Shown here: positions 1 through 64,000 of the stretch, one piece after another
Layout of the letters: every line of letters starts with the position of its first letter
How positions within the stretch are numbered: position 1 is the stretch's first letter
Assembly (NCBI GenBank): GCA_944392695.1
Contig: CALXXN010000001.1
Coordinates: forward strand, 62,001 to 126,000
DNA: 64,000 bases
Direction: 5' to 3'
Source: an uncultured Spirochaetales bacterium
GTDB lineage: Bacteria > Spirochaetota > Spirochaetia > Sphaerochaetales > Sphaerochaetaceae
The notes under the pieces: model-generated
What the model was told of the DNA's origin: nothing
Database searches by the model: none
The model's input: the letters and a program-made list of their open reading frames with translations, nothing else
Made by a program: the position numbers and the translations under genes

Positions 1-137
1 TGTATATCGGTCTCTACGACATCAATGCCCATCTTCACCGCCGATTCGAAGGCGGGCAGGGTGTTCTCAGGGAAGTGCTTGCTGTCACCGCGGTGGGCGA
101 CGACCCTGGGCATCGGGGCAAGGAAGCTATGTGTCAT
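1..137 (-). CDS. Glycerophosphodiester phosphodiesterase, N-terminal fragment
   Basis: The reverse strand starts with ATG at 137 and reads off the left edge, so only about 45 N-terminal residues are present. They contain an HRG motif followed by PENT and, near the cut, an acidic ETD stretch. These are the first metal and substrate-binding elements of the GDPD TIM barrel (UgpQ/GlpQ family), which splits glycerophosphodiesters into glycerol-3-phosphate and an alcohol. No signal peptide is seen, so a cytoplasmic UgpQ-like form is more likely than a secreted GlpQ. The start lies one base after the trmJ stop, with a GGAGT Shine-Dalgarno inside the trmJ end, so the two genes should be co-transcribed. 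Confidence 0.85.
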   Translation of the reverse strand, partial: MTHSFLAPMPRVVAHRGDSKHFPENTLPAFESAVKMGIDVVETDI

Positions 138-138
138 G

Positions 139-870
139 TCAGGACTCCTTGTGGATCTTGATCTGTTCGACCTTGCGCCAGATCTTGTCGAAACGCTGCA
201 TCTCGCTCTCGCTCAAGCCAGCACGCTCAAGCATGTCACGCAGGAAGGAGCTGGTCCACTTGCGCTCCTCATCCCACTTGAAATAGCCGATTGCCGCCAG
301 ATGGTCGGAGGCTTCCTCGACCGCACCAGCGATGCGTTCATGGCTGACTGCGTTCATGCCTGTGGGGTAGGCCTGGGCACGCATGAAGAGGACGTAGGCG
401 ATGATCTGCACGGCCTGTGAGAGGTTGAGGGAGGGGAAGGCATCGCTAGTCGGGATCGTGACGATTGATGAGCACTTCATCACCTCATCATCCCTGAGTC
501 CATCAGACTCACGTCCGAAAACGATTGAGACAGGACCCTCTGGCAACTGGCTGACATGGTCGGCGAGCTGTTCGGGCGAGTAGGCTGACATCTTGCGCAG
601 CTTGCCACGGCGGCGTGTCGCACCGACTGTGAAGATGCTGTCGGCAAGGGCCTCGTCAAGGCTCTTGCAGATCCTTGCGTTCTCATAAATGTCATAAGCG
701 TGCAGCGCGAGGGTGCGCACCCTGTTGTCGTCGTAAGTCCTGTCTGTCACGAGGACGAGGGATGAGAGCCCCATCGTCTTCATCGCACGGCAGACAGAGC
801 CGATGTTAGCACCATCCTGGGTGTCGACCAGGACGATCCGTATCCTCTTCAGGTATTCCTTGTCTTCCAT
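139..870 (-). CDS. trmJ: TrmJ-type tRNA (cytidine/uridine-2'-O-)-methyltransferase
   Basis: A 243-residue SPOUT methyltransferase. The N-terminus carries the motif-1 region (VLVDTQDGANIGSVCRAMK) typical of TrmJ/SpoU-like enzymes. The middle has IVFGRESDGL, and IPTSDAFPSLNLSQAV forms the knotted SAM-binding motif 3. The C-terminal 80 residues are helical, as in TrmJ. The enzyme 2'-O-methylates position 32 of several tRNAs; the exact target here is inferred from family. The start codon is only 11 nt downstream of a good -10 box and has no clear Shine-Dalgarno, so translation may be leaderless. The gene leads a two-gene unit with the phosphodiesterase and is divergent from the AI-2E-type permease. 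Confidence 0.88.
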   Translation of the reverse strand: MEDKEYLKRIRIVLVDTQDGANIGSVCRAMKTMGLSSLVLVTDRTYDDNRVRTLALHAYDIYENARICKSLDEALADSIFTVGATRRRGKLRKMSAYSPEQLADHVSQLPEGPVSIVFGRESDGLRDDEVMKCSSIVTIPTSDAFPSLNLSQAVQIIAYVLFMRAQAYPTGMNAVSHERIAGAVEEASDHLAAIGYFKWDEERKWTSSFLRDMLERAGLSESEMQRFDKIWRKVEQIKIHKES

Positions 871-881
871 CTCAGGAAAGG

Positions 882-910
882 ATTCTAGCCTCCACAGGCC
901 TGTGGTGCAA
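882..910 (-). promoter_or_regulatory. Promoter of trmJ (leaderless-type)
   Basis: On the minus strand, -35 TTGCAC (905-910), a 17-nt spacer and -10 TAGAAT (882-887). Only 11 nt separate the -10 box from the ATG, which would put the transcription start about 3-5 nt before the start codon. Confidence 0.6.
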
Positions 911-923
911 CACTAGGGCGTGA

Positions 924-952
924 TTGCGCCGTGCGCCCATCTGTCGTATCCT
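924..952 (+). promoter_or_regulatory. Promoter of the AI-2E-type permease gene (leaderless-type)
   Basis: -35 TTGCGC (924-929), a 17-nt spacer and -10 TATCCT (947-952). The ATG at 961 follows after 8 nt, so the predicted transcript starts at or next to the start codon. An AAGGG stretch touches the ATG too closely to act as a normal Shine-Dalgarno. Confidence 0.5.
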
Positions 953-960
953 GAAAGGGT

Positions 961-2118
961 ATGAGAGAAAGCGCCAACCCCTATTCACGACAGGTCCGCA
1001 ACACGCTTGTGGCTGCCGCGATCATCCTCTTCCTCTTCGTCCTGAAGGCGGCCCAGGAGGTTGTCCTGCCTGTGGCCATGGCGCTTTTCATCTTCGCCTT
1101 CGTCAACCCTCTGATGGAACGCCTGGGACGTTGGAAGGTCCCCAACCTCCTTTCAATAGCGATCTGCCTGGCGCTGGTCGTCGTGATCTTTTTCGGGTTC
1201 CTGTACATATTGATCATGATGGCGGACATGCTCCTGGCCCGGCTTCCATACTACGCCGACCGCATCCGCTCATTGGACAGCCTGCTGTCTGGTTACATCG
1301 TGGAGCATTTCGACGATGTGCCACCAGGCTTCTCATTCCTGACCCTGCTCAATGTCGACTGGTACAGCCTTGCCTCCAGCTGGCTGGCAGGCTTCTCGAG
1401 CAAGGCCGTCTCAATCCTGTCTGATGCGATGATGGTCTTCGTAATCCTCCTCTTCCTGCTCTTGGAGAGGACGACCTTCCTGCCCAAGATCTCCTACGCC
1501 TTCCCTCGGGACAAGAGCCAGAAGTTCTCATCGATGCTTGGACGCATCAACCGCCAGATCTCGAAATACCTGGTCCTGAAGCTCCTGATCAGCCTGATCA
1601 CTGGCTTGATGTTCTACCTCACCGCTGTTGTGACAGGACTCGATTTCGCCCTTGTCTGGGGTGTGCTTGCGACCTTGCTCAACTTCATCCCAACAATCGG
1701 GTCCATCATCGTCACCGTCCTTACGATCCTCATGGCGGTGATCCAATTCGCCCCTGACAGCTGGATCAACATCGTCTATGTCTTCCTGCTGACGATTTCG
1801 ATTGAGATGATCCTTGGCAACATCATCGATCCAAGGCTGCAAGGGGTGCAGTTGAACATGTCGCCTTTGATGATACTGGTCTCGCTCTCCATCTGGGGCT
1901 ACATCTGGGGACTGCCGGGCATGTTCCTTGCCGTACCTATCATGTCGATCATCCAGATTGTCTGTGCGATCACGCCATCCTTGAAGCCCATCGCCGTCCT
2001 CCTCTCCTCCGGACGCAGTTATGTCAGGGAGCAGGATGCGCATCACAAGCGCCACAAGGATGAGGTCGTGGCCGGGGAAGCCACTGGTGGTGATATAAGG
2101 TTCCCTGACAATCCTTGA
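961..2118 (+). CDS. AI-2E family transporter (PerM/TqsA-like permease)
   Basis: A 385-residue integral membrane protein with about eight hydrophobic segments in the usual AI-2E/PerM arrangement: two at the N-terminus (around residues 15-50), one near 60-90, a soluble loop, then a group from about 155 to 345. The C-terminal part has the family's conserved GxxxxNFIPxxG-like segment (LLNFIPTIGS) and a late DPRLQG region. Members export AI-2 or act as ion or osmolyte transporters, so the substrate cannot be assigned. The charged C-terminal tail is cytoplasmic. The gene is divergent from trmJ and is followed at once by a separate promoter for mrp. Confidence 0.85.
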   Translation: MRESANPYSRQVRNTLVAAAIILFLFVLKAAQEVVLPVAMALFIFAFVNPLMERLGRWKVPNLLSIAICLALVVVIFFGFLYILIMMADMLLARLPYYADRIRSLDSLLSGYIVEHFDDVPPGFSFLTLLNVDWYSLASSWLAGFSSKAVSILSDAMMVFVILLFLLLERTTFLPKISYAFPRDKSQKFSSMLGRINRQISKYLVLKLLISLITGLMFYLTAVVTGLDFALVWGVLATLLNFIPTIGSIIVTVLTILMAVIQFAPDSWINIVYVFLLTISIEMILGNIIDPRLQGVQLNMSPLMILVSLSIWGYIWGLPGMFLAVPIMSIIQIVCAITPSLKPIAVLLSSGRSYVREQDAHHKRHKDEVVAGEATGGDIRFPDNP

Positions 2119-2143
2119 TTTGCCACCCCTGCTGACATTATCT
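2115..2143 (+). promoter_or_regulatory. Promoter of the mrp-Nudix-SIMPL-FAD operon
   Basis: -35 TTGATT (2115-2120, overlapping the permease stop), 17-nt spacer, -10 TTATCT (2138-2143). The same -10 variant and spacing recur upstream of topA. It leaves a short leader with an AAGGAGG Shine-Dalgarno before the ATG at 2166. Confidence 0.45.
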
Positions 2144-2165
2144 TTGCTTGAGAAGGAGGCCCTCG

Positions 2166-3080
2166 ATGGCTGAGAAGAGCGAGTGGGACCTGCAGACTGA
2201 GCAGATCCAGGAGCGCATGGACAGGATCGGACGCAAAATCCTGATCATGTCGGGCAAGGGCGGTGTCGGCAAGACGACGATGACCGTCAACATGGCGAAT
2301 GCCTTGGTGGACATGGGATGCACTGTAGGCATCCTCGATACTGATATCACAGGACCCAATGTGGCCAAGATGCTGGGCTGCGAGGATGGCATGCTCGGCT
2401 CTCCAGATGGCAAGACGCTCTATCCGCATGAACCCAGGAAGGGTTTGAAGGTCGTCTCAATGTCCTTCGCCCTTTCAGACCCTGACGCCCCTGTCATCTG
2501 GCGTGGCAGTTTGAAGAACACCGCGATCAGGCAGTTCCTGGCTGATGTGGAGTGGGGGGACCTGGACTACCTGCTGATCGACTCCCCTCCAGGGACCGGT
2601 GATGAGCAGCTCACTGTCTGCCAGTCGATCCTCTCCCTGACTGGTACCATCATCGTGACCACGCCCCAGAGCGTCGCTGTCCTTGATGCACGCCGCTCGG
2701 TCGGCTTCTCACGCAAGGTCGGTGCCGCGATCATCGGTGTCATTGAGAACATGTCAGGACTCAAGTGCCCGCATTGCGGTCAGGAGATTCCTGTCTTCGG
2801 CATCGGTGGTGGCGAGGCCATGTGCGCTGACATGCATGTGCCCTTCCTTGGGCGCGTGCCCATGGAGATCGACCTCCGTGAGGCTGAGGACAAGGGGGTC
2901 GACTTCATGGCAGGAGGTGCGAGCCACCCCTCACGTGAGGCGATCATGGAGATCTGTCGAAAGATCAATTTCGGCACGGCTTGTTCGACAGGACGTGACA
3001 CCTCCTTCCTGGGGACGCCACAGTGCTCTCCATCCGCCTGTGCGTCCTGCACAAGCAACTGTCCATCGAGGAATAAATAA
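2166..3080 (+). CDS. mrp: Mrp/NBP35-type P-loop ATPase, iron-sulfur cluster carrier
   Basis: About 304 residues. The deviant Walker A (SGKGGVGKTT) is near residues 26-35 and LLIDSPPGTGDEQ supplies the Walker B/switch region. A CPHC pair near residue 200 is the cluster-binding motif that bridges the dimer in ApbC/Mrp proteins. The protein should assemble or transfer Fe-S clusters in the cytoplasm. The ATG at 2166 is chosen over an upstream in-frame TTG (2148) because AAGGAGG sits at proper distance. The last 30 residues are unusual, with five further cysteines including a C-x4-C-x2-C-x3-C array. It is first in an operon; its stop overlaps the next start by one base. Confidence 0.9.
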   Translation: MAEKSEWDLQTEQIQERMDRIGRKILIMSGKGGVGKTTMTVNMANALVDMGCTVGILDTDITGPNVAKMLGCEDGMLGSPDGKTLYPHEPRKGLKVVSMSFALSDPDAPVIWRGSLKNTAIRQFLADVEWGDLDYLLIDSPPGTGDEQLTVCQSILSLTGTIIVTTPQSVAVLDARRSVGFSRKVGAAIIGVIENMSGLKCPHCGQEIPVFGIGGGEAMCADMHVPFLGRVPMEIDLREAEDKGVDFMAGGASHPSREAIMEICRKINFGTACSTGRDTSFLGTPQCSPSACASCTSNCPSRNK

Positions 3081-3682
3081 TGACCTTTGAAGAGCTGACA
3101 CTGGAAACACTGCCTGAGGACAAGGACCTGATGTGGTCGACAGGGGGGAGGAGGAAGGCCTATTCCTGTCCAATCTTCTCTGTCAACGAAGTCGACCGGA
3201 CCTGTCATGATGGACGCCAGGGGCGTTTCATCGAGATCGCCTGTCCTGAGTGGATCATCATCATACCCATCTACAAGGGTGCTGATGGACGCCTCCGTGT
3301 CGTCCTGGAGCGGCAGTACAGGCATGGCAGCGACAGCATCACGGTCGAGTACCCCGCAGGTCTGGTCGAGAAGGGCGAGGATCCTCTCGATGCGGCGAAG
3401 CGGGAGCTCCTCGAGGAGACCGGGCTCAAGGCAGGGCGTGTCACCAAACTGGCTTCACTTTGCCCGAACCCCGCCTTCATGTCGAACCATCAACACATCT
3501 ACCTGGCTGAGGACCTTGAGTCCGTCGCAGACCAGGACCTCGATGCCAACGAGGAGATAGAGGTCTTCTCCCTGCCTTTTGATGAGGCTGTAAGCCTGAT
3601 GGGCTCGGGGAAAGTCGACAACTCCCTGATGGTGGCCGCGACCGGGCTCGCTGTCTGGGAACTCAATAGGAGGAACGCATGA
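3080..3682 (+). CDS. Nudix hydrolase, ADP-ribose pyrophosphatase-like
   Basis: A 200-residue protein with a full Nudix box around residues 94-116: the G, E, REL, EE and G positions of GX5EX7REUXEEXGU are all present. Sequence before it (LERQYRHGSDSITVEYPAGL) matches the ADP-ribose/NDP-sugar pyrophosphatase subgroup (NudF type), which cleaves ADP-ribose to AMP and ribose-5-phosphate in the cytoplasm. The ATG overlaps the mrp stop codon (TAATG) and the stop overlaps the next start, so translation is probably coupled along the operon. The substrate is inferred and could be another nucleotide sugar. Confidence 0.85.
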   Translation: MTFEELTLETLPEDKDLMWSTGGRRKAYSCPIFSVNEVDRTCHDGRQGRFIEIACPEWIIIIPIYKGADGRLRVVLERQYRHGSDSITVEYPAGLVEKGEDPLDAAKRELLEETGLKAGRVTKLASLCPNPAFMSNHQHIYLAEDLESVADQDLDANEEIEVFSLPFDEAVSLMGSGKVDNSLMVAATGLAVWELNRRNA

Positions 3683-4398
3683 GGAAGGCCCTCGGTATCA
3701 CAATGGCGCTGTGCGCCGTCCTGCTCCTGGCATCCTGCCAGAGCACAATGTCAAGCAATGTTGGAACAGTGACAGTCGCAGGACAGTCGTCTGTCTCCAT
3801 CTCACCTGACATGGCCTCATTCTCCGTTTCGGTAGAGTCGACAGCAGAGACGACAGGAGAGGCCCAGGCTGCCACGAACGAGCGCATGGACGAGGTATAT
3901 AGGATCCTGATGGATGACTACGGCATATCTGGGGAAGACCTGCGTACGACCGCGATGAGCCTCTACCCCGAGTACCGCTATGAGGATGGTCAGCAGGTCT
4001 TGATTGGGCAGACCGCTTCCCAGTCGGTTTCTGTAACTGTCCATGAGCTTGATGACCTGGCTCCGATTGTCGACAGCCTATCCACTGTCTCAGGTATCAG
4101 CCTTTCCTCGATCAGCCTCGATGCATCCGACAAGAGCCAGGCCGGCTCTGAGGCCAGGCGTCTTGCGATGGAGGACGCCATCGAGCGCGCTGCTGATTAT
4201 GCCCATGCAGCTGGCATGGAGCTTGGTTCCCCCATCCAGATCCAGGAGGGTGGCGTCAGCACCTATGTCAACCGCATACAGCCGACAGCCCTTTATGCTG
4301 CTGCCGCTGACGAGTCGGCATCGGCGAAGGCCTCTTATTACGCAGGTGAGCTCCAGGTCAGCGCTGCTGTCAGCGTGACCTTCTCTTTGGATTGGTGA
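3679..4398 (+). CDS. SIMPL-domain (DUF541) lipoprotein
   Basis: 239 residues. The N-terminal signal peptide has hydrophobic residues 4-18 and a lipobox LLASC, so the mature protein should start at Cys20 as a lipoprotein. The remainder matches the SIMPL/DUF541 fold: the opening VTVAGQSSVSISPDMASFS strand and the later EARRLAMEDAIERAADYA helix are typical. Family members are periplasmic or outer-membrane proteins of poorly defined role, some linked to oxidative stress. It starts four bases before the Nudix stop (ATGA-type overlap). No metal or catalytic motif is visible. Confidence 0.8.
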   Translation: MRKALGITMALCAVLLLASCQSTMSSNVGTVTVAGQSSVSISPDMASFSVSVESTAETTGEAQAATNERMDEVYRILMDDYGISGEDLRTTAMSLYPEYRYEDGQQVLIGQTASQSVSVTVHELDDLAPIVDSLSTVSGISLSSISLDASDKSQAGSEARRLAMEDAIERAADYAHAAGMELGSPIQIQEGGVSTYVNRIQPTALYAAAADESASAKASYYAGELQVSAAVSVTFSLDW

Positions 4399-4400
4399 AT

Positions 4401-5552
4401 ATGAAAGTCGTCATAATTGGCTATGGCATAGCCGCCCACACCCTGGCATCGGCCCTCCTCAAGGACGATGACAGCATCAACATCGACATCTTCTCAGCAG
4501 AGGCTGAAGCCCCGCTGCAGAGGCCTCGTGTCCTCTCCCTCCTTCCTGGAGGGGAGGCCTCGTCATTGCTCCTTCCCACCCTGTCTGACCAGCGCCTCAC
4601 CATTCACAAGGCTGCTGTCCGCTGTATAGACAGGCGTGCCAAGTCCGTCCTCTCGACGGATGGCTCATCCGTCTCCTACGACATACTCGTCCTGGCCTGT
4701 GGGGCCAAGGCCGCTTCCTTGGCGTTGCCAGGGGGCAAGTCGTCTGGTGTCTTCACCATCAGGAGCGTGGATGATGTCAAGTCGCTCAAGCGCTGGCTGG
4801 ATGGCAAGGGGGCTGCAGGTCCTTGCGCAGTCATTGGAGGCGGGCTGCTTGGCCTTGAGGCCGCAGCCTTGGTCGCAGGCTACGCAGGCCGTCCTGTCAC
4901 AGTCGTCGAGACCGCCCCTTGGCTGCTGCCCCGCCAGTTGGACAAGGACAGTGCTGCTTACTTGAAAAAGCGCCTGCAGGGTCTTGGTGTCAATGTGGTC
5001 TGTGGAGTCAAGACCTCGAACTTCCTCTCAAAGGACGGTGAGGTCAGTGCGATCAAATGTGATGACGGTTTCACCATTCCTGCCTCCACGATCATCGAGT
5101 CGGTTGGAATCCGTCCCGACACCTTCCTGGCAGTTGATGCGGGGCTTGACGTCAAGCGCGGTGTCGTTGTCGATGACAGGCTGCGCACAAGCGATGAGGA
5201 CATCTATGCCATTGGCGATGTCGCCGAATGGCATGGACAGGTCCCAGGGACCGCTTCCGTTGCCATGGAGATGGCAAGGACGCTTTCACGTGTGATCCTG
5301 GACGGGGATGCAAGCTACAAGGCCCCTGTCTCTTCAAGTATCTTGAAGGTCGCTGGTCTTGATGTGATCACGACAGGTGATGCCACAGCCAGGCATGAGG
5401 CCTGCCATGTCATCGAGGGTGATGGCTACAGGGAGGCCTGGTTCACTGATGCAGGCATCCTCTCAGCATCAGTGCTGATTGGCAGCAGGGCCCATGCGTC
5501 CCTTGCCCGTTCAGGCCTTGGCAAGGCCTTCGACCCCGCCTCACTCTCCTGA
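4401..5552 (+). CDS. FAD/NAD(P)-dependent oxidoreductase (NADH:rubredoxin/nitrite reductase-like)
   Basis: About 383 residues with two Rossmann nucleotide-binding motifs: N-terminal VVIIGYGIAAHTLA for FAD and AVIGGGLLGLEAA near residues 143-155 for NAD(P)H. DEDIYAIGDVAEW closes the FAD site. This is the layout of the pyridine nucleotide-disulfide oxidoreductase class I family, but no redox-active CxxxxC is present, so it resembles the NADH:rubredoxin reductase/NirB N-terminal group rather than thioredoxin reductases. The partner may be the small rubredoxin-like protein at 42390, but that is speculation. ATG 4401 is preferred to in-frame TTG 4392 and GTG 4395. The end overlaps the convergent transporter gene by 12 bp. 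Confidence 0.78.
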   Translation: MKVVIIGYGIAAHTLASALLKDDDSINIDIFSAEAEAPLQRPRVLSLLPGGEASSLLLPTLSDQRLTIHKAAVRCIDRRAKSVLSTDGSSVSYDILVLACGAKAASLALPGGKSSGVFTIRSVDDVKSLKRWLDGKGAAGPCAVIGGGLLGLEAAALVAGYAGRPVTVVETAPWLLPRQLDKDSAAYLKKRLQGLGVNVVCGVKTSNFLSKDGEVSAIKCDDGFTIPASTIIESVGIRPDTFLAVDAGLDVKRGVVVDDRLRTSDEDIYAIGDVAEWHGQVPGTASVAMEMARTLSRVILDGDASYKAPVSSSILKVAGLDVITTGDATARHEACHVIEGDGYREAWFTDAGILSASVLIGSRAHASLARSGLGKAFDPASLS

Positions 5553-6452
5553 GGCGGCCTTCCTGTCTGCCAGGAAGTTGACAAGCATGCCAGCAAGCAT
5601 GACCAGCGCTCCGACCAGGAGGGGCGCTGAGAAGCTTGAGTAGAGTAGTGCGTCCAGGACGAGGCTCATCAGTATCTGGCCTGCGGAGAGCAGGAGTGAG
5701 GAGTAGACCGCTGGGATCTTCGGTATGATGATGTTCGAGCTGGTCACGACGAAGATCGCGAGCACACCACCAAGCACTATTGTGAGGACTGGGGTGCCAG
5801 GCAGCCTGGTGAAGCCTTCAAGTGTACTCACTGGTAGCAGGATGAAGGCATAGGCCAAGGTGCCCAAGAGCCCTGAAAGCGCATTCTGCCTGGCTGAGAA
5901 TATCGCACCCTTGGCTGCGGCGAAGGCTGAGTTGTAGCACAGTTGCAACATGGTGAGCACACCTGCCGCCACTCCCATGATTATATAAGCCAAGACCCAG
6001 GTCCCATCCTGGGACAGGCTCATCAGGGCGATGCCTGCGAATGAGATCAGCAGGGCAAGCCACTTCAATGGGCTTATCTTCCTCTTCTGCATGCCTGCCA
6101 GGCCGAAGAGGTCGAGGACGAGTCCTGTCGCGCTCTGGCCGAAGACGGCGGCCGCCATGGCGAGCGAGGCTCCGATGTGCATGACACTGTAGAAATTGAA
6201 TATCATCACGAAGACTCCGAAGAGTCCCCCGAACCACATGTACCACTTCGCACTGCGGCGGGGTGGGGCGATGACGGGGCTCTTGCGGCCCACTAGCAGG
6301 ATCAGGCTTGTCAGTATGACACCAATCGACTGGTTGATGATCAAGGAGACCTCGTTTGAGGTGATCCGTCCAAGCTCCGTGTTGGCGACGACCATGACAC
6401 TGATCACGGCCCCAGTCAGGAGCGATACGAAATAAGCCGCACTCTTTCCCAT
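5541..6452 (-). CDS. DMT-superfamily transporter, YdcZ/DUF606 type
   Basis: 303 residues, almost entirely hydrophobic, with about ten membrane segments arranged as two similar halves (roughly residues 1-140 and 150-300). Each half begins with a GxxxxxxxxxNxxLGR-like segment, the feature of the tandem DUF606 (YdcZ) branch of drug/metabolite transporters. Substrate unknown. The 3' end overlaps the FAD oxidoreductase gene on the other strand by 12 bp, with no terminator hairpin between. The ATG is 6 nt downstream of an extended -10 box and no Shine-Dalgarno is seen, so this is another leaderless candidate. Confidence 0.8.
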   Translation of the reverse strand: MGKSAAYFVSLLTGAVISVMVVANTELGRITSNEVSLIINQSIGVILTSLILLVGRKSPVIAPPRRSAKWYMWFGGLFGVFVMIFNFYSVMHIGASLAMAAAVFGQSATGLVLDLFGLAGMQKRKISPLKWLALLISFAGIALMSLSQDGTWVLAYIIMGVAAGVLTMLQLCYNSAFAAAKGAIFSARQNALSGLLGTLAYAFILLPVSTLEGFTRLPGTPVLTIVLGGVLAIFVVTSSNIIIPKIPAVYSSLLLSAGQILMSLVLDALLYSSFSAPLLVGALVMLAGMLVNFLADRKAASGE

Positions 6453-6458
6453 GGGGCC

Positions 6459-6487
6459 ATCCTAGCATGAGCCTGATGGATTGCCCA
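6459..6487 (-). promoter_or_regulatory. Promoter of the DMT transporter gene (leaderless-type)
   Basis: Minus strand: -35 TGGGCA (6482-6487), 17-nt spacer, -10 TAGGAT (6459-6464) preceded by an extended TGC. Only 6 nt lie between the -10 box and the ATG. The -35 box overlaps that of the divergent thrH promoter. Confidence 0.5.
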
Positions 6488-6509
6488 TAGGAGGCAATTG
6501 CCTTAGGAT
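6481..6509 (+). promoter_or_regulatory. Promoter of thrH
   Basis: -35 TTGCCC (6481-6486), 17-nt spacer, -10 TAGGAT (6504-6509). The start codon at 6527 has an AAGGAG Shine-Dalgarno. The two divergent -35 hexamers occupy nearly the same bases, so the two promoters may compete. Confidence 0.45.
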
Positions 6510-6526
6510 GAGTCAAGGAGCTTGCC

Positions 6527-7132
6527 ATGGAAGTAGTATGTCTGGACCTTGAAGGTGTCCTGGTCCCGGAGATCTGGATCGCTTTTGCCCAAGAGACGGG
6601 GATTGATGAGCTGCGCCTCACGACACGCGAGGTCAGTGATTACGATGTGTTGATGCAGGGCCGCCTGCGTATTCTTGATGAGCATGGGCTCCGCCTTGGT
6701 GACATCCAGGCCGTGATCGACCGGATCCACCCCTTGGACGGGGCAAAAGACTTCCTGGATGAGCTACGCTCACGTACCCAGGTGATCATCCTCTCTGACA
6801 CATTCAGGGAGTTCGCATCCCCACTGATGCGCCAGCTGGACTGGCCAACGATCTTCTGCAACAATCTCGAGGTCGATGCTGATGGACGCATCACGGGCTA
6901 CAAGCTCAGGCAGCAGGACGGCAAGCGCAAGGCCATCGAACACCTGAGGGGCATGGGTTTCCGCACGTTCGCGGCAGGCGACAGCCACAACGACTTGACG
7001 ATGATCCGCTGTGCTGATGCTGGTTGCCTTTTCCGCGCTCCCGAGTCAATCGCAGAGGCGGAGCCGGACCTGCCTCTTGTCAACACATATGAGGACTTCC
7101 TCTCTGTGATCGGGGACTTCATCAATGGCTGA
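6527..7132 (+). CDS. thrH: ThrH-like phosphoserine phosphatase/homoserine phosphotransferase
   Basis: 201 residues, a HAD-superfamily enzyme. Motif I is CLDLEGVLVPE (the DxE variant diagnostic for ThrH, nucleophile Asp7), motif II is ILSDTFREFA near residue 87, and motif III/IV is AAGDSHNDLTMI near residue 147. ThrH dephosphorylates phosphoserine and can transfer the phosphate to homoserine, giving a bypass of homoserine kinase in threonine synthesis. The length agrees with the family. An AAGGAG Shine-Dalgarno lies 7 nt before the ATG. The stop overlaps the following small membrane protein gene by 8 bp, which argues for co-expression. Confidence 0.88.
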   Translation: MEVVCLDLEGVLVPEIWIAFAQETGIDELRLTTREVSDYDVLMQGRLRILDEHGLRLGDIQAVIDRIHPLDGAKDFLDELRSRTQVIILSDTFREFASPLMRQLDWPTIFCNNLEVDADGRITGYKLRQQDGKRKAIEHLRGMGFRTFAAGDSHNDLTMIRCADAGCLFRAPESIAEAEPDLPLVNTYEDFLSVIGDFING

Positions 7133-7334
7133 GGACAAGGATCCTCTCAAGGGACTCGGGGCTGCGATCGCCGTCCTGGTGGTTGGCATGGGTGTTGGCT
7201 TCCTCCTCCTTGCAACAGTCTACACCGGACCTGTCTGGGTCAAGGTCCTTGTCTTCATAGCCTACCTGGCTGTCAGTGCAGGTCTTATCCGTGGTACGCG
7301 GCGCCTGAAGGACAGCCAGGATGACAAGGACTAG
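7125..7334 (+). CDS. Small two-helix membrane protein, unknown
   Basis: 69 residues: a short charged N-terminus, two hydrophobic helices (about residues 10-31 and 37-55) and a charged tail rich in Lys, Arg and Asp. I do not recognise a family; it is loosely like AtpZ/AtpI-type small proteins, but without enough motif evidence to call it. It overlaps the thrH stop by 8 bp, so it is probably translated by coupling. Its own stop overlaps the convergent metK stop region by 4 bp. Real-gene status rests on clean TM pattern and overlap geometry. Confidence 0.65.
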   Translation: MAEDKDPLKGLGAAIAVLVVGMGVGFLLLATVYTGPVWVKVLVFIAYLAVSAGLIRGTRRLKDSQDDKD

Positions 7335-8485
7335 CCCCGGGCTTCGTCCCAGACCATCTTCTTCAACTGTTCCCGACGTTCTGGAGCGACCCGCTCCCAG
7401 GCCTGGAGTCCACCGAAGTGGCCTGTCTCGGAGAGTACTGCGTACTGAGGCTGCCTGAGGTGGAACTCATTGATCATGCCAAGCGGACTGAGGTCCCAGC
7501 TCTCAGCGGCCCACGCAGAAAGCTTGTCATCAGCGATAAGTCCCGTACCAAAGCAATCAACATGTACGGAGACAGGCTTGCTTATGCCGATCGCATAGGC
7601 CAGTTGGACAAGGCAGCGGTCGGCGATGCGAGCATCGACGATTGTCTTGGCTATATTGCGTGCCACATAGGAGGCTGAGCGGTCGACCTTGGTGGCATCC
7701 TTGCCAGAGAATGCGCCACCACCATGAGGCGCGTAGCCGCCATAGGTGTCGGCGATGATCTTGCGTCCCGTCAGACCCGTATCCGCGGCGGGGCCGCCCA
7801 GGACGAAACGTCCTGTCGGGTTGATGAGGAAGCGTGTGCCCTCGTCAATCAGCGGGGATGGTATGCACTTGAGGATGACCTCCTCCTTGAGTGTCTGCCT
7901 CAGGTCACCAATGCTTATATCCTCATCGTGCTGGGCTGACAGCACGATCGTGGAACAGCGCAGCGCCTTTGCCCCATCGTACTCAAGCGTCACCTGGGCC
8001 TTGCCGTCAGGGCGGAGGAAGGGCAGTTGGCCGCTCCTCCGCTTCTCAGTCAGCGCAGTGGTGAGGGCACGTGCCAGGTTGAGCCCCAATGGCATGAGGT
8101 TGTCGCACTCATTCGTGGCGAAGCCGAACATCATTCCCTGGTCCCCGGCTCCCAGCTCCTCTGTAGAGTCCACACCCATCGCGATGTCAGGCGACTGGGC
8201 GTGCAGGCTCACGACCAACTTGGCCTTGTCTGTGAAGAGGTATTCATCCTTTGTATAACCGATGCGGCGTACCGTCTCACGTACGACCTGTTCAACATCA
8301 GCTTTCGATTTCGTCGTGACCTCGCCCATCACATGGATGAAGTCAGGGCAGGCCGTAGTCTCAATCGCGGCCCTTGTCATGGGATCGTCTGTCAGGAAGG
8401 CATCCAGAAGTGAATCGGAGACCTGGTCACAGACCTTGTCCGGATGTCCGCTCGTGACGGACTCCGAGGAGAAGAGATGTCTCAT
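7331..8485 (-). CDS. metK: S-adenosylmethionine synthetase
   Basis: 384 residues, the normal MetK length. The N-terminus SESVTSGHPDKVCDQVSD carries the methionine/ATP-binding His-Pro-Asp-Lys. GAGDQGMMFGFA is the central signature and GGGAFSGKDATKVDRS the C-terminal P-loop-like signature. It makes S-adenosylmethionine from methionine and ATP in the cytoplasm, supplying methyl donors used by TrmJ and others here. The ATG at 8485 has an AAGGA Shine-Dalgarno. About 150 nt of leader upstream shows extensive self-complementarity (separate entry). Convergent with the small membrane protein. Confidence 0.97.
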   Translation of the reverse strand: MRHLFSSESVTSGHPDKVCDQVSDSLLDAFLTDDPMTRAAIETTACPDFIHVMGEVTTKSKADVEQVVRETVRRIGYTKDEYLFTDKAKLVVSLHAQSPDIAMGVDSTEELGAGDQGMMFGFATNECDNLMPLGLNLARALTTALTEKRRSGQLPFLRPDGKAQVTLEYDGAKALRCSTIVLSAQHDEDISIGDLRQTLKEEVILKCIPSPLIDEGTRFLINPTGRFVLGGPAADTGLTGRKIIADTYGGYAPHGGGAFSGKDATKVDRSASYVARNIAKTIVDARIADRCLVQLAYAIGISKPVSVHVDCFGTGLIADDKLSAWAAESWDLSPLGMINEFHLRQPQYAVLSETGHFGGLQAWERVAPERREQLKKMVWDEARG

Positions 8486-8638
8486 CTTTTTTTCCTTTTT
8501 AGAAGTTTGGCAGGAGGCTGGCGCTTCTGGTCCACCAGGCTTCCTTGGCTTGAAGTATCGTGGTGGATGGATGCCGGGTCAAGCTTGATGTGCCTTGTGG
8601 GACAGGCTGATACGGGTTGTCGCCATCACCTCCAGCCT
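8486..8638 (-). ncRNA. Structured metK leader, candidate riboswitch-like element
   Basis: Transcribed on the minus strand ahead of metK. Perfectly complementary arms seen by eye (plus coordinates): 8531-8537 with 8561-8567 (7 bp), 8548-8553 with 8579-8584 (6 bp), 8515-8519 with 8634-8638 (5 bp) and 8520-8523 with 8621-8624 (4 bp). The first two pairs interleave and would form an H-type pseudoknot. GGAGG at 8513-8517 could alternatively pair with CCTCC at 8629-8633, so two outer folds compete. None of the SAM-I conserved core (for example the GAUGAAACCC-type stretch) is present. Function is inferred from position only. Confidence 0.4.
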
Positions 8639-8665
8639 TGACTAAAGGAAGGATCTTGGTATATT
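8638..8665 (+). promoter_or_regulatory. Promoter of dksA
   Basis: -35 TTGACT (8638-8643), 16-nt spacer, -10 TATATT (8660-8665), about 37 nt of leader before the ATG at 8710. The -35 box borders the metK leader on the other strand. Confidence 0.6.
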
Positions 8666-8709
8666 CCCTAGTGTTTCTTCTGAAAACCATCCAGGCAAGG
8701 GGGTAAGTT

Positions 8710-9066
8710 ATGGAACAGAGCTTCACGGAAGAGATGAAAGAAGTGCTCCTCAAGGAGCGCCGCGAGCTTCTGGAGCGCATGAACGGGGAGAACAGCTCCT
8801 TCAAGGAAGAGGGGGCTACTGGCCGTGGCGACAGTGTCGACCTCGCTGCTGATGAGGGTGCCTTCAAGAAACGTGAGGCATTGAATGCCATGGACGCCAA
8901 GAACCTCACAGCTGTCGAGAACGCACTCAAGCGTATCAGCGAGAACCGCTACGGTATCTGCTTGAAGTGTGGTCGCAAGATCCCTGAGGACCGCTTGCGT
9001 GCCATGCCTTCAGCTGTCCTTTGCATAGATTGCAAGAGCGCAGAGGAGAAGAGGCGCTCATTCTAA
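8710..9066 (+). CDS. DksA/TraR C4-type zinc-finger protein
   Basis: 118 residues. The N-terminal two thirds are helical and rich in Glu, Lys and Arg (a coiled-coil hairpin, with an acidic tip region around GDSVDLAADEG). The C-terminus has a four-cysteine zinc finger: C-x2-C (CLKC) then C-x2-C (CIDC) about 18 residues later, followed by EEKRR. DksA-type proteins enter the RNA polymerase secondary channel and modulate initiation together with ppGpp. It is shorter than E. coli DksA (151) but normal for the DksA/YocK/TraR broad family, so I give no firm symbol. The ATG follows a GGGGG-type ribosome-binding stretch. Confidence 0.85.
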   Translation: MEQSFTEEMKEVLLKERRELLERMNGENSSFKEEGATGRGDSVDLAADEGAFKKREALNAMDAKNLTAVENALKRISENRYGICLKCGRKIPEDRLRAMPSAVLCIDCKSAEEKRRSF

Positions 9067-9070
9067 GGCA

Positions 9071-9697
9071 TCAAAGATAGGGGTTGGTCTTTTTCTCCAG
9101 CCCCATCTTCGTATAGGGGCCATGCCCGGGAAGCACATCCACATCGTCACCGACCAAGGCGCACAGGCGCTTGAGTGATGACATGAGCATGCCTGCGTCA
9201 CCTCCAAGGTCGGTGCGCCCGACGCTTCCTGCGAAAAGGGTGTCACCGGAGAACATGAAGCCGCCTTCCTGGTTAAGGAAGCAGAGGCTTCCTGCAGTGT
9301 GTCCTGGTGTGCTTATGGCCATGAGGCCTCCCGGCAGGCTGTCTCCATCCTTGATCAAGAGGTCAGGAGCGGGGGCTTCGAGTTCATCACTGCTTCCGGG
9401 TGAGAGCGAGAAGAGTGAGAGCGTGGCCAGCATGGCCCTGGCCTCCAAGAAATCCTTGTCAGCTTCCGATATCGCGGTTTTCAGGCCAGGAAAGGCCTCC
9501 TTCAAGCCATGAAGGGCCATGACATGGTCAGCATGACCATGTGTGAGCAAGACCCATGACGGGGTCAGGGACTGGGCTTTCAGGCGCTCTATGATGCGCC
9601 CTGCAGGGGCCGGGGCGTCGATAAGGACGACCTCGTCCCCTTCAAGGATGTAACAGTTCGTCCCAAAGGGACCATTAGTCAGACAGCTTATCCTCAT
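9071..9697 (-). CDS. MBL-fold metal-dependent hydrolase (glyoxalase II-like)
   Basis: 208 residues from ATG 9697. The metallo-beta-lactamase signature THGHADHV is near residue 53 and GHTAGS and SGDTLF supply later metal ligands (His and Asp). FGTNCYIL at the N-terminus is the normal opening strand of small MBL hydrolases of the YcbL/glyoxalase II-like group. Substrate is unknown; thioester hydrolysis is the usual activity. It lies downstream of and overlaps the RNA-binding protein gene by 23 bp, so both should be on one transcript. The farther in-frame ATG at 9715 would add six residues and is less likely because the family begins near MRISCL. Only 4 bp separate it from the convergent dksA end. 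Confidence 0.85.
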   Translation of the reverse strand: MRISCLTNGPFGTNCYILEGDEVVLIDAPAPAGRIIERLKAQSLTPSWVLLTHGHADHVMALHGLKEAFPGLKTAISEADKDFLEARAMLATLSLFSLSPGSSDELEAPAPDLLIKDGDSLPGGLMAISTPGHTAGSLCFLNQEGGFMFSGDTLFAGSVGRTDLGGDAGMLMSSLKRLCALVGDDVDVLPGHGPYTKMGLEKKTNPYL

Positions 9698-10514
9698 TGT
9701 CGATGTGCTCTTCAACAGCCGGGGCTTCTTCTGCTACGGGCGCTTCTGAGACAACCTCCACTGCCGGGGCATCCTGACCGATGGTGGCTTCCTCTCCAAC
9801 AGGGGCTTCCTCTTGCTTGGAAGTTGCGGTGGCTGCAGCCTTGTCAGAGGCCTTCTCAACGACCTCGCCTGGGCGGCGGTCCTTGTTGGAGATGTTGACC
9901 TGGACGAGGCGGCCTTTGACGGTCGTGCCGTTCAAGCGTGCGATGACGTCCTGGCAGTCTTCCTCTGAAAGTGTGATGAATGAGTATTTGTCATGTATGC
10001 GGATCAGGTAGATCCCTTCCTTGCTGACCGTGCCCTCGGCTGTGATCAGGCTGATCAGGTCACGGGCGTAGACATGGTTGGCCTTGCCGAGGTTGATGTA
10101 AAGCGTCCTGGCCCCCTCTGGGATTTCGCGCATGCGCTTCTCCTTGGGCTGCTGGGTCTTGTCCTGGGGCTTTGCCTGCATGGGGCGCCTCTCCTCGCGT
10201 TCACGGCGCACAGGCTCTTCTGCTTTCTGCTCCCTCACAGGCCTCTCTGGACGGACTTCACGAGGCTTCCTCTCCTGCCTCTCAGCCCTCACATCCTTGC
10301 GCTCACGGCGGCCGTCACGGGCCTGTGGTGTCTTCATCAGTTCACGAAGCAGGTAGGCGGAGAAATAACCACGGAGGGTGAAGGGTACATTACGGCGGAT
10401 CAGCTTCTTGATCCTCTCGAGCTCCTCAGGGCTGCCATCTGAGCGTATGGCTTCGACGAGCTGGCCGATCCTGGCGATGAGGACATCCTCGCTAATCTGG
10501 TTGTCTGTTGGCAT
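9675..10514 (-). CDS. DbpA-like RNA-binding domain protein with basic linker and Ala/Glu-rich tail
   Basis: 279 residues from ATG 10514. Three parts are visible: a helical N-terminus (about 1-65) with a GYFSAYLLREL segment; an Arg/Lys/Glu/Pro-rich linker (about 70-130); and a DbpA/CsdA-type RRM (about 130-210, starting ARTLYINLGKANHVYARDL and including YSFITL and GRLVQV). The tail is a repetitive stretch of Ala, Glu, Val and Pro. Such RRMs normally end DEAD-box helicases, but no helicase motifs are present here. An AGGAG Shine-Dalgarno lies 11 nt before the ATG. It may bind rRNA or act as a stand-alone chaperone; that is inference. Confidence 0.75.
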   Translation of the reverse strand: MPTDNQISEDVLIARIGQLVEAIRSDGSPEELERIKKLIRRNVPFTLRGYFSAYLLRELMKTPQARDGRRERKDVRAERQERKPREVRPERPVREQKAEEPVRREREERRPMQAKPQDKTQQPKEKRMREIPEGARTLYINLGKANHVYARDLISLITAEGTVSKEGIYLIRIHDKYSFITLSEEDCQDVIARLNGTTVKGRLVQVNISNKDRRPGEVVEKASDKAAATATSKQEEAPVGEEATIGQDAPAVEVVSEAPVAEEAPAVEEHIDNEDKLSD

Positions 10515-10592
10515 TTGTGTTGCGACTCCTAGGTGCTGATTACACCTTAAATGTTTGTGATGCATCCCTTTGCGTTAATTGGAACAAAGCGT

Positions 10593-10620
10593 CCTGATTC
10601 GCAGGGGGACTCCAATCAGG
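10593..10620. repeat. Inverted repeat between divergent genes
   Basis: CCTGATT (10593-10599) and AATCAGG (10614-10620), a perfect 7-bp dyad with a 14-bp spacer, lying between the divergent RNA-binding and coiled-coil genes. No T-tract follows either arm. It could be an operator or a chance repeat. The rest of 10515-10697 holds only the flanking start signals. Confidence 0.4.
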
Positions 10621-10677
10621 ATAGTCAGAAGGGCGATGCTGTGTCAATGAAGGGCTCTAGTGCCAGAATGGCCCGGA

Positions 10678-10686
10678 TGCTATAAT
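10678..10686 (+). promoter_or_regulatory. Extended -10 promoter of the coiled-coil gene (leaderless-type)
   Basis: TGC followed by a perfect TATAAT (10681-10686). No good -35 is present, which the extended -10 can compensate. The ATG at 10698 is 11 nt downstream, with no Shine-Dalgarno. Confidence 0.55.
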
Positions 10687-10697
10687 CCGATCCACGG

Positions 10698-11738
10698 ATG
10701 GATAGCGTCAAAAGCCGTACGGATGAACTTCAGAAAGACATGGACAGGGCCTGGGCCTCGTTGCGGAGCCAGGCTTACCGTCTTGCCCAGTGGGCAATCA
10801 CAGATGATGGCCCTGTGAGCCTGATCTCACCGACCTTGCGTACTGGGTTCCAGGATGCTGTCAGCCGCCATGATTCAATCAAGGCCATGGTGCTGGCAGG
10901 GGAGGAGGAACGCCGCCGCCTGGATGAGGGAAGGCAGAGCGTGTCCCGCTTGGAGAAGGAGAAGGCCCAGGGGGAGAAGAAGCTTGCTGAGCTTGAAGAA
11001 CTCATCGGTGCTGTCGCCATGGCCCAGGGTGACAGCCCTGATGCCGACCCTGGTGTGAAGGAGGCCATCACCCCCTTCATAGAACGCCGCAACAGCTTGG
11101 CGGAGGCTGCTGGACGTGGGGGGCTCAGGGCGATTGCGTCCAAGGCCCAGCTTGCACTTTACAAGAGGGGTGAGGCCGCTGTCTTCACCGAGATCTTCCA
11201 TACATTGGAGTCCAAGGACCTGCTTGACAAGCTCTCTGGTGACAGGGCTGGAGCCCTGGTCGATGCATACAGGGCGCTTTCCAAGTCCACCAGGAAGCTT
11301 TCCAAGGAACTTGAGGCTGGCAGTGACAGGCTCTCTGCCCGTGAGCTGTTGATGGATGACGACCAGGATGGATCCCGGCTGAAGGCCCAGGAGGCCCAGG
11401 CTGATGATGCCCAGCGTGAGGCGGGAATCGCCTATGGCCTCTACCTCTTCGACAATGGTGGCAAGTGGATAAGCCAGGACACAAGCGATAGCGTCCTTGA
11501 CCTGGTCCAGGGCATGTTGGATGAACAGGGCCATATCGAGGAGTGCCGCCGCAACATGGAGAAGGAGCGTGACTGGGCCGCGATTGAGGACTTCAAGTCG
11601 ATGATCAGCTTCAACGACAGCCGTATAGAGGCCCTTCGTCGTGAAATCAGGACGATAGAGGAGGAGATCGCCCAGGTCGAGGAGGAGAACGAGGGGCTGA
11701 GGCGGAAGATCTCCAATGTGGAGGCCAGGCTGAAGTGA
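10698..11738 (+). CDS. Coiled-coil protein of unknown function
   Basis: 346 residues, no signal peptide and no membrane segment. Heptad-like Glu/Lys/Leu stretches occupy about residues 70-110 and again 280-346 (ending in repeated IEEE and VEEEN runs); the centre (about 120-270) looks helical and globular. I do not recognise the family. It has a perfect extended -10 box 11 nt before its ATG and overlaps mltG by 4 bp, so it is the lead gene of a cell-envelope unit (this gene, mltG, PHP phosphatase). A structural or septal partner role for MltG is possible but rests on position only. Confidence 0.7.
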   Translation: MDSVKSRTDELQKDMDRAWASLRSQAYRLAQWAITDDGPVSLISPTLRTGFQDAVSRHDSIKAMVLAGEEERRRLDEGRQSVSRLEKEKAQGEKKLAELEELIGAVAMAQGDSPDADPGVKEAITPFIERRNSLAEAAGRGGLRAIASKAQLALYKRGEAAVFTEIFHTLESKDLLDKLSGDRAGALVDAYRALSKSTRKLSKELEAGSDRLSARELLMDDDQDGSRLKAQEAQADDAQREAGIAYGLYLFDNGGKWISQDTSDSVLDLVQGMLDEQGHIEECRRNMEKERDWAAIEDFKSMISFNDSRIEALRREIRTIEEEIAQVEEENEGLRRKISNVEARLK

Positions 11739-13072
11739 GCGAGAACCGTTTCAAGGTACCTGCGAAGAGCCAGGCCACGCCAGCCCCACGCAAACCCAGC
11801 CCCAGGAAGACACCGACCCAGAAGAAGGCTGCCCAGAATCCTGTCAGGAAGCGTGCCGCCGACCTGACAAAGGCTTCCACAGCGAAAGCCAAGTCCAAGC
11901 TCGTCTTTGAACACAGGGAGCTGCCTGATGTCCCTGACATGGCGACACTGACGCGCAAGGAGCGCATGGGCCGGGTCCTCGGGCAAGACCAGGCCAGGAA
12001 GAAAGAACCTGCCAAGAAGCCACAGGCCTCACAGGCTGGGCGTTATGATTCGATGCGCAGGAGCCTTGAAGCCAAGGCTCCGAAGGCAGTACGTCCAACA
12101 AGGGAACGTCATGTCGAGTCGAAGAAAAGCCCTGACTGGCTCCTTCCTGTCATAGCCACGGCTGCCACTTTGGCTATTGTGCTGCTCATCGTGCTCCTGG
12201 TGGTCCGTTCAAGAGGAGGGGATGCCACACAGGCATCTTCGACTGTCGTGATCGACCGCGGCCTTGGGGCCCGTCAGGCAGCCATGCTCTTCGATGGTTT
12301 CGTGGATCCTGATGAGCTTACAGCTGTCCTGGAAGCCGAGGGGCTCTCATCCTCGATCCAGGTAGGCACCTATACGGTAAGTCCTGGCATGGACGCCAAT
12401 GACATCGCCACGATGATCACCCGTCCCCAAGGGGTCTTCAGGGTATGGCCAGGACAGGACATCGCTGATATCGATGAAGGGCTCTCATCCACAGGCCGTT
12501 CCGCCCGGGGTGCCTTTGCTGATGCGGTGGAGGCGCTTGCTGATGAGCGAGGTCTTTCCTTCTCAGAAGGCTGGCTCCTGGCCGGGGACTATGCTTACAG
12601 CAGCCCCGGTGCCCTGGCTTCCGACATGCTCTCATCCATGCTCTCCCTCCTCAAGAGTGAAGGGGAGGCCGTGGCCTCAAGCGGTCTCAGCCTGGATGAG
12701 GTCGTCATCATCGCAAGCATGGTCAACCGTGAGACCCAGGATGTGGATCAGATGCCGGTCATAGCTGCTGTGATCCTCAACCGGCTTGGACTTGGCATGC
12801 CGCTTGGAATCGATGCGACTACGCGCTACGAGCTCGATGAATGGAGCCGTGCCTTGTCAGCAGATGACTTTGAATCATCCAGCCCTTACAACACAAGGCG
12901 TGTGCCAGGCCTTCCCCCGACAGGCATAGGCTGTCCTGGCGTTGATGCCATCCTCGCAGTCCTCCATCCTGCTGACACCTCCGCACTCTACTACCTCCAT
13001 GGCAGTGATGGGGACCTGCACCTGGCTGATGACTACGCAGGACATCTGGACAACCAGGTGCGTTTCCGCTGA
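11735..13072 (+). CDS. mltG: Endolytic murein transglycosylase MltG
   Basis: 445 residues. A long basic Pro/Ala/Lys-rich cytoplasmic region (about 1-125) precedes one membrane helix (about 133-155), then the YceG/MltG domain. Diagnostic parts: the LysM-like segment ending GVFRVWPGQDI, and the catalytic block ASMVNRETQ with Glu near residue 332, followed by AAVILNRL, IDATTRYEL and the SPYNTRRVPGLPPTGIGCPG segment typical of MltG. The enzyme cuts nascent glycan strands and sets their length. The 120-residue cytoplasmic extension is longer than in E. coli. GTG start overlaps the previous stop (GTGA). Confidence 0.92.
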   Translation: MSENRFKVPAKSQATPAPRKPSPRKTPTQKKAAQNPVRKRAADLTKASTAKAKSKLVFEHRELPDVPDMATLTRKERMGRVLGQDQARKKEPAKKPQASQAGRYDSMRRSLEAKAPKAVRPTRERHVESKKSPDWLLPVIATAATLAIVLLIVLLVVRSRGGDATQASSTVVIDRGLGARQAAMLFDGFVDPDELTAVLEAEGLSSSIQVGTYTVSPGMDANDIATMITRPQGVFRVWPGQDIADIDEGLSSTGRSARGAFADAVEALADERGLSFSEGWLLAGDYAYSSPGALASDMLSSMLSLLKSEGEAVASSGLSLDEVVIIASMVNRETQDVDQMPVIAAVILNRLGLGMPLGIDATTRYELDEWSRALSADDFESSSPYNTRRVPGLPPTGIGCPGVDAILAVLHPADTSALYYLHGSDGDLHLADDYAGHLDNQVRFR

Positions 13073-13118
13073 CTTCCCATTCCACCAAGCCCTGGCTAGA
13101 CTGTGCATGGAGGGTCTG

Positions 13119-13922
13119 ATGGCGTTCACAGCAGATTACAACATACATACCCACAGCCATTACTGTGGCCATGGCACAGGGGAGGTCCATGATTACGTGG
13201 AGGAGGCTTCCGCTTGGAAACTTGGCCTCCTTGGCTTCAGCGAGCACTGTCCCTTTCCAGACCACTTCCTCAAGCGCTCGCGCATGGATATCTCAATGAT
13301 GCCAGCCTATGAGGCTGATGTCAGGGAGGTTGCAAAGACCGCCCCATTCCCAATACTGCTGGGCTATGAATGCGACTATTTCACCAAGTACCATGACTAC
13401 TTCAAGGACCTGAAGGATTCTGGCAGGTTGGACTACCTGGTCACAGGTACGCACTTCATCATCCGTCCTGATGGCAGGCGTGTCACTCCATTCTCTGATG
13501 AACTGGTCAAAGAGGACCTCTGGCTTTACTACAAGCAGATGGAGGAGGCGGTCTCTACAGGCTTCTTCGATTTCATCGCCCATCCTGACCTCTTCATGGC
13601 GGGCTATGCCGGGTGGGATGCCGGAGCCCAGGCCTTGGCGCGTGATGTGATCCAGCTCTCACTCTCTTCAGGGCTGCCCTTGGAAGTCAACTCGAACGGA
13701 CTGCACAAGCCACAGGTGGCAGGCAGGGCCCCTTATCCTCATGAGGGTTTCTGGCGCCTGGCATCTGAACTTGGTGCTCCTGCTGTGATTTCAAGCGATG
13801 CACACAAGCCAGGCCACCTGTGCGCTGACAGGGGCATGGTGGAGGAGTGGGCCCTTGGGCTCGGCATCAAGCTTGTGAAGCCTGTTTTCAAACCAGGACG
13901 CTTAGAATGGGACAGGGGTTGA
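13119..13922 (+). CDS. PHP-domain phosphoesterase, histidinol-phosphatase (HisJ) family
   Basis: 267 residues. PHP metal motifs are in order: HTHSHYCGHG (residues 10-19), GFSEHCPFPDH near 40, GYECDYF near 85, a TGTHF block near 112, FIAHPDLF near 150 and ISSDAHKP near 225. The trinuclear metal site hydrolyses phosphomonoesters; HisJ acts on histidinol phosphate, but no other his genes are in the window, so the substrate is uncertain. ATG 13119 is chosen over 13107 because GGAGGG is at the right distance. It follows mltG by 46 bp and its end overlaps the convergent pseudouridine synthase gene by 21 bp. Confidence 0.85.
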   Translation: MAFTADYNIHTHSHYCGHGTGEVHDYVEEASAWKLGLLGFSEHCPFPDHFLKRSRMDISMMPAYEADVREVAKTAPFPILLGYECDYFTKYHDYFKDLKDSGRLDYLVTGTHFIIRPDGRRVTPFSDELVKEDLWLYYKQMEEAVSTGFFDFIAHPDLFMAGYAGWDAGAQALARDVIQLSLSSGLPLEVNSNGLHKPQVAGRAPYPHEGFWRLASELGAPAVISSDAHKPGHLCADRGMVEEWALGLGIKLVKPVFKPGRLEWDRG

Positions 13923-15122
13923 GAATGTCACTTCCTCCCCGGTCCCGGGGTGTGTGAAGCTGATTGTGGTGGCATGGAGGCAGAGGCGTTCACCTTCCTT
14001 CCTCGTCCCGTAAAGCCTGTCTCCGACTATGGGGTGGCCAAGTCCGCTTGCAGCATGGACACGGATCTGGTGGGTGCGTCCTGTACGTGGATTGAAGGCG
14101 ATCCGGGTCACGGTGCGCCCATCGAGGACCTCCACCCCAAGGCGCTTCCAATCAGTGACCGCCTTCTTCCCGTCAACAGGGTCGACGATTTGACAGGGCC
14201 TATTGTCTACATCAAGCCTGATGGGAAGGTCCACCTGTCCCCCGTCTTCCTTGACAAGCCCTTCGACCAAGGCTGTATAGCTCTTGCTGACCTGTCTGGC
14301 CTCAAAGGCCATGGAGAGCTTGCGCTGGGCCTGTGGCGTCTTCGCCCAGACCATGACGCCTGATGTGTCCATGTCGAGGCGGTGGACCGATGGCTGCGCG
14401 GGGATCGACGGGAAGATCCGCCTCAGCCTGGTTGCGACACAGTCCTGCTTGTCCTCACCCCGTCCAGGGACGGAGAGCATGCCTGCTTCCTTGTCGACGA
14501 TGATGATGTCGTCATCACTGTAGCAGATCCTGAGCCCTAACATGTGCGGGAGGATGAGTCCACAGCGTTCATCACAGGGCGTGCGGCTTTCAAGATGTCC
14601 ATGTGATGGGCTTGTCCCGAAGTGGAGTTCGCAAAGCGACACGGGTTCCCAGGAACGCTTGAAGCAATAGGAGAGGAGCTTGATCGCCGCACAGTCCCCT
14701 GTCCCTGTGGGCATGCTCTCAATCCCCATGTCCTTGAAGCCAAGCTTCCCATAGGGGCTGTGGAAGACATAGAGCTCCCTGAGCCTTGCCAGGCATTCAT
14801 TGGACAACTGGCGCCTCTCCTCCCCGTCAGGGAGGCTGTGGAGTGGGCCATCGTAGATCGCTGTGATTTCCCTGAAAGCCTTGACCGAGAAGCAGGGCGG
14901 TACGTAGCCGGGGACCAGGTAGTCCCCATCCAGGGCTCCAGAGAAAGCGTATATGGTCTTCTCCGCCCCATCTGCCAGGCGGCAGGTGAGGGCGCCGAGC
15001 ATGAGTGTACGTCCTTCTATGGGATGCAGGCCCTCCTCATCGAAAGTGCCACGTCCACAGATGAGGCTTGCAAGGTGGAGCAGGGCCTCTTTGGCCCTTG
15101 CCTCTGGTAGGAGCTGCAGCAT
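13902..15122 (-). CDS. RluA-family pseudouridine synthase with added N-terminal domain
   Basis: 406 residues. The C-terminal half (about 190-406) is RluA-like: VHRLDMDTSGVMVWAKT contains the catalytic Asp in the HRLD motif, and NPRTGRTHQIRVHAA is the second signature. The first ~190 residues hold AFSGALDGDYLVPGYVPP and GTGDCAAIKLLSYCF, the N-terminal module of the longer (about 550-residue) RluA paralogues of Bacteroidetes and Gammaproteobacteria; the coiled-coil insert of those proteins is much shorter here. The RNA target is unknown. The ATG overlaps the gpsA stop (ATGA), so it is the last gene of the GH36-gpsA unit. Convergent overlap of 21 bp with the PHP gene. Confidence 0.85.
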   Translation of the reverse strand: MLQLLPEARAKEALLHLASLICGRGTFDEEGLHPIEGRTLMLGALTCRLADGAEKTIYAFSGALDGDYLVPGYVPPCFSVKAFREITAIYDGPLHSLPDGEERRQLSNECLARLRELYVFHSPYGKLGFKDMGIESMPTGTGDCAAIKLLSYCFKRSWEPVSLCELHFGTSPSHGHLESRTPCDERCGLILPHMLGLRICYSDDDIIIVDKEAGMLSVPGRGEDKQDCVATRLRRIFPSIPAQPSVHRLDMDTSGVMVWAKTPQAQRKLSMAFEARQVSKSYTALVEGLVKEDGGQVDLPIRLDVDNRPCQIVDPVDGKKAVTDWKRLGVEVLDGRTVTRIAFNPRTGRTHQIRVHAASGLGHPIVGDRLYGTRKEGERLCLHATTISFTHPGTGEEVTFSTPVPF

Positions 15123-16087
15123 CAGCTGAACACCGTCATCAGGTAGTCGTTCAACTTGGCATCCTCGTACATCAGCCTGTAAAGGGCCTGCACAAGGGGG
15201 AAGTCCTTCTCAAGTCCTTTCTCTCTTGTGAGCTCTCCGAAGAGCCTGATTGTGCGGTGACCTTCAATCACTGTCGCAGACGAGCCTGTGTTGTAGTCGA
15301 AGCCCTTGCCGATCAGCATGCCAAGCGTGCGGTTGCGGGAGAGGTCGTTGAGGCCGGTGAGTCCAAGGTCTCCAATCCCACAGTAGCGGAAGATCGTCTC
15401 CTCATCGCAATCGAAGAGCCTGAGGAAAAGCCTCATCTCATTGACAGCCTTCGTGTAGACCAGGAAGTCGACATTTGGACTGTTGTAACGCCCAGAGACA
15501 AGACCTATGGCTATGGCGTACATGTTCTTCAGGATCGATGTGAGTTCAACACCCCTGACATCATCGCTGTGGTCTAACATGAGCCCTGTGCCTCGGAAGA
15601 CCTCGTCCTTGACGAAGAGGTGGTCCTCTTTCTTGCCTCCAAAGGTGAATGCGGTCGGAAGGCCGTTCAGGACTTCGATGGCGAAGCTTGGACCCTTCAT
15701 GCTTGCCGTATGGTTGAAGGGTATCTTCTCTGTGATGAAGGCCCCATCATCGCTCATCCCCTTTGCCAGGTTCACAATAAGGGGCTCCCGTCCTCCCGTG
15801 TGCTTCTTCATCTCTTTTGAGAAGGAGACGATGACCTTGGAAGGGATGACCAGGAAGACGACATCAGCGTCGCGGAAGACGGAGTAGTCGGTGCTCGCTT
15901 CCAGGTTCTGGTTGAGGTAACGTGTAGGGAAATACTTCTCGTTCTTATGGAACTTGTTGATCGACTCGACGACTTCTTCCTCGATCGAATGTATGATCAC
16001 GTTGTTGTGGTCATTCCACGCGAGGCGCTCAGCCATCGCCGTGCCGAAGGTACCGCCTCCGGCTACTATGATGTTTGTCTTCTTCAT
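15122..16087 (-). CDS. gpsA: NAD(P)H-dependent glycerol-3-phosphate dehydrogenase
   Basis: 321 residues. The N-terminal Rossmann motif VAGGGTFGTAMAERL binds NAD(P)H. Substrate-domain motifs include NLAKGM, GPSFAIE, ELTSILKNMYAIAIG with the catalytic Lys, and YCGIGDLGLT. The enzyme reduces dihydroxyacetone phosphate to sn-glycerol-3-phosphate for phospholipids. The usual GGGSWG is GGGTFG here, a mild variant. A GAAAGGAG Shine-Dalgarno lies before the ATG, and only 11 bp separate it from the GH36 stop, so it is the middle gene of a three-gene unit. Confidence 0.92.
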   Translation of the reverse strand: MKKTNIIVAGGGTFGTAMAERLAWNDHNNVIIHSIEEEVVESINKFHKNEKYFPTRYLNQNLEASTDYSVFRDADVVFLVIPSKVIVSFSKEMKKHTGGREPLIVNLAKGMSDDGAFITEKIPFNHTASMKGPSFAIEVLNGLPTAFTFGGKKEDHLFVKDEVFRGTGLMLDHSDDVRGVELTSILKNMYAIAIGLVSGRYNSPNVDFLVYTKAVNEMRLFLRLFDCDEETIFRYCGIGDLGLTGLNDLSRNRTLGMLIGKGFDYNTGSSATVIEGHRTIRLFGELTREKGLEKDFPLVQALYRLMYEDAKLNDYLMTVFS

Positions 16088-16098
16088 GTCTTCTCCTT

Positions 16099-18354
16099 TC
16101 AGCCGATGCGGCGGATCACGTAGAGCCTTGATGAATGGTCTCCCATTACCCGCATCGCATCATCATAAGCGCCACCAAGATAGGGCTCGATCAGGCGCAG
16201 CCCTGCATGGCGCAATGTGTCTCCATGTACACGGTAGGCCTCTTCCTCAAGTGGAGGGGCCTTGAAATAATCATCAGGACTTGTCAGTTCGCCTGCCTCC
16301 TCACGGCGGCTGACACTGTAGATGGCACCCTCATCGACATCCTCAAGCCTCAAGATGTCATCCTCCCCGTTGGAGCACATCGTGCGCTGTGCCAGGAGGA
16401 CGATGATCTCAGCCTTGTCATCAGAGGCCGCGCTGAGCATGACGCGGCGTCCATCGCATAGCAACCTGCGGCGTCCGAACTGCAATACGGTGCGGTGGGT
16501 CTTGTAGAAAGCGATCTGCCCGGCTATGGACTTGCGTTCCCGGGCGTCTAGGCCCTTGAGCTCCAGCGAGTAGGAGAGGGCGCCGAAGGATGCGATGTTG
16601 AAGGCCGTGGACAGGCTGGAGTAGCGTCCTTCCAAGTTCCATCTCCTCTCTGCGACAGTCGTGGAGACCGCTGCAGGTGGCACCAGGCGGGATGCTCCTA
16701 TGATGCTGTCCAGTTGTTCGAAGGCGTCAGCCGATGAACCTGCGGCAAGCAGGGCTGATGAGTTGAGCATCGATGCGTCGAAGCGGGGTGAGCCCGTGGA
16801 GACGTTCTCGATCAGCAGGTTTGGGAAACGCAGTGACAACGCCCTCTGGAGGCGGAGGAAGGCGAGCATGTACTCAAGTCTCCAGGTGCCTGGATCCGCC
16901 CCATCCGGACTTGTCCAGATGTCGAGCATCTGGCAGCCCATGTCCCAGCGCAAGGCATCGACCTGTGTCCTTTCAACCAGGTCGGTGAGCACTTCCAGGA
17001 CCTCGTCATAGACCACGCCCCTGGTCAGGTCCAGGAGGAAGGATCCTCCCTGGTATGGCGGGTTCTTCTTGCGTGGATCCTTCACAGCCCAGTCAGGGTG
17101 CTGGGAGAAAAGCCTGCTTTGCGCACTTACCAGCTCAGGGCTGATCCAGATGCCGAACAGCATGCCTGCCAGGTGCACTGCCTTTGAGACCGCTGCGAGC
17201 CCGTCAGGAAGCTTCATCGGGTTGGCGCTCCAGTCCCCAAGCGAGTCGTTCTTGTCCTGCCGTACTCCGAACCAGCCATCATCGAGGCAGAAGAGCTCGA
17301 AACCGAGCTGGCCTGCGGTTTTCACCTCGTCCAGCAATTTCCCTTCCTTGATGTCAAGGCCTGCTGAGAAGCGTGTGTTGAATGTCACCGGACGCAGACG
17401 GTCCTTCCAGATGCCACGCATGATGCACCCTGAGATCCAATCCTGCAGCTTCCAACACGCCCTGTCCTGGTCTGGAGCCCAGGTCAGGAAGGCCTCTGGT
17501 GTCTCGAATGTACCCCCAGGCTGGAGCACGGGGTGTATGAGATCGTAGTTCAAGCCGCAGATGATATGGGTCTTGCCATATCCGGTGACCTCGTAGCTGC
17601 TCCTGTGGTCGCCAGGCCAGAGCAGGCCGAGGGCGATACAGCCACGACCATTGGAAAGATAGGCCGTGGAGCTCGTCCTCCCGCTGAATCCCGTACGGGT
17701 CTCGTTCACCAAGCGCCCCTGCTGCAGCTTCTGCCAGCGGCCCCTGTTCTCCCTTCCCGCAGGGCCACCTGTGAGCAGGATGTCCCAGTCCGCGGTGAAC
17801 AGGTCAAGCTGGAGGCTTGCCAGCTCCTTGATGCGTATGGCTTCCTTCGAAGCGTTGAAGAGCACGGAGCGTCTTGTAATCACATCATAGCCTGGGAATA
17901 TGGTGTAAATCAGTGTGAGCCTTATGCCAGATGTCTCGTCTTCGAAGTCCAGGATGAGGTTCTGTGCCTCCTCTTCTCCTGCCAGGGCCTGTGGGTAGGC
18001 TGTCTTCATCCTGGCAATGCCCTTTCCTGTGGCACTGTGCCGGAAACGGAGGTCCAGGGTCGAGGACCTCCCTCCTTCGATGCTGATGAAAGGTGTCCTG
18101 AAGTCCCCCATGCCTTCGCTTGTGAATTCAAGCGGTAGGTCCTGCAGGACCTCGTCCCAGGCCCTGAGGCTCAGCGAGGCTTCTCCTGGGCGCGGGGCCA
18201 GGCGCTTCATCGAGAGCGCGTCTTCGTCGCCCACAGGGTCTTTGAGCCTCCGTCCGAAATGGAGGTGCTCCGCAAGACCACGGCGGGAAATCCTGAAGAC
18301 ATAGCCCAGTTCTTTGGCCGCAAGGTGGAAAACATTGTTCTTTACAGCTATCAT
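16099..18354 (-). CDS. GH36 alpha-galactosidase-like protein with altered active-site motifs
   Basis: 751 residues, cytoplasmic (no signal peptide), with the GH36 order: beta-sandwich N-domain (1-310), TIM barrel (about 320-620) and C-terminal sheet. FCLDDGWFG (355-363) and ALRWDMG (nucleophile-type Asp471) fit the family. Other sites deviate. The usual ENC-S-GGG-RFD reads ENVSTGSPRFD (516-526), the SD-x2-D block expected to hold the acid/base Asp reads GSSADAF, and the NxWE-type barrel opening reads NTRFSA. It may have shifted specificity or weak activity; alignment was by eye. It leads gpsA and the RluA-type gene and is divergent from a mutarotase-like gene. Confidence 0.8.
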   Translation of the reverse strand: MIAVKNNVFHLAAKELGYVFRISRRGLAEHLHFGRRLKDPVGDEDALSMKRLAPRPGEASLSLRAWDEVLQDLPLEFTSEGMGDFRTPFISIEGGRSSTLDLRFRHSATGKGIARMKTAYPQALAGEEEAQNLILDFEDETSGIRLTLIYTIFPGYDVITRRSVLFNASKEAIRIKELASLQLDLFTADWDILLTGGPAGRENRGRWQKLQQGRLVNETRTGFSGRTSSTAYLSNGRGCIALGLLWPGDHRSSYEVTGYGKTHIICGLNYDLIHPVLQPGGTFETPEAFLTWAPDQDRACWKLQDWISGCIMRGIWKDRLRPVTFNTRFSAGLDIKEGKLLDEVKTAGQLGFELFCLDDGWFGVRQDKNDSLGDWSANPMKLPDGLAAVSKAVHLAGMLFGIWISPELVSAQSRLFSQHPDWAVKDPRKKNPPYQGGSFLLDLTRGVVYDEVLEVLTDLVERTQVDALRWDMGCQMLDIWTSPDGADPGTWRLEYMLAFLRLQRALSLRFPNLLIENVSTGSPRFDASMLNSSALLAAGSSADAFEQLDSIIGASRLVPPAAVSTTVAERRWNLEGRYSSLSTAFNIASFGALSYSLELKGLDARERKSIAGQIAFYKTHRTVLQFGRRRLLCDGRRVMLSAASDDKAEIIVLLAQRTMCSNGEDDILRLEDVDEGAIYSVSRREEAGELTSPDDYFKAPPLEEEAYRVHGDTLRHAGLRLIEPYLGGAYDDAMRVMGDHSSRLYVIRRIG

Positions 18355-18376
18355 CCGAAGTACCTACCCAAGATGA

Positions 18377-18382
18377 AGTATA
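18377..18382 (-). promoter_or_regulatory. Probable -10 box of the GH36-gpsA unit
   Basis: TATACT on the minus strand, 22 nt before the GH36 ATG. A weak -35 CTTTCT lies 18 nt upstream (18401-18406). The whole divergent region to the next gene is only 62 bp. Confidence 0.35.
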
Positions 18383-18416
18383 GCGGTAAAAGAAGCCAAA
18401 AGAAAGGAAGGGTGCC

Positions 18417-19616
18417 ATGGATATAAGAAGGATCCCGCTCTGGGAGTCCCGTAACGCGACCTACATGAGCAACAACCTGCTCCGGACTGTGATCGAGGAC
18501 CAGGGGGAGGTGGCCATAGAACTGAGTGCCGCCGCCATCCAGGGTGGCTTCGTCAACGCCGTCACCCCTCCTTACTTCCGTGGCAGGGGCCCGGGGGTGC
18601 TCTCAGACCCGAACAGCGACTGGTGGAAAGGCAGGAGTTCCTTCTATCAGGCTGGAGGGGTTTATGTCAGCTTCCCGTCAAAGGATGAGGACCACATACT
18701 GACTACGAACACATCCTGGCTGGTCAGGCGTTATGGTTCCGATGGTGGCAGCGGTGGTGTCTGGCGCCTCAGCACGATGAAGAGCCGCGAGGAAGGGCAG
18801 CGTTACCATGCCTACAAGGTGGACCTGCTCCTTCCAGGGCACCCTGTGCTATACAGCCTCGTCCGGGTTGTCAACAGCGGGGAGGAGGACCTCCCTTACA
18901 ATGCCTCGGTCCATGCGATGCTGACACCGCCCTTCCTGGAATCAGGTTGCTTGCTTTCGACTTCCGGTGCCGCTTATACGGCCTTCGCACCTAATTTCCG
19001 CGAAGTCGCTTTCAACCGCATGCGCCCTGGCCAGGTCTTTGGAGACCTGCGCCATGCACCGGCGGTGAATGGAGCCAACCTTGATGCTGGTTACATCCCC
19101 GGTCCTACGGGAAGCTATGATTATATCGTCGGTCAGCTTGACAGGAACACGGACCTTGGTTGGACGGCAATGATCAACCCCAGGTTGCAGATGGTCCATC
19201 TGATGTTCTTCCCAGCTGTGCACAGCAAGCTGCCAGACCAGGTGATGAAGTCCCCTCATGTCGATATCGCCTACAACCTGCTTGGCCGGATGGACAGCCC
19301 ATGGGCCCTCTATGAAGGGGGGACGGGGCAGGTCTTCAGCCTGACAGTAGGCCATGGCCGTCTTGATCATCACGGTGTCCTTGCAGGTCCATCCTCATGG
19401 GTCCTCAAACCAGGTGGGACTTTGGACATCGTCTCAGGCCAGGCCTTCACGAGTTTCGACAACCCCCGTCTAGGAGGAGGCTTCTACACGCTTGAACAGG
19501 AGGAGTTCGGCCTTGTGCTGAAACGCACGAAGAGCTACGCCTACATACAGTGCGACTACGAGTTCAAGACAATCCGGGAGCTTGCCGACAGGCTCTTTCA
19601 GAACGACCAGGAGTAA
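18417..19616 (+). CDS. Uncharacterised protein, possibly a galactose-mutarotase-like fold
   Basis: 399 residues, no signal peptide, rich in aromatic residues and short beta segments (for example the region around YSLVRVVNSGEEDLPYNASV and FFPAV), consistent with an aldose-1-epimerase/galactose mutarotase-like super-sandwich. I cannot point to the catalytic His and Glu of true mutarotases, so this is a fold guess. Divergent, 62 bp from the GH36-like gene, which suggests a sugar-related role. An AAGGAAGGG Shine-Dalgarno precedes ATG 18417. Its 3' end overlaps the convergent dehydrogenase gene by 19 bp. Confidence 0.55.
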   Translation: MDIRRIPLWESRNATYMSNNLLRTVIEDQGEVAIELSAAAIQGGFVNAVTPPYFRGRGPGVLSDPNSDWWKGRSSFYQAGGVYVSFPSKDEDHILTTNTSWLVRRYGSDGGSGGVWRLSTMKSREEGQRYHAYKVDLLLPGHPVLYSLVRVVNSGEEDLPYNASVHAMLTPPFLESGCLLSTSGAAYTAFAPNFREVAFNRMRPGQVFGDLRHAPAVNGANLDAGYIPGPTGSYDYIVGQLDRNTDLGWTAMINPRLQMVHLMFFPAVHSKLPDQVMKSPHVDIAYNLLGRMDSPWALYEGGTGQVFSLTVGHGRLDHHGVLAGPSSWVLKPGGTLDIVSGQAFTSFDNPRLGGGFYTLEQEEFGLVLKRTKSYAYIQCDYEFKTIRELADRLFQNDQE

Positions 19617-20734
19617 TCAAGGCCGAAGCGGCTTGTCAGCTCCTTGATGACACGTTGCAAGGAAGGTGGCACAGGGCAGCCGTGCTCCTTCCTGTACTGC
19701 CAGGCGAGCCATTCCTTCTCACCAGGTGTGTAGATCCGTGCCTCACCTGGTGCCTTCTTCGAAGCCCTCAGTTCACGGCAGATTGTTCCTGCGATCCTCT
19801 TGAAGGTCTCACGGCCCATGAAGAAATCAGGATCGATTGCGATGAAGAAATGTCCGAGCGGGTAGGGTATGGGCCTGCCGTCAGCATCACGTCCGTTCAA
19901 GGCCTTCATCCAGGCCCCATCCTGCAAGGCGGCTGAGAGTATCTCGACTACAGCTGCGTAACCATAACCCTTGTAGCCGGCATGTTCCTCACCGATCCCT
20001 CCAAGTGGTGTCAGGGCGGCCTTGCCCTTTGTCAGGTCTTCCAGGACTCCAAGCGTGTCCGTCCTGTCATGGCCCTCCTGGTCTATGACCCAGCCAGATG
20101 GCAGCTCACGTCCAGCCCTGCCGTAGACCTCGATCTTGCCACGCTGTGTGACGCTGGTCGCGCAGTCGAGGACGAAGGGGAAGTCCTCGTCTGTAGGAAT
20201 CCCGAAGGTCAGCGGGTTCGTGCCCATCATGTTCTCAACCCCATGGGTCGGGGCTATCGATGGCCTGGCATTTGTCCCTGTGATGCCGATCAAGCCCTGT
20301 TTGACCGCCATGGTGGCGTAGTAGCCTGCGATGCCGTAATGGGTGGAGTTCCTGACGACAGCCATGCCAAGTCCGTACGTGGATGCTTTGGCGATCGCCA
20401 TCTCCATGGCCTTGTGGGCTACGACATGGCCCATGCCATTGTGACCGTCGATTGTGACACAGGCCTTCTCATCCTTGATGATTTCGACATGGGTGACTGG
20501 GTTGAGTATGCCGGCATCGATCCTGTCTATGTAGATTGGTTTCAAACGTCCGATTCCGTGGCTGTCTATGCCACGCCTGTCAGATTCGAGGAGGACATCC
20601 GATATGATGGCGGCATCTGCAGGTGGTACGCCTACGGCTTTGAGGACATCATCCATGAAGGCGCCAAGCTTGTCGAAGGGGACCCAGGTGCAGTCCTTGT
20701 AGTGTTCCTCATAAGTCTCAAGATAGTCTTTCAT
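19598..20734 (-). CDS. Ldh-family (malate/L-lactate/ureidoglycolate-type) NAD(P) oxidoreductase
   Basis: 378 residues of the MDH/LDH type-2 family, unrelated to Rossmann lactate dehydrogenases. Motifs: LLESDRRGIDSHGIGRL near residues 48-65 with the catalytic His, NSTHYGIAGYY near 130, NMMGTNPLTFGIPT near 180, and GYKGYGYAAVVEIL near 265. Family members reduce 2-oxo acids (malate, lactate, 2,3-diketogulonate, ureidoglycolate); the substrate cannot be chosen. The ATG has a GGAGG Shine-Dalgarno. It follows the outer-membrane protein gene by 10 bp on the same strand, so it is probably co-transcribed. Confidence 0.88.
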   Translation of the reverse strand: MKDYLETYEEHYKDCTWVPFDKLGAFMDDVLKAVGVPPADAAIISDVLLESDRRGIDSHGIGRLKPIYIDRIDAGILNPVTHVEIIKDEKACVTIDGHNGMGHVVAHKAMEMAIAKASTYGLGMAVVRNSTHYGIAGYYATMAVKQGLIGITGTNARPSIAPTHGVENMMGTNPLTFGIPTDEDFPFVLDCATSVTQRGKIEVYGRAGRELPSGWVIDQEGHDRTDTLGVLEDLTKGKAALTPLGGIGEEHAGYKGYGYAAVVEILSAALQDGAWMKALNGRDADGRPIPYPLGHFFIAIDPDFFMGRETFKRIAGTICRELRASKKAPGEARIYTPGEKEWLAWQYRKEHGCPVPPSLQRVIKELTSRFGLDYSWSF

Positions 20735-20744
20735 GCACCGCCTC

Positions 20745-21359
20745 CTACCAAATGAGTGTCTCAGCCAGGTAGAGTGGGTGGTAGAACCAGGGCCAGCTTG
20801 AGACGTTGAATGTGATTCCGACGAAGGGTACGATGTCGACCCCTATGTAGTCCTCTCCGACGCCGAACTGGCCATAAGCCGCGGCTCCGATGTCGAAAGC
20901 GATACCTGTGAAGCCTGGAGGTGTGATCCTGAGGGCGGCCGAGATGCCAGGTCCGAGTGTGACGATTGATCCGCCCCTGTCATCATCCACGATTCCTGTC
21001 GCCAGGCCGAAGATCACATCAAGTGAGAGCACCCTGTTCAGACGGAAGATGCTGTCCATGCCTGTGAGGATGTCGAATGAGAGCTGGCCATCATCACCAC
21101 CGACGTCGAAACCAAGGTCAAGCCTGGTTCCAAAGCCTAGTCCCATCGTCCCACTGTCGTTGTTTGAGAGCACTCCTGCCTGCATGCTGACAGGTACAGC
21201 CTGCCTGTAAGGCTGGTTGGATAACCCTGCGACATAACCAGTGCCAAGCGAGACATAGGAATAGGTTGGTGGTATCACTGTCATATCGGTCTCGATGACC
21301 GCAAAAGCCCCACCCAGGCAGCAGAACGCCAGGATGACTGTAAGAATGATCTTCTTCAT
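20745..21359 (-). CDS. Small outer-membrane beta-barrel protein, unknown
   Basis: 204 residues from ATG 21359, with a clear signal peptide (MKKII, hydrophobic core, cleavage near AFA-V). The mature part has alternating hydrophobic and Gly/aromatic residues in short strands and ends in an aromatic residue (Trp), as outer-membrane barrels do. Repeated blocks such as GLGFGTRLDLGF and FDIGAAAYGQFG support an eight-strand barrel. No family is recognised; the style matches other small spirochaete outer-membrane proteins, including the one at 60242. The ATG is 7 nt downstream of TATACT, which supports this start over the farther in-frame ATG and suggests a leaderless mRNA. Confidence 0.7.
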   Translation of the reverse strand: MKKIILTVILAFCCLGGAFAVIETDMTVIPPTYSYVSLGTGYVAGLSNQPYRQAVPVSMQAGVLSNNDSGTMGLGFGTRLDLGFDVGGDDGQLSFDILTGMDSIFRLNRVLSLDVIFGLATGIVDDDRGGSIVTLGPGISAALRITPPGFTGIAFDIGAAAYGQFGVGEDYIGVDIVPFVGITFNVSSWPWFYHPLYLAETLIW

Positions 21360-21366
21360 GCCCAAG

Positions 21367-21372
21367 AGTATA
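21367..21372 (-). promoter_or_regulatory. -10 box of the outer-membrane protein gene (leaderless-type)
   Basis: TATACT on the minus strand, 7 nt before the ATG, no Shine-Dalgarno between. No convincing -35. The stretch 21373-21606 shows nothing else I can identify. Confidence 0.45.
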
Positions 21373-21606
21373 ACGTGGAATATCGTACCTGTGGTGTCCG
21401 ATTGGTTGAAATGGTACAAAAAGTATTGAGACGGTTTGGCTTGCATGGGTGGATTGGTATCAGATGCATGGTGGCCCCTATCCCCGGGCCTGGTCTTGTG
21501 ATGTCCTGTTCCCCGACAGCAGATGAGAAGCTTGAGAAAGGAAGAGTGTCTGATAAGCGTTTTGCTGACCAGGGCCAGGCCGTGGTCCACATTGGCTGGT
21601 GTGGCC

Positions 21607-21635
21607 TTGATTAAGAAAATGGAATCTGCTATGCT
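21607..21635 (+). promoter_or_regulatory. Promoter of tRNA-Cys
   Basis: -35 TTGATT (21607-21612), 17-nt spacer, -10 TATGCT (21630-21635) with an extended TGC. The mature tRNA begins 13 nt after the -10 box. Confidence 0.65.
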
Positions 21636-21647
21636 CACCTCTGCTAT

Positions 21648-21721
21648 GGTGTCGTACCCAAGTGGCCTAAGGGAACGGTCTGCAAAACCGTCTTTCAGCG
21701 GTTCGAATCCGCTCGACACCT
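21648..21721 (+). tRNA. tRNA-Cys(GCA)
   Basis: The acceptor stem GGTGTCG pairs with CGACACC. The anticodon stem ACGGT/ACCGT encloses the loop CTGCAAA with anticodon GCA. The T-arm contains GGTTCGAATCC. Discriminator base T73 is the normal one for bacterial tRNA-Cys. CCA is not encoded, so it must be added enzymatically. A terminator hairpin follows at once. Confidence 0.95.
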
Positions 21722-21728
21722 GACTAGG

Positions 21729-21760
21729 GGAGGTCCAGGTGAGTCTTGGACCTCCTTTCC
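21729..21760 (+). terminator. Terminator after tRNA-Cys
   Basis: GGAGGTCC (21729-21736) pairs with GGACCTCC (21748-21755), an 8-bp GC-rich stem with an 11-nt loop, followed by TTTCC. The T-run is short. Confidence 0.6.
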
Positions 21761-21781
21761 ATTCTACGGGAAGCTGAGTAG

Positions 21782-23011
21782 ATGTTCACACGATACACGA
21801 CTGACGGAAAGGGCAGGAAGGTCGAGGTCGCCAAGGTCTATACGGCCAAGGAGCACGGCATCCATCCCAGCCAGATTGACAAGGACTGCCTCTGGGCGGT
21901 CAAGAAGCTCTGGACTGCGGGGCACAAGGCCTACATCGTAGGTGGGGCTGTCCGTGACATGCTCCTGGGCCGCCGGCCAAAGGACTTCGATATCGCTACA
22001 AGCGCAAGCCCCCGCCAGGTGCAGCGCCTCTTCTGGAACAGCCGCCAGATCGGCCGCCGTTTCAAGATCGTCCACCTCTTCTTCGGACAGAAGATCATCG
22101 AGGTCACGACCTTCCGTAGCGATGAGGAGAACTTCGAGGAAGGCAACAACAACATCTATGGCACGATAGAGCAGGATGCCAGGCGCCGCGACTTCTCGAT
22201 CAACGCACTTTATTACAATCCAATAGACGGGCATCTCCTGGACTTCAACGACGGAATGGGTGATATGAAGCGTAGGGTGATCCGTTCCCTCATCCCGCTG
22301 TCTTATTCTTTCGAGGAGGATCCTGTACGCATGATCCGCGCCCTCAAATACATGTGCACGACAGGCTTCCGCCTGAAGTGGGATGTCGCACGCGCGGTCA
22401 AGAGGGATGCCCCTCAGATAGAGAAGGTCTCGACTTCCAGGTTGACAGATGAGATGGGCAAGGTCCTCGCCTCTGGCGACTCGTCCGCCATCTTCAGTGC
22501 ATTGCACAAGTACGGCCTCCTGGCTTTCATCATGCCTGGTTTCGACCAGTACATGCGCTACGACAGTGTCAGGAAGGCGCTCTGTGAGCTTGATGGGCTT
22601 GTAAGGGCTGCCAAGGATGCAGGTGGGGCGGCATCAACCAGCGAAGTCATCAAGATCATGGTCAGCCCCTTGGTCAACATTGATGATTCCCTTCCGGGCG
22701 ATGCGCTCGCCCATGACCTCTTCCGCCAGGTCAAGGTCCTGATCGCCCCGCTCACACCTCCTAATTATGAGATCGAGCGTGCCATCGAGGCCTTGCTGAT
22801 GGAACATGGGGTCCGTGTCTCTTTCGCAAGGCGCAGGCAGGCTTCACAGATGAGTCGCAGGAACACCCAGGGACCGCAGAGGCCTGCGGGCCAGGGGCAG
22901 GGCGCCAGGAAGCGCCGCCGCAAGGGGAAGGGAAGGACAGGACAGGCCAAGGGTGCCGCACCCGGTGACAGCCAGGGTCCATCCTCAAGCGCTGAGGCCC
23001 ACGACCTCTGA
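21782..23011 (+). CDS. pcnB: PcnB-type polynucleotide adenylyltransferase/CCA-adding family
   Basis: 409 residues, class II nucleotidyltransferase. The head domain has YIVGGAVRDMLLG, then the catalytic carboxylates in DFDIATSA. IGRRFKIVHLFFG is typical of poly(A) polymerases. RRRDFSINALYYN and EEDPVRMIRALKY complete the core (to about residue 200). A strongly basic, low-complexity tail (about 345-395: Arg, Lys, Gly, Gln) resembles the RNA-binding tail of PcnB. The function is either poly(A) tailing or CCA addition; the two tRNAs here lack CCA, so either could matter. It lies just after tRNA-Cys, and its stop abuts the convergent next gene. Confidence 0.82.
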   Translation: MFTRYTTDGKGRKVEVAKVYTAKEHGIHPSQIDKDCLWAVKKLWTAGHKAYIVGGAVRDMLLGRRPKDFDIATSASPRQVQRLFWNSRQIGRRFKIVHLFFGQKIIEVTTFRSDEENFEEGNNNIYGTIEQDARRRDFSINALYYNPIDGHLLDFNDGMGDMKRRVIRSLIPLSYSFEEDPVRMIRALKYMCTTGFRLKWDVARAVKRDAPQIEKVSTSRLTDEMGKVLASGDSSAIFSALHKYGLLAFIMPGFDQYMRYDSVRKALCELDGLVRAAKDAGGAASTSEVIKIMVSPLVNIDDSLPGDALAHDLFRQVKVLIAPLTPPNYEIERAIEALLMEHGVRVSFARRRQASQMSRRNTQGPQRPAGQGQGARKRRRKGKGRTGQAKGAAPGDSQGPSSSAEAHDL

Positions 23012-23869
23012 TCAGCCCCACTCCTCGATTTCGACGGAGACCTGGTGGACGAGTATCCCGCCATATTTCTCTATGCAGTCGGCAATGTACTCCTGCAGTT
23101 CGCTCATCGTCTGTCCGATGTAGTGGCGTAATGGCACCTGCAGCGTCACGCTGATGTCATATTCGTTGTTGGCCCTGAGCGTGCTTCTTACACGTTTGAC
23201 CTTGATCACCTTGTCGTATTCATCTATGCAGTGGCGCACCATCTGCACCAGGGTCGTCTCATTGATGCTGTCCTTGCCAGGACGGCTGAACTCAGGGCGC
23301 ACGATGGTCTTCTCAAAACTCTGCTTCTTCTGGAAGGGCTTCTTGTGCCCGAAGAAGACGCGCATGCTGTCATAGACGATTTGTGGATAGTTGCGCGTGA
23401 TCTCGATCGATGGGACGGGGATGACGTGCTTTCCCTCCGTATAGCGGATCCTCATCGCAGTCTCGATCTCCTCCTCGCTTGCGACTTCCTCTATGTGGAA
23501 GACCTTGCTGACAGGAGGGAGGTCGAGCTTCTGGGCGATCTTGTTGACCATCTTCTCACTGGTGCCGATGATGAGGATCTTCTTGTATTTCTCCTTAAGC
23601 AGCGCTTCAACGACCTCCTGGCGGTGGGCCTCGTCATCGAAGACCGCTGTCTTCACAGCCACGAGGAAGTTGGGGTCCCGCTTGGCGGAGTGCCCTGCGA
23701 GGATCCTGTCACCCTTGATCAGCAGGCCGTCGTCTATGATCAGTTGGATGTGGTGTTTCTGCGCGACAAGCTTGCTGTGGTGGCTTTTCCCGGTGCCGCT
23801 GCGCCCTACGAGCGCATATACCTTGACACCGTTCAAATGGGAGAAGGCGAACTTGAAAATCCGATTCAT
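23012..23869 (-). CDS. P-loop nucleotide-binding protein with C-terminal Asp23/Gls24-like domain
   Basis: 285 residues. A Walker A motif VGRSGTGKSHHS is near residues 20-31; IIDDGLLI and ILIIGTS suggest further nucleotide-fold strands in the first 135 residues. The C-terminal ~90 residues (RVRSTLRANNEYDIS onward, ending VSVEIEEWG) resemble the small alpha/beta Asp23/Gls24 alkaline-shock domain. I do not know the function of this fusion. A start at ATG 23869 is supported by a strong promoter whose -10 is only 8 nt upstream. The much longer in-frame upstream extension overlaps rnfC and is rejected. The stop abuts the pcnB stop. Confidence 0.75.
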   Translation of the reverse strand: MNRIFKFAFSHLNGVKVYALVGRSGTGKSHHSKLVAQKHHIQLIIDDGLLIKGDRILAGHSAKRDPNFLVAVKTAVFDDEAHRQEVVEALLKEKYKKILIIGTSEKMVNKIAQKLDLPPVSKVFHIEEVASEEEIETAMRIRYTEGKHVIPVPSIEITRNYPQIVYDSMRVFFGHKKPFQKKQSFEKTIVRPEFSRPGKDSINETTLVQMVRHCIDEYDKVIKVKRVRSTLRANNEYDISVTLQVPLRHYIGQTMSELQEYIADCIEKYGGILVHQVSVEIEEWG

Positions 23870-23877
23870 CAGGTGGA

Positions 23878-23907
23878 AGTATATGTTCCGAGCTGGCTGC
23901 TCGTCAA
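23878..23907 (-). promoter_or_regulatory. Promoter of the P-loop/Asp23-like gene (leaderless-type)
   Basis: Minus strand: -35 TTGACG (23902-23907), 18-nt spacer, -10 TATACT (23878-23883). The ATG follows after 8 nt. Confidence 0.6.
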
Positions 23908-23996
23908 TTTTGCATAGCTTCCAAGATGGGCGAAGCTGGTGTATCATGAGCCTGTTCTGTTTTATCCGAGACACATAAGAAGGAGTACTTGAGATA

Positions 23997-25304
23997 ATGA
24001 TGCGAATGTCCACCTTCAAACGTGGTGGTGTCCATCCCAACGACAAGAAGGAGTTGTCGAAGGGCAAGGCCATCGAGCGCCTTCCCCTCCCTGGGCTCCT
24101 GACCGTCTCCATGTCCCAGCACCTGGGCGCTCCGGCCAAGGCGCTGAAGAAGAAGGGGGACGCTGTCGTGATGGGCGAGAAGATAGGGGAGGCTTCCTCC
24201 TTCGTATCTGCCGATGTACACTCACCTGTCACAGGGACGGTGGCTGATGTCGTCCCTGTCCGTCTTGCCAGCGGTGCGGTCAGCGAGGCGCTTGTCATCA
24301 AACCAGATGACATCCAGCCTGAGATGTTCAACACGATCCATGATTGGCGTGCCATGAGTCCGGAGGACCTGCTCGCCCTGGTCAAGGACATGGGCATAGT
24401 CGGCATGGGAGGGGCTACCTTTCCCACGCATGTGAAACTGGCAGTGAACGGCAAGAAGGTCGATGCGCTCGTAATCAACGGAGTCGAATGCGAGCCCTAT
24501 CTGACAAGTGACTACCGCAGCATGATCGAACGTGCCGACGAGACGCTTGAAGGCATCATGGTCCTGGCCAGGATCCTCTCCCCAGGACGTATCATCATTG
24601 GCATTGAAGCGAACAAGATGGATGCTGTCAGCTATCTTTCCTCAAAGGTGAGGGAGAAGGGCTATCCCATCCAGGTCATGCCACTGAAGATGAAGTACCC
24701 ACAGGGTGATGAGAAGCAGCTCCTGAAGGCCACGATTGACCGTGAGGTGCCATCTGGGGCCCTGCCAATCGATATCGGTGCTGTCGTATGCAACATAGGC
24801 ACCTGCTATGCCATCTATGAGGCCGCGGTCCATCACAAACCCTTGATAGAACGTGTCGTCACAGTGTCTGGCGAGGGCATCAAGGAACCACGCAACATAC
24901 TCGCACCCATTGGCGCCAGGGTTGCCGACCTCATCGCCTTCTGTGGTGGATACAGCGTGGAAGAACCAGACAGGCTCGTCTCTGGTGGACCGATGATGGG
25001 TTTCGCCTTCGCAGATGAGGACACTCCCATCGTCAAGGGGACGAGCGGCATACTCGCCTTGATTGATGAGCCATTGAACGAGGGGGTGTGCGTCTCCTGT
25101 GGCAAGTGTGTCGCGCACTGCCCAATGGGGCTGATGCCTAACAGGATGTTCCGGAACATAAAGAACGGCCGCTACCAGGAGGCCTTGGATCTTGGCCTCC
25201 TGGACTGCAAGGAATGCGGTTGCTGTGCTTATATCTGCCCAGCGCACCTGCCTCTCGTGCAGGGCTTCAAGCTGGGTAAGAAGATGTCAAGGAGGAGGGC
25301 ATGA
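23997..25304 (+). CDS. rnfC: Rnf complex subunit C (NADH-binding, Fe-S)
   Basis: 435 residues. The N-terminus (FKRGGVHPNDKK, then LPLPGLLTVSMSQHLG) is the RnfC barrel-sandwich domain. GMGGATFPTHVKL near 139 and INGVECEPYLTSDYRSM are the NADH/FMN-binding signature shared with NuoF. Two [4Fe-4S] motifs are near the end: CVSCGKCVAHCP and CKECGCCAYICP. RnfC takes electrons to or from NADH on the cytoplasmic side of the ion-pumping ferredoxin:NAD oxidoreductase. An AGGAG Shine-Dalgarno lies 11 nt before the ATG. It heads a 14-gene co-directional run and overlaps rnfD by 4 bp. Confidence 0.95.
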   Translation: MMRMSTFKRGGVHPNDKKELSKGKAIERLPLPGLLTVSMSQHLGAPAKALKKKGDAVVMGEKIGEASSFVSADVHSPVTGTVADVVPVRLASGAVSEALVIKPDDIQPEMFNTIHDWRAMSPEDLLALVKDMGIVGMGGATFPTHVKLAVNGKKVDALVINGVECEPYLTSDYRSMIERADETLEGIMVLARILSPGRIIIGIEANKMDAVSYLSSKVREKGYPIQVMPLKMKYPQGDEKQLLKATIDREVPSGALPIDIGAVVCNIGTCYAIYEAAVHHKPLIERVVTVSGEGIKEPRNILAPIGARVADLIAFCGGYSVEEPDRLVSGGPMMGFAFADEDTPIVKGTSGILALIDEPLNEGVCVSCGKCVAHCPMGLMPNRMFRNIKNGRYQEALDLGLLDCKECGCCAYICPAHLPLVQGFKLGKKMSRRRA

Positions 25305-26362
25305 GGAAAGTCAGCGCAAGCCCACATGTCCATAGCCCGATGGACATCCGCAAGAGCATGCTCTTTGTGATCATCGCCCTGCTTCCGAGCAGCATCTGGG
25401 GTGTTTATGCCTTTGGCCTGAGGGCCCTCCTGGTCCTCCTGGTGTCAATCGCCGCCAGTGTGCTTACCGAGTTCCTGCTTGGCAGGATTGACAAGAAGAA
25501 CACTCTTGGAGACCTTTCCGCCGTGGTCACGGGGCTCCTGATCGGCATGAACATGCCGCCTCAGATCCCACTTTACATCCCGGTGATCGCATCATTCTTC
25601 GCCATATTGGTTGTCAAGTGGACCTTTGGAGGACTTGGGTGCAACTGGATGAACCCCGCCTTGGCTGGACGTGTCTTCGTATTCTTCTCCTTCTCGTCCG
25701 CCATGTCGTCATTCAGCGCACCAAGGGCGCTGGCTGCCGATGCCCTTGCATCAGCCACGCCACTTGGAGCTGTCAAGACGGCGATCGCCGGAGGCATGAC
25801 AGGGCTGGACTATGAAGGGGTGCTCAACCAGCTCGGCCATACATCGACAGCCTTCGCACAGTCACTTGGCTCCACGCTTGGAATCTCCCCTTATACGGTT
25901 GATGCCTTCATCGGCAACGTTGGAGGTTGTATCGGCGAGGTCTCCTCGCTCCTCCTCCTTGTCGGAGGCATCTTCCTGATCGCCAGCCGTGTCATCACCT
26001 GGCATATCCCGGTCGTCTACCTTGGTTCCTTCGCCATCCTTTCATGGGTCTTCGGAGGTGTCAGGGCAGGGCTTGGCCTTTTCAATGGCGAGGTGTTGAT
26101 GCCTCTCTTCACAGGTGGCCTCTTCCTCGGCGCCTTCTTCATGGCGACGGACTGGGTCACGACACCTACGACGAAACGGGGCGAGGTGATATTCGCACTT
26201 GGCTGTGGGTTCTTCACCTTCCTCATCCGCTACTTCGGTTCACTTCCTGAAGGTGTCTCGCTCGCGATCATCCTGATGAACATCCTCACGCCGACGATCG
26301 ACCGCTATGTCAGGCCGAAGAAGTTCGGTTATGTGAAGCCGGTGAAGGAGGCTAGGAAATGA
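25301..26362 (+). CDS. rnfD: Rnf complex subunit D
   Basis: 353 residues with about nine membrane helices. The SATPLGA segment near residue 150 corresponds to the SGATPL motif whose Thr covalently carries FMN in RnfD/NqrB. GGLGCNWMNPALAGRVF and, later, FMATDWVTTPTTKRGE are conserved family blocks. With RnfG it forms the flavin electron path and part of the ion channel. Overlaps rnfC and rnfG by 4 bp each, indicating coupled translation. Confidence 0.95.
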   Translation: MRKVSASPHVHSPMDIRKSMLFVIIALLPSSIWGVYAFGLRALLVLLVSIAASVLTEFLLGRIDKKNTLGDLSAVVTGLLIGMNMPPQIPLYIPVIASFFAILVVKWTFGGLGCNWMNPALAGRVFVFFSFSSAMSSFSAPRALAADALASATPLGAVKTAIAGGMTGLDYEGVLNQLGHTSTAFAQSLGSTLGISPYTVDAFIGNVGGCIGEVSSLLLLVGGIFLIASRVITWHIPVVYLGSFAILSWVFGGVRAGLGLFNGEVLMPLFTGGLFLGAFFMATDWVTTPTTKRGEVIFALGCGFFTFLIRYFGSLPEGVSLAIILMNILTPTIDRYVRPKKFGYVKPVKEARK

Positions 26363-26904
26363 CAAGATACCTCAAGACAGCCTTCATCCTCTTCGCGATC
26401 TGTGCTGTGGCCGCCATCCTCCTTGCCGTGATCAACGAGGTCACGGCCCCACGCATAGCGCTGAACGTGCAGCAGACAGCTGAGGAGACGCTTGCCGCGG
26501 TCTCTGGTGGTTATGAGCAGGGTGAGGCCAGGGAAGGTGATGGTGGTACTGTCACCTCAGTCACACCTTTGCTTGATGGTGGTTCCATCGTTGGTTACAT
26601 ACTGGAGCTCTCGACCTCTGGCTATGGTGGTGAGATCACGATGGCCACAAGCTATCTCACTGATGGCTCAGTGCTCTCCAGCAAGGTCATGAGCGACAGC
26701 GAGACCCCTGGCCTGGGTAAGAAGGCCGAGGAGTCCTGGTACATGGAGATGTTCAGCGGACTTGGGGCGGACAGCCCGCTTCCTGAGACCAAGGACGACC
26801 TCGTCGACCCATCCCTCGTATCTGGTGCCACTGTCACCTTCAATGGTGTCAGCAGCGCCATACGCGAGGGCTCTGAATACGTGAAGACATTGGGAGGCAT
26901 GTGA
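26359..26904 (+). CDS. rnfG: Rnf complex subunit G (covalent FMN)
   Basis: 181 residues: an N-terminal membrane helix (about 8-28) followed by an FMN-binding domain outside the cytoplasmic membrane. ETPGLGKKAEE near residue 115 and SGATVTFNGVSSAI near 157 are the FMN-bind signature; Thr in SGAT is the covalent FMN site. The size is close to RnfG of other bacteria. It overlaps its neighbours by a few bases on either side. Confidence 0.94.
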   Translation: MTRYLKTAFILFAICAVAAILLAVINEVTAPRIALNVQQTAEETLAAVSGGYEQGEAREGDGGTVTSVTPLLDGGSIVGYILELSTSGYGGEITMATSYLTDGSVLSSKVMSDSETPGLGKKAEESWYMEMFSGLGADSPLPETKDDLVDPSLVSGATVTFNGVSSAIREGSEYVKTLGGM

Positions 26905-27548
26905 TGGCTGGACATATGAAAGAACTCACCAAGGGCATCTTCAAGGAGAACCCCACCTTCATAATCATGCTGGGCATGTGCCCTACGCTGGGTGTCACAA
27001 CCCAGGTCTTCAACGCCTTCGGCATGGGTGCGAGCGTGCTTTTCGTCCTCCTTGGTAGCAACATGATCATATCAGCGCTCAGGAAGGTCATCCCTGACGC
27101 GATCCGCATACCGGCCTACATCGTCGTCATCGCCTCCTTCGTCACAATCGTCGAGATGGTGCTCCACGCCTATGTCCCTGCTGTCTACGACGCGCTTGGC
27201 GTCTACCTGCCGCTGATTGTCGTCAACTGCATCATCCTGGGTCGTGCCGAGGCCTTCGCCAACAAGAACACCGTCCTGGACAGCGCCCTTGATGCGATTG
27301 GCATGGGCATAGGTTTCACACTGGCCCTCTCACTGATCGCCGCGATCAGGGAGGTCATCGGAGCTGGTACGATCACGCTCCTCAACCTTTCAGAGACCCA
27401 GCGTGTCGTGATCACGCTGCCTGGGATCAGCGAGAGCCCTGTACGAGTCATGACACTGGCCGCAGGCGCCCTCCTGTTGATGGGCTATCTGAAGGCCTTC
27501 TTCAACTGGAACACTGGACGCAAGGCCAAGGGAGGTGAGTCCGCATGA
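26904..27548 (+). CDS. rnfE: Rnf complex subunit E
   Basis: 214 residues, six membrane helices, of the RnfE/NqrD family. Conserved elements include NPTFIIMLGMCPTLGVTT near the start and LPLIVVNCIILGRAEAFA near residue 108, with the cysteine that shares the intramembrane iron centre with RnfA. ATG 26904 is chosen over a GTG three bases earlier because GGGAGG is better placed. Overlaps the rnfG stop (TGATG) and rnfA. Confidence 0.94.
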   Translation: MAGHMKELTKGIFKENPTFIIMLGMCPTLGVTTQVFNAFGMGASVLFVLLGSNMIISALRKVIPDAIRIPAYIVVIASFVTIVEMVLHAYVPAVYDALGVYLPLIVVNCIILGRAEAFANKNTVLDSALDAIGMGIGFTLALSLIAAIREVIGAGTITLLNLSETQRVVITLPGISESPVRVMTLAAGALLLMGYLKAFFNWNTGRKAKGGESA

Positions 27549-28138
27549 GCTACATTGGAATCATAGTAACCTACGTCTTCGTACAGAACTTCATCCTGGT
27601 GCAGTTCATGGGGCTGTGCCCCTTCATAGGCGTCTCCAAGAGCAGTGAGAGCGCGATTGGCATGGGCGTCGCCGTCACCTTCGTCACGGCAGTCGCCAGT
27701 GTCGTCTGCTACGCTGTCTACACCTATCTCCTGATACCCTTCGACCTGGCCTACCTGCAGACGATCAGCTTCATCCTGGTCATTGCCGCACTGGTCCAGA
27801 TGGTCGAGATGGTGATCCGCAAGATGAGCCCCTCGCTCTACAAGGCTCTTGGAATCTACCTGCCGCTGATTACGACGAACTGCGCCGTGCTTGGCATCGC
27901 GATCATCAACATCGACGAGGGTTATAACATGCTCGAGAGCTTCTGCGCAGGACTTGCCGCAGGACTCGGCTTCACCCTCGCCATCGTACTGATGAGCAAC
28001 ATCCGTGAGAAACTCGAGCTGACTCCTGTCAGGAGGTCCTTCCGTGGTGTTCCCATCGCTTTTGTATCCGCAGGACTCATGGCCTTGGCCTTCATGTCCT
28101 TCGACCGCAGCCTGCTGGCAAACCTGCATCTGGCGTAA
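27545..28138 (+). CDS. rnfA: Rnf complex subunit A
   Basis: 197 residues, six membrane helices, of the RnfA/NqrE family, homologous to RnfE but inserted with opposite topology. NFILVQFMGLCPFIGVSK near the start and LPLITTNCAVLGIAI near residue 108 are the two conserved Cys-containing motifs. It overlaps rnfE by 4 bp and is followed after 13 bp by rnfB with its own AAGGAGGG site. Confidence 0.95.
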   Translation: MSYIGIIVTYVFVQNFILVQFMGLCPFIGVSKSSESAIGMGVAVTFVTAVASVVCYAVYTYLLIPFDLAYLQTISFILVIAALVQMVEMVIRKMSPSLYKALGIYLPLITTNCAVLGIAIINIDEGYNMLESFCAGLAAGLGFTLAIVLMSNIREKLELTPVRRSFRGVPIAFVSAGLMALAFMSFDRSLLANLHLA

Positions 28139-28151
28139 GGAGGGCTTGGAC

Positions 28152-28955
28152 ATGTTAACTGCAATTCTTTCCGCTTTCCTCGTCATCGCAGGCATGGGCC
28201 TGGTCCTGGGACTTGGACTTGCCATCGCTGATAAGAAACTCGCAGTCAGCAAGGATGAAAAGCTCATCGAACTCGAAGGTGCCATGCCAGGTGCCAACTG
28301 TGGCGGTTGCGGCTTCGCCGGCTGTTCCGCCTACGCTGAGGCTGTATTCAAGGGGGAGGCCGAGGTCGGCCTCTGCTCCCCAGGAGGGGCAGCCCTCGCC
28401 CAGAAGATGGGCCAGATCATGGGCGTCGCCGTATCAGCGGACATGGAGAAGAAGGTCGCTTTCGTCCATTGCCGTGGTTCAGAGGCGCTGACGGGTCAGG
28501 ACTTCGCATACCAAGGGCTGAAGGACTGTAATGCCGCCTTCCTGCTCCAGGCGGGACCGAACGCCTGCAAGGAAGGCTGCCTCCATCTTGGATCCTGTGC
28601 CTCTGTCTGCCCTGCCGGTGCGATTTCCAAGGACCCTGAAGGCTTCATCGTTGTCGATGCCGCCAAGTGCATAGGTTGTGCCAAATGCACCACGGTATGT
28701 CCAACAGGTGCGATCAAGATGATTCCTGCATCCGCAAGCCATGTTGTCGCATGCAACAACCACGAGCCTGGTGGCCGTGTGCGCTCCAAGTGCCAGGTCG
28801 GTTGTATCGGATGCAAGATATGCGAGACCAAGGCCCCAGGGTCTGGTTGCCATGTCACATCCTTCCTCAGCACTATTGATTACCACGAAGCGGATGAGGA
28901 GGCCCTCGCACAGGCTGCCTCGCTTTGTCCGCGCAAGTGCATCATCGAGCGTTAG
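28152..28955 (+). CDS. rnfB: Rnf complex subunit B (ferredoxin-like)
   Basis: 267 residues. One N-terminal membrane helix (about 3-25), then the Fe-S domain with CGGCGFAGCSAYAEAV (four-Cys cluster motif), a Cys-rich block CKEGCLHLGSCASVCP, and CIGCAKCTTVCPTGAI; more Cys residues follow (CQVGCIGCKICE). It receives electrons from soluble ferredoxin. The gene order C-D-G-E-A-B is the one seen in clostridia and spirochaetes. ATG 28152 is preferred to an in-frame start inside rnfA because of the AAGGAGGG site. Confidence 0.95.
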   Translation: MLTAILSAFLVIAGMGLVLGLGLAIADKKLAVSKDEKLIELEGAMPGANCGGCGFAGCSAYAEAVFKGEAEVGLCSPGGAALAQKMGQIMGVAVSADMEKKVAFVHCRGSEALTGQDFAYQGLKDCNAAFLLQAGPNACKEGCLHLGSCASVCPAGAISKDPEGFIVVDAAKCIGCAKCTTVCPTGAIKMIPASASHVVACNNHEPGGRVRSKCQVGCIGCKICETKAPGSGCHVTSFLSTIDYHEADEEALAQAASLCPRKCIIER

Positions 28956-28964
28956 GAGCTGGTG

Positions 28965-30797
28965 GTGAAGTTCGTCCTAGGCCTCTATACCCAGCTGTCG
29001 GCCAATACGCCGACGGCTGTATTCTCAAGGGCGCTCAATTGCATATTGAAGCCCGTACTCACACATGTGCACAACAACAGGGATTGCAAGATCTCCCTGC
29101 AGCTTGGCGCACCCATGGTGTCATACCTGGCCCAGGACTTTCCTGAGGTCAACCTCCTCGTATCCTCGCTTGCGCGCAGTGGCTCGGTCGAGCTGTTCAC
29201 AAGCGCGCTATCCAATACGATACTCTCCCTGATCCCTCACAAGGACAGGGCCTCATCAGTGGAGAAGACGACAACGCTGATCCGTAAGACCTATGGAGTC
29301 AGGGCGACGACACTGTGGTGTTATGGCCAGATCTGGTCCCCAAGCCTCGTGGCGATGATGCGTACGATAGGGCTTGAACGGGTCATGACCTCATCTTACA
29401 ACGCCCTGACACAGAAGGCATCCGCTCCTGGTTGCTACAGGATGAACGAGCTTGGACGCAAGGTTGACATCGTCCTTTCCGATGACCGCTTCGCCAGGGC
29501 TGTGAGCACTTATGCCCAAAACGGATCGAGCCTTGAGGAACTCAAGGCCGACCTGAGGTCCATCATCCTTTCCAGTCCTGATGACAGGGACATCATCTGT
29601 GCGATCAACATGGACCAGCTCTGCCAAGGGGCAGGTTACAACAGGGAGGATGATGAGGGCTTGCAGACGGTCTTCACGACGCTCTTCGACGCAGCGGCAC
29701 AGAAGGGGGCGCAGGTCGTGCTTGCCCGGGACCTCGAGGGCAGGGGGGTGGGCTACCTCCAGGCCGGCTGGTATGGGCGTGACGCCTATGCAGGAGGGCT
29801 CGAGTCCTTCCATGACCTTTTCACCAGGAACGCATCGTTCCGTTTCTACCTTGGCCGTTATCTGACACTCAATGAGTTCGTTGACGAGTCCAAGAAGGAC
29901 AGGGTGTTGCGTAGAAGGTTGTCGGACCAGCTCTCGACACTTCCATCGGGATCCCTCTTCCTTTGCGACACCCATGCTTCGGCGCTGTCGCTCGCAGAGC
30001 ACAGGCAGTATTACAGGACTGTTGTCAGTGTGGAGAAGTCCCTTTATGAGAATGGGCTCTCGCTGACAAGCGCTGACGTCGATGATGATGGACTCGATGA
30101 GGAGTTCTGCCATGGGCGGCTCTCATCAGCCCTCTTCTCATTGACAGGAGGGTCTGTCTACGAATACTGCTCGAAAGAGCTCCTGGTGAACATCTTCGAT
30201 ACCGTCCCTCCTTGGGTGAGGACCTATCCGTCATCATCCAAGAAGCGCAGTTTCACGGACTCTTATGTCATCGACGGTCAGCAGTGGGATCTTCAGGACA
30301 GGGTTTACAACCTGGAATCCGTCAACCGCAGCCGTAGTGAGTTCACCTTCTCATTGGATGCGGATGACCTTCCTTTCACAGTCAGCAAGCATTACAGGCT
30401 GACCAATCAGAACCTCCATATGTCGCACACCTTTGTCAACCGTGGCCAGAAGGCCTTGAAGGTCGCTTACACGACGAGTGTCTACTTCACGCTTCCTGGT
30501 GCGACGGCCTTCGCTTATGATGAGCGGAGGGAGCCTCTGGTTGGAAGTGCCCTTTCAGGCATACGCAACGTGCGTTTCTATGACAGTGAGCGTTCGATGC
30601 AGCTTTCCTTCACGAGCAGTGACAGCTTCTGCGTGCATGAGGAGAACCGCTACCAGAGCGAGGTCACCACGCTTGGCTCACAGCAGTTTTACCTCTATAC
30701 TAAGGTCCGTCTGACGTTCAGCCTCGATGTGCCCGCCGAGGGTGCGGCCAGCCTGAACATAATCACACGCGTCTCGAGCGCAAAGGAGAGAGTCTGA
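28965..30797 (+). CDS. GH57-like protein with DUF1926-like C-terminus, probable loss of catalytic Glu
   Basis: About 610 residues. The N-terminal ~300 residues look like a GH57 alpha-amylase/4-alpha-glucanotransferase barrel. The segment WCYGQIWSP (about 118-126) lies where active members have WLxERVWEP, so the nucleophile Glu appears replaced by Gly. The C-terminal ~200 residues resemble the DUF1926 sandwich of GH57 glucanotransferases (FTVSKHYRLTNQNLHMSHTF and onward). It may be a carbohydrate-binding or regulatory pseudo-enzyme. GTG 28965 (AGGAG 6 nt before) is chosen; GTG 28962 is an alternative. It sits 9 bp after rnfB and 1 bp before prfB. Confidence 0.72.
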   Translation: MKFVLGLYTQLSANTPTAVFSRALNCILKPVLTHVHNNRDCKISLQLGAPMVSYLAQDFPEVNLLVSSLARSGSVELFTSALSNTILSLIPHKDRASSVEKTTTLIRKTYGVRATTLWCYGQIWSPSLVAMMRTIGLERVMTSSYNALTQKASAPGCYRMNELGRKVDIVLSDDRFARAVSTYAQNGSSLEELKADLRSIILSSPDDRDIICAINMDQLCQGAGYNREDDEGLQTVFTTLFDAAAQKGAQVVLARDLEGRGVGYLQAGWYGRDAYAGGLESFHDLFTRNASFRFYLGRYLTLNEFVDESKKDRVLRRRLSDQLSTLPSGSLFLCDTHASALSLAEHRQYYRTVVSVEKSLYENGLSLTSADVDDDGLDEEFCHGRLSSALFSLTGGSVYEYCSKELLVNIFDTVPPWVRTYPSSSKKRSFTDSYVIDGQQWDLQDRVYNLESVNRSRSEFTFSLDADDLPFTVSKHYRLTNQNLHMSHTFVNRGQKALKVAYTTSVYFTLPGATAFAYDERREPLVGSALSGIRNVRFYDSERSMQLSFTSSDSFCVHEENRYQSEVTTLGSQQFYLYTKVRLTFSLDVPAEGAASLNIITRVSSAKERV

Positions 30798-30798
30798 T

Positions 30799-31900
30799 AT
30801 GTTTTTGCAGAACAGGGCCATGTACGACACGATAAAAGAAGAAGCCTACAACGTCTGGAGGCGTCTTTGACTCCTCTGACATCACAAAGCAGATAGCTTC
30901 CCTCGAGGAGGCGACGGCAGATCCTGGCTTCTGGGGTGACAAGGAAAAGGCCGAGAAGACCTTCAGCGAGCTCAATGCCCTGAAGGATAGTTATTATCCA
31001 TGGAAGGACCTCATCCAGGAGATTGATGACATCGGTGAACTGATCGAGCTTTATTCGAGCGAGGATGACGACACGCTCTCAGCTGAGCTCGACCAGCAGA
31101 TCCTGGACCTGGATGCGAAGTACCGCCCCTTGAAACTGAAGACCTTGCTTGATGGCAAGTTCGACAAGAACGACATGTTCCTCTCAATCCATGCCGGTGC
31201 TGGTGGCACCGAGGCCTGCGACTGGGCGAACATGTTGCTGCGCATGTACCTGAGATGGTGCGAGCGCCATGGCTTCAAGAGCGAGGTGCTGGACCTTCTT
31301 GAGGACGAGGGTGGAATCAAGAGCGCCACTGTACGTGTCTCAGGTCCATATGCCTTCGGTTATCTCAAGGGCGAGGCTGGTGTGCACCGCCTGGTCCGCA
31401 TAAGCCCCTTTGATGCCAACAAGCGCCGCCATACCTCCTTCACCTCGGTCTACGCATCACCCGTCATCGATGATGATATCGAGATCGAGCTCAAACCAGA
31501 GGACTACCGTCTCGACACCTACCGTGCCGGTGGTGCGGGTGGGCAGCACGTCAACAAGACTGACTCCGCTGTACGTATCACGCACTATGCGACGGGCATC
31601 GTCGTGCAGTGCCAGAACGAGCGTAGCCAGTTCATGAACAAGGAAGTCGCCTTCAAGATGCTGCGCAGTCGGCTGTATGAGTATTACCAGAAACAGCGCG
31701 AGGAAGAGCATCAGAAAAACGCGATTGCAAAGAAAGACATCTCCTGGGGAAGCCAGATCCGCAGCTATGTCTTCCAGCCTTACACCTTGGTCAAGGACCA
31801 CCGCACCCTCGTCGAGGTTGGTAACATCAACGCTGTCATGGATGGTGCGATCGATCCATTCATCGAAGCTTACCTGAACTGGGCCAAAGAGGAGGCCTAG
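30799..31900 (+). CDS. prfB: Peptide chain release factor 2, programmed +1 frameshift
   Basis: The ATG at 30799 opens a 23-codon frame that ends in TGA at 30868. Shifting +1 at CTT-T gives a continuous frame to 31900 (about 366 residues). RF2 identity: SPF in RISPFDANKRR (stop-codon recognition for UGA/UAA) and GGQ in GGAGGQHVNKT (peptidyl-tRNA hydrolysis). The shift site GGAGG-CGT-CTT-TGA-C matches the E. coli autoregulatory arrangement (Shine-Dalgarno-like sequence 3 nt before CTT). RF2 scarcity at UGA promotes the shift. The gene continues the rnf-led run, one base after the GH57-like stop. Confidence 0.96.
30857..30871 (+). promoter_or_regulatory. Programmed +1 frameshift site of prfB
   Basis: GGAGG (30857-30861), CGT spacer, slippery CTT (30865-30867) and the in-frame stop TGA (30868-30870) followed by C, giving the classical CTT-TGA-C element with the internal Shine-Dalgarno at the same spacing as in E. 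coli prfB. Confidence 0.95.
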
Positions 31901-31904
31901 GACC

Positions 31905-33140
31905 TTGAGAAGGCTCCTGCCACTGCTGATCTGGATCCTGTTGTCCCCGCTGTCACTGATGGCGGGGCCCCTCAGGCTGGGTCTTGCCGTGGCAGGTGGT
32001 GATGGCCTGCTTGAGGCTGCCTCATCATGCATCGACCTGGTCTTCTCCTCCATCCAACCCTCAGTGGCTTTCGAGGAGGCCCAGAGGGCACGTGAGGATG
32101 ATGCATGGCGACGTACGCTTGATACGGAGCAGCATCAGGCATTACGTGAGGAGAGGGCACCACGCAGCCTTGAACGTGAACCCTACATCCCTTACTACGA
32201 GACGGAAGCTGTCTATGAGATCATCCCAGTCACCGCACAAGATGACTTCATCGCCTCTGCTGACAGCTCCATGATAGCCTACAACATGTCAAGTTCCGCC
32301 TTGGATGCGTTCTTCATCTTCTCGGTGACAGATGCTGATGGCCTGGACATGTTCTCAATTTCATACAGCTTTGATGGCGTCACGGAAGAGCTTTACAGCG
32401 CACTTTGCCTGCCTGGGACTTATGAGGACCTGCTTCCTGAGGCCACAGCTGTCCTGCTTGGCCACTTCTCTGATGGGCTTGGCCTTGTCGATCTTTCAGC
32501 CTTCCCTCCGTCCTGCCAGGTGCTGGATGAAGAGGGGAACGTGCTGGAAAGCGCCCCTGGAGGTCTTCTTGTCATGGAGGATGGTGGGCACAGCTTGCGT
32601 GTCCTGGCGGATCATTACGAACCGCTGGATCTCTCATTCACTGTCAGTGAAGGTGCAGTCACAGTCTTGGAAGGAGGGCTTGAACCCCTCCCAGTGGGTA
32701 CTGTGACCATCACAGCCACGCCTGTTGATGCCACGCTCAGCCTCTTTGGTGTAGAGATGCCCTCCCTGCCTCTTTCCGCCTCGTTCCAAGGCGGTGCGGT
32801 GCTTGCCACGATAAGCAAGGAAGGCTTCGCGCCGACGACCCTCCAACTGGATGGGGGCCAGGATTTCGTCAGTGTGACCTTGCGCCCCCAGTGGATGGCG
32901 GATGATGGCAGGGTACGTGAGGCCAAGGACAGGATGTACCGCTCGATGCGCAACAGCCTGTTGTCTTTCGGGCTCTATGTGGCCATGAGCGCGATAGGCA
33001 ACATCTACTCCGATGCCTCCCCTTGGACGGATGCGTTTGGCGTCCTCGCAGGTGGTGTCGCTGTTGTAAATCTCGTTGATTTCATTTATGACTGTATTTC
33101 ATATTACGACACCGCCAAGCAGGTGTATCTCCAGGAGTGA
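31905..33140 (+). CDS. Secreted or envelope protein of unknown function, PEGA-like region
   Basis: 411 residues. Signal peptide at residues 1-20 (MRRLL, hydrophobic core, cleavage near LMAGP). A highly charged stretch lies near 60-95. Two or three beta-rich repeats follow (about 200-330) that look like PEGA domains, for example GTVTITATPVDATLSLFGV then ATISKEGFAPTTLQL. Near the C-terminus are hydrophobic segments (about 350-395) that could span the inner membrane. I recognise no family for the whole. TTG start at 31905 with GGAGG 9 nt before. Placement between prfB and ftsY, 4 bp from each. Confidence 0.7.
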   Translation: MRRLLPLLIWILLSPLSLMAGPLRLGLAVAGGDGLLEAASSCIDLVFSSIQPSVAFEEAQRAREDDAWRRTLDTEQHQALREERAPRSLEREPYIPYYETEAVYEIIPVTAQDDFIASADSSMIAYNMSSSALDAFFIFSVTDADGLDMFSISYSFDGVTEELYSALCLPGTYEDLLPEATAVLLGHFSDGLGLVDLSAFPPSCQVLDEEGNVLESAPGGLLVMEDGGHSLRVLADHYEPLDLSFTVSEGAVTVLEGGLEPLPVGTVTITATPVDATLSLFGVEMPSLPLSASFQGGAVLATISKEGFAPTTLQLDGGQDFVSVTLRPQWMADDGRVREAKDRMYRSMRNSLLSFGLYVAMSAIGNIYSDASPWTDAFGVLAGGVAVVNLVDFIYDCISYYDTAKQVYLQE

Positions 33141-33143
33141 GCG

Positions 33144-34019
33144 ATGTTCGAACGCTTTAGGGCGAAAATCAAATCAATATTCACATCACGCAAGATAGAC
33201 GAGGCCTTCTTCGAGGAACTTGAGGATACGTTGATCGAGGGCGACCTCGGTGCCAGATTGACCGACGAGGTCATTGAGACGCTGCGCGCTGAAGCCAAGG
33301 CTGAGAGGGCCACGACTGTCGAGGACCTGCAGAAGCTTATGAAGCAGATCCTCTCACCCTACGTGAAGGCGGGCGACACCAATCTTGTGCCAGGTGGCTT
33401 GAATGTCTTCCTGGTCCTCGGCGTGAACGGGGTTGGCAAGACGACATCAATAGCCAAGATGGCTTCCTGGTACAGGCAGGAGGGAAGCAAGGTCCTCCTC
33501 GCTGCCGCCGACACCTTCCGTGCGGCTGCGGTCGACCAGCTCGACATCCATGCCAAGAGGTTGGATATGAGGATTGTCAAGCAATCCACAGGATCCGACC
33601 CTGGTGCTGTCGTCTACGATGCGCTTACAACCGCCCTGGCCCAGGGTGATGACCTGATCCTTGCCGATACCGCAGGGCGTATGCACAACAAGGAGAACCT
33701 GATGAAGGAGCTCCAGAAGATCGACAAGATCATCGCAGGCCGTGGCATACCACGCGAGCGTTACAAGAAGCTGATCGTCATTGATGCCACCACTGGCCAG
33801 AACGGCCTCAGCCAGGCCCTGCTCTTCAACAGCGCGGTCCAGCTTGATGGTGTCATCCTTTCGAAGTATGACAGCGCGGCCAAGGGTGGCGCCCTTGTCC
33901 AGATCGGCCAGCAGCTTGGCCTGCCCATACTCTTCACGATGACTGGCGAGACCTATGCCGACATCCACCCCTTCGACAAGGAGGAGTTCCTGGATGCCCT
34001 TGTGGGTATGGGGGACTGA
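33144..34019 (+). CDS. ftsY: Signal recognition particle receptor FtsY (NG domain only)
   Basis: 291 residues. The N domain (1-85) is followed by the SRP GTPase G domain: G1 GVNGVGKTTSIAKM near residue 94, DTFRAAAVDQL near 126, DTAGRMHNKENLM (G3 region) near 173, and GGALVQIGQQLGLPILF near the end. The acidic A domain of E. coli FtsY is missing, as in many bacteria with a minimal NG receptor. It docks SRP-ribosome complexes at the inner membrane. Starts 3 bp after the previous stop and ends 3 bp before the next start. Confidence 0.95.
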   Translation: MFERFRAKIKSIFTSRKIDEAFFEELEDTLIEGDLGARLTDEVIETLRAEAKAERATTVEDLQKLMKQILSPYVKAGDTNLVPGGLNVFLVLGVNGVGKTTSIAKMASWYRQEGSKVLLAAADTFRAAAVDQLDIHAKRLDMRIVKQSTGSDPGAVVYDALTTALAQGDDLILADTAGRMHNKENLMKELQKIDKIIAGRGIPRERYKKLIVIDATTGQNGLSQALLFNSAVQLDGVILSKYDSAAKGGALVQIGQQLGLPILFTMTGETYADIHPFDKEEFLDALVGMGD

Positions 34020-34022
34020 GCC

Positions 34023-34907
34023 TTGAAGCTGCCCTTGCTCCTCTTCCTCCTTGTATCGTCATGTCTGCATGCATCGGCATGGCAGGTCCAGGAGCAGGGC
34101 CAGGGCTATGTGCTCATGGTCGATGGGCGGCCTTATATGACAATTGAACGTAATCCTGACAGCCAGGTTGTCGAAATGGACGGACAGCGCATTGTCAGGA
34201 CTTTTGACGAGGGGCGTCTTGTGAGCGAGGACATCGAGGATGCTTCCGGACTCACCACATACAGCTACGAATACGCAGCTGATGGCAGCCTGCATCGGAT
34301 TATTGGCAGCAGGGATGGTCAGGTGATTGGTACGAGGCAGTACCACTGGTCACCTCTGACAGGCCTTGCCTATTACACGGACCTAGGGCCTGATGGCCTC
34401 TTCCTGTACTCAGGTGACAACTTATCGATGAGGCTTGGTGACACTGTCCGTGTCCAGGATGGGCAGGAAGCCATCATGGAGTTGCGCACAGGTCTCAGCC
34501 CTGGTGCCTCAGCGGACCTGGAAAGGGGGGAGGATGGTAGTGCCACGCTCAGGGAGGAGGTCGATGGAGGTGTGCTCACCACGATCTTCGATTCCTCCTA
34601 CCGCCCTGTGAGGGAGGAGTTGGCTGACGCTGAGGGGACGGTGCTCTGGACAGAGGTCCATGAGTACGACAGCACAGGCTCCCTGTTCTTGAGCCGCCGT
34701 GACGAGGGCACAAGGCGTACGGATTCCTATTATTCCATAGGCATGCTGACCCAACAGCTCATCTTCGAGGATGGAGTAGTCATCGAACGACGCAGCTGGC
34801 CTGGGGATGGTACGAGGATTGTCATTCGATACAGGAACGGTGGCCCCTACGCAAGGATCATCTACGATGACGATAGCAACGTGGTGCTCTCATTGGAGAT
34901 GCTATGA
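34023..34907 (+). CDS. Exported protein of unknown function preceding an ABC transporter
   Basis: 294 residues. A short signal peptide with either an atypical lipobox (VSSC, Cys14) or cleavage near ASA-W. The mature part is built of short beta strands with repeated G-x-x-x-x-x-x-Y patterns (TYSYEYAADGSLHRI and similar), loosely like YD/MORN-like repeats. No family recognised. TTG start at 34023. It overlaps the permease gene by 4 bp, so it may be the exported partner of the ABC system; this is inferred from position. Confidence 0.65.
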   Translation: MKLPLLLFLLVSSCLHASAWQVQEQGQGYVLMVDGRPYMTIERNPDSQVVEMDGQRIVRTFDEGRLVSEDIEDASGLTTYSYEYAADGSLHRIIGSRDGQVIGTRQYHWSPLTGLAYYTDLGPDGLFLYSGDNLSMRLGDTVRVQDGQEAIMELRTGLSPGASADLERGEDGSATLREEVDGGVLTTIFDSSYRPVREELADAEGTVLWTEVHEYDSTGSLFLSRRDEGTRRTDSYYSIGMLTQQLIFEDGVVIERRSWPGDGTRIVIRYRNGGPYARIIYDDDSNVVLSLEML

Positions 34908-36016
34908 CCTGGTGCCTTGTCTTCCGCTACCTGCTGAGCCATTCCAACCGCCATCGTTCAAGGACGCTCCGCATCATCATCGGCCTTGCTGTGTCGACAT
35001 TGCTGATGAGTGTGACGCTGTCAGTGATGGAATACCTCCAGTCAAGCCGCTTTGATGAGGTGTGCCGCGTGCAGAGCTTCCCTGTCATTGTTGAAACCAG
35101 CAGCCTTGAGGAGGCCAGGGCCTTGCTTGATGCCTATCCAGAGGTCCCCGGCTTCATCTACAAGGAGGATATTGCCTTGATGGAGATCGGTGTCCAGGGA
35201 GGCGAGGGCGTCTCGGTCCGCTACATCGATAGCGGCTACAAGGGCTACCTGTTGACCAGCCGCCAGGGGGCGGTCCCCACTTACGGCATCATGCTGCCTT
35301 TCAGGACGCATGGCACGAGTTATGCTGATGTCACACTGACCCGTCTTGGCAGTGGCCAGGCGGCGAGGATAGTCCCTCACAGCTCCACCTGGCATGTGGA
35401 GGGCTGGTTCCAGACAAGCCTGCCTGATTTCGATGCATCCCATGTCTTCCTTCCGCTTTCCCAGGCTCCAGACGGGCTTCCCTGGATTTGCGCCTTCATG
35501 TGTGAAGAGGGACAGGAGGAGGTCTTGGTTGCCTCAATCGAGGAATCCGGCCTGGATGCCGTACCTTGGTGGGAGGCCGAGAGCGCGCTCCATGGGGCGA
35601 TGATGCTTGAGGAGGCTGTCATGACAGCTCTCCTGTCGACTCTCTACATCATCATCTCAGTCCAGGTCGTACAGAGTGCGTTGATGCTGTCCCGTACGAA
35701 GAGGAGGGAGAGTGTGACGCTCTACCTTCTTGGCATGGAACGCTGGCGTGTCGTGGTGGACTTCGGCCTTGTAGGTGTCATGATGAGCGTCCTGGCCGCA
35801 AGCCTCGGCATCGTCTTCTCACTTGTCATCCTTCACTTCCTGCCTTACGCCCCCTTCGCCAGGGCTGGTGGGGCTGCGGTCTTCCACCTGCCTTGGGCCA
35901 CCGTACTGGTCCTTGCAGGCTTGATGACCCTGCTTTCCTTCATATCCTATGCGGCCGCCTTCCGCTCCAACCTGGGCAAAGAGAGGGTCGAGGAGGCCCT
36001 GGACAGCAATGAATGA
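34904..36016 (+). CDS. ABC transporter permease, FtsX/LolC-like (first)
   Basis: 370 residues: an N-terminal membrane helix (about 22-45), a large extracytoplasmic domain (about 50-240), then three helices (about 250-365), the MacB/FtsX/LolCE layout. ALMLSRTKRRESVTLYLLGM near residue 265 matches the cytoplasmic coupling helix (xxxRxREIxxLRAxG-like) of this family. With the next two genes it forms a permease-ATPase-permease set, most like LolCDE lipoprotein release or a MacB-type exporter. Overlaps the preceding and following genes by 4 and 8 bp. Confidence 0.82.
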   Translation: MTWCLVFRYLLSHSNRHRSRTLRIIIGLAVSTLLMSVTLSVMEYLQSSRFDEVCRVQSFPVIVETSSLEEARALLDAYPEVPGFIYKEDIALMEIGVQGGEGVSVRYIDSGYKGYLLTSRQGAVPTYGIMLPFRTHGTSYADVTLTRLGSGQAARIVPHSSTWHVEGWFQTSLPDFDASHVFLPLSQAPDGLPWICAFMCEEGQEEVLVASIEESGLDAVPWWEAESALHGAMMLEEAVMTALLSTLYIIISVQVVQSALMLSRTKRRESVTLYLLGMERWRVVVDFGLVGVMMSVLAASLGIVFSLVILHFLPYAPFARAGGAAVFHLPWATVLVLAGLMTLLSFISYAAAFRSNLGKERVEEALDSNE

Positions 36017-36698
36017 AGCAATCCTTGAGCTTGTTGGTGTTTCGAAGACATTCAAGTCCCCCTCTGGGGCTGTTGCGCTTGAAGTGCTCAGGAACATAAG
36101 CCTGACACTTCACAGGGGCGAGAGCGTCTCGATCAGCGGCCGCAGCGGCTCTGGCAAGAGCACCTTGCTTCATATCGCGGCGCTGGTGGAGGAGGCGGAC
36201 TCTGGCAAGGTCATCATCAATGGACAGGATACCGCAGGGCTGTCTGAAGCAGGCCGTGCCGCCTTGCGCAGGGACCACATGGGCTTCATCTTCCAGAACA
36301 GCATGTTGCTTGAGGACTTCAGCGCCCTTGAGAACACAGCCTTCCCCCTGATGCTTTCCGGCATGGGGAGGAAGGAGGCTTACGATGAGGCTTCAGCATT
36401 GCTGGACAGGCTGGGGCTGGGCGGAAGGCTTGACCACAGGCCCTTTGAGCTTTCTGGAGGAGAGAGGCAGCGTGTCGCACTTGCCAGGGCGGTGATAAAC
36501 AAGCCCTCGATCGTCTTCGCTGATGAACCTACAGGTGCCCTGGATGAGGAGAGCGCCGCCCAGGTCGAGGACATGCTTTTTGAAGCTGTCTCGTCGCTGG
36601 GGATTTCCCTGTTGCTTGTGACCCACAACACCGCCTTCGCTGCACGCTCTTCGCGTAGCTTGACACTCACCCATAAGGAGCTTGTCGATAATGCGTGA
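36009..36698 (+). CDS. ABC transporter ATP-binding protein, LolD/MacB-like
   Basis: 229 residues, one nucleotide-binding domain. Walker A GRSGSGKST near residue 41, Q-loop FIFQNSMLLEDFSALEN (the FQ-x-x-x-L-L-P-x-x-x-A-x-E-N pattern of LolD/MacB proteins), signature LSGGERQRV near 140, Walker B IVFADEPTG near 160 and switch His in LVTHN. ATG 36009 is inside the end of the first permease gene (8 bp overlap) and its stop overlaps the second permease start by 8 bp. Confidence 0.92.
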   Translation: MNEAILELVGVSKTFKSPSGAVALEVLRNISLTLHRGESVSISGRSGSGKSTLLHIAALVEEADSGKVIINGQDTAGLSEAGRAALRRDHMGFIFQNSMLLEDFSALENTAFPLMLSGMGRKEAYDEASALLDRLGLGGRLDHRPFELSGGERQRVALARAVINKPSIVFADEPTGALDEESAAQVEDMLFEAVSSLGISLLLVTHNTAFAARSSRSLTLTHKELVDNA

Positions 36699-37827
36699 TG
36701 GAGCGCTTGCCCTTTATATCAGGAGGAAACGCGGTCAGGGACAGAAGCCTGGGTGGCGGTTGCGTGCGGTCCTTCCGACACTGCTCCTGCTCTTCGTCAG
36801 CCTGGCGCTCTCATTCGCCATCGTCTTCATCGACTCGATGTCCAGTGGACTTGCTGATGTCATCTCAGTCCTGGGATCAGGGGACCTTGTCGTCTATGAC
36901 GAGGTCTTGCCGGCATCACTGGAGGGCGGGGATGCCGAGGCTGTACGCTCAGCAGCGGCACTTGCCGCCTCACAGGATGCGACAGCCCTTGTCAGCGTCA
37001 AGGGCGTCGACGGGGACTACCTTTCAGGCCACAGGGGCTCTGTCATGGACATGAGGTGGGTTGAGAACACGACGGGCCTCAATGGCATCGTGCTCTCACG
37101 CATGCTTGCCTCCAAACTTGGAGTGGAGGCAGGTGGCCGTGTGGTGCTGATGATCCACGATGCCTCTCTTGGCCGGGTGCGTCCTGTCTACTTCTTCATC
37201 GAGGGCCTGTATTCGACCGGCTATGCGGATTTCGATGAGACCTTGGTTTATATCAGCCAGGAGCTGGTTGATGGGGACCTGTGCTGGGAGGTCATGGTTG
37301 ATGGTGATGCTGATGCGCTTGCCTCATCACTGCGTTCACAGGGGTATGTGGTGGCATCAAGCCGCCAGCTATATCCTGGGCTTTGGGCGAACCTGGACCT
37401 TTCTGTAGGACTTCTGTCGACCATAGTCGTCCTGATCGCCTTCCTTGCAGGCTTTTTCGCGATCTCGGTGGCTGCAGAGTACCTTGAACGGGACCGTCAT
37501 GACATCGCCCTGCTGTCATTGGAGGGCGTCGAGGAAGGCCGGATCGCCCATGCCTACCTGTCCATCACGCTGTTCCGTGTGGTCGTTGCCGTGTCTGCCG
37601 GCATTGTGTTGGGACTTCTGGCCGCCATGGCCTTCATCCCCTTCCTTTCAAGCCTGGATGCCTACGAGGTCCCTGCACTGCAGAGCTACGTGACGAACTT
37701 CAGCGTGCGCATACCAATCCCCACGCTCCTTTTGATGTTCCTCGCCCTTGTGTCCTCTTCCTGGATCTCGCTGCGCTTCTCACTTTCCCGTTCGCTGAGG
37801 AAGCCCTACCGTATGCTGACGACCTAG
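36691..37827 (+). CDS. ABC transporter permease, FtsX/LolE-like (second)
   Basis: 378 residues with the same topology as the first permease: N-terminal helix (about 27-50), large external domain (to about 230), and three C-terminal helices. The ERDRHDIALLSLEGV block near 265 is the cytoplasmic coupling region. ATG 36691 (AAGGAG 11 nt before) is preferred over in-frame TTG 36682. Together with the preceding genes it should form a heterodimeric exporter or lipoprotein-release complex. It is the last gene of the long rnf-led run; a new promoter for rnz begins 5 bp later. Confidence 0.82.
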   Translation: MRDGALALYIRRKRGQGQKPGWRLRAVLPTLLLLFVSLALSFAIVFIDSMSSGLADVISVLGSGDLVVYDEVLPASLEGGDAEAVRSAAALAASQDATALVSVKGVDGDYLSGHRGSVMDMRWVENTTGLNGIVLSRMLASKLGVEAGGRVVLMIHDASLGRVRPVYFFIEGLYSTGYADFDETLVYISQELVDGDLCWEVMVDGDADALASSLRSQGYVVASSRQLYPGLWANLDLSVGLLSTIVVLIAFLAGFFAISVAAEYLERDRHDIALLSLEGVEEGRIAHAYLSITLFRVVVAVSAGIVLGLLAAMAFIPFLSSLDAYEVPALQSYVTNFSVRIPIPTLLLMFLALVSSSWISLRFSLSRSLRKPYRMLTT

Positions 37828-37831
37828 GCAC

Positions 37832-37861
37832 TTGTTTCCACAGGCCGTCGACCGCTATACT
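37832..37861 (+). promoter_or_regulatory. Promoter of rnz (leaderless-type)
   Basis: -35 TTGTTT (37832-37837), 18-nt spacer, -10 TATACT (37856-37861). The GTG start at 37870 follows after 8 nt without any Shine-Dalgarno. Confidence 0.55.
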
Positions 37862-37869
37862 CCAGACTT

Positions 37870-38793
37870 GTGAATTTCGAAGTCTTCTCCCTTGGCACCA
37901 GCGGGATGATGCCTCTTCCCGGCCGTTTCCTGACAAGCGCCCTCGTAAGGAGGGAGGGGGAGCTCTTCCTCTTCGACTGCGGTGAGGGCACCCAGATCTC
38001 GCTTAAGATGCTCAACTTGAAGTGGAAGCATATCAGTTCGATCTTCATCAGCCACATGCACGCCGACCATGTCACCGGGCTGCCTGGGCTTTTGATGCTG
38101 TCAAGCCAGGTGGAGCGTGAGGAACCCCTGTACATCTATGGTCCTGACAGGCTTGGCGACTACATCGAGTCCTCCCGCCGCATCCTGGACATGTTCATAA
38201 ATTATGAGATCATCTTCACCCCTGTAAGGGAGGGGGTGCTGGTCGAGACCGATGAGTACACCATGAACTGCTTCATGCTCTGCCACACCAAGGTCTGCTA
38301 TGGCTACTCGCTGGTTGAGAAGAAGCGCCCAGGGGCCTTCTCTGTCGAAGCCGCACTTGACCTCCACGTGCCTCGTGGCCCGCTGTGGGCACAGTTGCAG
38401 CGTGGACAGTCCGTAATGAGTGATGATGGTGTCCTTGTACATCCGGATCAGGTCCTCGGACCTGCCAGGGAAGGACGTAAGTTCACTTACATCACCGATA
38501 CGCTCTACTTCCCTGAGCTCGCCGACTACGCGCATGACTCTGACATACTCTTCTGCGAGGGCATGTTCGAAAGCGCACTTGAGGATGATGCCAGGGAGAA
38601 GAAGCACATGAGCGCACGCCAGGCGGCCATGGTCGCAAGGGACGCAGGCGCACGCATGCTCTGCCTCCAGCATTACTCGCCACGTTACAGCAATGCTGAG
38701 CTCAAGACCCTTGAACGTGAGGCCCAGGAGGTCTTCCCGGACACCATCCTCACACGTGACAGGATGTCGTTCAAAATCCCACTCAAGGACTGA
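37870..38793 (+). CDS. rnz: Ribonuclease Z (tRNA 3' endonuclease)
   Basis: 307 residues. The zinc motif is SHMHADHVTGLPGLL near residues 57-71. FDCGEGTQ near 37 and the C-terminal FCEGMFES, HMSARQAA and LQHYSPRY blocks fit the tRNase Z fold and its metal ligands. It trims 3' trailers of tRNA precursors, which matters especially where CCA is not encoded, as for both tRNAs in this window. The GTG start is fixed by the conserved N-terminal strand (FEVFSLGTSG), which starts at residue 3, and by the promoter position. Confidence 0.92.
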   Translation: MNFEVFSLGTSGMMPLPGRFLTSALVRREGELFLFDCGEGTQISLKMLNLKWKHISSIFISHMHADHVTGLPGLLMLSSQVEREEPLYIYGPDRLGDYIESSRRILDMFINYEIIFTPVREGVLVETDEYTMNCFMLCHTKVCYGYSLVEKKRPGAFSVEAALDLHVPRGPLWAQLQRGQSVMSDDGVLVHPDQVLGPAREGRKFTYITDTLYFPELADYAHDSDILFCEGMFESALEDDAREKKHMSARQAAMVARDAGARMLCLQHYSPRYSNAELKTLEREAQEVFPDTILTRDRMSFKIPLKD

Positions 38794-39909
38794 TCAGGAA
38801 TCCTTATGTGAACGTACCCAGGCCTCGTCAGCTTCGTCGAGGTCTGTGTTCATCTCCCTTTCATCCTCTTCCTCGATGCCATCATCCTCCATTTCAATCT
38901 GGAGCGGGGTGTCGAGTTCCGCAGGGTCGGCGAAGACAGCTGTTTCATCATAGAGCGGTTTGGGCACACCACGGTTGATCAGGGCCAGTGGGTCTTTGTT
39001 GTTGCCAAGCATGATGGCACGCTGGGTGGCTGGGTCCTTAAGCAGGGCGATCAGCTCTGTCACCGTCTCCTCTGGTATTACGGAAACCGCCATGAAGTTC
39101 GAGTTCTCAAGCGAGTCCTCAAGGAGCTTGATGGCCTCGTCTGCCAAGCCGTAGTGCATCTTGACCTGGGCCCAATGGGCGTATGGGTCTGGGAAATGGA
39201 AGGTCGTCTTCTCGAAGAGCGCCTGGTACATCCTGTCAGCCTCCTTCCAGCGGCCATCGAGCATCTGGGCCACGACGACGAGGTCGACGAGGGCGGGGGA
39301 ATTGACCTTTGCCAGGACCTGGGAACATTCGTTCATGAGCTCGATGAAGCGTTTCTTGCGCTTCTGGGCCAGGTAATATGTCCCAAGGTTGATGTAGAGG
39401 TTGTTGTCTCGGTATTTGCCGGCCATTACGGCTTCGCATAGCTCAACCGCCTTGTCGTAGTCACCTTCCTGGTAGTAGGCCATCGAGAGGGCTGTCTTTG
39501 CCTGTGCAAGCAGCGTCTCGTCCTTGATCAGCCTGTTTGACAGCACCTTCTCCAATGCACGGCGTCCTGCATCAGCCTCTCCCGCCTGGATCAGGATCGA
39601 ACCCAGGATGACACTTGTCTTGTAGCCGACACCTGCTTTGAGGGCCTTCTGGTATTCCGATACATAGACAGGCCGTTGACGGATGTCCCTGGACTTGTAG
39701 GCCTTGTTGCCCTTGGCCAGGTGGAAAAGTCCACGTTTTGCTATGACTATGGCCACGACCGCAAGGACGAGGACCATGACCTGGCCACCCTGGTCGAGGC
39801 CTCCGAAGCGGATCGCCATGACCATCAAAAATAGTGTCACCAGCGCGGCGACGTTGGTCTTGTCAAGGAAAGTCATCACTGCCCCCCGTAGGTTTTTGTC
39901 TTCATCCAT
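38794..39909 (-). CDS. Membrane-anchored TPR-repeat protein
   Basis: 371 residues. Two membrane helices near the N-terminus (about 17-35 and 42-60) anchor a cytoplasmic or periplasmic domain with several TPR-like helical pairs between about 85 and 275 (for example ALSMAYYQEGDYDKAVELCE and YINLGTYYLAQKRKKRFIELM). The tail is strongly acidic. No specific family is recognised; such proteins serve as scaffolds. It is convergent with rnz (adjacent stops) and divergent from queH. Confidence 0.78.
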   Translation of the reverse strand: MDEDKNLRGAVMTFLDKTNVAALVTLFLMVMAIRFGGLDQGGQVMVLVLAVVAIVIAKRGLFHLAKGNKAYKSRDIRQRPVYVSEYQKALKAGVGYKTSVILGSILIQAGEADAGRRALEKVLSNRLIKDETLLAQAKTALSMAYYQEGDYDKAVELCEAVMAGKYRDNNLYINLGTYYLAQKRKKRFIELMNECSQVLAKVNSPALVDLVVVAQMLDGRWKEADRMYQALFEKTTFHFPDPYAHWAQVKMHYGLADEAIKLLEDSLENSNFMAVSVIPEETVTELIALLKDPATQRAIMLGNNKDPLALINRGVPKPLYDETAVFADPAELDTPLQIEMEDDGIEEEDEREMNTDLDEADEAWVRSHKDS

Positions 39910-39917
39910 GCTACAAT
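39909..39917 (+). promoter_or_regulatory. Extended -10 promoter of queH (leaderless-type)
   Basis: TGC plus TACAAT (39912-39917), 7 nt before the ATG at 39925. No clear -35 and no Shine-Dalgarno. Confidence 0.5.
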
Positions 39918-39924
39918 TTCCACA

Positions 39925-40467
39925 ATGTCTTTGGAAGTGCGGAAAATCCTATTGCATTGCTGCTGCGGCCCCTGTTCGACCGCTTCCATCGAACGCCTAT
40001 TGTCGATGGGCTGGCTCCCCGTGCTTTATTACACGAACAGCAACATCTGGCCAGAGGCCGAGTATGACAAACGCCATGCTGAACTTGCCAAGGTCGCTGA
40101 CCATTATGGACTTGAGTTGTACAAAGGCTCCTGGGACCATGCCGCGTGGCTTGAAGCAGTCAAGGGGCATGAGGCTGACAAGGAAGGGCAGGGCCGTTGT
40201 GCGCTCTGTTTCGCATTCAACCTCTCCCGTGCCGCTGCCGCGGCCAAGGAGCTGGGCATAGGGCATTTCACAACGACGCTGACAGTCTCGCGCTTCAAGA
40301 AGAGTGCTACGATCTTCGCTGTTGGAGATGCCTTTGAAGGCTTCGAGGAGATTGACTTCAAGAAAAAAGATGGTTTCAACCGTTCAATCCAGCTTTCAAA
40401 GGAACTGGGATTGTACAGGCAGGAATATTGTGGTTGTGAGTTCTCGATGAGGAGGGATGATGCTTAA
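39925..40467 (+). CDS. queH: Epoxyqueuosine reductase QueH (DUF208)
   Basis: 180 residues. CCCGPCS near residues 12-18 is the double-Cys motif of QueH; CALCFAFNL near 92 and a C-terminal CGC complete the cysteines that hold the Fe-S cluster and nearby iron. YYTNSNIWPEAEY matches the conserved family segment. QueH carries out the last step of queuosine synthesis at tRNA position 34, replacing the cobalamin-dependent QueG. The start has a -10 box 7 nt upstream. The stop overlaps the cardiolipin synthase start by 8 bp. Confidence 0.9.
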   Translation: MSLEVRKILLHCCCGPCSTASIERLLSMGWLPVLYYTNSNIWPEAEYDKRHAELAKVADHYGLELYKGSWDHAAWLEAVKGHEADKEGQGRCALCFAFNLSRAAAAAKELGIGHFTTTLTVSRFKKSATIFAVGDAFEGFEEIDFKKKDGFNRSIQLSKELGLYRQEYCGCEFSMRRDDA

Positions 40468-41974
40468 GAAGCTGTTCAAACTCCTCTCCAGCCGCCTGTT
40501 CTGGTTTGTGTTGATGATGGCGGTGCAGTTCGTCCTCCTGATCGCCGCCGTCGTCTATGCGTCGAACAACACTTATGTCTTCATCTTCTTCTTCGCACTG
40601 ACGTTGGTGATGGCCCTCTTCATTGTCACACGTGATGAGTCGACTGATTACAAGAACGCCTGGCTGCTGATCCTGATAGTCTTCCCCTTGGTAGGAGCCG
40701 TGCTCTACCTGATCTTCGGCAACAAGAAACTTGGCCGCAGGGGCAGGCGGAAGCTGTTGAACACCCGTCCCCTCAGGGCTTTTGAGGCTGACAGGCTTGA
40801 ACTTGATGATGACCTTGATAGTTCGATCGCCCGTCAGATGAGTTATATCAAGCGCATGACAGGCTTCAATGCCTGGAAGGGCAACGAGGTCCACTACTAC
40901 CCCTATGGTGATGATTTCGTCGAGGACGCCCTCTCTGAGATCGCCAAGGCGGAGCGCTTCATCTTCATCGAGTATTTCATCCTCGCTCCTGGCAAGGTCT
41001 GGGACCGTGTCTTGGATGCCCTGGAGGCCAAGAGCAAGGAGGGCGTCATCGTCCGCATCCTCTACGATGACCTGGGCTCGATCAATGTGTTGAGCGTGGG
41101 TTACCACAAGATGTTGCGCTCACGAGGTCTTGAAGCTCATGTCTTCAACCCTGTGGCCTTCCATATGAACCCACGACTGAACTACAGGGACCACCGCAAG
41201 ATCCTGGATATCGATGGCAATGTCTGCTTCACGGGTGGCTTGAACCTTGCGGACGAGTATACGAATGACGAGATCCGTTTCGCCTATTGGAAGGACAACG
41301 CCATAAAGATAAAGGGGCCTGTTGTCTGGAACTTCACCCAGCTGTTCCTGACCACATGGAATGCGCTTGAACACAGCCACGAGGACATGGGGCTGTACAG
41401 ACCGACCCTGCCGCCATTGCCATCATCAGGCTATGTCCAGGCCTTTGGAGACAGCCCTGTCGAGGATGAGGAGGTCGCCCGCAACGTCTACATCCAGGCT
41501 GTCAACAATGCCAAGCGCTATGTCTGGATTGTCACACCTTACCTGGTCTTGGACAGTGAGATGGCGAGCGCGCTTTCGCTTGCGGCGGGCAGTGGTGTCG
41601 ATGTACGTATAGTGACCCCTGCCATACCAGATAAGAAGACCGTCCATGAAGTCACCCGTTCGATGTACGCGAAGCTGGTCGCAGAGGGTGTGAGGATATA
41701 TGAGTTCGCCCCTGGCTTCATCCATGCCAAGACCTTGGTCAGCGATGACAGCCTGGCTATTGTCGGGACTGCCAACCTCGACTACCGTTCATTCTACCTG
41801 CACTTCGAGCTGTCAGTGCTCTTCACAGGGGCGGATGTCGTGAAGGCGGTCAAGGATGACACGATATATGCGATGGAGAGGGGTGATGAGCAGGATTTGG
41901 AGAAGCTGGGTGATGTCAGCCTTGTGACACGCATCGTGCGCACCTTCCTTGGCTTCTTCGCACCTGCGCTTTGA
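40460..41974 (+). CDS. cls: Cardiolipin synthase (phospholipase D superfamily)
   Basis: 504 residues. Two N-terminal membrane helices (about 12-32 and 38-58), then two PLD domains with HxK motifs: HRKILDID near residue 245 and HAKTLVSDDSLAIVGTANLD near 420. The enzyme joins two phosphatidylglycerols into cardiolipin. ATG 40460 is chosen over 40457 because AGGAGG nearly touches the latter. The gene overlaps queH and is followed after 15 bp by the trpR-like gene. Confidence 0.93.
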   Translation: MLKKLFKLLSSRLFWFVLMMAVQFVLLIAAVVYASNNTYVFIFFFALTLVMALFIVTRDESTDYKNAWLLILIVFPLVGAVLYLIFGNKKLGRRGRRKLLNTRPLRAFEADRLELDDDLDSSIARQMSYIKRMTGFNAWKGNEVHYYPYGDDFVEDALSEIAKAERFIFIEYFILAPGKVWDRVLDALEAKSKEGVIVRILYDDLGSINVLSVGYHKMLRSRGLEAHVFNPVAFHMNPRLNYRDHRKILDIDGNVCFTGGLNLADEYTNDEIRFAYWKDNAIKIKGPVVWNFTQLFLTTWNALEHSHEDMGLYRPTLPPLPSSGYVQAFGDSPVEDEEVARNVYIQAVNNAKRYVWIVTPYLVLDSEMASALSLAAGSGVDVRIVTPAIPDKKTVHEVTRSMYAKLVAEGVRIYEFAPGFIHAKTLVSDDSLAIVGTANLDYRSFYLHFELSVLFTGADVVKAVKDDTIYAMERGDEQDLEKLGDVSLVTRIVRTFLGFFAPAL

Positions 41975-41989
41975 TCCAGGAGGAAGCCT

Positions 41990-42328
41990 ATGGCAGTGAA
42001 AGGAAAGGGAAAGCAGGAAGCAAGGATCAGTGAGGCCGAGCTCAACGAGGCCTATGACGACCTCTTGAAGCTCTTCACCGATGTGGAGGATGTTGATGAC
42101 ATGAAGGCGCTCTTCGAAGACATGTTCACATCTGCCGAGCTGAAGGACTTCACTATACGCTGGAAGCTGATGAACGAACTCTATGAGCACATTCCACAGC
42201 GTACGATTGCTTCCCAGCTTGGCATCAGCCTCTGCCGGATCACCCGTGGTTCCAAGATGCTGAAGAAGAAGGATGGTTATGTCAGGAGGAAGCTCTCAGA
42301 GCGTTATGACGATCATCTGCACATCTAG
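41990..42328 (+). CDS. TrpR/YerC-family DNA-binding protein
   Basis: 112 residues, all-helical, of the Trp-repressor superfamily. The helix-turn-helix lies around PQRTIASQLGISLCRITRGS (about residues 67-87), with a preceding LFTSAELKDFTIRWKLM-like dimer helix. The YerC/TrpR group includes the Trp repressor and regulators that do not bind tryptophan. No trp genes are nearby, so the ligand and target are unknown. AGGAGG precedes the ATG. It is the third gene of the queH-cls unit. Confidence 0.82.
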   Translation: MAVKGKGKQEARISEAELNEAYDDLLKLFTDVEDVDDMKALFEDMFTSAELKDFTIRWKLMNELYEHIPQRTIASQLGISLCRITRGSKMLKKKDGYVRRKLSERYDDHLHI

Positions 42329-42389
42329 CTTGCCTTCTGACAGCGCTGGATGTTACCATTAACTCACTTTTGGGATAAGGAGGCGCGAT

Positions 42390-42506
42390 ATGAAGTATAG
42401 ATGCGTCCTGTGTGGTTATGAGTATGAAGGCGACAGCCTTCCCGAAGATTATGTCTGCCCAGTCTGCGGTGCCGGTCCTGAGGACTTCGAGGTCGTAGAG
42501 GAGTAA
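42390..42506 (+). CDS. Short rubredoxin-like protein
   Basis: 38 residues with a perfect AAGGAGG Shine-Dalgarno. It has two C-x2-C pairs: C-V-L-C-G-Y near residue 5 and C-P-V-C-G near 23, 15 residues apart, as in the rubredoxin-like domain of rubrerythrin (full rubredoxins are about 52). It should bind one iron with four cysteines. It could be an electron carrier for a reductase such as the one at 4401, or a rubrerythrin-type partner encoded elsewhere. Confidence 0.85.
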
Positions 42507-42516
42507 GGCGGGCTGA

Positions 42517-42547
42517 GGGCCCTTTGGCATGTGTTGACGAAGGGCCC
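42517..42547 (+). terminator. Hairpin after the rubredoxin-like gene
   Basis: GGGCCCTT (42517-42524) pairs with AAGGGCCC (42540-42547), 8 bp. No T-tract follows, so termination may be weak. The loop contains the -35 box of the tRNA-Leu promoter. Confidence 0.45.
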
Positions 42548-42563
42548 CATTCCCTCCTAGGAT
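42534..42563 (+). promoter_or_regulatory. Promoter of tRNA-Leu
   Basis: -35 TTGACG (42534-42539), 18-nt spacer, -10 TAGGAT (42558-42563), 13 nt before the mature tRNA. Confidence 0.6.
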
Positions 42564-42576
42564 TCATTCCGTACCT

Positions 42577-42660
42577 GGCCACGTGGCGGAACTGGTAGAC
42601 GCAACAGACTCAAAATCTGTCGGCAGCAATGTCATGTCGGTTCGATCCCGACCGTGGCTA
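42577..42660 (+). tRNA. tRNA-Leu(CAA)
   Basis: 84 nt, class II with a long variable arm. Acceptor GGCCACG pairs with CGTGGCT (one G-U pair at the end), and discriminator A is the leucine identity base. The D-arm segment TGGCGGAACTGGTAGACGC is typical of tRNA-Leu. The anticodon stem ACAGA/TCTGT encloses CTCAAAA, so the anticodon is CAA. T-arm GTCGG-TTCGATC-CCGAC. CCA is not encoded. Confidence 0.94.
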
Positions 42661-42663
42661 TCC

Positions 42664-42688
42664 GAGGCACCTCTGTCGCAGGTGCCTC
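42664..42688 (+). terminator. Terminator hairpin after tRNA-Leu
   Basis: GAGGCACCT (42664-42672) pairs with AGGTGCCTC (42680-42688), a 9-bp perfect stem with a 7-nt loop. The T-tract is missing (ATTGATG follows). Confidence 0.55.
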
Positions 42689-42732
42689 ATTGATGAAAAG
42701 GCCCATTCCCGGGCCCTTGTGTGAGACAAGCG

Positions 42733-44784
42733 ATGAGAAGAACACTGGTCATGCTTATCATCCTGCTCCTGTCGTTCATCCTCATGGCTGATGGACAGGA
42801 GCAGGGTACGCTCCCCAATGCTGCCGTGATGGAGGCGGACGACCTCCTCCTGGCTGACATCCCTATCTCCTACGGAGAGGAGGGCTTCAGGGAGCGTATC
42901 CTCGAGCGCACAAAGGGGGAGAGGGATCCTATAGGCCTTGTCCTCACAGGAGGCTCTGCCAGGGCCTTTGCCCACATAGGCGTGATCAAATACCTCGAGG
43001 AGCATGACATAGAGCCGGATTTCATCATCTCCAACTCAATGGGGTCGATCATAGCCTTGCTCTATGCCGCAGGAATGAGTCCTGAGCAGATCATGGACAT
43101 GATCACCTCAGGAGACCTCTCGACCTTCTTCAAGCTCACTGTGCCAATCGAAGGCGGTCTTCTGGATCCAGCTGGTTTCCAAGGCCTTGTCGAGTCAGTT
43201 GTCGGACCTGACCTTGACCTGGATGAGTTGGAAATCCCCGTCATGGTGATCTGCCAGGATCTTGTGACCAAGCGTGAGGTCCGTTTCATGGAAGGCCCCT
43301 TCACCGACATCATGCTGGCTTCCTTCGCCATCCCTGCCTACTTCCCACCTGTCGAGGTCAATGGGCATTTGTTGATTGATGGTGGTATCGTCAACCTGGC
43401 GCCAATCGATGTCGCCTATGACTACAGCGACACGGTGATCGTCTCGACGACATTCTACGACAATGATGCGCTCAACTTGCGCAATGCCCTTAACATAGTC
43501 AACACGGCTTTCGAGATTGTCAAGCGCCAGAACGCCGCCCGTGACATCAGGGCTTATTCTGACAAGATGATCTGGATCCGCTGTGCGGTCGAGGATTTCA
43601 GCTTCATGGACTTCGGTGCCGCCAGGGACCTGGCCCAGCGTGGCTATGAGAGCGCGTCGATGATGGCCACGCAGCTTGACCAGGTTTACAAGCATGGCAT
43701 GTCTCCTGGTCTTGAGGCAAAGCGTGAGGAGCTCCAGTCTGGCATAGACAAGGCGGTGCAGAACCAGTTCTACTTCGCCAGGGTCGAGCAGCCGGTGGCG
43801 TCCAACACCTTCTCGCTTGGCATGTACACATCGCAGACGAACGAGTACCCCTATTACCTGAGGAACACCTATGACCTCGGTCTGGAATACCGCTTCGCCA
43901 GCCGTTCCATCGAGTTCTCGACTCTTGTCGGCGGGGCTTTTGACACGACTGTCAACAAGGATACCACGGCAGGCCTGCTTGTCTCGCTCTCATTCGCCTG
44001 GTACCCGGTCGGCAACCTGCGCCTGACGGCTTACGGGGCCGCGACCTTTGAAGGCGAGCCACGCTGGTACACACCAAGCCTCTACTTCCGCCAGGGTTTC
44101 GATTACAAGGCCTTATCGAACGATTACTTCACGCTTGAGCTGAACCAGGCTTTCGAGTATTACCAGGACTTCCATAAAAGAGGGGAGCCAGGCGATGAGG
44201 ACCAGTACATGCTCACGGTCCAGGCCAGGGGTGCTGTCAACCTGTTCAGCTATGCCAGCCTCAACTTGAACGTAGGTTACATGCTGAACGCCCAGGCCTT
44301 CGACATGCTGCCACACCACTACCTCCAGGCTGGTGCGGACACCAGGCTCCATGTCATACCAAGTGCGACCTCTCTCTTCTTCGACCTTGGCATCTTCACC
44401 CGCTTCTCCATAGATGGAAGTGGTGATCCTGCTCCAATCTACCCCTCGGATGGTTTCATCTCGAATGCTGATATAGTCAATGTGCTGAACAGCACGGATG
44501 GAAAGGGCGACCCCTACTTCTTCATCGTCCCCCTGTCGATTGGATACGCCTTCACCTCGGCTCCGACATTTGGAGAGCTTTTGAGGGCTGACTATTTGGA
44601 GCTCTCACTCTATTGCGACCTGCTGTTCCGCAATGGGGCGGTGCCTGATGTCTCGACGGGTGTCGAGCTGCAGTTCGAGCTCTCATTGATCGGCTTGCAG
44701 AAGATTCCGATGACCTTCCGCTTCGGCTATGACACCCTGGCGGACGACTTCCTCTTCTCACTGCGTTTCACAGTCACCAAGTGA
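42733..44784 (+). CDS. Patatin-like phospholipase with C-terminal outer-membrane barrel
   Basis: About 683 residues. Signal peptide at the N-terminus (hydrophobic 5-17, cleavage near ADG). The patatin domain spans about 55-330: oxyanion loop LTGGSARAFAHIG, nucleophile elbow ISNSMGS and the Asp motif LIDGGIVN. The first Gly of the usual GxSxG is Ser here. From about 360 to the end are repeated amphipathic strands with an aromatic-rich pattern, like an outer-membrane barrel, as in PlpD/FplA type Vd autotransporters; I see no clear POTRA domain. In-frame GTG 42721 is an alternative start; neither has a good Shine-Dalgarno. Confidence 0.8.
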   Translation: MRRTLVMLIILLLSFILMADGQEQGTLPNAAVMEADDLLLADIPISYGEEGFRERILERTKGERDPIGLVLTGGSARAFAHIGVIKYLEEHDIEPDFIISNSMGSIIALLYAAGMSPEQIMDMITSGDLSTFFKLTVPIEGGLLDPAGFQGLVESVVGPDLDLDELEIPVMVICQDLVTKREVRFMEGPFTDIMLASFAIPAYFPPVEVNGHLLIDGGIVNLAPIDVAYDYSDTVIVSTTFYDNDALNLRNALNIVNTAFEIVKRQNAARDIRAYSDKMIWIRCAVEDFSFMDFGAARDLAQRGYESASMMATQLDQVYKHGMSPGLEAKREELQSGIDKAVQNQFYFARVEQPVASNTFSLGMYTSQTNEYPYYLRNTYDLGLEYRFASRSIEFSTLVGGAFDTTVNKDTTAGLLVSLSFAWYPVGNLRLTAYGAATFEGEPRWYTPSLYFRQGFDYKALSNDYFTLELNQAFEYYQDFHKRGEPGDEDQYMLTVQARGAVNLFSYASLNLNVGYMLNAQAFDMLPHHYLQAGADTRLHVIPSATSLFFDLGIFTRFSIDGSGDPAPIYPSDGFISNADIVNVLNSTDGKGDPYFFIVPLSIGYAFTSAPTFGELLRADYLELSLYCDLLFRNGAVPDVSTGVELQFELSLIGLQKIPMTFRFGYDTLADDFLFSLRFTVTK

Positions 44785-44865
44785 GACCTGGGCTTTGTGC
44801 TGGCGGACTGGTCTGGATCAGATGGAATGCGACAGTTCATCCGCATATTTCATTATACGGACATT

Positions 44866-45468
44866 TCAGACTCCCCAGTAGACACTTATCTGCCACTCGG
44901 TGGCAGACGTCGCTCCGGCAACGATGTAAAGGATTTCCGAGTCAACAAGCCATGCGCACATGTACTGATCCTTCTCACAGTACTTGTTGTAAAGGAAATC
45001 AGTGGATTCGGTTCCAATCCAATAGGCGTCGACAATAAACTCAGGACTTATTTCAAATATGTCCTCATCGCCTTGTCTGTATACGAATACATCGTCCTCA
45101 TCAGCAGGATTCCCCTTTGCCTTCATCAATGGAAAGCCATGATCAGCTACCAAGGCATTATAATACTTATCGAAAACCTCCTTCATGGTGATTCCCGAGC
45201 CATCACTCCTGTCATCTGCAAATGCGCCCATTCCTGTCACTTCAAAATCTGGGGACATCAAGACAAAGTAATGAGGCATGTCGCCTCCTGCCAAAGGATA
45301 TAGGATTCGGAAAACCGGGCCGCCATTACTTACGGAATCGAATTCGTATTGGACATGTTTTTTGTCCATATCGTCTATATCCCAATCAATCCCAATCGGG
45401 AAGAACGCTGAGAAAGCATTTGAAGCACATAGGACCATGAGGATCATGCATAGTATGGTTTTCTTCAT
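44866..45468 (-). CDS. Small secreted protein of unknown function, lower-GC than neighbours
   Basis: 200 residues from ATG 45468 with GGAG upstream. Clear signal peptide (MKKTI, hydrophobic core, cleavage near NAFS-A). The mature part holds alternating strands, with PLAGGDMPHYFVLMSPD and the C-terminal WQISVYW. I recognise no family. Codon use is visibly more A/T-rich than neighbours (many AAA, AAT, ATA codons), hinting at later acquisition. It stands alone, with about 80 bp before the patatin end and about 380 bp of non-coding DNA upstream. Confidence 0.65.
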   Translation of the reverse strand: MKKTILCMILMVLCASNAFSAFFPIGIDWDIDDMDKKHVQYEFDSVSNGGPVFRILYPLAGGDMPHYFVLMSPDFEVTGMGAFADDRSDGSGITMKEVFDKYYNALVADHGFPLMKAKGNPADEDDVFVYRQGDEDIFEISPEFIVDAYWIGTESTDFLYNKYCEKDQYMCAWLVDSEILYIVAGATSATEWQISVYWGV

Positions 45469-45807
45469 TCGGGACTCCTCCTTTTCCAGTAAGCTATGGC
45501 TTTTCATATCTGTCAAGTTTGATTCCCTACATGCTCTTGGCTCAGATAAGCCTCACTATGAGATGTGGAACAGCTTGGTTTGACTGGGCAGCCTACAAGC
45601 GGCCTGTGGCAACGGTCTCTTGCGCAAGTTCCTCATTATCCTGGTTCATTTCACTTGCTCAACTATTCATCAGTGTTGATTCCCGTTGGTGGCTGGACTC
45701 GCCAAGCATGCAGGCAGCGTGCTTTTGAATTTGAAATCAGCTTCTGATGGCATGTCCTTGACCACATCATCCACTGTATAGGGGCGGCAATGCGTGGAGA
45801 TGGACGA
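45469..45807. other. Non-coding gap, nothing recognised
   Basis: About 340 bp between the small secreted gene and the DEAD-box terminator. A TTGACA hexamer on the minus strand (45511-45516) may be a -35 for the secreted gene. No RNA gene, repeat or convincing ORF seen; the short open frames here lack start signals. Confidence 0.4.
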
Positions 45808-45843
45808 TAAGAAAGGCAGGATCCTTGTGGAATCCTGCCTTTT
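45808..45843 (-). terminator. Terminator of the DEAD-box helicase gene
   Basis: AGGCAGGAT (45814-45822) pairs with ATCCTGCCT (45832-45840), extended by A/T pairs. On the minus strand it is followed by TTTCTT. It lies a few bases after the helicase stop. Confidence 0.7.
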
Positions 45844-45849
45844 GTGGAC

Positions 45850-47655
45850 TTAGCGCTTCTTGTTGTAGCGTCCATGCTCCTTGCGGCGTGATGGACGTGC
45901 CTTGCGGCGGTAGTCCTCACTGTAGTCCCTCTTGCGTGACCAGGTGTCATCATCCCACTCACGCCTCCTGCGGTTAGGCTTGGCAGAGGAGGGGCGTCTC
46001 TGTGGGCGGCGCTTCTGGTCCTCCTCCTTTGCCCTGACGACAAGCGGGCGTCCATCAGAGCCCATGTCCTCGAAGGCCTCAATGATCTTGGATGCGGCAC
46101 GCTCAGGGACATTGATGAAGCTGAAGCAGTCCATTACCTCGATATCCCTGATATCCTCATCACGTACTCCGCAGTGGTCGCTGACAAGGTCTGCCAAGGC
46201 CCTCTTCGTCAGGTGGTCCTTGCGGCCTCGTGCGATGAAGAGGCGGACCATCTCCTCAGGAATCGACTCCCTTGTGAACTGCTCCTTGCCACCCTTGCGC
46301 CTGGTGCGCTCTTCCTGGGAGGCCATGACACTGACATCATGGTACTGCCTCCTGTCAAGGGCGTTTGTGTAGTGTAATGAGAGCAGGGCCTTGACGAGGC
46401 TCTGCGGGTCGGATTCCTCAAGGAGTGCGTCTGCAAGGTCGGCGTAGTCGTCATCCTCCTTCTCGAGGTGTTTGACGACCTCTGCGGCCATGCGCTCCTT
46501 CTTGACCTTCATCAGTTCATCGACACTGGGTACGCGGTACTCGCGGATCTCATTGTTCGTAGCCTTCTTTATATAGTTGAACTTCCTCTTCTCCGAAGGG
46601 GTGACGAAGGTGATGGCGAGCCCCTCACGTCCAGCACGGCCCGTACGTCCGATGCGGTGGGTGTAGACCTCTGGATCCGAGGGGATGGTGTAGTTGATGA
46701 CGTGGGTCAGTTCACTGATATCAATACCGCGTGCGGCGACATCAGTCGCGACGAGGATGTTTATCCTGTGCTCCCTGAGCTTCTGGAGTATGAGCTCGCG
46801 TTGCTTCTGGGAGAGGTCGCCGTGCAGTGCCTCGGCATCATAGCCACGCTCCATCAGCTTGCGTCCGATCTCCTCGCACTGCACCTTGGTGCGGCAGAAC
46901 ACGATGGCATAGAAGTCCTTGTAGCGGTCGATGATGCGGACGAGGACCTCCATCTTGTCACTTTCCCGCAGGTAGCAGTAGTACTGCTCTGTGGAGGAGC
47001 GTTCGTCATCTGGCCGTTGGGTCCTGACAATCTCATATGAGCCCATGAAGCGTGTTGCAAGCTTCAGTATGGGGTCTGGCATTGTCGCGGAGAAGAAGAG
47101 CATCCTCTTGTCCTTGTTCGTCTGGGCAAGGATCTTCTCGATGTCTTCTATGAAACCCATGTCGAGCATCTCATCAGCCTCGTCGAGGACGGCGAAGGAG
47201 AGTGCGCTGAGGTCCAGCGTCCCTCTCTCGAGGTGGTCCTGTATGCGGCCTGGTGTGCCGACGACGACCTGTATGCCCCTCTTCAGCTTCTTGAACTGGT
47301 TCTCATAACTGGAGCCTCCGTAGATCGCCTCAACCGAGATGTGGCGGGAACCTTTCAAGGATATGATCTCGTCCGCCACCTGCATGGCCAGTTCCCTGGT
47401 CGGGGTGAGCACAAGGGCTTGTGGACGGCGGTCGTCCTCGTTGATCTTCTCAAGTATGGGCAGGCCGAAGGCGGCGGTCTTGCCCGTGCCGGTCTGCGCC
47501 TGGCCGATCACGTCGATGTCCTTCTCAAGCAGTAGGGGTATGCATGCGGCCTGGATTTCCGTTGGTGTGGTGAAGCCCTTCTTCTCAAGGGCCTTCAGCG
47601 TCTCCTCTCCAAGTCCAAGACCTGCGAAGGAGGGCTGTATCGCATCTTCTGTCAT
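45850..47655 (-). CDS. DEAD-box RNA helicase with DbpA-like RNA-binding domain (DeaD/CsdA-like)
   Basis: 601 residues with the complete motif set: FAGLGLGEETLKALEKKGF (Q-motif region), AQTGTGKTAAF (I), PTRELA (Ia), DEAD (II), SAT (III), and HRIGRTGRAGR (VI). A C-terminal DbpA/CsdA RRM (about 465-550) is followed by a very basic tail rich in Arg and Lys (about 555-601). Such helicases remodel rRNA and mRNA structure, often at low temperature. An AGGA Shine-Dalgarno precedes the ATG. Monocistronic by appearance: own terminator and about 85 bp to the upstream gene. Confidence 0.93.
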   Translation of the reverse strand: MTEDAIQPSFAGLGLGEETLKALEKKGFTTPTEIQAACIPLLLEKDIDVIGQAQTGTGKTAAFGLPILEKINEDDRRPQALVLTPTRELAMQVADEIISLKGSRHISVEAIYGGSSYENQFKKLKRGIQVVVGTPGRIQDHLERGTLDLSALSFAVLDEADEMLDMGFIEDIEKILAQTNKDKRMLFFSATMPDPILKLATRFMGSYEIVRTQRPDDERSSTEQYYCYLRESDKMEVLVRIIDRYKDFYAIVFCRTKVQCEEIGRKLMERGYDAEALHGDLSQKQRELILQKLREHRINILVATDVAARGIDISELTHVINYTIPSDPEVYTHRIGRTGRAGREGLAITFVTPSEKRKFNYIKKATNNEIREYRVPSVDELMKVKKERMAAEVVKHLEKEDDDYADLADALLEESDPQSLVKALLSLHYTNALDRRQYHDVSVMASQEERTRRKGGKEQFTRESIPEEMVRLFIARGRKDHLTKRALADLVSDHCGVRDEDIRDIEVMDCFSFINVPERAASKIIEAFEDMGSDGRPLVVRAKEEDQKRRPQRRPSSAKPNRRRREWDDDTWSRKRDYSEDYRRKARPSRRKEHGRYNKKR

Positions 47656-47739
47656 TATTTTGTGTTATTCCTCATGGCCCAGATATTGTGATGGGCGGAA
47701 ATGGAGTATGACGGAATAGGGGATCTTAGGCAAGAGCCT

Positions 47740-48696
47740 CTAATGCAGCCAGGAGATCAGGCCCTGCAGCCCATCGATGTGCCGTCCTGCGATCGTGCCT
47801 GAGTAGAAGCCATGTGCCTCCTTCGCCTCGTAGGACCGGCCAAGTGGGATGCCGACCATGCAACGCTCCTCGAATACCAGGTCGACCAATCCAGCGGAGT
47901 CCCTGACATGTCCATCCTTGATGCTTATGTCATCGACATGGGTGAGCCCACCATCCTGCCAGATGGCGCCATCATGGTTCCCGTCTGCGAGGTGGAAGGC
48001 CAGATGGCCTGATGAGGCCATGGCCCTCGTCCCCTTGGGCCACTGCCTGCAGTTGCTACGGATCCAGGTCATCATGGCCGAGGCGCCATCATCACAGAGC
48101 CAGTCCTTGTCCCAACCCTTCCTGATGAAGCCACCACTTGGCTTGAGCCCCATGATCTGCTCCTCGAGGGTGACCTGGCCTGGGTCTGTAGCTGAAGGAT
48201 GGGCCATCGACAGGCTCTCATCATCGTAGTCCTGTTGCAAGGAGAAATCGCCAAGCAAGCCCTTTGTCCCCCCAGGCAGCTCCATGCCTGGCGCATTGAA
48301 GACGACATACCTTGCCGCGCCTTTGTGCATGAAGGTCATCGTCATCGTCTTCTCCTTATCTGTCCAATGGAGGCTGCCATCCTCTGTTGACGAGGATGGG
48401 ACCTTGGGGCGGGGGATGGGCTGGCGGCCTCTTGTCTGCATCATGACGGCCTTGCCTGAGACAAGGTCTGCGTAGATAAGGCTGGAAAAAATCTTGCCTG
48501 AAGAGAGGACCATGGATGCGCATAGGTTCCAACCCTTCTCGATGTCAGTGATCACGAAGCGTTCCACCGCCGTCCTACGGGTCCCTTTGAGCGAACCTGG
48601 TTCGTAGGCGAAGTAGGGGTGGCGTGCCCATCCTTCCTCATTGATCCTGCCATCAGGTCCCAGCAGTGGTATGAGGCTTTTGATCTCCTTGCTCAT
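47740..48696 (-). CDS. DUF2804-like protein
   Basis: 318 residues, no signal peptide or membrane helix. Beta-rich, with conserved-looking WARHPYFAYEPG near the start, a YADLVSGKAVM block, and NHDGAIWQDGGL, resembling the DUF2804 family of unknown function; I call this by resemblance of pattern only. The ATG lies 6 nt after a TACAAT -10 box, with AGAGG in the gap partly acting as a ribosome site. No operon partner: the upstream gene is separated by a strong terminator. Confidence 0.6.
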   Translation of the reverse strand: MSKEIKSLIPLLGPDGRINEEGWARHPYFAYEPGSLKGTRRTAVERFVITDIEKGWNLCASMVLSSGKIFSSLIYADLVSGKAVMMQTRGRQPIPRPKVPSSSTEDGSLHWTDKEKTMTMTFMHKGAARYVVFNAPGMELPGGTKGLLGDFSLQQDYDDESLSMAHPSATDPGQVTLEEQIMGLKPSGGFIRKGWDKDWLCDDGASAMMTWIRSNCRQWPKGTRAMASSGHLAFHLADGNHDGAIWQDGGLTHVDDISIKDGHVRDSAGLVDLVFEERCMVGIPLGRSYEAKEAHGFYSGTIAGRHIDGLQGLISWLH

Positions 48697-48702
48697 ACCT
48701 CT

Positions 48703-48708
48703 ATTGTA
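48703..48708 (-). promoter_or_regulatory. -10 box of the DUF2804-like gene (leaderless-type)
   Basis: TACAAT on the minus strand, 6 nt before the ATG; a weak TGTCCA lies 17 nt upstream (48726-48731). Confidence 0.45.
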
Positions 48709-48740
48709 AGGCTTAGGTCAGCTTGTGGACAGGGGCGGAC

Positions 48741-48770
48741 AAAGAAAAAGGCACGGCGTCTGCCGTGCCC
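48741..48770 (-). terminator. Intrinsic terminator of the PpiD-like gene
   Basis: GGCACGGC (48750-48757) pairs with GCCGTGCC (48762-48769), 8 bp with a 4-nt loop, followed on the minus strand by TTTTTCTTTG. A textbook terminator. Confidence 0.9.
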
Positions 48771-48790
48771 TTCAGCCCCATGGGTCTTGA

Positions 48791-50302
48791 TCAGTTCGAT
48801 GTGCCCATCGTGTCGATCAGGACTGAGAGGAAGTTGTCCTCAAATAGTGAACTTGTGAGGATCGAGGTCTGCAGGTCGCTCTGGGCGATTGATGATGCCA
48901 TGTAATCGTAGAAGTCGTGTGTCGATGTTCCACGGGCCTCGTCAGTACCATCTGCCCCGACACGTGTCACCACATAGTAGTCGCCAGATGCCTGAGGGGC
49001 CAGGATGGTGCCCTCCTCACTGTTGTAGAGGCTTGCCATGTAGGTCTCATCCGCATTGGCTGCATCCCTCAGGCCGCCTTCGCTGTCCGTGGCGTAGAAG
49101 GAGGCAAGCATTGAGGAGGCCGCAGAGGGGTTGGCCGGTGTGACAGCGACATTGGTCGCTGTGGTGCCAGCATTCTCGAGGGCTGCGTCGAAGCCATTGG
49201 CCTGGGCGTCTTCGTAGAAGGCTGTGGCCGCTTCCTGTGACCAGGTTGTAAGCGCCTCGCTGTCATTGGCTGCGATGTAAGTGCGGATCCTTGATGCCAT
49301 ATCGTCTGTGGTGAAGTCAGGCATGGAAGGAGCGGCCTCGACACGGTAGATGTCGTAAGAGCTGCCATCCTGATAAGGGCCGGCGAAGGATCCGGCTGCC
49401 GTCGAGAAGAGGGTGTTGGCGTTCTCCTCACCAAGGCCCTGGACTTCATAGAAGCAGTAGACCTGGTTGGCAAGACCATCCTCGGCGAGATGTGTGTCGA
49501 AAGCAGCAGGGTCCGCTGTGACCTCGTCCATCAGGCTGTCAGCGGCTTCCTGGCTGTCTGCGCTGATGATTGAGACGGTGATCTGCGTGAAAGGCTGTGG
49601 GTTGGAGTTCGCATACGCCACGAGCCTGTCAGCAGGATAAAGGTCCGCGTCGAAGAGCACGTAGTCGAATGAACGACCTGAAGATGCCATTGATGCGACA
49701 AAATCCTTCTCAGCGTCCGAGGAGACGACACTAGAGATGTCCTGGGCGACAAGCATGGCTGGAAGCCCCGTCTCGACAGAGTTGTAGACGCTGCGGCGCT
49801 CGGATACACCAGCCGCCTCATAAGCGGAAGCGTCGAAGTTGCCATCCGCGTCATTGTAGTAGCCGCTGTCGATGATCGTGCGGTTGATCATCTCTTCTGA
49901 CAAGCCGATTCCAAGCCTGGCTGCCTGCTGGTCCAGCGCTTCGTGGACGACTGCGTTGTAGTAGGCCTGGTAGAGGAGTGAGGTGGAGTCCATGTATGCA
50001 CCATACTGGGTGTAAAGGTTGTAGTACTGGTTCTCCATGTAACTGCCAGCGCTGTACTCTATGGGTTCTCCATTGTAGCGTCCGAATTCGATGCTGTTGG
50101 TTGCAAAGAGTCCGAACAACCCTGTAGCGGGGAGTACGAAGGTGATGGAGATCAGGATTAGGATGATGACCCCGATCCACCAGCCGAAGTTCTTCTTGGT
50201 GTGGGGTTTTTTCGCCTTGGCCGCAACAGCATCACTCTTCTGCAGCTGGTCCTTGGCGTTCTTGAAGTCTATGTCCTTGTCCTTGTTGTCTGTATCGGCC
50301 AT
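48791..50302 (-). CDS. PpiD/SurA-like periplasmic foldase, membrane anchored
   Basis: 503 residues. A charged cytoplasmic head (1-38) and one membrane helix (about 40-62) resemble PpiD. A SurA-N-like helical region follows (about 75-180: NGEPIEYSAGSYMENQYYN, then LDQQAARLGIGLSEEMINRTI). The remainder contains Ala/Ser-rich segments. A clear parvulin catalytic domain is not evident, so it may be a chaperone without isomerase activity. It has a strong promoter, an AAGGAAG Shine-Dalgarno, a dyad in its leader and a textbook terminator, so it is a single-gene unit. Confidence 0.78.
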   Translation of the reverse strand: MADTDNKDKDIDFKNAKDQLQKSDAVAAKAKKPHTKKNFGWWIGVIILILISITFVLPATGLFGLFATNSIEFGRYNGEPIEYSAGSYMENQYYNLYTQYGAYMDSTSLLYQAYYNAVVHEALDQQAARLGIGLSEEMINRTIIDSGYYNDADGNFDASAYEAAGVSERRSVYNSVETGLPAMLVAQDISSVVSSDAEKDFVASMASSGRSFDYVLFDADLYPADRLVAYANSNPQPFTQITVSIISADSQEAADSLMDEVTADPAAFDTHLAEDGLANQVYCFYEVQGLGEENANTLFSTAAGSFAGPYQDGSSYDIYRVEAAPSMPDFTTDDMASRIRTYIAANDSEALTTWSQEAATAFYEDAQANGFDAALENAGTTATNVAVTPANPSAASSMLASFYATDSEGGLRDAANADETYMASLYNSEEGTILAPQASGDYYVVTRVGADGTDEARGTSTHDFYDYMASSIAQSDLQTSILTSSLFEDNFLSVLIDTMGTSN

Positions 50303-50332
50303 TTTTTTACTTCCTTTGTGCTCACGTAGTCA

Positions 50333-50353
50333 TATCCATTTCTCCAATGGATA
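50333..50353. repeat. Perfect inverted repeat in the leader of the PpiD-like gene
   Basis: TATCCATT (50333-50340), TCTCC, AATGGATA (50346-50353): 8-bp perfect arms, 5-bp spacer, just downstream of the predicted transcription start. It may be an operator or an mRNA stem-loop. Confidence 0.6.
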
Positions 50354-50366
50354 CAGACATGAGGAG

Positions 50367-50396
50367 AAAATAGCACTTATGAGTAAGCGCTGTCAA
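50367..50396 (-). promoter_or_regulatory. Strong promoter of the PpiD-like gene
   Basis: Minus strand: consensus -35 TTGACA (50391-50396), 18-nt spacer, -10 TATTTT (50367-50372). About 58 nt of leader before the ATG, containing the dyad. Confidence 0.65.
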
Positions 50397-50398
50397 TG

Positions 50399-51097
50399 TC
50401 AGACTTGCCAGGTGACGGAGAAGGAAAGAGACTCCGCCAAGAGAAGGAAGTCTATCAGTGGGAAGGAATAAGTGAATGAGTCTTCGCCTGTCTGCACACC
50501 ACCTGTGAGGCTGGTGATACGCCCAGGCACCTGGATTGAGAAAGTGATCAGGCTGTCTCGGAGCGCATCCGGAGCCTCCTCTCCGATGGCGAAGGTGATC
50601 ATGTCCATGTAGTCCTGCTCGCTGTAACCGACATTGTAGTTCGCGAGGTAGACCGCGACATTCGGATCCCCAAGGAAGGGTACTATGCGCTCAAGCTCAG
50701 TATAGTTGTCTATGTCGACATAGAAGCTGAAAGAGGATCCGTCCTGGCGTATGATCGACTGCTCCTGTCCTCCGAGCGCGTTGGCCAGCTCCTCGAGGTC
50801 GTCGTAGTTGAAGTTGACCGTGTACTCGTTGACACCATCCTTGGTGGAGACGACTTGGCTGACGAGCCCTGTGTCGTCGAGCTGTTTGGAGAAGCTGGAC
50901 ACCGCCGCATCCATGATGCTTTCATCAGAGGCAGGCATGAATTCAGAATAATCCGCCAACACATCGACGAAGAACTGTTCGACGCTGATATCTGTGTTTG
51001 ATGAGGAGCCATCAGTGCCCATCACGAGGCTTTCTGTGACTGTGCAGCCTGTCAATGCGAGGGCAGCCATGAATAGGGGTATTAGTCTTCTGAGCAT
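50399..51097 (-). CDS. Lipoprotein of unknown function
   Basis: 232 residues from ATG 51097. Signal peptide MLRRL with hydrophobic core and lipobox ALTGC (Cys near residue 18). The mature protein is acidic, rich in Asp, Ser and Val, and the C-terminal portion ends in alternating strands (SFTYSFPLIDFLLL onward). No family recognised. ATG 51097 is preferred over 51103 because the -10 box TATCCT (51104-51109) would place the transcription start after the first ATG. The stop is 3 bp from the -35 box of the next gene. Confidence 0.68.
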   Translation of the reverse strand: MLRRLIPLFMAALALTGCTVTESLVMGTDGSSSNTDISVEQFFVDVLADYSEFMPASDESIMDAAVSSFSKQLDDTGLVSQVVSTKDGVNEYTVNFNYDDLEELANALGGQEQSIIRQDGSSFSFYVDIDNYTELERIVPFLGDPNVAVYLANYNVGYSEQDYMDMITFAIGEEAPDALRDSLITFSIQVPGRITSLTGGVQTGEDSFTYSFPLIDFLLLAESLSFSVTWQV

Positions 51098-51103
51098 GGA
51101 CAT

Positions 51104-51132
51104 AGGATAAGGAAATGTGGTACTACGGACAA
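51104..51132 (-). promoter_or_regulatory. Promoter of the lipoprotein gene (leaderless-type)
   Basis: Minus strand: -35 TTGTCC (51127-51132), 17-nt spacer, -10 TATCCT (51104-51109). Six nt separate it from ATG 51097. It also decides the start, since ATG 51103 touches the -10 box. Confidence 0.55.
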
Positions 51133-51221
51133 GTAGGAAAACACTCCCCGCCCCCTGGGAGGAGGGCGTCAGGAGCCTTTCTTGGCACGTGGTCTACATC
51201 CCTCCCTGGAGACAATAACAA

Positions 51222-52031
51222 ATGAAACGCGCGCTGATCCTGTTAATTAGCATCACCTGCATCATCACCACGCTCTCAGCAAGGGACCTCCATCTCAAGG
51301 CTGATGTCCTCATCAACCAGGTGCGGCTCAGCTGGGACAAGGTCGATGATGCCACCTGGTACGATATATATGATGGTGAGGCCTTCATCACACGCCTGCC
51401 ATCTGAGCAGACTTCATACACGGTCGAACATCTCAGCCAGGATGCTGTGCACCGTATCGTTCTTGGAGCCAGGGATGGTGCGAATGCCACCCTTGATGCT
51501 GAAGCTGTAAGCGTCACCACGGCTTCTTATGAAGGGACCTATGTCTGGACGAATCCCACTGACGACGATAACAAGGGTCGTATGAAGGAGCTTGTCTACC
51601 ATGCCCGTCTCGTCGAAGACCGTGAGTATGGCCAATACATGGAGATTTCAATCGACGTCGACGGACGCCGTCTTGTGATTTTCCCCCTGCAGGGTTTCGA
51701 CGAGGGCTGGCCCTGGGTCGACACTGACAGTGGCAGCGATGTCGCGACAGCCTATCTTGCCAACTGTGCCAAGATGAACAGCCTGAACATCACTCCAAGC
51801 CGGTTCAGGACAGGTTCTGTGAGGATTTCCACTGACAGCGCCTTCAGCGAAGTCGTCTCCCATGCCATGGGCTTGGATATATCCACGACGACCTCTTTCA
51901 CCTTTGGTGCTGACGAGGAGGGTGCCTGGCTCGACCTCTCTGTCGATGGGCCAGGTGTCGTCCGCATGGCGCTATTCGACAACCCACTCTCTCCTGATGA
52001 CCCGCATACATTCCGGCTCAGGCGGATCTGA
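51222..52031 (+). CDS. Secreted protein with fibronectin-III-like region, unknown
   Basis: 269 residues. Signal peptide at residues 1-20 (MKRALILL core, cleavage near LSA-R). Residues about 25-95 resemble a fibronectin-III-type module (VRLSWDKVDDATWYDIYD then YTVEHLSQDAVHRIVLGARD), where sugar- or protein-binding domains are common. The C-terminal ~150 residues are beta-rich and unassigned. GGAG lies 10 nt before the ATG. It is divergent from the lipoprotein gene; 52032 onward holds a long dyad before topA. Confidence 0.62.
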   Translation: MKRALILLISITCIITTLSARDLHLKADVLINQVRLSWDKVDDATWYDIYDGEAFITRLPSEQTSYTVEHLSQDAVHRIVLGARDGANATLDAEAVSVTTASYEGTYVWTNPTDDDNKGRMKELVYHARLVEDREYGQYMEISIDVDGRRLVIFPLQGFDEGWPWVDTDSGSDVATAYLANCAKMNSLNITPSRFRTGSVRISTDSAFSEVVSHAMGLDISTTTSFTFGADEEGAWLDLSVDGPGVVRMALFDNPLSPDDPHTFRLRRI

Positions 52032-52033
52032 TC

Positions 52034-52065
52034 CCTTATTAATCACTATATAGTGAATAATAAGG
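52034..52065. repeat. 32-bp AT-rich palindrome between the secreted gene and topA
   Basis: CCTTATT-AAT-CACTATATAGTG-AAT-AATAAGG: a 12-bp perfect core palindrome (52044-52055) with outer 7-bp arms, and only the two AAT trinucleotides breaking the symmetry. It begins three bases after the secreted-gene stop. It could end the upstream transcript or bind a dimeric regulator upstream of topA. Confidence 0.65.
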
Positions 52066-52090
52066 CCCTGTGTGGCTTGCTTTGATGCGC

Positions 52091-52120
52091 TTGACAAGTG
52101 ACATGCTTCCTCATTATCTA
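52091..52120 (+). promoter_or_regulatory. Promoter of topA
   Basis: Consensus -35 TTGACA (52091-52096). The -10 region lies in CATTATCTA (52112-52120): TTATCT at a 17-nt spacing is the variant also seen for mrp. AAGGA precedes the ATG at 52146. Confidence 0.5.
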
Positions 52121-52145
52121 TCTTGCCGAAGAAGGAATCAGGATA

Positions 52146-55139
52146 ATGAGCAAAGAGAAGAAGACCCTTGTGATAGTGGAGTCTCCAACGAAGGCGGAGA
52201 CGATCAAGCGATATCTTCCTGATGGTTATACGGTCATGGCCAGCAAGGGCCATGTCCGGGACCTGCCAGAGGACCGCCTCGGCATAGACATAGTCAAGGG
52301 CTTCCAACCTGAGTATGTCATAACAGAGGGCAAGGAGAAGCTGATCGGGGACCTTAAGCGCAAACTGAAGGATTCCGATGAGCTCCTGCTTGCGACTGAT
52401 GAGGACCGTGAGGGTGAGTCGATATCCTGGCATCTCAGTGAGCTGCTCAAACCGCAGGTGCCCACGCGCCGCATGGTCTTCCATGAGATCACCCGCCAGG
52501 CTGTCAGCGAGGCCCTTTCTGGTGGCCGTGAGTTGGACATGAATCTTGTGAAGGCCCAGGAGGACAGGCGTATCATCGACCGTCTCTATGGGTATGAGGT
52601 CTCGCCCGTGCTATGGAGGAAGCTGTCCAATAAGAAGCTCTCCGGAGGACGGGTCCAGTCCGTCGGACTGCGCTTCATCGTCGAGAAGGAACTCGACCGC
52701 TTGACATATAAGACAAGTGAGTATCATGACATCAAGGCCTCTTTCGAACATCCTCTTGGTGCTTTCAGTGCGACACTTGAGAGCGTGGATGGACAGCGTG
52801 TCGCAACGGGCAAGGACTTCGACAGTGCGACAGGCGGCTTCAACAACAAGGCCCTGATCCTCGATGACGAGGCCTGCCGTGCGATCATCAGGCGCTGTGA
52901 TGATGGGGTTTACACCGTGTCATCTGCCGTCATGAAGCCTTCGACCTCATCTCCTCAGCCTCCTTTCACGACATCGACGCTCCAGCAGGCGGCCTCGAGC
53001 AGGCTGCACCTCTCATCACGTGAGACGATGCGCATCGCACAGTCCCTCTTCGAACATGGTTTCATAACATACATGAGGACTGACAGCGTCAACCTTTCTG
53101 ATGAGTGCATCCACGCATCCCGCGAGCAGATCGAGCGTGAGTTCGGTTCTGACTACCTCAATGCCAAGCCGCGCCACTTCGCCAACAAGAGCAAGAACGC
53201 ACAGGAGGCTCATGAGGCTATACGCCCTGCAGGTGACAGCTTCCGCCGTCCAGATGAAACGGGGTTGAAGGGCAAGGAACTCGCTCTTTACACCTTGATT
53301 TGGATGCGCACACTGGCTACGCAGATGGCCCCCGCCCGGAAGAGTACGACGACAATCAAGATAAGCAATGGCGGCTGCCTGTTCTCGTCTTCAGGTACCA
53401 TAGTCTTATTCCCTGGTTTCCTCAGGGTCTATGATGAGGATGAGAAGGATGATGGTGCCCGCCTTCCATCCCTCCAGGAAGGAGAGGTCCTTGGCAAGGC
53501 CGTGCTCAGCGCGAATGCCCATGTGACCACACCTCCGGCACGTTACACCGAGGCCAGCCTGATCCGTAAGCTCGAGGAGCAGGGCATAGGACGTCCGAGC
53601 ACCTATGCTACCATCATCTCGACATTGCTCGACAGGGGCTATGTCAGGGAAGCTGACCGCAGCATGATTCCGACCTTCACTGGTTTCGCGGTCAATGCAT
53701 GCATGGTTCAGGCCTTCCCCCAGCTGGTCGACTACTCCTACACCTCTGACATGGAGGATGAGCTTGACCGCATCGCCACTGGAAGCATGGACAGCCAGTC
53801 TTATCTTGAGAAGTTCTACAATGGGGATGCCAGTCACGAAGGCCTGTCTTCGATGATTGAGCGTGCGAAGGCCTCTTCTGAGGACTACAAGACAATCAGG
53901 TTCCCTCATTTCAGCGGCAAGGCCGTGCTCACTGATGGCCGTGATTGCACATACAGTGTGAAGGTCGGTCCTTATGGCGCCTATCTGGCCACTTCTCTTG
54001 CAAAGGAGGATGGCAAGCCTGTCCTGGTCAACATCCCTTCCTATGCCCTTCCAGGTACAATGGATGACGATGACATCTCAGCATTGATCGAGGAGGCCGT
54101 GATTGGTCATAAGGAGGGCTCTCCTGACGAAATCGTCCTCCGTCATGGCCAGCGTGGCGAGTATTGGCAGAAGGGTGACAAGACCTGTTCTGTACCACGT
54201 GGACGCCGCAAGGCTGATGATTACACGGTCCAGGAGATCGAGTACCTGCTTTCCCTTCCACGTGTCGTCGCAAAAGACGATGATGGCAATGAGGCCATGT
54301 TGAACAGCGGCCCCTATGGTTTCTACATCAATTACAAGGGGCAGAACCACAAGTGCTACAAGGTCCCATTCAACATGAGCGAAGATGAGGCCTGGGCCTT
54401 GATTGGACGCCGCAAGGAAGCTTCATCCAGTGCCATCCAATATGCTGACTACCAAGGCCGTCCGCTTTCGGTCAGACGTGGACGTTATGGCCTCTTCCTG
54501 AAGTGGGGTGATGAGAACATCCGTCTTCCCAAGAGGGAGGACCAGTCCTTCTCACAGGAGGAGCTTGAAGCGCTTTGCGATGCCGCTGCCCAGAAGAAGG
54601 ATGATGCGGACACCCCAAGCAAGGACGGCACTGTTGTCGCGAGCCTTGATGGGGCGCCGATCACAGTCCATTCTGGCCGTTATGGTGCCTTCCTGAAGTG
54701 GCAGGGGGCCAACTTCCGGATCAACAGCAAAGAGCCTGTGACTGCGGAGCTTGCAATCGCAAGCGTCAAGGCAGGCCTTGATAAGAAGAAGGGTGATGTG
54801 GTCCTCGGTGAACTCGATGGAGCGCCCGTCTCCCTTGCACATGGTCGTTACGGTGCCTATCTCAAGTGGAAGGGGTCCAACCACCGCCTGCCACGTGGCA
54901 TGGACGCTCCAAGTTTTGATGATGCCAAGCGGGTCCTCCAGGAGGAGGCCGAGGCCAGGAAGCAGAGTGATGTCGTCATTGGTGAGTATGAAGGCAAGCC
55001 TGTCCTGACCGCCCATGGCCGTTTCGGCTATTACCTGAAATGGGATGGTCGGAATATCGCCCTGGGGGCTGCCTACAAGAATGATGTCGCCTCGCTCACG
55101 CTCGAGGATGCCATCAAGGCCATAGAGAAGAAACGTTGA
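52146..55139 (+). CDS. topA: DNA topoisomerase I (type IA)
   Basis: 997 residues. Toprim domain: IVESPTKAETIKRYL near residue 10 and ATDEDREGESISWHL near 83 (metal-binding acidic triad). The catalytic Tyr309 lies in GFITYMRTDSVNLS. The C-terminal third has no Cys4 zinc fingers; instead there are about seven Toprim_Crpt-like repeats with the motif H-G-R-Y-G-x-x-L-K-W, the last four closely related. The enzyme relaxes negative supercoils. ATG 52146 is chosen over an in-frame TTG at 52098 by its AAGGA site and family N-terminus. A strong GC terminator follows. Confidence 0.95.
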   Translation: MSKEKKTLVIVESPTKAETIKRYLPDGYTVMASKGHVRDLPEDRLGIDIVKGFQPEYVITEGKEKLIGDLKRKLKDSDELLLATDEDREGESISWHLSELLKPQVPTRRMVFHEITRQAVSEALSGGRELDMNLVKAQEDRRIIDRLYGYEVSPVLWRKLSNKKLSGGRVQSVGLRFIVEKELDRLTYKTSEYHDIKASFEHPLGAFSATLESVDGQRVATGKDFDSATGGFNNKALILDDEACRAIIRRCDDGVYTVSSAVMKPSTSSPQPPFTTSTLQQAASSRLHLSSRETMRIAQSLFEHGFITYMRTDSVNLSDECIHASREQIEREFGSDYLNAKPRHFANKSKNAQEAHEAIRPAGDSFRRPDETGLKGKELALYTLIWMRTLATQMAPARKSTTTIKISNGGCLFSSSGTIVLFPGFLRVYDEDEKDDGARLPSLQEGEVLGKAVLSANAHVTTPPARYTEASLIRKLEEQGIGRPSTYATIISTLLDRGYVREADRSMIPTFTGFAVNACMVQAFPQLVDYSYTSDMEDELDRIATGSMDSQSYLEKFYNGDASHEGLSSMIERAKASSEDYKTIRFPHFSGKAVLTDGRDCTYSVKVGPYGAYLATSLAKEDGKPVLVNIPSYALPGTMDDDDISALIEEAVIGHKEGSPDEIVLRHGQRGEYWQKGDKTCSVPRGRRKADDYTVQEIEYLLSLPRVVAKDDDGNEAMLNSGPYGFYINYKGQNHKCYKVPFNMSEDEAWALIGRRKEASSSAIQYADYQGRPLSVRRGRYGLFLKWGDENIRLPKREDQSFSQEELEALCDAAAQKKDDADTPSKDGTVVASLDGAPITVHSGRYGAFLKWQGANFRINSKEPVTAELAIASVKAGLDKKKGDVVLGELDGAPVSLAHGRYGAYLKWKGSNHRLPRGMDAPSFDDAKRVLQEEAEARKQSDVVIGEYEGKPVLTAHGRFGYYLKWDGRNIALGAAYKNDVASLTLEDAIKAIEKKR

Positions 55140-55144
55140 CGACA

Positions 55145-55175
55145 GGGGGGGGGGAACCTCCCCCCTTCCAGTTTT
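55145..55175 (+). terminator. Terminator after topA
   Basis: A run of ten G followed by AA and CCTCCCCCC forms a GC hairpin, then TT-CCAGTTTT. It starts a few bases after the topA stop. Confidence 0.6.
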
Positions 55176-55192
55176 GCCGATGTCAGTGCTTG

Positions 55193-55224
55193 AAAAAGGA
55201 AGGCCCCTGTTTCCAGAGGCCTTC
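55193..55224 (-). terminator. Intrinsic terminator of the mglBAC operon
   Basis: GAAGGCC (55199-55205) pairs with GGCCTTC (55218-55224), with additional CTG/CAG pairing in the stem. On the minus strand it is followed by CTTTTT (55193-55198). It lies 24 bp after the mglC stop. Confidence 0.85.
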
Positions 55225-55247
55225 GGGAAGTTGATTGGTATGGACAA

Positions 55248-56921
55248 TCACTTCTTCTTGAGGTATTTGACGCTGTCGAGGGCGACAGAGGCGATGATGA
55301 TCGCACCCTTGAAGACGAACTGGAGGTTCGTATCAATGCCCAGGAAGGTCAGGCAGTATGTGAGGCCAGTGAATATGATGACACCTATGATGGCGCCACT
55401 GATCTTTCCGATACCGCCGTTGAATGAGATGCCGCCGACAACACAGGCTGCGATGGCATCTGTCTCATAACCCTGGCCAGTACCTGCGGAGGCGTTGGCG
55501 CGGAAGGCCTCGAGGAAGGCTCCACAGCCATAGAAGATGCCGGCCATGATGAAGACTCCCATCGTGACAGCGAAGACCGAGATGCCAGACACTGCGGCGG
55601 CTTCGCTGTTGCCACCAACTGCATACATGTTCTTTCCGAAGGTCGTCTTGTTCCAGATGAACCAGGCGACCACGCAGGCGATGACTGCTGGGATGATCAG
55701 CTTCGGGAAGGTTATGATCTGTCCTCCGACGACTCCAAGCGTCCATCGTCCTCCAATCAGGTCACGGATCCCGCTGTCGATGGAACCGGTAGGCGTACCA
55801 GAGGTTCCGAAGAAGAGGAGTCCGTAGATGATCAGCTGTGTCGACATCGTCGAGATGAAGGGATGGATCTTGAGTTTCGCAGTGAATACACCAGAGAAAC
55901 AGGCGAAGGCGACACAGAAGATGATTGACAGGCACAGCGCGATTACGACCCTGAGGCCCATCGGGATGGCGTCGAAGTTCCATGGCTCCATGCCAAAGAG
56001 GCTTACGATGTTGGTGCCACGGTGCAGGAGGAGTCCTGTCGTCACAGATCCGAGGGCGACCATGCGGCCTACACTGAGGTCGGTACCTGCAAGAAGGATC
56101 AGGCCTGCGACACCAAGCGCGTAGAACATCCTTGTCGAGCACTGCTCGAGGATTGTCAGGATGTTAGGCAATGAGAACAGCGTACCACGTCCTTGGAGCG
56201 GAGCCACGACGACACAGACGATGAAGAAGATGATGACTGCGATGTAGAGGCCATTGTTCAGGAAGAACGTGGAAAGCTTGAAGCGGTTGATGTAGTCCTT
56301 CCATTTGAGCTTCATGTCCTCGCTGAACTTGGTCTTGCCATTGCGAAGCGACCTGTTTGTCTGCACATGGTCGACATAGGCCTGGTTCTTGTTGGCCTTG
56401 GCCCTGTCGCAGGCAGTCGTCATCTGGCTCTTGGCATCAAAGAGGGCGGACTTCTTCTCGTACTTGATGGTATCGACTTCAGCCTTGCGCTCTTTAGGAT
56501 CAGAGATGTCCAGTGCTGCTATGCGGCGCTCGGTTTCAGCATTGATCTCATTGACCTTCTTCTTGTAATCATCCTTGAAGCGGGCAATGTTCGCATTCTC
56601 TTCTTCTTCGACTGCCTTCTCGACTTTCGTGGCGATGCTGTTGACGTAGCTGACCGCCTCTTTTGCCAGTGCGTCGATTTCGCTCTTATGGGCTGCGGCA
56701 TCAGATTTGGCGGCTTCAAGTTGCTTCTTGCAGTCGTCAATCATCTTGCTCTTGGTCTCCGAGGAGAGCATCTTGCTCTTCTTGGTGGCCGTTATCTGCT
56801 GTTTGAGCTCGCTGATCCTCGTCACACCAGTGCTGCGCAGTGAAGCAAGACGGACCAGGTAGTCCTGTACCTTCCTGTCTTCCCCGATGGCTGCCGGCGT
56901 GTTCTTGATTTCATTAGCCAT
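55248..56921 (-). CDS. mglC: Galactose/methyl-galactoside ABC permease MglC with large N-terminal extension
   Basis: 557 residues, against about 330-340 for ordinary MglC. Residues about 1-207 form a charged, Ala/Lys/Glu-rich segment with long predicted helices (ELKQQITATKKSKM, KVEKAVEEEENANIARFK) and no membrane helix. The permease follows (about 220-557), with GVAGLILLAGTDLSVGRMVAL, the EAA-like VVGGISFNGGIGK and IIASVALDSVKYLKKK end typical of this family. ATG 56921 is chosen by AAAGGAG; the farther ATG would add eight residues. Third gene of mglBAC. Confidence 0.9.
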   Translation of the reverse strand: MANEIKNTPAAIGEDRKVQDYLVRLASLRSTGVTRISELKQQITATKKSKMLSSETKSKMIDDCKKQLEAAKSDAAAHKSEIDALAKEAVSYVNSIATKVEKAVEEEENANIARFKDDYKKKVNEINAETERRIAALDISDPKERKAEVDTIKYEKKSALFDAKSQMTTACDRAKANKNQAYVDHVQTNRSLRNGKTKFSEDMKLKWKDYINRFKLSTFFLNNGLYIAVIIFFIVCVVVAPLQGRGTLFSLPNILTILEQCSTRMFYALGVAGLILLAGTDLSVGRMVALGSVTTGLLLHRGTNIVSLFGMEPWNFDAIPMGLRVVIALCLSIIFCVAFACFSGVFTAKLKIHPFISTMSTQLIIYGLLFFGTSGTPTGSIDSGIRDLIGGRWTLGVVGGQIITFPKLIIPAVIACVVAWFIWNKTTFGKNMYAVGGNSEAAAVSGISVFAVTMGVFIMAGIFYGCGAFLEAFRANASAGTGQGYETDAIAACVVGGISFNGGIGKISGAIIGVIIFTGLTYCLTFLGIDTNLQFVFKGAIIIASVALDSVKYLKKK

Positions 56922-56941
56922 TTCTCTCAACTCCTTTTTTA

Positions 56942-58435
56942 TCACAGGTACATCGCAGAAAGGCGTAAAAGCTCTTCCTGGTCTGTGTTCTTCGTCTCAA
57001 CGATGCCGGCGAGGCGGTGGTTGGACATGACAGCTATGCGGTTCGTGATACCAAGTATCTCGGGCATCTCGGACGAGACGACTATGATGGTCTTGCCGTT
57101 CTTCGCCATCTCTATGATCAGCTGGTAGATCTCATACTTGGCACCAACGTCGATACCCCTGGTTGGCTCGTCCATCAGGAAGACATTGGGTTCACGCTCC
57201 ATCCATTTGCCGATGATGACCTTCTGCTGGTTGCCACCAGAGAGGGCGGTGATCAGCTCATCGCATGAAACACACTTTGTGTTCATCTGCCTGATCTGGC
57301 GGTTGGCGGCCTCTGTCATCATGCGGTTGTTCAGGATGCCGTGTGACTTGTAGTTGTCAAGATTCGTGATGACGGTGTTGAACCGGATCGTATCCTTTCC
57401 AAACATGCCATTGAGCTTGCGCTCTTCTGTGACAAGGGCGAAGTCGTAATCCATGGCGTCCTTCGAGGAGCGGAAGCGCAGGAGCTTGCCATCGAGGATG
57501 ATACGGCCTGAGGCGATTGTACGTATGCCGAAGAGAGACTCCAGGAGCTCGCTGCGTCCGGCTCCTACCAGTCCATAGATGCCGAAGATCTCTCCTCTGC
57601 GCACCGTGAAGGAGATGTCTTCGAGCTTTGGTTCGAACTTTGTCGTCAGGTGGCTGACTTCCAGGTAATCACGTCCGGGGACGTTGTCGACATCAGGGAA
57701 CCTCTTGTCAAGTGAGCGGCCGACCATGGCGCTGATCAGCTCGTTCATGTTGGTCTCCTTCGTAGGCTTGGACATGATCATCTTGCCATCACGGAGGACG
57801 GCGACCTGGTCGCAGACCTCGAAGACCTCATCCATCTTGTGTGAGATGTAGATGAACGAGACCCCCTTCGCCTTCAGCTCGTTGACGATTGCGAAGAGCT
57901 TCTTGACCTCGCGTTCGGTCAGGGAGCTCGTCGGCTCGTCAAGTACGATGATTTTCGCGTTATAACTCACAGCCTTGGCGATTTCCACCATCTGGCGTTG
58001 TGAGACAGACATCGTCCTCATGATAGTCGTCGGGTTGACGTTCATGTTCAGTGATGCGAAGAGCTTGTTCGCCTCAGTCAGCATCCTGTTCTCATCAATG
58101 ACACCGGCCTTGGTCGGGTAGCGGCCTAGGAAGAGGTTGTCTGTGACAGAGCGGTCAAGGCACTGGTTGAGTTCCTGGTGCACCATTGCCACGCCGTTCT
58201 CCAACGCTTCCTTGGGGCTGTTGAAGTTGATAGGCCGTCCATCAAAGATGAACTGTCCCTCATCCTTTGCGTAGATTCCGAAGAGGCACTTCATCATCGT
58301 GGACTTTCCAGCACCGTTCTCCCCCATGAGGCCAAGTACGGAGCCCTTGTCCAGCGTCAGGTTGATGCCATCGAGGACCTTGTTCTTCGCGAAGGATTTG
58401 GATAGGTTCCTGATTTCCAGTATCGTGTTGTCCAT
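56942..58435 (-). CDS. mglA: Galactose/methyl-galactoside ABC transporter ATP-binding protein MglA
   Basis: 497 residues, two fused nucleotide-binding domains as in sugar CUT2 importers. First domain: Walker A GENGAGKST near residue 38 and VLDEPTSS near 165. Second domain: GLVGAGRSELL near 288, a degenerate Walker A, and LSGGNQQKV near 400, followed by FLMDEPTRGID. It powers uptake of galactose and beta-methyl-galactosides. Twenty bp separate its stop from the mglC start; the gap to mglB is about 170 bp with two hairpins. Confidence 0.95.
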   Translation of the reverse strand: MDNTILEIRNLSKSFAKNKVLDGINLTLDKGSVLGLMGENGAGKSTMMKCLFGIYAKDEGQFIFDGRPINFNSPKEALENGVAMVHQELNQCLDRSVTDNLFLGRYPTKAGVIDENRMLTEANKLFASLNMNVNPTTIMRTMSVSQRQMVEIAKAVSYNAKIIVLDEPTSSLTEREVKKLFAIVNELKAKGVSFIYISHKMDEVFEVCDQVAVLRDGKMIMSKPTKETNMNELISAMVGRSLDKRFPDVDNVPGRDYLEVSHLTTKFEPKLEDISFTVRRGEIFGIYGLVGAGRSELLESLFGIRTIASGRIILDGKLLRFRSSKDAMDYDFALVTEERKLNGMFGKDTIRFNTVITNLDNYKSHGILNNRMMTEAANRQIRQMNTKCVSCDELITALSGGNQQKVIIGKWMEREPNVFLMDEPTRGIDVGAKYEIYQLIIEMAKNGKTIIVVSSEMPEILGITNRIAVMSNHRLAGIVETKNTDQEELLRLSAMYL

Positions 58436-58464
58436 ACTTGCAATTCCTTCCCTTTATTCAAAAC

Positions 58465-58494
58465 AAGCATGCGAGCCATATGGCCCACATGCTT
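58465..58494 (-). repeat. Hairpin between mglB and mglA (first)
   Basis: AAGCATG (58465-58471) pairs with CATGCTT (58488-58494); GCC-ATAT-GGC lies inside. It is 29 nt before the mglA start. Such hairpins often stabilise the upstream binding-protein message. Confidence 0.55.
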
Positions 58495-58570
58495 GCCACT
58501 TCTGGCGCCTCCCATTGCCTTGCATGGAGAAGGCCTTCCACCCTGCCTCGCGGGGCGCGGGCGCCATGTC

Positions 58571-58589
58571 CCCGCCAATACATGGCGGG
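58571..58589 (-). repeat. Hairpin after mglB (second)
   Basis: CCCGCC (58571-58576) pairs with GGCGGG (58584-58589), 7-nt loop. It lies about 15 nt after the mglB stop. No T-tract, so it could attenuate or protect mRNA rather than end it. Confidence 0.5.
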
Positions 58590-58603
58590 AACAGTGATTG
58601 GGA

Positions 58604-60186
<1,583 letters not shown>

Positions 60187-60218
60187 GAAAGGTGGTCAGG
60201 TTTTCCCCGCCACCTTTC
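60187..60218 (-). terminator. Hairpin after the outer-membrane protein gene
   Basis: GAAAGGTGG (60187-60195) pairs with CCACCTTTC (60210-60218), 9 bp. On the minus strand CTTAAAT follows, so the T-run is poor. It sits about 24 bp after the stop. Confidence 0.5.
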
Positions 60219-60241
60219 ATGAAGCTTTAGTGTGGTGCTTA

Positions 60242-60817
60242 TCAATAAACGTATGCGAGTCCCACATAAGGTGAGGCGTAGACGCCTTTGACATCAACCT
60301 CGCCGCTCAGGCTGCCAATGGCCTGCTCTGCATGCAAAGGACCTCCGATCCTGGCTCCGACATCAAGTCGGAAATGGTCTGCGAAGGTGATGTCCAGCGC
60401 CACACGCCCATAGGCTCCAAGCGTATAGCGCTTCCAATTGTCATTGCTCATGTAGCGGAAGTCGACGCCAAGTCCGAGCTTCACTCCGAATGTGTCATCG
60501 AAGTGGAAGCGCCAGCCTGCACCTACATTGGCGAAGAAAGGTGTTTGTGGATTGGTTTCAGCGTAGTTGGAATCCACATCCACACCACCAATGCAGATGC
60601 CAAGACCTGCTCCATACTCAACACCGAAGCCCCCATCACGGCCAAAGTAGTCAGAACCACTGATGTTGATGGGGATTTCCCTTGTGCCTCTGTCGAAGTC
60701 AAAGTCCTCTGTGTTCCACTGGCAACCCACTGTGATGCCAATCTGGCCATCCATGGCGGAGAGAGGGGAAGCGAGGGCGATGGCGAGTACGAGGAAGGCC
60801 ATCAGCTTATTTTTCAT
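60242..60817 (-). CDS. Small outer-membrane beta-barrel protein, unknown
   Basis: 191 residues from ATG 60817 with AGGAGG upstream. Signal peptide (MKNKLMAFLVLAIALASPLSA). The mature portion is a run of short amphipathic strands rich in Gly and aromatics (GGFGVEYGAGLGICIGG, FGVKLGLGVDFRYM) and ends in YVY, an outer-membrane barrel end. It resembles OmpW-like or opacity-family barrels, and the protein at 20745. Role unknown. It follows the NUC1-type nuclease by 49 bp on the same strand. Confidence 0.7.
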   Translation of the reverse strand: MKNKLMAFLVLAIALASPLSAMDGQIGITVGCQWNTEDFDFDRGTREIPINISGSDYFGRDGGFGVEYGAGLGICIGGVDVDSNYAETNPQTPFFANVGAGWRFHFDDTFGVKLGLGVDFRYMSNDNWKRYTLGAYGRVALDITFADHFRLDVGARIGGPLHAEQAIGSLSGEVDVKGVYASPYVGLAYVY

Positions 60818-60866
60818 GGTATTCCAACCTCCTTGAGGCGTTGCCGCACACAAGTGCCAGCGAAAA

Positions 60867-61868
60867 CTACATCAGGTCCAGGGCCCTGGCAAGCTCTGTG
60901 ATGCCAAGGGCTGAGAAGATGGTGCTCTTGAGTTCGTAGAAGACTTCGTTGAAAGTGTTCTGGAGCTTGGCTCCTGTGCCCGCTCCTGTGCTCACAGTTG
61001 GCGTGTAGTCCTCGCTCACCGCTGATGATGAGTACTCCCTGAAGGACCAGAGTGAGGTGTCCACCTCCGCTTCCACGACTGTCTCCACATCGTCTGGAAG
61101 GAGCGGGTAGAAGTCGAGTCCTGTCAGTTCTTCGACTTCATCTATGCTCCTTACATAGTGTGTGACATCCTCATCACAATCCTCATTCGGAACTACGAAG
61201 CCGATCGCCTTGACCTCAGGCTCGGTGTAGTCGAGCACGACCTTGTAATACTGCTTTGGTATGGCGACCTCGTTTTCCCCGATTGTCTCATAAGGGCCGT
61301 CCGTGAGGACGGGACCTGTGACGACATAGACCATTTCATTGTCAACAGCCATCTGGCGCACCATGCCTTCCAGGCTTGCCCAGAAGCCACGGTTCAGCGC
61401 ACCAACCTGGGGCGACATGTTCGACAAGTAGAAGCTGTCGCTCATCGCCTCAGCGCTCCAGCGGAAGTCGGCAGCAGGTGCCATGTGCCCCCTGTCGTAA
61501 CCAGAACCCCTGTAGTCATCAAGAGTGGCGGAGCCTGTACGTACGGACCTGTCCTCACGGAAGTTGTCATCACGTTCGACAACGGCTGACATGACCTCGT
61601 CCTTGGTCAGGCACCATGCCACCCAGCTGGCCTGTTCGGCTTCCTCGTTGTAGCTTAATGTGTAGCCTGTATGTTCAATCACCTGTTCACCAGGAACCAG
61701 TGCGGGGATTTCAAGCCCTATGACCTCGCCTGACGCACCTGTCAGTGACATCTCGGCCTCGCTTGGTGTGATGAAGCAAAGTGCTACGAAGATGACCAGT
61801 AGCAACAGCAGCAGGAAGATGATCTTCCTGATCACATGCTTTTTCTTCTTCGACGACTTCTTAGTCAT
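60867..61868 (-). CDS. Membrane-anchored DNA/RNA non-specific endonuclease (NUC1/EndA family)
   Basis: 333 residues. A Lys-rich N-terminus and one membrane helix (about 14-34) anchor the protein, with the nuclease outside. The catalytic DRGHMAP motif (His as general base) lies near residue 134; NMSPQVGALNRGFW supplies the Mg-binding Asn. This is the beta-beta-alpha metal nuclease family of Serratia nuclease and EndA. Likely roles are nutrient scavenging or DNA uptake; none is shown. The ATG (AGGAGG upstream) overlaps the CPBP stop by 8 bp. Confidence 0.88.
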   Translation of the reverse strand: MTKKSSKKKKHVIRKIIFLLLLLLVIFVALCFITPSEAEMSLTGASGEVIGLEIPALVPGEQVIEHTGYTLSYNEEAEQASWVAWCLTKDEVMSAVVERDDNFREDRSVRTGSATLDDYRGSGYDRGHMAPAADFRWSAEAMSDSFYLSNMSPQVGALNRGFWASLEGMVRQMAVDNEMVYVVTGPVLTDGPYETIGENEVAIPKQYYKVVLDYTEPEVKAIGFVVPNEDCDEDVTHYVRSIDEVEELTGLDFYPLLPDDVETVVEAEVDTSLWSFREYSSSAVSEDYTPTVSTGAGTGAKLQNTFNEVFYELKSTIFSALGITELARALDLM

Positions 61869-62706
61869 TTGCCTGCCTTCCTCCTGTGTCTTTTCCTGTA
61901 TTCCCAACCACCCTGGTCAATGCCAGGATGATGAAAATTATTGTCATGGTTGTCATTGCTTCGATGACTGGGGCGCTTCCTTGGCGCATGAACAATGGTG
62001 CTGTCTTGTATGGTGAGGCGGCATAGCCAACCACCAAGGCCCCATGCAGGTTGTTGGCGCTATGCACCGCCCAAGGGGCCATGAATGAACCATCCCAGAT
62101 GGCGAGGGCGGATGCCGCGGCTCCGAATAGGAAGTACCAGGAGAGGAGCAGGGCCACGTTGGCGCCTTCCTCCTGGAACTCTGGATTCGCCAGGTGCAAG
62201 AGGGCGAAGATGATGCCGCATATGACAAACGCGGTGCTCTTCCTCAACCTGCTCCCTTCCTGCAATGATGGCCCCATGATGAAGTGTAGTGGCAGGGAAC
62301 GCGTCAAAAGCTCCTCACCAAGACATTGTACAGGTACAAGCGCAAGTGAGAGCAGGATGAAGATGATGCGCTCGGCAATGGCGCTCCTGTTGAATGACAT
62401 GTCAGTTGCGACCAGGTCTGAGACCAGGAGTACGACGGCTGTTATGATGAAGGCTTCAATGAAGACCTTCCAGCTCCTCCTGTGTATTGGCTTGTCTTGG
62501 ATGAATGGCCTGATATCCTGCTTCATGAAGATATGTGAGCCTGCTACGATTGCCAGGATGATGACGATATGAGGGATGTTGAGGTTGATGAAGGCTGCAT
62601 AGGGGGCAGGAATAAGATTGCCTGCTATAATGACCAGCGGAGGTGCCAAGGCGATGATGGACACAAGCGCCAGGACCAGTATTGATGCCACTCTCACTTT
62701 CCACAT
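61861..62706 (-). CDS. CPBP-family intramembrane metalloprotease
   Basis: 281 residues with about eight hydrophobic helices. The CPBP (Abi/CAAX-like) motifs: LGEELLTRSLP near residue 150 with the EExxxR pair, FALLHLANP near 190 with a metal His, and HSANNLHG near 240. Family enzymes process prenylated or other proteins or protect against bacteriocins. ATG 62706 is supported by a -10 box 7 nt before it. The longer in-frame ORF upstream is rejected because it overlaps the divergent gene. Confidence 0.85.
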   Translation of the reverse strand: MWKVRVASILVLALVSIIALAPPLVIIAGNLIPAPYAAFINLNIPHIVIILAIVAGSHIFMKQDIRPFIQDKPIHRRSWKVFIEAFIITAVVLLVSDLVATDMSFNRSAIAERIIFILLSLALVPVQCLGEELLTRSLPLHFIMGPSLQEGSRLRKSTAFVICGIIFALLHLANPEFQEEGANVALLLSWYFLFGAAASALAIWDGSFMAPWAVHSANNLHGALVVGYAASPYKTAPLFMRQGSAPVIEAMTTMTIIFIILALTRVVGNTGKDTGGRQAND

Positions 62707-62713
62707 GGAAGCG

Positions 62714-62722
62714 AGGATAGCA
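62714..62722 (-). promoter_or_regulatory. Extended -10 promoter of the CPBP gene (leaderless-type)
   Basis: On the minus strand, TGC followed by TATCCT (62714-62719). The ATG is 7 nt downstream. No Shine-Dalgarno. Confidence 0.5.
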
Positions 62723-62763
62723 GAAAACGGGGAAAAGTTCCCCTCTCTTGCCGGAGGGCGCGG

Positions 62764-64000
62764 ATGAAAGAGGAATTGTTCCGTGTGCTTGACAGGGATG
62801 GGGTGGTCCTCGTGCTGCCGACCCAGCGCTCCGTACGTCATGTGCTCTCGCTTTATGCCAGGAGCCGTAAGACCGCCATCGCAGCCTCCCGTGCGATGAG
62901 CTTCGATGCCTTCTCAGCCCTCTTTGATGAGGATGTTGGCGATAGGACTCAGGCGGGTCCTATTGAGAGGGCCCTGTTCGCATCGCTCTTCCTCATGGGA
63001 CACCGCGATGAATTGCAGAGCATCTACAACAGCAAGTACCCAGAGTCCCAGGAGAGGGCTGCGTCATTCATAGCCGCCATCCTTCCTGCGCTCCCGGATG
63101 GGTTGGCCTCTGTTGCCCGCAATGGCACACGCCATGACCTCTTGGTCATCCAGGAAGCTTACAAGGTTTTCATGGATGCACATGGCCTTTATGAAGCTCG
63201 GTGGTTGAAGAAGGATGCGGCCTTCTTCAAGGGGGATGCCGCATTGACTTACGTCCTCGCCTGTCCTTCGGCCGAGCTCGGCATGCAGCGCCTCCTTGCC
63301 CAGGTGGGGCAGCCGCCTTTCATCGAAGTCCTTGAAAGCAAGGAGGCCTTGGATGGGCGTATGAGGCTCTATGAGAACGAGAAGGCGGAGATCCTCTCGC
63401 TTTTTGATGAGCTTGAGGACTTGAGGGATGCCGGCGTCCTGATGGATGACATCATGCTGACAAGCCCTGCCTTGAAACGCCTCAGGCCCTATCTGGAGAG
63501 TGAGGCGGCCAGACGGGCCATACCGCTTTCCTTCGAGGATGATGGACGCCTCCTTGATACGAAGGTCGTACGCTATTTGAGCTTGATCCGCGAGTGTCAT
63601 CGTACGAAGTATGACTTCAACATCCTTGAACGCATCTTTTCTGACAGGAGCCTTCCTTGGTTGGACGCGGCTTATGCTGAAGGGCAGGCACTGCTTGGCG
63701 CCATGATAGGAGCCGGAATCGTAAGCGATGCTGATGGACGGATGGAGGAACGGCTTCCAGATGCGAAGGTGCGGGGCTTCTTCCATCGTTTCAGAGGACA
63801 TCTGGACTCCATCAACAGGGAGAAGGATCCTGACAGGTTGCTTGCATCATTGCAAGGCCTGGGGGATTGGCTTTTCGGACCAACCCAGTTCAGAGGTGAT
63901 GAGTCCGACAGTGCCGTCTATTCCTACATCATGGACCGTTATGATGCCTTCTCGAAGCTTGTCAGGAAGCTTGGGGCCGTGCAGCCTGGTCCTCTCTTCA
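62764..64000 (+). CDS. Large AddB/RexB-like or PD-(D/E)XK-type nuclease-helicase protein, 5' part
   Basis: An open frame from ATG 62764 (GGAGGG 5 nt before) runs to the right edge without a stop, giving 412 residues so far. The opening VLVLPTQRSVRHVLSLYA and the following MSFDAF resemble the N-terminal helicase-like part of AddB/RexB-type recombination proteins (the VVPTGR-like start), whose C-terminus should carry a PD-(D/E)XK nuclease and Fe-S cluster not yet in view. No Walker A is visible, which AddB-type proteins may lack. Divergent from the CPBP gene. Confidence 0.7.
   Translation, partial: MKEELFRVLDRDGVVLVLPTQRSVRHVLSLYARSRKTAIAASRAMSFDAFSALFDEDVGDRTQAGPIERALFASLFLMGHRDELQSIYNSKYPESQERAASFIAAILPALPDGLASVARNGTRHDLLVIQEAYKVFMDAHGLYEARWLKKDAAFFKGDAALTYVLACPSAELGMQRLLAQVGQPPFIEVLESKEALDGRMRLYENEKAEILSLFDELEDLRDAGVLMDDIMLTSPALKRLRPYLESEAARRAIPLSFEDDGRLLDTKVVRYLSLIRECHRTKYDFNILERIFSDRSLPWLDAAYAEGQALLGAMIGAGIVSDADGRMEERLPDAKVRGFFHRFRGHLDSINREKDPDRLLASLQGLGDWLFGPTQFRGDESDSAVYSYIMDRYDAFSKLVRKLGAVQPGPLF

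Follow-up and report, generated by a model that had tools for sequence, protein, structure and literature searches.

A subfamily of Mgl-type sugar importers in Spirochaetota and Bacillota with a permuted MglB and a predicted helical stalk on MglC

The usual picture of the Mgl class of importers comprises a permease, an ATPase and a binding protein, and says little about the inner face of the permease. One of the closest described systems is the TpMglB-2 importer of Treponema pallidum, which may be a glucose route of this organism. Homologues of its permease, the tp0686 product, are reported in treponemes and Gram-positive bacteria, and an N-terminal extension of the permease is not mentioned in the accessible part of that report (PMC4990184). 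In the 64,000-nucleotide stretch of spirochaete DNA analysed here (the window), the genes of a related importer are arranged in the order mglB, mglA, mglC on the minus strand (Table 1), and about 207 residues of the permease precede its first transmembrane helix (TM1).

The window locus

The presence of an MglA-like double ATPase and an MglB-like binding protein in genes adjoining mglC identifies the system as an importer of the MglBAC type. From residue 212 onwards (212-557), the permease matches MglC (NF007014) best among the NCBIfam families, with 276.7 bits that fall short of the equivalog cut-off of 386 bits, and PF02653 (BPD_transp_2) at residues 253-545 passes its cut-off (104.6 versus 26.8 bits). 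The best NCBIfam matches of the neighbours are MglA (676.9 bits; equivalog cut-off 828) and MglB (111.7 bits; equivalog cut-off 420), neither of which reaches its threshold. The 402-residue MglB carries PF18610 near its C-terminus (109.9 bits, cut-off 36.8 bits), and this placement assigns it to the Type Ic (TpMglB-2-like) proteins, whose circularly permuted fold it would share. The best 80 of 98 relatives from a scan of genome contigs are all spirochaetes by record title or taxonomy; the nearest named ones are Candidatus Aphodenecus pullistercoris, at 81%, and Bullifex porci, at 75%. No relatives were found in two scans of viral contigs.

A first, sequence-only reading of the locus had proposed a single frame for extension and permease, a start at the distal ATG, and an extension spanning 56300-56921. 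The frame is indeed free of stops over all 557 residues. The extent of the extension also stands, with its lower end one base off: since residue 207 ends at 56301, the extension is 56301-56921. As to the start, nine bases separate an AGGAG from the ATG at 56921, and the preference for this codon is borne out by the candidates near the junction, GTG 186, ATG 203 and GTG 239, none of which has a Shine-Dalgarno run of at least 3. The run is 3 long at ATG 51 and ATG 167 and 4 long at ATG 60, well within the extension. An untranslated extension, with MglC starting near residue 203-208, could make use of the ATG at residue 203. The Shine-Dalgarno sequence at residue 1 and its absence at residue 203, together with the dN/dS of the extension and a homologous extension in Bacillota (both below), speak against such a misannotated start, to which we give next to no credence.

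Table 1. Features of the window locus, in window positions
Feature	Position	Strand	Basis
MglC-type permease, 557 residues	55248-56921	-	single stop-free open frame
N-terminal extension of the permease, residues 1-207	56301..56921	-	open frame, purifying selection, AlphaFold2
Shine-Dalgarno AGGAG of the distal ATG	56931..56935	-	
Permease core of MglC, residues 208-557 and stop, PF02653	55248..56300	-	
mglA-like double ATPase, adjoining gene upstream, same strand	56942..58435	-	
mglB-like sugar-binding protein, circularly permuted TpMglB-2 type, PF18610 at residues 326-393	58604..59812	-	
Predicted helix a1, residues 16-30, then conserved LRxxG turn	56832..56876	-	
Predicted helix a2, residues 33-48; missing with the start of a3 in 7/109 aligned rows	56778..56825	-	
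Predicted long helix a3, residues 54-135; break at residue 78 in the full-length model	56517..56762	-	
Predicted long helix a4, residues 142-192, conserved YExKSALFDAK motif	56346..56498	-	
Predicted helix a5, residues 199-213, probable interfacial (elbow) helix ahead of TM1, putative role	56283..56327	-	

Distribution and linkage with the permuted MglB

The sequence-only reading implied that the extension is peculiar to this locus. Instead, it is common to an MglC subfamily across Spirochaetota and is also present in Bacillota. The extension is matched in 60 of 139 genomes of the order and in 72 of 390 sampled Spirochaetota genomes of 85% or more completeness. Matches to the permease core at E 1e-40 or better occur in 137 of these 390, which fall into 73 with the extended type and 64 with short matches only. 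In the extended group, identity to the window permease is 72% or more and open frames are 466-815 residues long, bar pieces of broken or split copies; in the short group, identity is at most 49% (one fragment 55%) and open frames have at most 435 residues. The long frame is present in all 73 genomes with the extended permease type. The only one of them missed by the extension search is G187, a single contig of 1,139,633 bases that we take to be a small T. pallidum-like genome, where the extension is recognisable at only 21% identity and the permease is 73% identical. The statement that ordinary MglC has no such domain agrees with the short forms in the E. coli and Fusobacterium loci and in the 64 spirochaete genomes. 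An 815-residue frame (L150, G422:C29:20500-29500) joins a shortened mglA to the later portion of the extension and the permease; an extra permease piece lies in a different frame, and the whole looks like a decayed extra copy. G422 also holds an intact copy on C63.

In Bacillota, the same extension is borne by a 549-residue permease from a plasmid of Agathobacter rectalis (identity 25% in the extension, 59% in the permease), and the permease gene adjoins those of an MglA and a PF18610-containing MglB. At L155, 7831-13316, this plasmid operon is followed by genes for a response regulator, a sensor kinase and two more substrate-binding proteins. The extension is also found on two human faecal contigs filed as 'Bacteriophage sp.' (L159 and L160; MT838761.1 and MT836545.1), in one case cut by the end of the record. 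Both records contain apparent bacterial sugar-transport genes. A profile of the spirochaete extensions scores 84.0 bits with A. rectalis and 81.3 and 49.0 bits with the faecal contigs, the best of 900 shuffled sequences reaching 9.8 bits. In two plasmid records the long form is annotated as a plain permease.

PF18610 exceeds its cut-off in 75 of the 390 genomes. It is present in 72 of the 73 genomes with the extended permease versus none of the 64 short-only genomes (Fisher P ~1e-73, kinship not corrected for). In the one exception, G136, the contig ends inside mglA. A Subdoligranulum plasmid, with a short permease and an MglB devoid of PF18610, agrees with the linkage. PF18610 occurs apart from the extended MglC in three genomes (G297, G322 and G434), which have no permease match at E 1e-40; in the stretches inspected no mglA or mglC frame was seen beside their permuted mglB genes (L162, L163 and L164), which possibly encode sensory proteins. 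Sub-cut-off matches to PF18610 occur in five genomes with short MglC. In the two examined, the ordinary MglB proteins of L138 and L141 (G421 and G477), the weak match lies near the N-terminus, at about residues 69-130 and 36-98. A circular permutation predicts this position, which supports a true permutation in the TpMglB-2 type and an origin of its permuted segment from MglB itself; another gene has been suggested as a possible source (PMC4990184).

In an unrooted tree of 45 chosen permeases, one branch splits 31 extended from 14 short forms with support 100/100, the bootstrap being not fully settled. This tree had been rebuilt without four far outgroup permeases and without the long row L146; when the four outgroups are included, support for the extended rows is 70/99. 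An unrooted tree does not separate gain from loss of the extension; a single gain is favoured by the short permeases of E. coli and Fusobacterium. On comparative grounds, we regard as firm the existence of an Mgl-type importer subfamily in which two features are linked, a permuted MglB and a putative helical stalk of about 200 residues on MglC.

Predicted shape and conservation of the extension

AlphaFold2 predicts, with high confidence, an all-helical structure for residues 1-225 (mean pLDDT 91.9, pTM 0.77), and 37% of the residues of the extension are charged (net +8), so that its earlier description as helix-rich and charged holds. The predicted fold consists of two short helices and a long antiparallel pair, with a short helix leading into TM1. 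A full-length model has near-identical helices (block pLDDT 84-95 across residues 11-200). Its permease half is poor (block pLDDT 42-81, pTM 0.58), and it gives no reliable placement of the stalk as a result. We infer that the stalk is on the cytoplasmic side, because TM1 aligns with TM1 of short MglC. The most hydrophobic 19-residue stretch averages 0.56 in the extension versus 2.89 in TM1. Residues 33-76 are missing in seven of the 109 aligned rows (L046, L049, L057, L061, L062, L071 and L085), which are permeases of the Treponema bryantii type, two of them titled as this species. This loss, which removes a2 and the start of a3, is a natural deletion variant that is handy for tests. The tip is shortened in two rows, L086 and the T. 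pallidum-like L135.

Purifying selection acts on the extension. Among 11 close relatives, its median dN/dS is 0.14 (from the 25 of 55 pairs whose dS is finite, the 30 saturated ones being left out), and that of the permease is 0.06 (46 of 55 pairs of the same relatives), so that the extension evolves roughly twice as fast. Across the whole set, 20 of 21 closer pairs are listed, with values from 0.02 to 0.32 for the extension. The commonest letter accounts for a mean of 54% of rows in the extension versus 87% in the permease (109 rows, five truncated rows excluded and 20 duplicates collapsed). Within residues 1-207, all 70 aligned sequences share N189, R193 and E201, and 35 positions are conserved across the spirochaete and Bacillota groups. 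R29, K47, A71, K79, A89, Y92, Y154, K157, R193 and E201 are among the residues retained by at least two of the three Bacillota-type rows. Conserved residues cluster at the TM1 junction and in the first helices.

Searches for relatives returned no Pfam family over its cut-off. The best match in the window protein, DUF7286, is also the best sub-cut-off Pfam match in 12 of 70 extensions, and nine other families match one member each. In NCBIfam nothing comes close to a cut-off. Against PDB sequences, the best E is 0.27 for the extension and 0.46 for its profile. Against PDB folds, Foldseek with the extension gives E 0.07 at best, for a designed bundle, and VIA-align gives a best Z of 10.2 over 82 residues, below the tool's caution of about 13 for bundles of helices, so that we claim no structural relative. 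With no convincing match in Pfam, NCBIfam or the PDB, the extension is, judged by its sequence, a subfamily-defining domain. No description of it was found in the accessible parts of the literature on MglC and Mgl importers, and a literature match for MglC with an N-terminal extension concerned plant galactolipid synthases, not this domain. The sequence-only reading had named a widespread known MglC domain as its counter-case; the extension is widespread (73 of 390 Spirochaetota genomes, and Bacillota), with no sign of being known.

Possible roles of the stalk

The sequence-only reading had suggested that the extension may contact MglA or a cytoplasmic regulator, or may gate transport. Possible counterparts of the stalk were sought in the neighbouring genes. 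In 56 loci, with flanks of up to ~4 kb of which many end at contig ends, mglC is present in 54, mglA in 52 and mglB in 49. Nothing else recurs widely: a frame that resembles a LacI-type regulator by eye is found in 9 of the 56 loci, and other clusters are listed in 3 or fewer. No separate conserved partner gene was seen in these loci among frames of 90 residues or more, and the idea of such a gene was dropped. An altered MglA was also rejected as the counterpart. Comparison of 81 MglA rows from extended systems with 13 others (7 partial rows dropped) reveals no inserted domain; there are 39 clade-specific residues, as any clade may have, and one column that differs in length.

We favour, with a probability of about 0.4, the view that the stalk is an arm on the cytoplasmic side, in contact with MglA or with the inner MglC surface, and that it stabilises or tunes the transporter, because the conserved residues gather at the TM1 junction and in the first helices, and because no other partner gene is seen to travel with the stalk. 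The permease of this importer class is usually a dimer, in which case two stalks would stand beside MglA. The conserved parts at the TM1 junction and the first helices would rest on MglA and the inner MglC face, and these contacts may make the complex more stable or modulate it. For the tip (about residues 109-150), which is shortened in the T. pallidum-like genome, we propose a role mainly as a spacer. The lack of an inserted domain in MglA, the poor permease half of the model, the fast evolution of the extension, the seven rows lacking residues 33-76 and the 21% identity in G187 speak against this explanation.

The main rival, which we consider doubtful, is a role as a sensor domain: upon binding of a cytoplasmic signal, such as a phosphorylated metabolite, a nucleotide or a protein, e.g. 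HPr, the stalk would slow sugar uptake or open it. It owes its rank to the over-representation of basic residues among the conserved ones, since Lys and Arg make up 13 of the 35 conserved positions (Asp and Glu 5) versus 42 of all 207 residues of the extension; however, basic residues would also suit a location near the membrane, and a ligand site is only putative. The top Foldseek rows for the full-length model belong to XPR1, a transporter whose N-terminus carries an SPX sensor, but they fall short of significance (E 0.12 or worse, probability no higher than 0.25), and for the extension alone XPR1 is absent from the 50 matches listed by Foldseek and VIA-align. A more far-reaching version, by analogy with SPX in phosphate transporters, is quite unlikely: the stalk would be a previously unnamed bacterial sensor domain whose conserved basic residues read an energy or sugar signal in the cytoplasm and which gates sugar uptake from inside, with one origin together with the permuted MglB, and kept in the T. 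pallidum-like genome.

Rod-like hairpins often serve as tethers, and the stalk might link the transporter to some other component of the cell, such as a glycolytic enzyme, a chemotaxis assembly or a further copy of a transporter. The three genomes with permuted mglB genes away from mglA and mglC are compatible with a second, sensory role of MglB, yet no conserved neighbour gene was seen in the flanks covered for the 56 loci, and we hold a tether to be rather improbable. Finally, stalk and permuted MglB may be linked by history only, through inheritance of one ancestral operon as a whole, with a minor or generic role for the stalk. The one-branch separation in the tree makes a single event sufficient, and the predictions place the two parts on either side of the membrane; purifying selection and the long frame in 73 of 73 genomes, including the small T. 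pallidum-like one, argue against a useless stalk. We judge this account about as improbable as a tether. As it concerns the linkage, it is compatible with the favoured view of the stalk.

Across two phyla, a whole subfamily appears to retain both a rearranged binding protein and a large arm that is predicted to be cytoplasmic. Should this arm regulate the transporter or assemble it, sugar uptake in spirochaetes and in some gut Bacillota would have a new control point. Transporters with an SPX domain, such as XPR1, bear an N-terminal cytoplasmic helical domain, as is predicted for the extended MglC, but the match of their fold to the stalk is not significant. The E. coli MglBAC galactose/glucose importer shares the gene order mglB-mglA-mglC and the permease core with TM1, but its MglC is short (open frame of 339 residues) and its MglB has no PF18610 at E 0.01. 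The TpMglB-2 (Tp0684) operon of T. pallidum shares the permuted MglB with PF18610, a 'Type Ic' binding protein in the available text of the original report (PMC4990184). The T. pallidum-like G187 has an MglC of the same extended type and keeps the stalk, in an importer that may be the glucose route there.
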